Program-made: the position numbers and the translations under genes | Shown here: in pieces, positions 1-43,351 of the stretch | How positions within the stretch are numbered: position 1 is the first letter of the stretch | Layout: each line of letters opens with the position of its first letter | From: Brachyspira innocens ATCC 29796 | GTDB lineage: Bacteria > Spirochaetota > Brachyspiria > Brachyspirales > Brachyspiraceae | DNA length: 43,351 nt | Reading direction: 5' to 3' | NCBI RefSeq assembly: GCF_000384655.1 | Contig: NZ_ARQI01000106.1 | Coordinates: 1 to 43,351 of the forward strand | The notes under the pieces: model-generated | The model's database searches: none | Told to the model about the DNA's origin: nothing | Seen by the model: only the letters and a program-made list of their open reading frames with translations

Positions 1-182
1 GCTTTATTTTTTTTAATATGTTTTAATTAAATCTTTTGAGTTTTCACTTCAAAAAGCACACCCGCCCAAAGCATTATTTAAATTTAAGGCTTTCCTAAAC
101 GCACGCAGAACGATTTTTTTTAATATAGTTTGATTAACAAATATAATTTATTTTATATATAAGGATTAGTTTAACGTGCGTT
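1..182 (-). repeat. Dispersed 349-bp-family repeat, truncated at window edge
   Basis: This is a reverse-oriented partial copy of the repeat that forms the tandem array at 17349-18130. It holds the arm CCCGCCCAAAGC followed by TTTAAATTT (61-86). It also holds the palindromic core bounded by AACGCACG (98-105) and CGTGCGTT (175-182), 85 bp long. The sequence before position 1 is not visible, so the copy may continue. No coding potential is seen. Confidence 0.8.
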
Positions 183-210
183 AATTTTTATAAAAATATT
201 ATCCATGCTA

Positions 211-238
211 TTGATTTTTTTTATTGTTATGCTATAAT
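211..238 (+). promoter_or_regulatory. Sigma-70 type promoter of tRNA-Gly
   Basis: TTGATT (211-216) is separated by 16 bp from TATAAT (233-238). A TG one base upstream of the -10 gives an extended -10. The predicted start lies about 10 bp before the mature tRNA 5' end. Confidence 0.65.
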
Positions 239-255
239 TTTAACACTTAAAAAAC

Positions 256-327
256 GCGGGCGTCGTATAATGGTTATTACCTTAGACTTCCAATCTAAAG
301 ATGACGGTTCGATTCCGTTCGCCCGCT
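256..327 (+). tRNA. tRNA-Gly (anticodon TCC)
   Basis: A cloverleaf folds by eye: acceptor GCGGGCG (256-262) pairs with CGCCCGC (320-326), and the discriminator is T. The anticodon stem is TTAGA/TCTAA with loop CTTCCAA, so the anticodon is TCC (reads GGA). The T arm contains GGTTCGATTCC. CCA is not encoded. U as discriminator base is usual for tRNA-Gly. Confidence 0.95.
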
Positions 328-442
328 CATAATTTGTTTTATTTCTTTAACTCTCTATTAGCAAATGATTTTTTATTACTCTCTTTTTTACAATATTTTT
401 GGTTTTTAATTAGTTTTATATATTATTCACGGAGATTTATGT

Positions 443-2239
443 ATGAGAAAAGGATTAATGTTTAAATTTTTAAGCATATTTTCTATATTTTTATTTATTG
501 CTTTTTTTGCTTTTTATATATTCTATAAGCCTGTTTATAAGTCTAAATTTTTGAATGAAAAATATTTTCAGACCATAAATGCGAAAAATGAAACAGAAGG
601 TTATATAAGAGAAATAAAAAATACTGTTAATCTAATAGTTAATAATTTGGAGGCTAATCCTGATTTAATAAGTTTCGGAAAGTTTATTACAAATGTAGAA
701 AAATCTAATGACGGATATTTAAATATGTACTTTGGGGATACTGTTCCATATTCTGAAGGGGGCATATATATAAATACTTTAGAAGAATATTCCCGCACTT
801 ATAATCAGACTTCAAGACCTTGGTATATAGATGCACTTAAAACAAAAGATATAGTGATAAGCGATCCATATATAGATTTTGCAGTTAATGAGCTTACAGT
901 TACATTCAGCAAGGCAATATATACAAATGGCAGTTTAAAAGGGGTATTTGCAATAGACTTTATAAATATGAATAAAATTATGGAGGATGTTAAGAAGCAT
1001 TTTGACGGCAGTTTTTATATAGTATCAGAAAACGGTATATATATGACACATGAAAAAAGTGATTATGTCTTAAATGAAAATAATAATTTATTTAAAGACC
1101 CTATGTTTGCTGAGTTTAAAGGAAATCTTACTTCTCATATAGGCGAAATAAAAATAGAAGGCAATGAATGGTATGCTATAGAGAAAACAGATAATGCTCC
1201 TTGGATTTTGATATTCAAAGGTGATGCAAGTATAGTTCATAATCAGTTTAGACTTTTGATGCTTGCAGTATTTATTGTTATGATTCTTATACTTATTATA
1301 GAATGGCTTCTTGTAGGAAAAATAGTTAAGCCTTTAAAAAATACTATAAAAATAATAGATTTAATGAAAGACGGTAATTTTAATAGCGTATTTGACAAAA
1401 ATGATTTGGCTTTGCAGGATGAGTCTGGGCATTTGGTCAATTCTGTTAATGATATGCAAAACAAAATATCTTCGATAGTTTCTGGTATAAAAATGCATAT
1501 GTCTTCTATTAATAATTCAAGCAGTCAGATATCAAACGGCATAGATAATTTATCGGATAGAACTTCATCTCAGGCAGCAGCTATAGAAGAGGTAAGCGGT
1601 TCTATAGAAAGTTTATTTTCCTCAATATCAGATACTTCAAAACATACTAATAATGTAAAAGATATGAGCAATAAAGTAGCTGAAGAAACTAAAGCAGGAG
1701 TTGAAGCGGTAACTCAGATATCAACTAATATGCTTGATATATCAGAATCCAGCAAAGAGATATCAGATATTATTAAACTTATACAGTCAATAGCTTTTCA
1801 AACTAATATATTATCACTTAATGCAGCAGTAGAGGCAGCACGTGCTGGAGAGCAGGGTAAGGGATTTGCTGTTGTTGCTTCTGAAATACGTTCGCTTGCT
1901 CAGAATGTTAATGACGCTGATGGTAAGATTACTAATATAATAGAAAATACTGTAGCTAAAATAGAGACTGGAAATGAATCTGTAAAACATTCTCTTGATG
2001 TGCTTTTAAATATAGAAAACTCAGCAAAAGAAGTATCTGATGTACTTATAGATTTGCATAATGCAGTATCCGATGAAGAGGGAAGTGTTAAAGAGATTGC
2101 TCTTGCCATGAATGAATTAAATAAAATTACTCAGGAAAATGCCAATCTTGTGCATAACAGTGCTGTATTAGGTAGAGAAGTTGCTAATGGTACTGATAAT
2201 GTTTATTCAGAACTTGAATATTTCAAACTTCATGCTTAA
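443..2239 (+). CDS. Methyl-accepting chemotaxis protein with amino-acid-type dCache domain
   Basis: Membrane chemoreceptor that signals to CheA/CheW. It has a transmembrane helix at about residues 8-28 and a periplasmic double-Cache domain at about 35-268. A second helix (about 271-293) is followed by a HAMP segment and a long methyl-accepting coiled coil. The conserved hairpin tip lies near residues 447-487 and contains [20 protein letters not shown]. The Cache domain carries Y120, R125, W127, Y128 and D172. This matches in spacing the published dCache_1AA amino-acid-binding signature (Y-x4-R-x-W-Y...D), so the ligand is probably an amino acid; that is inference. There is no C-terminal CheR-docking pentapeptide (it ends YFKLHA). 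The start has GGAG 8 nt upstream. The gene is monocistronic and followed by a hairpin terminator. Confidence 0.95.
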
Positions 2240-2250
2240 AAATTAATATA

Positions 2251-2277
2251 GGGGCTTTTTATATATTTCAAAGCCCC
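2251..2277. terminator. Hairpin terminator between convergent genes
   Basis: GGGGCTTT (2251-2258) pairs with AAAGCCCC (2270-2277) around an 11-nt loop. It lies between the 3' ends of the chemoreceptor gene and the minus-strand hydrolase gene, so it may serve both. The T tract is weak on both strands. Confidence 0.65.
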
Positions 2278-2312
2278 ATAATAGTGTTTTATGTAATTTA
2301 AGAAATAATAAC

Positions 2313-3356
2313 TTAAAGATTTTTATTTGTTAGGTTTGTATTAAAAAAATCTGCTAATTTATCAAAAGGGATTAAATCTGTTCTGTCATATAGATCAACA
2401 TGATTAGCATTAGGTATTATGATTAACTCTTTTGGTTCTTTAGCTTTTTTATATGCATCTTCGCTGAAATATCTTGAATGAGCTTTTTCTCCTGCTATAA
2501 ATAGTATAGGTCTTGGAGATATAATATCAATATTTTCCAAAGGATAATAATTCATCAAACTAATACTACTTATAACAGACATAGCAGTTGTAGCACGAGG
2601 GTGAAAACCTCTTTTTGTACGATAATAGCTGTAGAACTCTTTTAATATATCTGGAGAGTTTTCATCTATAGTTTCAGGAGTACCTATTTGAAATTGTTTT
2701 TCTCCGCCTTGATATTCATTCCATCTTTGCATGGAAGCTGTTTCAATCATTTTTTTTCTCTCTTCATCAGTTAAAGAATCATACATTCCGCTTCTGGCTA
2801 CTCTTCCCATATCATACATACTTGCTGTAGCTATTGCTTTTATTCGGCTGTCAATTTTAGCAGCACTTAAAACAAAACTTCCGCTTCCGCATATTCCTAT
2901 AGCTCCTATTTCTTCTCTGTCAACATAGTTTAATGAACCTATAAAATCTACTGCGGCACTAAAATCTTCTGCAAATGCCTCTGGTGAAGCTGTATAATGA
3001 GGAGAGCCTCCGCTTTCTCCATTATATGATGCATCAAATGCTATAGTAATAAAGCCTCTCTCTGCCATAGCCTGAGCATATACTCCTGCAGCCTGTTCTT
3101 TTACGGCACCATATGGACCTCCTATAACTAATGCCTTATATTTTTGATTGGTATTAATATCTATAGGTGTGTATAAGTCTGCTGATATATTTATACCTAG
3201 TCTGTTATAAAATGATACTTTTTTTACATTTACTTTATCGCTCTTTTTGAAAGTTTTATCCCATTGTAATGTATTGTTCTGTGCCATAATACTTCCTATA
3301 GGAAAAAGCATATATGCTGAAAATAATAAAGCTCTTTTTAAAAAATTTTTAAACAT
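2313..3356 (-). CDS. Secreted alpha/beta hydrolase (YcjY/dienelactone hydrolase-like)
   Basis: 347 residues beginning with a signal peptide (hydrophobic core about 8-20, ending around IMAQ), so probably periplasmic or exported. The nucleophile elbow reads GICGSGS with Cys156 in the nucleophile position. This is the Cys form seen in dienelactone-hydrolase-like and YcjY-like families rather than the usual Ser. Further family landmarks are GGPYGAVKEQ (a likely oxyanion region), the segment around ATASMYDMGR, and a C-terminal His in NANHVDLYD. The substrate is unknown. The start is preceded by a strong AAGGAGG. The gene is divergent from the LysR-type regulator at 3515, which may control it. It ends near the shared terminator at 2251-2277. 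Confidence 0.85.
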   Translation of the reverse strand: MFKNFLKRALLFSAYMLFPIGSIMAQNNTLQWDKTFKKSDKVNVKKVSFYNRLGINISADLYTPIDINTNQKYKALVIGGPYGAVKEQAAGVYAQAMAERGFITIAFDASYNGESGGSPHYTASPEAFAEDFSAAVDFIGSLNYVDREEIGAIGICGSGSFVLSAAKIDSRIKAIATASMYDMGRVARSGMYDSLTDEERKKMIETASMQRWNEYQGGEKQFQIGTPETIDENSPDILKEFYSYYRTKRGFHPRATTAMSVISSISLMNYYPLENIDIISPRPILFIAGEKAHSRYFSEDAYKKAKEPKELIIIPNANHVDLYDRTDLIPFDKLADFFNTNLTNKNL

Positions 3357-3514
3357 TATAATATCCTCCTTTTTAATTATTCATAGAATATAATAATTAA
3401 TCAACTATAGCAAATATTTATTAATTATGAATATATATACTTTTTAGGTATTGATTAAAAATTGATAATTCTGTATTATGATAATTAGTACATAAGTAAA
3501 GGAGATTTAAATAC
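3357..3514. promoter_or_regulatory. Divergent promoter region of hydrolase and LysR genes
   Basis: A 158-bp intergenic region between divergently read genes, the classic place for LysR-type binding sites. It contains a separated inverted repeat, ATTCATA (3379-3385) and TATGAAT (3426-3432). Good Shine-Dalgarno sites lie at each end: GGAGG for the minus gene near 3364-3368, and GGAGAT for the plus gene at 3501-3506. The operator assignment is inference. Confidence 0.45.
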
Positions 3515-4405
3515 ATGGAGATAAGAGCTTTAAAATATTTTTTAACTACAGTAAGAGAGGGAAACATTACAAAGGCAGCAAAATATCTTAATTTAACACA
3601 GCCTAATTTATCACGTCAGATAAACATGCTAGAAAGAGATATAGGGCATAAATTATTTGAAAGAAAGCATAATAATATAGAGCTTACTCCAGAGGGTATT
3701 TTACTTAAAAAAAGAGCAGAAGAAATATTAAATATGATAGATAAAACAAGAGCTGAGTTCAATTTTACTGATGAATTAATAGCAGGAGATATATTTATAG
3801 GTGCGGGGGAGACTTGGGCTATTTCTTTACTTGCCTCTATTATGCGGGATATGCAAAAGGACTATCCACATATAAAATATAATATTTACAGCGGCAACTC
3901 TGAAGATATTACAGAGAAGCTAGACAAAGGATTATTAGATTTCGGAGTATTGATAGACCCTGCCGATTTGTCAAAATATGATTATTTAAAAATGCCTGCC
4001 AAAGATACTTGGGGTCTTATTATGAGAAGAGATTCAAAGCTCGCACAAAAAAAGTATATAGTAAAAAAGGATTTATATAATATTCCTTTAATAGTATCAA
4101 GACAGACTATTCAAAATGATATGCAGAATAATGATTTTTTAAAATGGTTGGGTGGTAGTTTCAGCGGTTTGGAGATAGCTGCTACTTATAATCTTATTTA
4201 TAATGCCTTGATTATGGTACGCGAAGGTATGGGTTATGCTTTTGCTTTGGATAGGCTTATAGATAATATGAATAATGAATATATATGTTTTTTGCCTTTA
4301 AAGCCTAAATTGGAATCAGGGCTTAATGTTGTATGGAAGAAAAATCAGGAGTTTTCAAAGGCTTCAAAAATATTTTTAGAAAGAATGAATAAAAGCTTTT
4401 TATAA
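3515..4405 (+). CDS. LysR-family transcriptional regulator
   Basis: 296 residues, the usual LysR length. The N-terminal winged helix-turn-helix is clear at about residues 1-60: LKYFLTTVREGNITKAA, then LTQPNLSRQINMLE and LFER. It is followed by the linker helix and a periplasmic-binding-protein-like effector domain from about residue 90 (GDIFIGAGE onward). GGAGAT lies 8 nt before the ATG. It is divergent from the alpha/beta hydrolase, which is its most likely target. The effector cannot be read from the sequence. Confidence 0.95.
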   Translation: MEIRALKYFLTTVREGNITKAAKYLNLTQPNLSRQINMLERDIGHKLFERKHNNIELTPEGILLKKRAEEILNMIDKTRAEFNFTDELIAGDIFIGAGETWAISLLASIMRDMQKDYPHIKYNIYSGNSEDITEKLDKGLLDFGVLIDPADLSKYDYLKMPAKDTWGLIMRRDSKLAQKKYIVKKDLYNIPLIVSRQTIQNDMQNNDFLKWLGGSFSGLEIAATYNLIYNALIMVREGMGYAFALDRLIDNMNNEYICFLPLKPKLESGLNVVWKKNQEFSKASKIFLERMNKSFL

Positions 4406-4510
4406 TTTATTTATACACTTGTAAAAATCATGAATAACTTTACTCGCTTTTTTTAGATCCATATTATTTTTTATCAATATTTAACTTAATAATATTAATT
4501 CAAAAAATCA

Positions 4511-4538
4511 TTGACTAATATATTATATAAAATATAAT
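4511..4538 (+). promoter_or_regulatory. Promoter of the oligopeptide-binding protein gene
   Basis: TTGACT (4511-4516) and TATAAT (4533-4538) are separated by 16 bp. The predicted leader is about 35 nt. Confidence 0.6.
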
Positions 4539-4579
4539 CTTATATAAATATATAAATAAAAAAATCATAGGACATTATT

Positions 4580-6187
4580 ATGAAGCGTAAATTATTATTA
4601 ATACTCTCTTTTGCCTTAATGATATTTGTTTTATCATGCGGCAAAAATAAAACTGATGAAGGAGCAATATATATCAATGTTGGTCCAGAACCAAAAACCA
4701 TAGATCCTGCTTTAAACTCTACAGTTGACGGCAGCATTTATATTCAGCATGCTTTTGAAGGACTAGCTACAAGAGATAAAGATAATAAAATAGTAGGGGG
4801 CGTTGCTGAAAGCTGGGATATAAGTGAAGACGGTTTAACTTATACATTTCATATAAGAGATAATGCCAAATGGTCAGACGGCAAAAAAGTAACAGCTGAA
4901 GATTTTGTTTATGCTTGGCAAAGAGCAGTAGATCCTGTAACAGCATGTGAATATGCTTATCAGTTGGAACCTGTATTAAATGCTATGGATATTAATTCCG
5001 GCAAAAAAGAAGTTTCTGAATTAGGAGTAAAAGCAATAGATGAAAATACTTTAGAGGTAAAATTAAATGCTCCTACAGCTTATTTTTTAGAGCTTGTTGC
5101 TTTTCCTACTTTCTATCCTATTAGAAAAGATATAATAGAAGAAAATGGCGATAACTGGACTTTATCTCCTGAAACTTATATAGGAAACGGTCATTTTGTA
5201 ATGACTGAAAGAAGAACTGATGACAGATTAATAATGTCAAAAAATACTAATTACTGGAATGCATCAAGTATAGTTCCTGAAAAATTAGTGTTTATACTTA
5301 TGCAAAACGGTACTGCAGCAGTTGCTGGTATAAAAGAAGGATCTATACATTTTGCTAATAATCCTCCGCTTCAGGATATTGAAAACTTAAAAAGCGAAGG
5401 CTTAATGCATATCTCACCATACTTAGGTACATATTATTATTGTCTTAATATCACAAATGAAGCATTAAAAGATGAAAGAGTACGTAAAGCATTAACACTA
5501 GCAATAGACAGAAACTATTTGACAGAGCAGGTAACAAGAGGTGGACAGCTTCCTGCAAGTGCTTGGGTACCTAGCGGAGTAAGTGATATTGATAATGCTG
5601 ATTTTAGGGAAGTAGGAGGCGATTATTATAGTGTAAAATCTGAAGATTATCAGAAAAATCTTGAAGAGGCCAAAAAACTTATGGAAGAAGCAGGCTACAC
5701 TAATGGAGAAGGTTTCCCAGTAATAGAGTTTAAATCCAATTCTGGAGAGCATATACAGATATTTGAAGCCGTACAGCAGATGTGGAAAGAAGGCTTGGGT
5801 ATAGACTCTACCATATCACAGGAAGAATGGGCTACTTTCCAAGACACAAGACAGCATAAAAACTTTGTTATAGCTCGTCATGGCTGGATTGCTGATTATA
5901 ATGATCCTATGAGCTTTTTGGGAGTATTCTTAAGCTACAGTGTTCAAAATAATGGAGGATATTCAAATAAGGCTTATGATGATAAATTAAAATTGGCTAT
6001 GTCTACTATAGATCAGAATATAAGAATGAAAGCTATGCATGAAGCTGAAGATATACTTATGAATGATATGGCATTAATACCAATTTATTTTTATACTGAT
6101 CCTATTATGATTAGTAAAAAATTATCAGGGGTTGTATTTGATCCTCTAGGTTCTCATAAGTTTTTCTATGCAAAGTTAGCTAAATAA
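4580..6187 (+). CDS. oppA: Oligopeptide ABC transporter substrate-binding lipoprotein (OppA family)
   Basis: 535 residues, typical of family 5 extracellular solute-binding proteins. The lipoprotein signal has lipobox VLSC, with the modified Cys near residue 20. Family landmarks follow in order: GPEPKTIDPALN, the AFEGLATRD region, AESWDISEDGLTYTFHIRDNAKWSDG (the SBP_bac_5 signature region), VYAWQRAVDP, and the C-terminal lobe with ARHGWIADYNDP. It would bind peptides outside the inner membrane and deliver them to an OppBCDF permease. No permease or ATPase genes lie beside it, so it is an orphan binding protein or one of several paralogues. The ribosome site is a weak AGGAC. It has its own promoter and terminator. 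Confidence 0.92.
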   Translation: MKRKLLLILSFALMIFVLSCGKNKTDEGAIYINVGPEPKTIDPALNSTVDGSIYIQHAFEGLATRDKDNKIVGGVAESWDISEDGLTYTFHIRDNAKWSDGKKVTAEDFVYAWQRAVDPVTACEYAYQLEPVLNAMDINSGKKEVSELGVKAIDENTLEVKLNAPTAYFLELVAFPTFYPIRKDIIEENGDNWTLSPETYIGNGHFVMTERRTDDRLIMSKNTNYWNASSIVPEKLVFILMQNGTAAVAGIKEGSIHFANNPPLQDIENLKSEGLMHISPYLGTYYYCLNITNEALKDERVRKALTLAIDRNYLTEQVTRGGQLPASAWVPSGVSDIDNADFREVGGDYYSVKSEDYQKNLEEAKKLMEEAGYTNGEGFPVIEFKSNSGEHIQIFEAVQQMWKEGLGIDSTISQEEWATFQDTRQHKNFVIARHGWIADYNDPMSFLGVFLSYSVQNNGGYSNKAYDDKLKLAMSTIDQNIRMKAMHEAEDILMNDMALIPIYFYTDPIMISKKLSGVVFDPLGSHKFFYAKLAK

Positions 6188-6212
6188 TTTTATTAATTTT
6201 TTAATACTTAAA

Positions 6213-6247
6213 AAGTAAAAAGAGCTTCTATATTGGAGGCTCTTTTT
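6213..6247 (+). terminator. Rho-independent terminator after oppA
   Basis: AAAAGAGC-TTC pairs with GAG-GCTCTTTT around a short A/T loop, and the 3' arm ends in a T run (6242-6247). Confidence 0.8.
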
Positions 6248-6416
6248 TATTATAAAATAATTTTTTGAACTTTTACAGCCTTTATGAAATACATAACATA
6301 TATATGTGTGAGGGATAATTAATAGTTTTATATAATATAGACATTTATTAAAATTTGTCTTTTTTTAAAAAAATGTTATTATATAATATATGAATATTAT
6401 GTATGGAGATTATTTT

Positions 6417-6734
6417 ATGCTATTAAAAGAGAGAAATGGTGTTTATAAAGGAAAAGCTACAATTAAGAATTTCGTAAAATTGGATATAGATTTGGAGGCT
6501 ATCATATCAGAACAAGGAGATATTACAGTTAATACATTAGCACCAATAGTAGGAAAATTAAGTCATAGCATATCTTTGGGTTCTGATTATGATAGAGATG
6601 ATTATAATATGAAATTTAATGAAGATAATTTTTATATAAAGTTTAATTCTAACGAATCAATAGATATAGAACTTCCAAAAAATATAAGCGGCAGTTTAAT
6701 AGTAACAAGAAATGTAACATTAAATAGAGTATAA
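6417..6734 (+). CDS. Hypothetical protein, 105 residues
   Basis: Not recognised. An ATG lies at 6390 in the same frame. The start at 6417 is preferred because GGAG sits 8 nt before it (6405-6408), while nothing resembling a ribosome site precedes 6390. The product has no signal peptide or membrane segment. It is rich in alternating hydrophobic/polar stretches (VKLDIDLEAII, NFYIKFNSNESIDIELP), which suggests an all-beta cytoplasmic protein. The gene stands alone between two strong terminators. Confidence 0.7.
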   Translation: MLLKERNGVYKGKATIKNFVKLDIDLEAIISEQGDITVNTLAPIVGKLSHSISLGSDYDRDDYNMKFNEDNFYIKFNSNESIDIELPKNISGSLIVTRNVTLNRV

Positions 6735-6751
6735 GAGATTTATCAAAATAA

Positions 6752-6786
6752 AAAAAAGACACTGAAAAATATGAAGTGTCTTTTTT
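6752..6786 (+). terminator. Rho-independent terminator
   Basis: GACACT (6758-6763) pairs with AGTGTC (6775-6780). It is extended by six A's on the 5' side and six T's on the 3' side. The A tract on the opposite strand means it could work in both directions, and the tRNA-Met gene converges on it. Confidence 0.9.
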
Positions 6787-6863
6787 AGACCCCAAAAAAT
6801 TAACCTTATAAGTCAAATTAAAGGAGATAATAATAAATATAATAAGGAAAAAATTAAGGGGAT

Positions 6864-6937
6864 TGGGCCAGCAGGGACTTGAACCCCGGACCCGATGATT
6901 ATGAGTCATCTGCTCTAACCGACTGAGCTACTGGCCC
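6864..6937 (-). tRNA. tRNA-Met (anticodon CAT), elongator type
   Basis: On the minus strand, acceptor GGGCCAG pairs with CTGGCCC and the discriminator is A. The D arm is GCTC..GAGC. The anticodon stem is GATGA/TCATC with loop CTCATAA, giving anticodon CAT. The T loop is TTCAAGT. The body resembles bacterial elongator tRNA-Met. A CAT tRNA could also be the lysidine-modified tRNA-Ile, which cannot be fully excluded by eye. CCA is not encoded. Confidence 0.92.
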
Positions 6938-7019
6938 CTAAATTTTGTCATTAGATTTAAGTATTATACAAAAAACTCAAAAAATGTCAATACCTAAAAA
7001 ACAAAAAATCATAATTTTA

Positions 7020-8429
7020 TTATACATTTTCATTCCACTGAGTAATGGCATCATCATTAGATAACTCTTCAATAGACTTCTTATTAAAAGCAGGGTCTTT
7101 ATGATCTTTTAATTTACTTACATAATGTTTAGTTAGCAAATATACTGGCTTATTAAGTATCACTATAACGATAATATTAAGCAAAGCCATAAATCCCATA
7201 AACATATCTCCTGCCCCCCATATAGTTTTAAAATCGGCAAGTGAACCTGCAAATACCATTATAACTGTCATAGCTCCAACTATTATATACGAAACTATAC
7301 TGTCTTTCAAAGCAAAGGCTCCTGTTTTTATATAGAAGAAATTACCTAGTATAGAACTATAAGAGAAAAACAATATACATACTGTTATAAAATAAGAACC
7401 GAAACTTCCAAGATGCGATTCCATAGCATATTGAAATAAATTAATTCCTTCCATATCTTTTATTGCCTTCATAGCTTCTGGAGATAATAGAAGTATAAAT
7501 CCAGATATAGAACATATTAATATAGTATCAGTAAATACTGAGAACATTTGTATAAGTCCTTGTTTGCAGGGGTGGGAAGAATGTGCTGCAGCTGCTGCAT
7601 GAGGAGCACCTCCCATACCAGCCTCATTTGAAAACAAGCCTCTTTTTAATCCATTAGAAATTGTAGTACCTATAGCACCTCCGAAAAATGCACTTGGCTT
7701 AAATGCCTGAACAAAAATAGTTTGAAATACACTAGGCACTGAAGGCAAATTAGTAACAAATATATAAAGACCTATAAGTATATAAGGTATTGCCATTACA
7801 GGCACTATAAATACGCATGCATGAGTTATAGTATCTCTTCTTTTACTGAATAAAATTAATCCAGTTATAACTGTTAAAATTACAGCTGTAATTTTAACAG
7901 ATATATTGTATTTTGATAAAGCACCCGATATAGTATTTGCCTGCATACCATTAAATGTAGTATAAGTGAATATCATACAAACAGCAAATACTCCTGCAAG
8001 TATAGGTTTTTTTAATTTACTTTTTATATAAAAAGAAGCCCCTCCTATAAACTTACCTTGAGAATCTTTTTCTTTATAGAGCTGAGCTAAAGTACTTTCT
8101 GTAAAAGCTAAACTTCCTCCAAGTATAGCCATTAGCCACATCCAAAATAATGCTCCAGGTCCTCCTGCAGAAACTGCCGCCATAACTCCAGTAATATTAC
8201 CAGTTCCAACCCTTGAGGCTGTACTTATACAAAAACTAGCAAACCCAGAAACACCGTCCCCTTTTTCATGCGTGGAAAGTAAAAGTTTTAGAGCATGTAT
8301 AGAATGCGAAATTTGTATTGCTCTTAATCTGAAAGTAAAAAATATAGAAACAACCAAAAATACAACAAGAAGCAAATAACCGTACATTACATTATTTACT
8401 GATGTGATTATATTATTAATAAGTCCCAT
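7020..8429 (-). CDS. agcS: Alanine/glycine:cation symporter (AGCS family)
   Basis: 469 residues with about ten to eleven hydrophobic segments: an inner-membrane sodium- (or proton-) coupled amino acid importer. Family signatures are SRVGTGNITGVMAAVSAGGPGA (near residues 70-92) and LFSNEAGMGGAPHAAAAA (near 265-285), both hallmarks of AGCS/AlsT transporters. The C-terminal tail (about 440-469) is hydrophilic and cytoplasmic. The start has GGGGAT about 7 nt upstream. It is transcribed alone towards tRNA-Met. The exact substrate (alanine, glycine or glutamine) is not decided by sequence. Confidence 0.95.
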   Translation of the reverse strand: MGLINNIITSVNNVMYGYLLLVVFLVVSIFFTFRLRAIQISHSIHALKLLLSTHEKGDGVSGFASFCISTASRVGTGNITGVMAAVSAGGPGALFWMWLMAILGGSLAFTESTLAQLYKEKDSQGKFIGGASFYIKSKLKKPILAGVFAVCMIFTYTTFNGMQANTISGALSKYNISVKITAVILTVITGLILFSKRRDTITHACVFIVPVMAIPYILIGLYIFVTNLPSVPSVFQTIFVQAFKPSAFFGGAIGTTISNGLKRGLFSNEAGMGGAPHAAAAAHSSHPCKQGLIQMFSVFTDTILICSISGFILLLSPEAMKAIKDMEGINLFQYAMESHLGSFGSYFITVCILFFSYSSILGNFFYIKTGAFALKDSIVSYIIVGAMTVIMVFAGSLADFKTIWGAGDMFMGFMALLNIIVIVILNKPVYLLTKHYVSKLKDHKDPAFNKKSIEELSNDDAITQWNENV

Positions 8430-8498
8430 TGTTTATCCCCATTATAGTATTTTTTTATTATATATCAAATACTTATAATGTGCAAATGGTAACATATA

Positions 8499-9695
8499 TT
8501 ATTTAAAGCTGTTTATTTTTTTTGATACTTCATTTCGCTTTTTCATGTATTTATCATATAATACTGGATTTGGACTTTCATTATTAATAATATAGAGATT
8601 ATAATTTACAGCATCAAGAAGTTTATTATAATATATCTCTGAATTATATTTATCTCCCAAAGTGTCATATATTTGAGCAAGATTCTCTAAAGCTTCATCA
8701 TCATTTTTATTTACATCAATAATTTTTTTCAAATATTCTATTACAAGATTGCCGTTTTTATTCATATCTCTTTTAAGCAAATATACAGCATCCTTTATAA
8801 GAGCTATATCTTTATCGTATATCTCTATAGCCATATTATAACTTCTTGCAGCATTATCATAATCATTTTTTAATATATAGGCATTTGCTAATTTCTTATA
8901 ATAAATATAATTATTCTTTTTTGCCTCTATTGCCTTAATATAATTTTCTATACTTAACTCTATATCATCTGGTATAACATTAACTTTGTATCTGCTGTAA
9001 TAATAATCTCCCAAAGCTGATAAATAATAATGATTATTTTTATCAAGTTTTTTATTCATATTATCAGTCATTATTTTAATATTATCTACTGCTGTTCTAT
9101 CACTTTTTAATACTAAATAATCCAAATAATCTACATTAAAATAAATATTGTCTTTATAAAAATTAAAAAATACATCATAAATATTTTTGCTGTCTTCTGC
9201 TTCATATATCTTTTGAGAATAGTATCCTATTAAAGAAATATATTCATCTTCTTTAATATATACTTTACTATTATGTACAGAAGTATAATCGTATATATCT
9301 TTAAGCATTTGATTAATAGATTCAAATAATTTATCCTCTTTAGAATAAAGTCTTTTTTCAAGCCACATACCAGATTTAGTTTTATCAAAAATCACATAAT
9401 TAAGTATAAACTCTTTTTTATATCTTAATATATCATAAGTTACAGAAACATCAGCATTGTTTATCAAAGTAAGTTCTTTAATTTTTGATTTTATTGATTT
9501 ATAATCATCATCTTTTATATTATTATTAGGCACTATATCAAAATCAGAATACAAAAATATATTCTTCTTTACAAGATCATTTACAGCATAAAGTGTATAA
9601 TTATTAGAGTAAGAAGTTTCAAATATAATAATTCTTTTCTCTGCTGAAGCGTATAAAACAATAATTAAGAATATAATAATAATTTTTTTTATCAT
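8499..9695 (-). CDS. Exported TPR-repeat protein of unknown function
   Basis: 398 residues. The N-terminal 18 residues (KKIIIIFLIIVLYASA) form a signal peptide without a lipobox, so it is probably periplasmic or surface-exposed. Residues about 20-130 look like a separate alpha/beta domain. Residues about 215-370 contain at least three TPR-like helix pairs, for example NYIYYKKLANAYILKNDYDNAARSYNMAIEI and a later unit with DDEALENLAQIYDTLGD. The motifs suggest a scaffolding role. It lies 69 bp upstream of the symporter gene on the same strand, but nothing else ties the two together. Confidence 0.8.
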   Translation of the reverse strand: MIKKIIIIFLIIVLYASAEKRIIIFETSYSNNYTLYAVNDLVKKNIFLYSDFDIVPNNNIKDDDYKSIKSKIKELTLINNADVSVTYDILRYKKEFILNYVIFDKTKSGMWLEKRLYSKEDKLFESINQMLKDIYDYTSVHNSKVYIKEDEYISLIGYYSQKIYEAEDSKNIYDVFFNFYKDNIYFNVDYLDYLVLKSDRTAVDNIKIMTDNMNKKLDKNNHYYLSALGDYYYSRYKVNVIPDDIELSIENYIKAIEAKKNNYIYYKKLANAYILKNDYDNAARSYNMAIEIYDKDIALIKDAVYLLKRDMNKNGNLVIEYLKKIIDVNKNDDEALENLAQIYDTLGDKYNSEIYYNKLLDAVNYNLYIINNESPNPVLYDKYMKKRNEVSKKINSFK

Positions 9696-9801
9696 TTAAA
9701 AAATATACAATATAAATATAAAAAAATCTATACTTGTATTTTATTTATGAACACTATATTATTAGAGAAAATTATATTAAAAAATTATAATAGGAGATTA
9801 T

Positions 9802-18225: not shown

Positions 18226-18273
18226 ATATACCCATATACCCTACTTGAAAAAATATGTAAGCTATGATATAAT
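18226..18273 (+). promoter_or_regulatory. copA promoter with tandem ATATACCC repeat
   Basis: TTGAAA (18245-18250), a 17-bp spacer and TATAAT (18268-18273) with an extended -10 TG form a near-consensus promoter. Directly upstream, ATATACCC is repeated twice in tandem (18226-18233 and 18234-18241). That position suits a metal-responsive regulator, though the regulator is unknown. Confidence 0.7.
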
Positions 18274-18350
18274 TCTATTGTTAGATTGCTTTAACATTTA
18301 AATGATGTATAATTGAATGATTAATTTTTTATAATAAAGGATTTGGTTTT

Positions 18351-20627
18351 ATGAAAATGACTTTAAGAATAGGCGGAATGCATTGTGCTGCTTGTTCTAG
18401 GGCAGTAGAAAGAGCATTAAAAAAAACAGAAGGCATTGAAGAAGCTAATGTTAATATAGCTACAGAAAAAGCTGTTCTTAATTTTGACGATAAGAAGTTA
18501 AAATATAATGATATAGTAAATGTAGTAGTAAATGCTGGATATCAGGTAGTAGGTAAGGAGGAAGATCCTGCTGAAAGAAAGGCTAAAGAGATAAAGGAGC
18601 AGAAGATAAGATTAATAGTATCTGCTGTATTTTCTATACCTCTTTTTTATATATCTATGGCACCGATGGTTAGTATAGTTAAATTTCCTATACCTAGTTT
18701 TTTGGTTCATCATATAAACCCTCAGGTTTTTTCTATAGTAGCTATACTTTTATGCGTACCTGTTATGATATCAGGTTATAAGTTTTATACATTAGGTTAT
18801 CCTGCACTTTTCAGAGGATCACCTAATATGGACTCGCTTGTAGCAATAGGTACAACTGCAGCATTTGTATATAGTATATATTCTAGTATTTTGGCATTTA
18901 TGGGGCTTAATCCTCATGGCGAAAATCTTTATTATGAGTCAGCTGCTGTTATAATCACATTGGTACAGTTTGGTAAATATCTAGAGGCTAGAAGCAAAGG
19001 AAAGACTGGAGAGGCTATTAAAAAACTTATGGGACTTCAGCCAAAAACTGCAACTATTATAAAAGACGGTGAAGAGAAAGAGATAAAAATTTCAGAAGTA
19101 AAAGTTAATGATATAGTTTTGGTACGACCCGGGGAGAAGATACCTGTTGACGGAGAGATTATAGAAGGATACAGCAGTGTAGATGAATCAATGCTCACTG
19201 GTGAGAGTATACCAGTTGAAAAAAGTGTTGGTGATAAAGTTGTTGGTGCTTCAATTAATAAGACTGGAAGTTTTAAGTTTAAGGCACAGAAAGTTGGTGC
19301 TGATACGGCATTAGCTCAGATTATAAAGTTAGTAGAAGATGCACAAGGCTCAAAAGCCCCTATTGCACATATTGCTGATGTTGTATCTTCGTACTTTGTA
19401 CCTGCTGTTATCACTATAGCTTTGATATCTGGTATAATTTGGTTTATAGCTTTGCATAATTTTGTATTCTCTTTAACCGTATTTGTGTCAGTATTAGTTA
19501 TAGCTTGTCCTTGTGCTTTGGGGCTTGCTACTCCTACTGCTATAATGGTGGGTACTGGAAAAGGTGCTGAGCTTGGAATACTTTTTAAAAATGCTGAAGC
19601 TTTGGAAATATCTCAAAAAATAAATGCGGTGATGTTTGATAAAACAGGTACTCTTACAGAGGGCAAACCTTATGTTACTGATATTATTTCTGATGATAAA
19701 GATAAACTTCTTTTAATAGCAGCTAGTGCTGAAAACGGAAGCGAACACCCATTAGGGGAGGCTATAGTAAGAGAGGCTAAAGAAAAAAATATTAAACTCC
19801 TTGATATAGAAAATTTTAAAGCTATAGCTGGTTTCGGTATAGAAGTTTTTATTGATAATAAAAAAGTTTTAATGGGTAATGATAAACTTATGAATAAAGA
19901 AAATATAAATACGGAGAATTATCATTCATATATGGATAGCCTTTCAAAAGAGGGCAAAACCCCAATGTATGTTGCCTATGATAATGAACTTTTAGGTGTT
20001 ATAGCTTGTGCTGATAAATTAAAAAAAGAAAGCATTGATGCAATAAGAAGACTTCATAAATTGGGTATAAAAACAGCTATGATAACAGGAGACAATAAAA
20101 ATACTGCTAATTCTGTAGCAAAAGAAGCAGGCATTGATATAGTATTTGCCGAAGTTTTACCAGAAGAGAAATCCAAAGAGGTTAAAAAACTTCAGGACGA
20201 AGGAAACATTGTTGCTATGGTAGGAGATGGTATAAATGACGCTCCTGCTCTAACTCAGGCTAATGTTGGTATTGCTATAGGAAGCGGTACTGATGTTGCT
20301 ATAGAGAGTGCTGATATAGTATTGGTAAAGTCAAACACCAATGATGTAGTAACAGCAATAGAATTGAGCAAGGCCACTATGAGAGATATTAAACAGAATC
20401 TTTTTTGGGCTTTTTGCTATAATGTTATAGGTATACCGATAGCTGCAGGAGTTTTGCATGTATTTAGAGAGCCTTTAATAGCTTCTTCTATAGGAGATTT
20501 TTTAGTTGCTATTATGGGTAAGGATTTACTTTTGAACCCTATATTTGCAGCTCTTGCTATGAGTTTGAGTTCTGTTTCTGTAGTTACTAATGCTTTAAGA
20601 CTTAACTTTTTTAAACCAAGTAAATAA
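18351..20627 (+). CDS. copA: Copper-exporting P1B-type ATPase
   Basis: 758 residues, inner membrane, pumps Cu(I) out at the cost of ATP. It has one N-terminal heavy-metal domain (about 1-70) with GMHCAAC, eight expected membrane helices, and the ion-path motif C386-P387-C388. The phosphorylation site is D430 in [18 protein letters not shown] is the nucleotide-binding HP motif, and [10 protein letters not shown] is the hinge. CPC plus the HMA domain makes copper the best prediction. AAAGGA precedes the start. A strong promoter with a possible operator lies upstream and a strong terminator downstream. No chaperone copZ or regulator gene is adjacent. Confidence 0.95.
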
Positions 20628-20665
20628 AAATACAATTAGTTTATAAAAGCTCATACTTACTCCAT

Positions 20666-20715
20666 GATCCATAGAAACTTAATTTTATATTTTGATTTCT
20701 ATGGATCCGTTTTTT
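20666..20715 (+). terminator. Rho-independent terminator after copA
   Basis: A perfect 12-bp stem, GATCCATAGAAA (20666-20677) with TTTCTATGGATC (20696-20707), is followed by GTTTTTT type sequence to 20715. Confidence 0.9.
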
Positions 20716-20927
20716 AAATACAATTTCATAATCTATGTGGTATAAAAATAATAAATCTCTTGACACTTCATAAAATATATAAATCTGATAAATTTCATAT
20801 AAAAGAATTATCTTAAAAATAAATTATAAGGAACTTTTAATAATACAATTCGTCTAATAGATTAAATAGCATGCTATATTATAACAACTTAAAACTACAT
20901 AATTTCACAATAGGGGTAAAATTATAT

Positions 20928-21596
20928 ATGAAAAATAAAATTAAAATACTTATAGATATAATAATGACTGTTCTTTTTTTTGTATTAATTGGGTATCGTT
21001 TTACAGGTCGTACTATACATGAATATTTGGGCTATTTGATTTTTATATTTTTTATACTTCATCATATACTGAATTTTCATTGGTATAGAAATCTTAATAA
21101 AGGAAAATATAGTTTAAATAGAATATTAAATACATTTATAAACTCTATGTTTCTTATATGTATGCTTGGATTAATTATAAGCGGAATATTATTTAATAGA
21201 AATGTAGTTGAATTTTTTAATCTTGAAGGCATTAAAGTATTTAATAAAAGACTGCATATAATCTGCTGTTATTGGGGACTTGTATTGATGTCTGTACATT
21301 TAGGCATGCATTGGGGTATGTTTATAAATATGAGTAAGAAATTGATAAATATAAAAAAGCAAATATATATGATAACTGCTTTATTAGTAGCTGTATACGG
21401 AGTGGTTTCATTTATAAAGAGAGGTATATATATAAGATTATTTTCAGTTACAAGAGTACCTCCTTATGAAGAGGCTTTTATATTTTTTCTTATTGATCAT
21501 TTAGCTATAATGGGGCTTTTTATATTTATTACATACTATTTACATATATTAAGCAATAAATTAAATAAGGTTAATGTTATAAGCAAAAAACTTTAA
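20928..21596 (+). CDS. DUF4405-like membrane cytochrome b protein
   Basis: 222 residues from the start chosen here. An in-frame ATG at 20871 adds 19 residues, but AGGGG lies 11 nt before 20928 and the first helix begins right after it. There are about five to six hydrophobic helices. Paired histidines in helices (HEYLGYLIFIFFILHHILNFHW and RLHIICCYWGLVLMSVHLGMHW) resemble the heme-binding pattern of DUF4405/cytochrome b561-like proteins. Such proteins often pass electrons across the membrane to flavin-binding partners. No FMN-binding partner lies next to it. The substrate or partner is unknown. Confidence 0.75.
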   Translation: MKNKIKILIDIIMTVLFFVLIGYRFTGRTIHEYLGYLIFIFFILHHILNFHWYRNLNKGKYSLNRILNTFINSMFLICMLGLIISGILFNRNVVEFFNLEGIKVFNKRLHIICCYWGLVLMSVHLGMHWGMFINMSKKLINIKKQIYMITALLVAVYGVVSFIKRGIYIRLFSVTRVPPYEEAFIFFLIDHLAIMGLFIFITYYLHILSNKLNKVNVISKKL

Positions 21597-22226
21597 AATT
21601 AGATATAAAGCTTCATATTACGACATTTTTTACGTACTGTTAATTGGTATAATACATATACTACTTTTAGCTAAAAAAGTTATATATTTTAGGTTTATTC
21701 TTATAAAAAAATTTGTTTAACTAACATTTGGCAATTTTGGAGTATAGCATAAATGCGAGTATATAGCTAAACAACTATAATTTATCAAAAATTAATTTTT
21801 TAAATATATTCTGGTTTTATTAATATGTAAAAGTATTTTTATGTATTAAGCAGAGATGATATATTACTGCATAAATAATTCAGCATTTGTATGGCTTATA
21901 TATTTAAGCTGTACAAATTCATTTTTTAGTCGATAGTTTATAAGTTTTTATGAATGCTCTGCTGCGTTATGTATAGATATAAAAAAATAGATATGAAAAA
22001 ATATGACTATGCAGCATATAAAACATTATTTTTATAATATTATAATTTCATAATAAATTTAAAATGTATATATATAATTACGAAAAACTGAAAAAAATTC
22101 ATAATTTTTATCAAAGATAATGTTAAAAAATTCTGGAAATACGGAAAAATTTAAATAAATCATACATTTTTTTCATTATTTGTATGGTTAACAGAACATT
22201 TTTCCTAATAATTCATACTTACGATG
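21597..22226. other. Long intergenic region upstream of vsp1
   Basis: No gene is seen in these 630 bp. It contains AAAAAAATTTGTTTAACTA at 21705-21723, repeated exactly at 23765-23783 before the G tract. It also contains a copy of the dispersed repeat ACAACTATAATTTATC...TTAATTTTTTAAAT at about 21767-21806. The remainder is AT-rich with an imperfect repeat around GCTCTGCTGCG (21956-21966) and ATGCAGCATATAAAAC (22010-22025). Confidence 0.5.
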
Positions 22227-22254
22227 TTGACTTTTTATAAAAATTATGTAGACT
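22227..22254 (+). promoter_or_regulatory. Promoter of vsp gene 1
   Basis: TTGACT (22227-22232), a 16-bp spacer and TAGACT (22249-22254). The same layout, with a TATAAA in the spacer and TAGACTAA at the -10, recurs before the second vsp gene, which supports the call. Confidence 0.65.
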
Positions 22255-22275
22255 AATAAGTAGAGGATCTTTATG

Positions 22276-22314
22276 GTGTCTATTGAGTTACTTAAGCAAT
22301 CTCTCAGTAGACAC
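22276..22314 (+). promoter_or_regulatory. 5' leader stem-loop of vsp gene 1
   Basis: GTGTCTATTGAG (22276-22287) pairs with CTCAGTAGACAC (22303-22314), with one G-U pair and a 15-nt loop. It lies near the 5' end of the predicted mRNA, about 36 nt before the start codon. There is no following T tract, so it is not a terminator. An mRNA-stabilising or regulatory role is inferred. Confidence 0.7.
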
Positions 22315-22350
22315 TGTCAAAAGACTATAAAAAATTTAGGAGAAAAAACA

Positions 22351-23466
22351 ATGAAAAAAGTTTTATTGACAGCTATGGCTATATTAACCGTAGCAAGTGC
22401 TTCTGTGTTTGGTATGTATGGTAACGCTGATTCTTGGATTGACTTCCTTGTGCATGGCAACCAATTCAGAGCTAGAATGGGTCAATTAGGTTTCACATTA
22501 GGCAACGGCACTATTAAAGGTACTTTCGGTTTCAAAGCTGACACAGGATATATGGGTTCTATTCTTGTTGCTCAAACAGGAAACGACAATAAGGAGTTTG
22601 ATTGGACTCGTTTAGATGCAACACTTTCTGCTGGTATAGGATACACTTCTGATGCATTTGGTATAGGTGTTGGTTATAACTATACTATGAAAGCTAATGA
22701 TGGTTCTGGAATACATACTCCAGTATTAACTATAAATGCTTTAAATGACAACTTAAGAATAGCTATACCTTTCCAAATAGCTGCTATGAGTAAAGACAAT
22801 CAAGATTCATATGGTATAAAAGATTATATGGGTATAAGAACTGATATTCAAGTAAGATATTATACTGGTATAGATGCTTTCAATGCTATAAGATTCTACT
22901 TAAAATACGGTCAATCTGGATTTACTTCTACAAGAGCTTTATATGATAATAAATATGCTGCTTCTTCTTTGGGTTTACAATTAAGATTATATTTCTTAAA
23001 CACTACTATAGGAAATGTTAATGTTAACCCATACATCAAATTGGTATACAATACAGCTATAAAAGGTTCTTCTGCTAGTGTTGGTTCTTACAATAGTCTT
23101 AATACTGCAGGAGTTTTTAATGGTCCATATTCATCAGGATCAGCAGGCGATACAGGTGCATATGACTTTACTATAGCTCCAGTATTGGGTTTAGGTGCTA
23201 ACAGCGATATAGTAAGCGTATGGTTTGAACCTTCTTTAGGTTACAGTGTAAGTGGTGCTAAAAACTCTGCTTTGACTCACAAACTTGCTTGGGGTGCTTA
23301 TGCTGAATTATACTTGACTCCTGTTGAAGACCTTGAATGGTATTTCGAGCTTGATGTTAATAACACAGATTCTACTGTATATGTTAGACAAGGTTCTACT
23401 CCAGTATACTTTGAAACTTCTACTGGTATCACTTGGTATCTTCCTTCTTTGGGCGGAGATCAATAA
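22351..23466 (+). CDS. Brachyspira variable surface protein family, copy 1
   Basis: 371 residues from the chosen ATG, which AGGAG precedes; an in-frame ATG 78 bp earlier would read through the leader hairpin and is rejected. The signal peptide has core LLTAMAILTVASASVFG, then MYGNADSWIDFL. The mature part is rich in aromatic/Gly beta strands (GFTLGNGTIKGTFGFKA, FGIGVGYNYTM, QVRYYTGIDAFNAIRFYLKYGQ, TGITWYLPSLGG), as in an outer-membrane beta-barrel. This matches my memory of the roughly 39-kDa Vsp/Bhmp39 family of Brachyspira, abundant surface antigens. It is a tandem paralogue of 24047-25162 with the same length. It has its own promoter and terminator. Confidence 0.88.
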   Translation: MKKVLLTAMAILTVASASVFGMYGNADSWIDFLVHGNQFRARMGQLGFTLGNGTIKGTFGFKADTGYMGSILVAQTGNDNKEFDWTRLDATLSAGIGYTSDAFGIGVGYNYTMKANDGSGIHTPVLTINALNDNLRIAIPFQIAAMSKDNQDSYGIKDYMGIRTDIQVRYYTGIDAFNAIRFYLKYGQSGFTSTRALYDNKYAASSLGLQLRLYFLNTTIGNVNVNPYIKLVYNTAIKGSSASVGSYNSLNTAGVFNGPYSSGSAGDTGAYDFTIAPVLGLGANSDIVSVWFEPSLGYSVSGAKNSALTHKLAWGAYAELYLTPVEDLEWYFELDVNNTDSTVYVRQGSTPVYFETSTGITWYLPSLGGDQ

Positions 23467-23502
23467 TAGTTTGACAGACTATAACTCATAGAGTTTTTAT
23501 AC

Positions 23503-23538
23503 AGAGGCTTAAACTTCGATAGTTTAGGCCTCTTTTTT
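23503..23538 (+). terminator. Rho-independent terminator after vsp gene 1
   Basis: AGAGGCTTAAACT (23503-23515) pairs with AGTTTAGGCCTCT (23521-23533) around a 5-nt loop with one G-U pair. T's follow to 23538. Confidence 0.9.
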
Positions 23539-23981
23539 CTTCATATATATAACTTTCAATTAATACAGGTCATAACCTTAAATTCATTATTAAAATATTC
23601 ATTTTTCATTAGGCGGTTTTCAAATACCTATTATTTTTAGCCTATAAAAAATAATTGGCTTGTTTCAAAACTATTTATAGCTGCTGTGGCTAGGCTGTTG
23701 TAGGCACAGCTCTAATATGTAAAATTTATATTAAAAAAATTAGCATTTCTTGGCTTATTTTGTTAAAAAAATTTGTTTAACTATAAAGGGGGGGGGGGCG
23801 GGTACAGTAGATTGTAAATAAAATTTACATTATTTTTTCACCTCGTATCCTTATATGAAATACAGGCTTATTATTATACTTTCTGGAAAATATATTAATG
23901 ATTATTTGAAAAATGCATATAAAAACAATATTAAAAAAAATTAGATTTTTTAAAAAAATCAAAAAATTTTTTGAAAAAAAT
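23539..23981. other. Intergenic region between the vsp genes
   Basis: No gene is seen. It contains a hairpin-prone GCTGTGGCTAGGC...GGCACAGC piece (about 23681-23711), a CTTGTTTCAAAAC fragment related to the inverted repeat at 13321, the 19-bp motif shared with 21705-21723, the 11-G tract, and poly-A/T rich sequence just before the vsp2 promoter. Confidence 0.5.
23788..23798 (+). repeat. Homopolymeric G tract (11 G), possible phase-variation element
   Basis: Eleven consecutive G's, then C and GGG, in otherwise very AT-rich DNA. The tract lies about 184 bp upstream of the -35 of the second vsp gene and about 250 bp before its start codon. Such tracts change length by slipped-strand mispairing in other bacteria; whether this one does is not shown. 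Confidence 0.85.
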
Positions 23982-24010
23982 TTGAATTCTATAAATAATT
24001 TTCCTAGACT
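23982..24010 (+). promoter_or_regulatory. Promoter of vsp gene 2
   Basis: TTGAAT (23982-23987), a 17-bp spacer and TAGACT (24005-24010). It shares TATAAA within the spacer and TAGACTAA at the -10 with the vsp1 promoter. The predicted leader is only about 30 nt and has no hairpin. Confidence 0.65.
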
Positions 24011-24046
24011 AAAGCTATAAAATAAAAAACATTAGGAGTGAGAAAA

Positions 24047-25162
24047 ATGAGAAAATTTTTATTAACGGTAATGGCTATTTTTGTATTGGCATGCGGTTCA
24101 GTGTTTGGTATGTACGGTGCGGATAATACTTGGCTTTTCTTCCTCATTCATGGAAATCAATTAAGAGCTAGAATGAATCAGCTTGGCTTTACACTAGGAA
24201 ACGGCACTATTAAAGGTACTTTTGGTTTTAAAGCTAATACTGGATTAACTGGTCAGATTTTTACATCAAGAGCAAATACAAATTTAGAAGCTACTATATC
24301 TGGAGGTATAGGATATACTGGTGATGGTTTCGGAGTTGGCGTGGGATACAATTATACTATGAATAATGTTTCAGGTATTAAAATGGTTGATGCTCATACC
24401 CCTGTAGTAGTATTTAATGCTGTTAATAATAATTTAAGAGTGGCAATACCTGTAAGTATAAGTAAAAAAGATGATGTAGGAAATGGAAGAACTGACTATT
24501 TAGGTTTGAGCATACCTGCACAGGTAAGATACTACACTGGAATAGATGCTTTCAATTATATAAGATTTGAATTTAACTATGGTCAAAACTCTTATAAACA
24601 AGGTGGAGAAGAATATTCAGCTAAAAATTTAAGTTTCCAATTAAGACTTCATTTCTTAAATACTATAATAGACAATGTAGTTGTTAATCCATTTATAAGA
24701 ATAGATTTCGCTTCTGCTTTAGATGCTAAAGGAAAAGCTGCTATAGTTGGAACTCTTAATGGCAGTTATACTACTGATATTAAAGCATGGACTGTTGCAG
24801 GTGCCTCTAAAGCAACTGCTGGCCAGGAAGCATATGACAGAAACCCTTATGACTTGAGAATACTACCTAGTATATCTTTAAGCGTTAATACTGATATTGT
24901 AAACTTTATATTTGAACCAGGTTTAGGATATAGGGTTGAAGATGACGGAATAAAAGGAAGCAAACTTGTACACAGTTTATATTGGTCAGCATACGGAGAA
25001 GTTTATGTAAGACCTATAGAGGCTTTGGAATGGTATTTTGAAATGGACGTAAATAACGGAGTACCTAAAATACAGTCTCCAGTAAATAGTTTGCCTATAG
25101 CATTCGGTGCCAACACTGGTATAACTTGGTATTTACCTTCTTTAAATCCTAATGCTCAGTAA
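24047..25162 (+). CDS. Brachyspira variable surface protein family, copy 2
   Basis: 371 residues. The ATG at 24047 has GGAG 8 nt before it; an in-frame GTG at 24038 overlaps that GGAG and is rejected. The signal peptide core is FLLTVMAIFVLACGSVFG, then MYGADNTWLFFLIHGNQ. The Cys in the signal (LACG) looks like part of the hydrophobic core and not a good lipobox, though lipidation is not excluded. The body is collinear with copy 1: GFTLGNGTIKGTFGFKA, GFGVGVGYNYTM, VRYYTGIDAFNYIRFEFNYGQ and the C-terminal TGITWYLPSLNP. It would be an outer-membrane surface antigen. The G tract upstream could affect its expression. Confidence 0.88.
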   Translation: MRKFLLTVMAIFVLACGSVFGMYGADNTWLFFLIHGNQLRARMNQLGFTLGNGTIKGTFGFKANTGLTGQIFTSRANTNLEATISGGIGYTGDGFGVGVGYNYTMNNVSGIKMVDAHTPVVVFNAVNNNLRVAIPVSISKKDDVGNGRTDYLGLSIPAQVRYYTGIDAFNYIRFEFNYGQNSYKQGGEEYSAKNLSFQLRLHFLNTIIDNVVVNPFIRIDFASALDAKGKAAIVGTLNGSYTTDIKAWTVAGASKATAGQEAYDRNPYDLRILPSISLSVNTDIVNFIFEPGLGYRVEDDGIKGSKLVHSLYWSAYGEVYVRPIEALEWYFEMDVNNGVPKIQSPVNSLPIAFGANTGITWYLPSLNPNAQ

Positions 25163-25186
25163 AACATCGTTGTCATAAAATATAAA

Positions 25187-25234
25187 GGCAGGGTTAAAAA
25201 ATAGTATTACAATTTATCCCTGCCATTATTTTTT
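25187..25234 (+). terminator. Rho-independent terminator after vsp gene 2
   Basis: GGCAGGGTTAAA (25187-25198) pairs with TTTATCCCTGCC (25213-25224) with one mismatch. ATTATTTTTT follows. Confidence 0.85.
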
Positions 25235-25235
25235 A

Positions 25236-25445
25236 ACTTTATTCTAATCCCCGCCCTTTTAGATTTAAAAGCTTTATTTTTTATATAAACTTTGATTAAA
25301 TCTTTTAAGTCTTCACTTCAAAAAGTGCACCCGCCCAAGCGTTATTTAAATTTGTAATTTATACATCGCACGATAAATAAAAAACTAGTTAATAATCCGC
25401 TCTGAATTATTAACTAGTTTATTTTTTTAATCTATTTACCGTGCG
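25236..25445 (-). repeat. Dispersed 349-bp-family repeat, partial copy
   Basis: Read on the minus strand it has the core bounded by CGCACGGT-like and CGTGCGATG ends (25364-25445), then the arm AAATTTAAATAACGCTTGGGCGGG, then AAATCTAAAAGGGCGGGGATTAG. Its interior differs from other cores: AACTAGTTAATAAT (25383-25396) and ATTATTAACTAGTT (25406-25419) form a perfect 14-bp stem followed by T's, which could also act as a terminator. The 3' end of vsp2 abuts the GGGCGGGG side. Confidence 0.8.
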
Positions 25446-25463
25446 TATTATAATAAATAAAAA

Positions 25464-28400
25464 TTAATCTCCAAAAACACTTTTCACTATACTGTAAATT
25501 GAAGAAGCAAATCTTTTTTCTACTTTTAGAGGATTAATTAGAGTTTCAATGCCGTCATTTATCTCGCAAAACTCTATATCGCCAAACTCAATATCTTCAT
25601 TAGCGTCCATTCCAAAATACATATAATCAAATGAAATATGAACAGCAATATTAAGATAAGTATCTTTTAATATGTACTCAGAGAAAGTTCCGCCGTCCAT
25701 AGTCTCGCCTCTAGCCATGTCATATTTATTTGCTAATGACATCAATACGCCTGCTTTTATTTTTTTGGAATTAAGAGAAGTAATTTTATTTTCACTTATA
25801 TCTTTTTCTGTAATATCAGAATATTTGAAATCAAGCTGTTCTATAGGCTGTGATATCTCATAGTCTGATAATTGAGTTTTCCATTTTGCTATAGTGTCAG
25901 AGTTTAATTCTGAAGGGTGTACTAAAGTTATTAAAGCATTTTCTTTGAGAGTGTATTCTTCTTCATCAACTGTATTGAAAGTGCCGTCTTCCATATATCT
26001 GAAACTTTCTATTAAATTGTTATTCTCATCATAAACGCCCCATATTAGTTTTAATGCGAATAGATTCATTATAGGGTTTTCAACAAATACAGTTTTGAAA
26101 TTATTATAAGTCCATTTTCTGCCGTTTAATAATACTTTCTGAAGTCTTATTTTCTGACTCTGTATTAAAGTTTTTATTTCTTTTTTGAGAGCAGTGCATT
26201 CTTTTTTGGCGTTATCTGCTTCTGTTTTGTCATCTTTGCTGTTTGGAGCTGGGAGCGATTTTATTATTTTTTGTTTGTCATTATCTGTTATTGTGAGTTC
26301 AAGATCATTGTTTATTGATAATGTAAATGTTCTTTTTGCCTCTCCTCCATAGCTTAAAACTTTTTCTCCTTTTCTGTCAAATCCGAAATTAGGTATTATT
26401 CTGTCTGAAAGCTCATCGGCTGTCATATCAAGTAAGTATGCAACATTTTCCATAGTCTCTATTGCTACTTCTTTTATTTTTGCAGTAGGTGCTTTTCTTG
26501 TGAGGCTGTCTACCAATATTAATGCATAGCTTTTTCCGTTTAATGCGATACATTTTACAATAAATGCCCCCATAACAGTACGGGAACCTTTAGCAAACTC
26601 TTTTATAAGAGGATAAACTTTATCTATCTTTGAATTATTAGAATATAAAAGATAAGGTATTAAAATATTTTTCTTTGTTGCTTCGTAATTAGAATCTTTC
26701 CAATAAATATATAACATTTCCAAAGCATTGGTAAATGAATCAATATCAAGAATCTCAGTAAGCATATCGCAGTCTTTTAATCTGGCAGGCTCAACTAAGT
26801 TCATATATTCCATAATAATATATTTAAATATTCTCTCATCAGCCAATTTTCCATTATTGTATAAAACTTTTGTCAAATGAACATCATCTAAAAACTTAAT
26901 ATTTTTTTCATAATTTGTATTGTAATAAGTATCTATAAACTCCAAAGCCTCATCAATACTTTTGAAATTATCGCCGTATTTTTTAAGATTCCAATTCTTA
27001 ATAATATTTTTTAATGCCCCTTTAAGTTCTGATGATCTTATTTTCTCTGACATCTTTTCAACATATTCTCTTGTAATAGCTTCATTATCAGAAATAGCTT
27101 TAATACAATATCTTTTTACTTCGGCTCTCTTTGTATTTTCAAGAACTGTATAAACTAAATGATAATCATTATAATGACATTTATTATACAAAGTCTTTAA
27201 TATATCTAATGCTGTATTTTTATTTGATGCTATATTATCTTTTATAAACTTATCATCATTTAATATATTTACCACTTCATCAAAATAGCTTTTAAATAAT
27301 TCATCTTTTACGCTATTTATAATAACATTATTATTTTCATCTACGCATCTAAGCTCTTTATATAATGTAGGAAGACATTTTCCGCCATAGTCGTAATAAT
27401 AATTTGAAAAATCTCCTGCATAATCAAAATAGTATGAAGTGAGAATTTCTTTTAATGTAATATTTAATTCTTTATTATTTAATAAACTATCAATAACTTC
27501 TTTTAAAGTTTTCTTTCCTATAGATGCCTGCACTTCTATATATTTTCTTATTCCAAGCTGAATTGGTAAATATTTAAAAATATCAATAGCAAACTTTTTA
27601 TAGTTTTTCATTTCATCGCTGTCATAATTAAATAAAGAGTATAAATAATAAAGTTCTGTATCAAGACTAACTTCAGGAAGGCTATCCCATCTGTTGCTAT
27701 ATAGATTGTATGCATTTTTTTTGTCTGTATAATATTCAATAAGCGTATCAAAGAGTTTATTTTTATCTTTATCAAATATTTCTTCTATTTTTACTGTAGT
27801 TGTAAATGTTGGTCTCTTATTATATCTATTAGATTTATCTTCTGTAAATTTATTAACTATAGTTTGAAATACAGGTATAGACTTTTTTAAATTATTTGCG
27901 TCTATATTATTATCATTATGCTCTAATAAAACACCGCTAAGTACTATAAATATTCTTTTGTTTCTATCATTTTTTAAATCATTTCCTACTAAATTATAAA
28001 CTTTATAAAAATCTTCTTTATAGTTTAAATATAAATCTCTTGCTCCATAAATAAACTCATAACGAAAATAATCTTCAAAATGTTTTGCTATAAATATAAA
28101 AGAGTTTGGATAATTTATTGCTTTGAGGAATTTATCTTTGGCTTTATAAGGATTACTGTAATCTAATAATCTTAAATACTGTCCAAGTTCAATATTCATA
28201 TCAATAATATATTCTTCATTATTATTTAATACTTCTACAAATTTATTTTTTATAGCTTCGTTTTTATCTAAAAGAGAAGCAATTACATTTAAAGTGTCAT
28301 AAAGATTTGGCAAAACATCAAATGATTTTATAGCAGCATTTATGTATTTATCATCGCATTCTTTATTATTTTTTATAACAGAACATATTGCAATCAATGG

Positions 28401-28898
28401 TATTACAGCATCTCTGTCCATTTTTTTTAATATTTTTTTATTGTCATTGTTATTAATAATATCAATATATTTATCTGTGTATTCTTCAAACTCTTTACTG
28501 AAGTATTTATTAAAATCTTCAAAAACTGTATATATTAATTTTTCACCATTTAAAGTTCTTGCCTGCTCTTTATATCTTTTCTCATATCCATAAACAAGAT
28601 ATCTGAGTGACTTTTCAAAATCTCTATTAACTATATAATCAAAAATAACATATCTAGTTCCGCCTTCTCCTTCTTTATCGTTTCCGTAAATAAGTATCTT
28701 CATAAAATGTTCATATCTTTTCTTTAATGCTTCATCTTCTATAGTAAAATAATCTTGCAAAAAAGCATCTTTATAATGAAAATAATCATAAGGATTCCTT
28801 CTTATTTTGCTGAAATCATTTGTAGATTCACATTTCTCCATATCATCTTCTATAGAAGAGACCTTATAGTATGCTTCAAGTTTTTCTTCTAAGTTCAT
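25464..28898 (-). CDS. DUF4132-domain protein, 1144 residues
   Basis: Large cytoplasmic protein with no signal peptide or membrane helices. Residues about 1-800 are mostly alpha-helical with HEAT-like stretches. The C-terminal about 300 residues carry the DUF4132 type pattern: a helix ending QSQKIRLQKVLLNGRKW, then NPIMNLFALKLIWGVYDENN, FRYMEDGTF, ITLVHPSEL and the end region SLANKYDMARGETMDGGTF. DUF4132 proteins include the E. coli MolR-like group, but the biochemical role of the family is not known to me. A strong GGAGG precedes the ATG. It lies 149 bp downstream of the nuclease gene on the same strand. A link with the ATPase-nuclease pair is possible but unproven. Confidence 0.78.
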   Translation of the reverse strand: MNLEEKLEAYYKVSSIEDDMEKCESTNDFSKIRRNPYDYFHYKDAFLQDYFTIEDEALKKRYEHFMKILIYGNDKEGEGGTRYVIFDYIVNRDFEKSLRYLVYGYEKRYKEQARTLNGEKLIYTVFEDFNKYFSKEFEEYTDKYIDIINNNDNKKILKKMDRDAVIPLIAICSVIKNNKECDDKYINAAIKSFDVLPNLYDTLNVIASLLDKNEAIKNKFVEVLNNNEEYIIDMNIELGQYLRLLDYSNPYKAKDKFLKAINYPNSFIFIAKHFEDYFRYEFIYGARDLYLNYKEDFYKVYNLVGNDLKNDRNKRIFIVLSGVLLEHNDNNIDANNLKKSIPVFQTIVNKFTEDKSNRYNKRPTFTTTVKIEEIFDKDKNKLFDTLIEYYTDKKNAYNLYSNRWDSLPEVSLDTELYYLYSLFNYDSDEMKNYKKFAIDIFKYLPIQLGIRKYIEVQASIGKKTLKEVIDSLLNNKELNITLKEILTSYYFDYAGDFSNYYYDYGGKCLPTLYKELRCVDENNNVIINSVKDELFKSYFDEVVNILNDDKFIKDNIASNKNTALDILKTLYNKCHYNDYHLVYTVLENTKRAEVKRYCIKAISDNEAITREYVEKMSEKIRSSELKGALKNIIKNWNLKKYGDNFKSIDEALEFIDTYYNTNYEKNIKFLDDVHLTKVLYNNGKLADERIFKYIIMEYMNLVEPARLKDCDMLTEILDIDSFTNALEMLYIYWKDSNYEATKKNILIPYLLYSNNSKIDKVYPLIKEFAKGSRTVMGAFIVKCIALNGKSYALILVDSLTRKAPTAKIKEVAIETMENVAYLLDMTADELSDRIIPNFGFDRKGEKVLSYGGEAKRTFTLSINNDLELTITDNDKQKIIKSLPAPNSKDDKTEADNAKKECTALKKEIKTLIQSQKIRLQKVLLNGRKWTYNNFKTVFVENPIMNLFALKLIWGVYDENNNLIESFRYMEDGTFNTVDEEEYTLKENALITLVHPSELNSDTIAKWKTQLSDYEISQPIEQLDFKYSDITEKDISENKITSLNSKKIKAGVLMSLANKYDMARGETMDGGTFSEYILKDTYLNIAVHISFDYMYFGMDANEDIEFGDIEFCEINDGIETLINPLKVEKRFASSIYSIVKSVFGD

Positions 28899-29047
28899 AA
28901 TTTATCCTCCAATAAAAACTATATCAATATATAGTATATACATTTTTTATTTATTTGTCAATATATAAGTATGATAAGTATAAAATGAATATTTATGAAG
29001 ATTTATTAGTTTTTATGTATTATTTTTAGTTTAAAATAAAATATGTA

Positions 29048-29659
29048 TTATATATTTTCTTCATTATCAAATTCTTTAACTATAAATGTATTAAAATCAT
29101 CTTGACTGCATGCAAAAGATTCTTTAAATAAATATCCTTCAAAATAACCTATTTTATAATAATCTTTATTCTTACGAATATTATTTAAATATTTTTTTAA
29201 AGTATTTGTTATTTTAGTATTATAATCAGAATGTTCTTCTTTATAAACCATAATATAAAAAACCCTGCTTTTAGAATCATTAATATCTTTTATTAATTTT
29301 AATTCTGATAAAGCAATATAAGTATCATATGCTTTTTTGTACACATCTTCTTTATTTACTGAACCGCTTTTAAACTCTATTAAATATATAATGCCATTTG
29401 TAAATTTATAAATAGCATCTACAGAACTTACCTTTAAACTAAATTTATATTTTGAAATATATTTTTTTATTAATTTATCTCCATTTATAACTTTATTTTC
29501 TGCATCAGTCATATAAGTTACAATATAATCTTTTAAAGTATCACTTTTAACTTTGCTTAAAGATGTTTCTTTTAAAGTATCTTCTAAATTGTAATAATCC
29601 AAATTATAAATTTCTGATAATATTGACTGTTTTAATTCATCAAGGATTATTTCTCTCAT
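29048..29659 (-). CDS. Predicted PD-(D/E)XK nuclease partner of an ATPase
   Basis: 203 residues, no signal peptide. The core VDAIYKFTNGIIYLIEFKSG gives D81...E95-F-K97, the catalytic layout of PD-(D/E)XK nucleases, preceded by helices that could position substrate. The ATG overlaps the end of the ATPase gene by 20 bp, so the two are translationally coupled. The best reading is the nuclease effector of a two-gene module. No named defence system was recognised: it is not the TOPRIM-type OLD partner and not the HNH of Septu. The assignment rests on the motif alone. Confidence 0.68.
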   Translation of the reverse strand: MREIILDELKQSILSEIYNLDYYNLEDTLKETSLSKVKSDTLKDYIVTYMTDAENKVINGDKLIKKYISKYKFSLKVSSVDAIYKFTNGIIYLIEFKSGSVNKEDVYKKAYDTYIALSELKLIKDINDSKSRVFYIMVYKEEHSDYNTKITNTLKKYLNNIRKNKDYYKIGYFEGYLFKESFACSQDDFNTFIVKEFDNEENI

Positions 29660-30899
29660 TATCCTGCTCTTCTCTCATATTAGACAATATCTCTAAAGGT
29701 TCATACATTTTTTCATAAATTATATCCAAATTATCATTAACATTTTTAAATACTACATTACATTTATTTTCTGCTAATTCAGTAATATAAAAATTAACTC
29801 TTTCATCTATATTATGCCTTTTGGAAAATCTGTTGATAGCCTCCAAAAAATAATGACTATGAGTAGTTATAGTAATAGTTAAATTAAAATATTTCTGTAA
29901 TAAAACAATTAACTCAGCATAAATCAACTGCCATTTTGGGTGAAGATGTATTTCAGGCTCATCTAATATAAGAACATCTTTTTCATTCAAAGAACCATTT
30001 TCTAAAAGCCTTTTTATTATTACAAAAGATTTTAATCCAGCAGAAAGATTTTCTAATTTTATTTCTGTATTATTTTCATTGTAATGCAAATAATACTCAT
30101 TATTTTTATTTATAATTTCTGCATTCATAACACTATTAAATACATCATAAACTTTTTCTAAAATTTCTCTATTAGTTACTGCCTCAATGATACCTTCATA
30201 TTCTAAATTCTCTTTTACTAAATTAGAGATTAATTTACTTGATATAAAGTTTAAATTATCAGCATAAATATTGTCTAATATGAAAGGATTATCTATATAA
30301 AATATACTATGTGTTATATTAAATTCTGAATCAAATCTTGTACATTCATTATTTTTAAACTCTATATTCATTTTTTGTTTTTTTACTTCCAACTCTAATT
30401 TAGCATTTGCATTTTTATTAAATAAATTATCAATTTGCTTACAAAAAATATTAGAAAAATATCTATTTATTATTTCAATCATTAATTTATTATACGGTGC
30501 AGACATTATTTTAAATATATCATTTGCTACATTGTCTATATTATTTAATGATATTAATGATTCAGGTATAGTATCGATAATAATATTTTTTATATTATTA
30601 ATATTTACATTATCTATATTTAATGTATCTAATATTTCATTTGTACATTTATTTGCAAAGTCTGAAAAATTATCTAATTGTAATGGTATTAATTGCAATT
30701 TAGCTATGTTATTAATTACGCTTAAACCTTTCTCGCCTCGTATTCTTTTAGCACTATTATAATTTGAACTAAATATTGAAAATAAAATCTTACCTATTGT
30801 GCTTTTTCCTGTATCATTATCTCCACATATTACAGTTATGCCGTCTATTTTTATATCTGCTTTCTCTATCTTTGCAAAGTTAGATATTTTTAATCTCAT
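29640..30899 (-). CDS. SMC/ABC-like AAA ATPase (AAA_15/AAA_21 type) coupled to a nuclease
   Basis: 419 residues. Walker A is G26-DNDTGKS-T34, following KISNFAKIEKADIKI as in OLD/RecF-like ATPases. The ABC signature is LSAGLKS (about 285-291). Walker B is VLILDEPEIHLHP (about 309-321), and the H-loop is TTHSHYFL (about 345-352). There is no TOPRIM domain after the ATPase, so any nuclease must be the separate downstream protein. Such solitary ATPases act as sensors or clamps in phage-defence modules such as PARIS, Septu and AbiL. AGGATAA lies before the ATG. Upstream lie a terminator and the 37-residue micro-ORF. Confidence 0.88.
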   Translation of the reverse strand: MRLKISNFAKIEKADIKIDGITVICGDNDTGKSTIGKILFSIFSSNYNSAKRIRGEKGLSVINNIAKLQLIPLQLDNFSDFANKCTNEILDTLNIDNVNINNIKNIIIDTIPESLISLNNIDNVANDIFKIMSAPYNKLMIEIINRYFSNIFCKQIDNLFNKNANAKLELEVKKQKMNIEFKNNECTRFDSEFNITHSIFYIDNPFILDNIYADNLNFISSKLISNLVKENLEYEGIIEAVTNREILEKVYDVFNSVMNAEIINKNNEYYLHYNENNTEIKLENLSAGLKSFVIIKRLLENGSLNEKDVLILDEPEIHLHPKWQLIYAELIVLLQKYFNLTITITTHSHYFLEAINRFSKRHNIDERVNFYITELAENKCNVVFKNVNDNLDIIYEKMYEPLEILSNMREEQDNERNNP

Positions 30900-31003
30900 A
30901 AGAAATTATCCTGAAATACTAGAATTATCGTCATCAAATATTATAACATTATAAGTAAAAAATATATTAATTTCTACAATCCTCTGTAGTATTAATATTA
31001 AAT

Positions 31004-31030
31004 AAAAAAGCCCATGCATTAAGCACAGGC
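31004..31030 (-). terminator. Terminator after the 37-residue micro-ORF
   Basis: On the minus strand GCCTGTGC pairs with GCATGGGC (two G-U pairs) around TTAAT, followed by TTTTTT. It separates the micro-ORF from the ATPase gene. Confidence 0.75.
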
Positions 31031-31061
31031 TAATAAAAAAGGAAAAAAAAATTTAAACTAT

Positions 31062-31175
31062 TTATTCTTCTATACTATCGATTAGTATATCATTATATTC
31101 ATTAATTAATAAATTATACTCTTCATCATCTATAACCGTGCAATCATTATTTATACTATTTAATAATTTTGTCAT
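31062..31175 (-). CDS. Small acidic protein, 37 residues, unknown
   Basis: A start codon with an excellent Shine-Dalgarno (ACGGAGGA, 7 nt spacing) begins a 37-codon frame, followed closely by its own terminator. The product starts MTKLLNSINNDC and ends DILIDSIEE. It has about ten Asp/Glu and one Lys, so it would be very acidic. No family was recognised. The combination of ribosome site, stop and terminator makes a real small gene likely. Acidic peptides of this size can be DNA mimics, small antitoxins or trigger peptides, none of which is shown. Confidence 0.6.
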   Translation of the reverse strand: MTKLLNSINNDCTVIDDEEYNLLINEYNDILIDSIEE

Positions 31176-31336
31176 ATAAAATCCTCCGTTTTTTAATTAA
31201 TATATTCTAATCATTTTATGTGATAAAGTTATTATATATTGTAACTAATAATTAATCTCTTATATTATTAATATAAGAAATAAGCAGATAAATGCAATAA
31301 CTTTTTACATAAAATTTAAAAAAATATTAATAGTGT

Positions 31337-31372
31337 AAAAAAAAAGACCTATATGCACAAAGCATACAGGTC
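31337..31372 (-). terminator. Rho-independent terminator after rpsT
   Basis: On the minus strand GACCTGTATGC pairs with GCATATAGGTC (one G-U pair) and nine T's follow. Confidence 0.92.
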
Positions 31373-31394
31373 TCATAAAATTCCAAATCAAAAA

Positions 31395-31658
31395 TTAATT
31401 CATAGCATTAATTTTTTTCATCATATCAGATTTTTTGGCAGCAGCTCTATTAGAATGTATAACAGATTTTCTAGCAGCTTTATCTAAAGCACTTGCATAT
31501 TTTTTGAATTCTGTCATAGCTGCAGATTTATCATTACTTTCTATAGACTTAACAACTTTCTTTTTTTGAGTATTTAAGAAACTTTTAATTTTTCTATTAT
31601 AAAGATTTTTAACTTCGTTTTGTCTTAATCTTTTAGATGCTGAAGCTATATTAGGCAT
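31395..31658 (-). CDS. rpsT: 30S ribosomal protein S20
   Basis: 87 residues, the usual S20 size. It binds 16S rRNA early in 30S assembly. The N-terminus MPNIASASKRLRQNE, with many Lys/Arg, and the C-terminal KKYASALDKAARKSVIHSNRAAAKKSDMMKKI match the family. The frame continues 30 codons further upstream through the tRNA-Asp gene, but the start at 31658 has CGGAGA about 8 nt before it and fits the family. The tRNA-Asp gene ends about 30 bp upstream, so the two may share a transcript. A strong terminator follows. Confidence 0.96.
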   Translation of the reverse strand: MPNIASASKRLRQNEVKNLYNRKIKSFLNTQKKKVVKSIESNDKSAAMTEFKKYASALDKAARKSVIHSNRAAAKKSDMMKKINAMN

Positions 31659-31689
31659 TATATTTCTCCGTGGTTTAAATAAAAAAAAG

Positions 31690-31764
31690 CGGAGTTGACG
31701 GGGCTCGAACCCGCGGCCTCCTGCGTGACAGGCAGGCGCTCTAACCAAACTGAGCTACAACTCC
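31690..31764 (-). tRNA. tRNA-Asp (anticodon GTC)
   Basis: On the minus strand acceptor GGAGTTG pairs with CAACTCC and the discriminator is G, the usual identity base for tRNA-Asp. The anticodon stem is CCTGC/GCAGG with loop CTGTCAC. The T arm is GGGTTCGAGCCC. CCA is not encoded. It is directly followed by CTTTTTTTT and then the rpsT leader. Confidence 0.95.
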
Positions 31765-31928
31765 AAACTAGTTAAGGAATGCTTGTATTATACTACAAAA
31801 TTATTTTTTGTCAAGCGGTAATTTAAAAAAATTAATATAAAGTATATAAGGAAAAGCAGATTTCAATACTAAAATATAAAAATTATAATAAAAAACTTAC
31901 TGATTATTTTTGAACTTTATTAGTTTTT

Positions 31929-32381
31929 TCAAAATATCATAATTTCTTTCCAGTATCTGTCAAAATAATTATACATTCCCATACCAGGCGAATAGTAATT
32001 GTATATCTTACGGAAATCATTTAAGGCATCTTTAAAAGAAGTATTTTTAATATAGCCTTTTCTAGCCATATATAATAATGCTATAGAAGGCGATCTTGAC
32101 ATTCCAAAATTGCAGTGCACTAGTACTTCCATATCTTTTATATGTTCATCGATAAACTCTATCGATCTTTTTATCATAGGAAAAGCATAATCAAATGAAA
32201 GGCTTGATATATCTAATAGATTCAAATAAAGATTATTATTACTTTCAAAAACCTTTTTATCTCCTATATTACCATGAACACCATTGACAAAACAGCTTTG
32301 ACATGCATGCACTATAGCACCTTTAAATTTTCTGCAGTCGCTGTCTCCTCCTACATAAAGGTTATTATATAATTTCTGCAT
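31929..32381 (-). CDS. Dual-specificity protein phosphatase
   Basis: 150 residues, single catalytic domain. The P-loop is HC90NFGMSR96S, matching HCxxGxxRS of Cys-dependent phosphatases. The likely general acid Asp lies in LNLLDISS. The N-terminal QKLYNNLYVGGDSDC resembles the DSP start (I..LYLG). Eukaryote-like DSPs in bacteria dephosphorylate proteins or other phosphorylated molecules, and the substrate here is unknown. AAGGAG precedes the ATG. It is divergent from the PTS EIIA/mgtC group. Confidence 0.9.
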   Translation of the reverse strand: MQKLYNNLYVGGDSDCRKFKGAIVHACQSCFVNGVHGNIGDKKVFESNNNLYLNLLDISSLSFDYAFPMIKRSIEFIDEHIKDMEVLVHCNFGMSRSPSIALLYMARKGYIKNTSFKDALNDFRKIYNYYSPGMGMYNYFDRYWKEIMIF

Positions 32382-32578
32382 ATTTACACACTCCTTTTAT
32401 AATATAATCAAAGGTTTTATTTTGTCAATTACTTTTATTTGTGATGGCTATATTGTAAAAATATTAAGACAAAAAATGAATTTTGTTTACATTTAGATTG
32501 AATAATTAAAAACAATTATTATATTTATAATATATGATATTTGTATGAATGATTTTTAAGTACAGGAGGATTTTTATT

Positions 32579-33001
32579 ATGAAGCCAAATTTAATATTAA
32601 TGAGCCATGGTAATTTGGCATCTGCACTTATAGAGTCAGCAAAGATGATACTGGGTGATTTGTCAGATTATGATATAGTTGCTATGCAGCTTGATGATAC
32701 ATTTAATGATGTAGAAGAAAAATTAATATCTGTACTGGATAAACATAAAGATAAAAATATTTTAATAATGACTGATATATACGGCGGAACACCTTTTAAT
32801 ATAGCAAGTAAATTCTACAGAAAAAATGATAATATTTGCCTTATAAGCGGAGTAAACCTCGATATGGTAATAGAATATTTTTCTTCAGATATGCATGATA
32901 ATACAAAGAAACTTATTGATGAGCTTATAAGCGTTTCCAGAGATTCTATAACATTATACTCTAAAAATGAAAATGAAATATATAAGGATATAGATTTTTA
33001 A
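32579..33001 (+). CDS. Orphan PTS EIIA component, mannose family
   Basis: 140 residues from the ATG with AGGAGG 9 nt before it; an in-frame ATG 30 bp earlier is rejected. With this start His10 falls in LMSH10GNLA, the phosphorylated His position of EIIA-Man. TDIYGGTPFNIA is the second family motif. It would accept phosphate from HPr. No EIIB, EIIC or EIID lies beside it, so it more likely acts in regulation than in sugar uptake. The mgtC gene starts 24 bp downstream and is probably co-transcribed. Confidence 0.9.
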   Translation: MKPNLILMSHGNLASALIESAKMILGDLSDYDIVAMQLDDTFNDVEEKLISVLDKHKDKNILIMTDIYGGTPFNIASKFYRKNDNICLISGVNLDMVIEYFSSDMHDNTKKLIDELISVSRDSITLYSKNENEIYKDIDF

Positions 33002-33025
33002 TTTCTTTAGTGTATAATAAACTTT

Positions 33026-33829
33026 ATGATAAAAGAATCTATTAAACATGTATTAGCTGACTACAGTATATTGGAGATTACTGGAAGAATATTTGTAGCA
33101 TATATCATGGGTATATTTATAGGCTGGGAGAGAGCACAGCATAAAAAACCTATAGGAAGCAGAACTACAAGTATAGTATGTATGGGGGCAGCTATTTTAT
33201 CATGTTATGAAGATGTTTTCGCTCATGCTATTATGCTTGAAAATGAAGAGCTTATAAGGCTTGGAAGCGAGCTTTTGTATACTACACCCGATTACAACAG
33301 AATATCTGCTCAGATTGTATCTGGTATAGGATTTCTCGGAGCGGGTATGATTATACAAAATAGGGGTAAACTTCATGGCATAACAACAGCCGCTATAGTA
33401 TGGGTTACCGCCTGTCTTGGAATAGTTATAGGCTCTGGTCAGTGGGTATTATCTACTATAGGCTGTATTTGTATATTTTTAAGCACTTCTATTTATCGAT
33501 TTTTTATTCCATACTTCATAGCAAATAAGAAAAAGTCAATAATTTATTTAATAGAATGTTCTTCCAAAATAGATATAGAAACAGAACTTGACAGGTTTGG
33601 TATAAAACTTATTAATTTGGAAATATTGGGCTGGAAAGAGGTTATTAATAATGATAAAAAAATGGACAAAAATATTGTATTATCTCCAAATCTTATAAGC
33701 AAAGTTCATATATTTGTGCCTAGTCTTGATTATGCTAATATAGAAAATATATTAAAAAGTTTGGGTATAAGACCTATAAAAATGCTTGAACGTATGAGAG
33801 ATAAAGTTGATTTGCATTCTATAAAATAG
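33026..33829 (+). CDS. MgtC/SapB family membrane protein
   Basis: 267 residues. The N-terminal about 150 residues hold four to five membrane helices with the MgtC signatures FIGWERAQHKKPIGSRTTSIVCMGAA and QIVSGIGFLGAGMIIQ, then ITTAAIVWVTACLGIVIG. The C-terminal about 100 residues form a soluble domain of ACT-like size. MgtC proteins affect magnesium and ATP homeostasis and are not themselves proven transporters. There is no clear Shine-Dalgarno. It follows the EIIA gene closely. Confidence 0.93.
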   Translation: MIKESIKHVLADYSILEITGRIFVAYIMGIFIGWERAQHKKPIGSRTTSIVCMGAAILSCYEDVFAHAIMLENEELIRLGSELLYTTPDYNRISAQIVSGIGFLGAGMIIQNRGKLHGITTAAIVWVTACLGIVIGSGQWVLSTIGCICIFLSTSIYRFFIPYFIANKKKSIIYLIECSSKIDIETELDRFGIKLINLEILGWKEVINNDKKMDKNIVLSPNLISKVHIFVPSLDYANIENILKSLGIRPIKMLERMRDKVDLHSIK

Positions 33830-33861
33830 AAAAATTAAAATATAATTAAAAGTTTAATCTT

Positions 33862-34800
33862 ATGGAAGAAATATATATAAAAAATTTTATAATTGATAAT
33901 AGTATTATAATAGAAGAAAAAGAAATATCAATTTATCCTCTTACCTTGATTTCAAATAAATATAATTATTTGGCTAATTTAATTTGGTATATAAGCGATT
34001 TGCATTTTTTTGAGTTTTATAAAGTTAATGATTATGAGATAATGTCTATAAGTAAAACTATAAGCGGTATAATAGAGCATTATGAGTATTCTGCTGTAAT
34101 TGATAATAATATGATTATAGAATGCATAGACTTTGTCAATGATATACTTGAAAAAAATAAAGATAATATTTTAAATAAATTGTTTCCAGAAAATAGAAAT
34201 AAAAGCATAGAAAAATTATCAATATTATGTACTTCAGATAATCATATAAATATTAACTCCTCTTTTAATAATGAAAGCAATATTATAGATATAGTTTTTA
34301 TTTATAATAATAGTTTTTCTTTCTCTTCAAGAGCTTTCTTCAGCAGGAAAATAGATATTTTTATTTTTGTTATTGAGCATATTATAAAAATACTTCTTAC
34401 GGGAAATATATATAGAAACGCATATATTGCTGATTATAATGATTTTAATTTTGATTATGCTATTAAAAAGAATATGGCTGTGAGAGATTTTATTTACAAA
34501 GTTCATGAGATTAACTTAAAAGAAAATAATAATAAAAAAAATAGTAATTATAATATAAAAAATAGATATGAACTTATAAAAATGTTTTTAAAAAATTATA
34601 ATTCATTTAATGTATTTGTAGAAAATTTTTCATTCATAGAAGAAGAAATAAAAAAAGAAGAAAACAGCAATAATTTAATTGATTCGTTCTTGGAAACTAT
34701 AAATAGAAAAAGAAATATATTTATTACATATGATGATATAAACGATTTAAATAGTTTAATATCAGATAAAAGGTTTGAAAATAATATTAAGGTTTATTAA
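33862..34800 (+). CDS. Unknown protein, 312 residues, possible degenerate ATPase N-terminus
   Basis: Not recognised. No signal peptide; Asn/Ile/Lys-rich. The N-terminus (IYIKNFIIDNSIIIEEKEI, then YPLTLISNKYNYLANLIWYIS) has the strand-loop-helix spacing of AAA_15/OLD-like ATPases. However, the P-loop residues G-x4-GK-S/T are absent. No Walker B or signature is seen. It could be a decayed or non-catalytic relative, or the likeness may be chance. It begins 32 bp after mgtC and probably belongs to the same transcript. An AT-rich -10-like TATAAT before the next lipoprotein gene suggests a transcript break after it. Confidence 0.6.
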   Translation: MEEIYIKNFIIDNSIIIEEKEISIYPLTLISNKYNYLANLIWYISDLHFFEFYKVNDYEIMSISKTISGIIEHYEYSAVIDNNMIIECIDFVNDILEKNKDNILNKLFPENRNKSIEKLSILCTSDNHININSSFNNESNIIDIVFIYNNSFSFSSRAFFSRKIDIFIFVIEHIIKILLTGNIYRNAYIADYNDFNFDYAIKKNMAVRDFIYKVHEINLKENNNKKNSNYNIKNRYELIKMFLKNYNSFNVFVENFSFIEEEIKKEENSNNLIDSFLETINRKRNIFITYDDINDLNSLISDKRFENNIKVY

Positions 34801-34857
34801 TTTACATTTATTATATTTTTGATATAATATTGTTATAATAATGTTCGGATAATATTT

Positions 34858-35571
34858 ATGAAATACATTAAAAACTCTATAATATTTTTTATAGTTTTCA
34901 TCTTTTTCTTATCATGTTTATCATGCAGTAATTTGACTACAGGTATTAAAAGTGCTCAGAAACTGAAAGATAGGGCGGGCAGATATTCTCTTAATGTAAA
35001 CTTTGAAGAAGATATTAAACTTGACTTTATAGTATTTGATACTGGAGATATTAATTTTATAGGAAGCAGAAATAATATTGCCAATAATTTAGGAACATAT
35101 TTTTTAGGAAACCCTGAAAGCACAAATAAAACTTTTTCATTTGATATAAAAGAGACTATAAACGGAGTAGAACCTAACACGTATTTTATAGATTTTTTTT
35201 ATTACACATTGAGATATTCAGGAAATGAAGTAAATTTTCAAAAAAAATCAGACAGTACAAATATAAAAATAAGTGAAAGAATTGGTGTTTATTATAGCAA
35301 GGATAAATTATATAATATAACTGTAAACTCTGAGAGAATATCTTGGAGCTATTTTCCAGATGCTTATATTGATATAACTAATCCATACACTGAAGATACA
35401 GTTTTTACAAAAACAGCGAGCTTTACCAATGAAAAAAGTGGAACAGTTTATAATTTTACACTTAAATTCGTTTTTACTGACAATGCTCTGAAACTCACTT
35501 TCAATATTACAGATCCTTCGTATTCTCAGTATAATAAACAAGATGAAGAGTATAGAATATCTTGGCAATGA
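34858..35571 (+). CDS. Lipoprotein of unknown function
   Basis: 237 residues. The signal peptide has a long hydrophobic core (IIFFIVFIFFLSCLSC); the lipobox can be read LSC with Cys at about 20 or 23. The remainder is beta-rich (YSLNVNFEEDIKLDFIVFDTGDINFIG) with no known domain. It might be a lipocalin-like or sandwich fold, but this is not shown. Spirochaetes carry many such surface or periplasmic lipoproteins. The ribosome site is a weak CGGAT. The glycosyltransferase gene starts 32 bp downstream. Confidence 0.8.
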   Translation: MKYIKNSIIFFIVFIFFLSCLSCSNLTTGIKSAQKLKDRAGRYSLNVNFEEDIKLDFIVFDTGDINFIGSRNNIANNLGTYFLGNPESTNKTFSFDIKETINGVEPNTYFIDFFYYTLRYSGNEVNFQKKSDSTNIKISERIGVYYSKDKLYNITVNSERISWSYFPDAYIDITNPYTEDTVFTKTASFTNEKSGTVYNFTLKFVFTDNALKLTFNITDPSYSQYNKQDEEYRISWQ

Positions 35572-35603
35572 TAATATGAATGTATTTTGATAAGGTTTTT
35601 ATT

Positions 35604-43351: not shown

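What the first reader, a model, noticed from the sequence alone, without database searches (positions are those of the whole stretch)
23788..23798. Eleven-G tract between two variable surface protein genes
A run of 11 G's in extremely AT-rich DNA is most unlikely by chance and is a known substrate for slipped-strand length change. It lies upstream of the second vsp promoter, just after a 19-bp motif (23765-23783) that is exactly repeated upstream of the first vsp gene (21705-21723), where no G tract exists. It might switch vsp2 expression or mark a recombination junction.
Basis: partly seen in the sequence, partly recalled or inferred. Interest (0 to 1): 0.7.

Follow-up and report, generated by a model that had tools for sequence, protein, structure and literature searches.

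The report
Quadruplex-type repeat beside surface-protein genes
The odd run of eleven G's is one altered copy of a repeated DNA module of Brachyspira bacteria, in which a promoter-like sequence shared with DNA-repair and recombination genes runs straight into a sequence able to fold into a four-stranded G-quadruplex, and copies of which recur beside variable surface-protein genes.

Summary
The 11-G run (23788-23798) is real, unique in its 3.28-Mb genome and not chance. It is not an isolated slippery tract. With the next four bases it forms GGGGGGGGGGGCGGG (23788-23802), a 15-nt minimal G-quadruplex (G4) motif. It sits in a dispersed Brachyspira module whose other copies read GGGTGGGCGGGCGGG or GGGCGGGTTTGGGTGGG. 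The P box also lies about 25-60 nt upstream of ssb, comM/YifB, radC, a nuclease and Rpn-type nuclease genes, so it looks like a promoter of a recombination/competence-type regulon. Solo P boxes run directly into a G4. Such modules recur between vsp genes in five genomes, and also in defence islands and beside hsdS genes. The module is absent upstream of all three examined orthologues of the second vsp gene, whose own conserved promoter begins ~120 bp further on, so a length switch of vsp2 is unlikely. Transcription-coupled G4 formation, as at Neisseria pilE, is my preferred mechanism, but it is inferred. Gene-conversion signs did not track the module, and an inert repeat remains a serious rival.

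The parts
23721..23839 (+). Copy of the dispersed P-box/G4 module
   Evidence: query 258-373 (window 23724-23839) matches G004 at 83% and query 265-373 matches own C72 at 84%; many shorter matches, all 26 genomes searched have some match to the query
23752..23783 (+).
23788..23802 (+). G11CGGG = G3N1G3N1G3N1G3 G-quadruplex motif; same length as GGGTGGGCGGGCGGG of other copies, with two loop letters changed to G
23807..23828 (+). Weak AT-rich hairpin (-4.9 kcal/mol) after the G4, present in related copies; not called as a terminator
23916..24046 (+). vsp2 upstream/promoter block conserved in relatives; promoter-like TTGAAA-17-AATAAT at 23971-23999
22351..23466 (+). vsp1 (PF05540)
23503..23533 (+). 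Intrinsic terminator of vsp1, between vsp1 and the module
24047..25162 (+). vsp2 (PF05540)
21689..21760 (+). P box with one mismatch, followed by a degenerate Rpn gene start; no G4

Best explanation
The G run is the G4 part of a dispersed Brachyspira module in which a promoter-like box (P), shared with recombination/competence-type genes, abuts a G-quadruplex motif. In this copy two of the three loop letters have become G, which yields G11 without changing the length. SHOWN by sequence: module identity, the P box and its gene set, four conserved G3 tracts with more variable loops, and recurrence beside vsp genes. INFERRED: P is a promoter that starts RNA at or inside the G4. When its regulon is switched on, transcription opens the DNA, the G-rich non-template strand folds into a G4 (with an RNA-DNA hybrid on the other strand), and the site becomes a local starting point for recombination or breakage next to variable genes. 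Length change of the run, if it happens, would mainly alter G4 loops rather than switch vsp2.
For: P box: 87 exact sites in 18 of 26 genomes against 1 reversed-pattern control; with 1 mismatch, 66 sites in 7 genomes against 0. The N14 spacing is the same before ssb, ComM-like, RadC, SNase and Rpn genes, with start codons about 25-60 nt on (Pfam). 25 of the 87 exact P boxes have GGG 3-8 nt downstream; 2 of these are radC upstream regions (one by kinship to a Pfam-checked RadC, one by box similarity only). Of 96 distinct P boxes (2 mismatches or fewer) in fetched loci, 44 fit a four-tract G4 template and 29 are intact. Tract letters change in 22 of 528 cells, loop letters in 26 of 180 (Fisher 1e-5, copies not independent). 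Modules between or beside vsp: window, G004 (7 P boxes), G006 (2), G021 (1), G022 (1), all on the vsp strand. Intact G3N1 motifs within 1 kb of a vsp gene: 6 of 58 in 7 genomes, 0.37 expected.
Against: No transcription, G4-folding or recombination data. The sigma-70 scan found nothing at P. vsp clusters in G007 and G008 carry no module, and their paralogues are as mosaic or more so: longest shared stretches 201 and 53 nt, against 59, 71 and 50 nt in G004, G006 and G022. In 4 of 7 genomes no intact motif lies near a vsp. Many G4 motifs lack a P box (4 of 4 such G004 sites inspected). The module is absent at 3 of 3 vsp2 orthologues.
Confidence: 0.45

Rival explanations
1. Inert or selfish repeat: the module spreads like a small non-coding repeat, or is left over from Rpn-type loci, and collects in tolerant regions such as vsp clusters and defence islands. 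The G4 has no role for the host.
For: Tandem and degenerate copies; Rpn genes often adjacent or decayed; mosaicism of vsp genes does not follow the module; absent from orthologous loci.
Against: Four G3 tracts keep better than loops in a 27% GC genome. Two loop classes (1-1-1 and 1-3-1) both keep four tracts. The P spacing is constant across unrelated genes.
Confidence: 0.3
2. RNA-level control: P drives a transcript headed by an RNA G4 that reads toward vsp2 (or Rpn) and modulates its expression.
For: P, G4 and vsp2 lie on one strand with no strong terminator between them; in L210 a P-G4 leads straight into an Rpn gene.
Against: About 245 nt and a conserved separate promoter block lie before vsp2; most solo modules inspected lead into no open frame of 100 aa or more within 130 nt.
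Confidence: 0.12
3. Slipped-strand length change of the G11 run switches vsp2 on and off.
For: G11 is long enough to slip (general knowledge). Brachyspira has other poly-G runs that look like contingency loci, but these are mostly inside open frames.
Against: The run lies 118 bp before the conserved vsp2 promoter block and is absent in 3 of 3 orthologous loci; the module has the same 15-nt length as intact copies.
Confidence: 0.06
4. The module is real but the G11 is a base-calling or assembly error: a GGGTGGGCGGGCGGG-like sequence read with G in two loops.
For: Same length, two T/C-to-G differences, draft of 130 contigs, unique in its genome; GG-context T-to-G errors are known from short reads (recalled).
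Against: Forms with one loop letter changed to G occur in other genomes, e.g. GGGGGGGCGGGCGGG in G006 and GGGGGGGTGGGCGGG in G002.
Confidence: 0.07

Closest known systems
Neisseria gonorrhoeae pilE G4 and its G4-associated sRNA (PMC3547852: abstract and Results section 6 read)
   Same: G3-tract G4 with short loops near a variable surface-protein gene; a promoter directly adjacent, so that RNA would start in the G4.
   Different: pilE has one such G4 upstream of one expression locus, its sRNA promoter points away from pilE, and gene conversion from silent copies is proven. Here the module is multi-copy, points toward the downstream vsp, has no proven transcript, and no excess gene conversion was seen.
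Borrelia vls locus G-runs (PMC3585125: passages read)
   Same: Spirochaete, AT-rich genome, G-runs at a variable surface-protein locus, suggested role in recombination.
   Different: There many G3-5 runs lie in the coding strand of the cassettes; here one compact intergenic G4 per module.
Poly-G contingency loci (phase variation; recalled)
   Same: Long G homopolymer near a surface gene.
   Different: Part of a repeat of fixed layout, far from the conserved promoter, and outside any open frame.
Competence/recombination regulon boxes (ComX- or Sxy/CRP-S-type; recalled, with search listing only)
   Same: A constant box before ssb, comM and radC homologues.
   Different: Different sequence; regulator unknown; Rpn genes and solo G4 modules carry the box too.

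Membership tests
pilE-type G4 initiator of antigenic variation | G4-capable motif close to a variable surface-protein gene | tested here: met
pilE-type G4 initiator of antigenic variation | Promoter directly adjacent, transcript starting within the G4 | tested here: inconclusive
   The layout fits (P box 4 nt before the G4), but there is no RNA data and the sigma-70 scan shows nothing there
pilE-type G4 initiator of antigenic variation | Transcript pointing away from the antigen gene | tested here: not met
   12 of 12 P boxes in the five vsp loci lie on the vsp strand; pilE is opposite
pilE-type G4 initiator of antigenic variation | Segmental gene conversion of the antigen gene linked to the G4 | tested here: not met
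   No excess mosaicism in clusters with the module; the highest is in G007, which has none
pilE-type G4 initiator of antigenic variation | G4 folds in vitro; its loss blocks variation | not testable with these tools
   Only a computed RNA G4 energy, -36.0 kcal/mol for both the window 15-mer and GGGTGGGCGGGCGGG
Poly-G contingency locus | Length differs among cells or isolates | not testable with these tools
   No reads or sister isolates of this genome
Poly-G contingency locus | Tract inside the promoter or open frame it controls, kept at orthologous loci | tested here: not met
Serpulina/Brachyspira VSP (PF05540) neighbours | Pfam match over the cut-off | tested here: met
   373.9 and 588.6 bits against 22.9

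The most novel reading that the evidence does not exclude
Brachyspira carries a multi-copy diversity-generating system. A recombination/competence-type regulon switches on, through one shared promoter box, both the DNA-processing genes (ssb, comM, radC, Rpn nucleases) and G4-headed initiator modules placed beside vsp surface-antigen genes and hsdS restriction-specificity genes, so that recombination machinery and its target sites are fired together.
Probability: 0.14. Interest if true: 0.9.

Novelty: new variant of a known kind. Interest (0 to 1): 0.55.

Why it matters
G4-linked antigenic variation is established in Neisseria and suggested in Borrelia, but I found no paper linking G-quadruplexes to Brachyspira (0 papers hold both terms). 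A promoter-coupled G4 module in many copies, tied by its promoter box to recombination genes, would give a directly testable model in an AT-rich spirochaete. It would also explain a G run that otherwise looks like a simple slippage tract. Even without the recombination role, the P box defines a candidate regulon.

Tried and rejected
Slippage switch of vsp2: rejected as unlikely after comparing three orthologous vsp2 loci. vsp-specific 19-bp repeat: rejected, because the box precedes ssb, comM, radC, SNase and Rpn genes. Recent vsp1/vsp2 recombination junction: rejected. Mosaicism as support for a recombination role: tried, result against. Known RNA family: none over the gathering score in 21500-25500; two sub-threshold matches (Thr_leader over the vsp1 terminator, a miRNA family) taken as chance. 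Viral contigs: 0 matches to a P-G pattern. Plasmid collection: no match to window 23600-24046. The strict P-G4 pattern over genome-contig hit only Brachyspira records, 6 stretches (the tool warns that the window's own genome may be left out). Attempt to see an integron- or Xer-type site in the GTTAAA...TTTAAC inverted repeat: dropped, because the repeat is not kept in the gene-linked P boxes. Fuzzy regex scan: timed out, replaced by BLAST. Literature searches for Brachyspira with vsp, G-quadruplex, phase variation, natural transformation/competence and repetitive element: no description of this module seen in the listings, nor in passages read from PMC4476648 and PMC2897892.

Full report
WHAT IS THERE. 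The window is from a Brachyspira-type genome (27.5% GC; two full-length PF05540 variable surface proteins). The 11-G run is at 23788-23798 exactly as stated and is followed by CGGG. No other G or C run of 7 or more occurs in the window, and none of 9 or more in the 3,281,611-base draft. A base-step model expects 1.1e-4 such runs in the window.

IT IS PART OF A REPEAT. Searching 26 Brachyspira genomes with the intergenic DNA showed that window 23721-23839 belongs to a dispersed family. In other copies the place of the G run reads GGGTGGGCGGGCGGG, GGGTGGGTTTGGGTGGG, GGGCGGGTTTGGGTGGG and so on. The window's GGGGGGGGGGGCGGG has the same 15-nt length as the first of these and differs at two loop letters. 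The strict pattern G3N1G3N1G3N1G3 occurs in 20 of 26 genomes, with 9 sites in the own genome. In one search, 44 of 96 distinct P boxes in fetched loci were followed by a sequence fitting a four-tract template, 29 of them intact. Tract letters differ in 22 of 528 cells and loop letters in 26 of 180. The copies are related and the loci were partly fetched by G4 or similarity, so these figures describe conservation and do not estimate frequency.

THE 19-BP MOTIF. It is the end of a two-part box, GGCTTA-N14-TTTGTTTAACTA. The exact box (to TTTGTTTAA) occurs 87 times in 18 of 26 genomes, with one match of the reversed control; with one mismatch in 7 genomes, 66 sites against 0. Of 85 distinct boxes in fetched loci (1 mismatch or fewer), 31 have an open frame of at least 100 aa starting within 130 nt (one of these is probably chance). 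The genes are ssb (PF00436), a ComM/YifB-like gene (PF13541), radC (PF04002), a staphylococcal-nuclease homologue (PF00565) and Rpn-type PDDEXK_2 genes (PF12784). Spacing to the start codon is about 25-60 nt. I read this as a promoter of a recombination/competence-type regulon. That reading is inferred; the sigma-70 scan does not see it. The copy at 21689-21723 upstream of vsp1 is followed by a broken Rpn-like start, so it is a relic of a different locus type and not a vsp element. Without any requirement on what follows, 25 of the 87 exact boxes have GGG 3-8 nt downstream. Two of those are radC upstream regions; the rest are P-G modules, nearly all of them solo.

WHERE THE MODULES LIE. vsp loci: the window; a G004 cluster with five vsp genes, one broken, and seven P boxes; G006, four vsp and two modules; G021; G022. 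All 12 P boxes there lie on the vsp strand. Flanking genes shared by L202 (G006) and L209 (G022) suggest one ancestral locus for these two, so the loci are not all independent. In the own genome, contig C110, two further intact G4 motifs bracket another vsp gene; the one after the vsp is followed by a P box and an Rpn gene start. In G009 a vsp, G4, P box and Rpn gene lie in a row. Six of 58 intact G3N1 motifs in 7 genomes lie within 1 kb of a vsp gene, 0.37 expected for random placement; 4 of the 7 genomes have none. Other places are defence-type islands (restriction-modification, HicA, macro-domain and KAP genes) and the 3' side of two hsdS genes in G002 (PF01420). Contig lengths identify G002 as Brachyspira alvinipulli ATCC 51933. 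Many G4 motifs of the GGGCGGGTGGGCGGG type lie next to ordinary genes without a P box (4 of 4 G004 sites inspected), so the G4 is not confined to the module.

WHAT IT DOES. At the vsp2 locus, the block 23916-24046 is 83-92% identical upstream of three orthologous vsp2 genes (G009, G014, G015), but everything before it is unrelated. The G-run module is therefore a local addition 118 bp ahead of the conserved vsp2 promoter, and a length switch of vsp2 is unlikely. vsp1 has its own strong terminator before the module, while only a weak hairpin follows the G4, so transcripts from P could run toward vsp2. The layout, promoter then G4, matches the Neisseria pilE G4, whose sRNA starts inside the G4 and whose promoter is needed for pilin variation (PMC3547852, abstract and section 6). 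I therefore propose transcription-coupled G4 formation as the mechanism. The main negative result is: vsp paralogues in clusters with the module are not more mosaic than those in clusters without it. The longest shared stretch, 201 nt, is in G007, which has no module. The two vsp genes of the window share at most 23 nt. In addition the orientation is opposite to pilE. So it may work like a pilE G4, but it is not shown to be one.

VERDICT. The run is a variant G4 in a promoter-linked repeat module. Recombination initiation, an inert repeat, or an RNA-level role remain open, in that order of preference.

Noticed in passing
window 61-67, 17465-18145, 25250-25336, 38109-38194, 39216-39625: A second GGGCGGG-bearing repeat family, often with two GGGCGGG about 80 bp apart and ACGCACG/CGTGCGT inverted motifs, in tandem ~348-bp units. 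13 GGGCGGG in the window against 0.17 expected (one belongs to the G11 module, and the one at 34973 lies in an ORF). It flanks the Rpn gene 38222-39196.
   Followed up: partly
L027, L029, L034, L036, L048 (other Brachyspira genomes): Poly-G runs of 9-12 inside methyltransferase-like open frames (name by eye, not Pfam-tested...GGGYILITTPNTDS...). Some frames stop within 6-10 codons after the run, as expected for coding contingency loci.
   Followed up: partly
L009, L019, L062, L157, L159 (P boxes followed by GGGCGTACCC): In several copies the G4 is interrupted by a GC-rich sequence with palindromic parts, starting GTACCCT... after GGGC; possibly a second small mobile repeat using the G4 as target.
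   Followed up: no
genus-wide, e.g. L068, L071, L083, L195, L198: Candidate recombination/competence-type regulon of Brachyspira: one box GGCTTA-N14-TTTGTTTAACTA before ssb, comM, radC, SNase and Rpn genes; regulator unknown.
   Followed up: partly
L213 about 5073-5087, L214 about 4947-4993: P-G4 module or G4 lies just 3' of type I restriction specificity genes (hsdS) in B. alvinipulli.
   Followed up: partly
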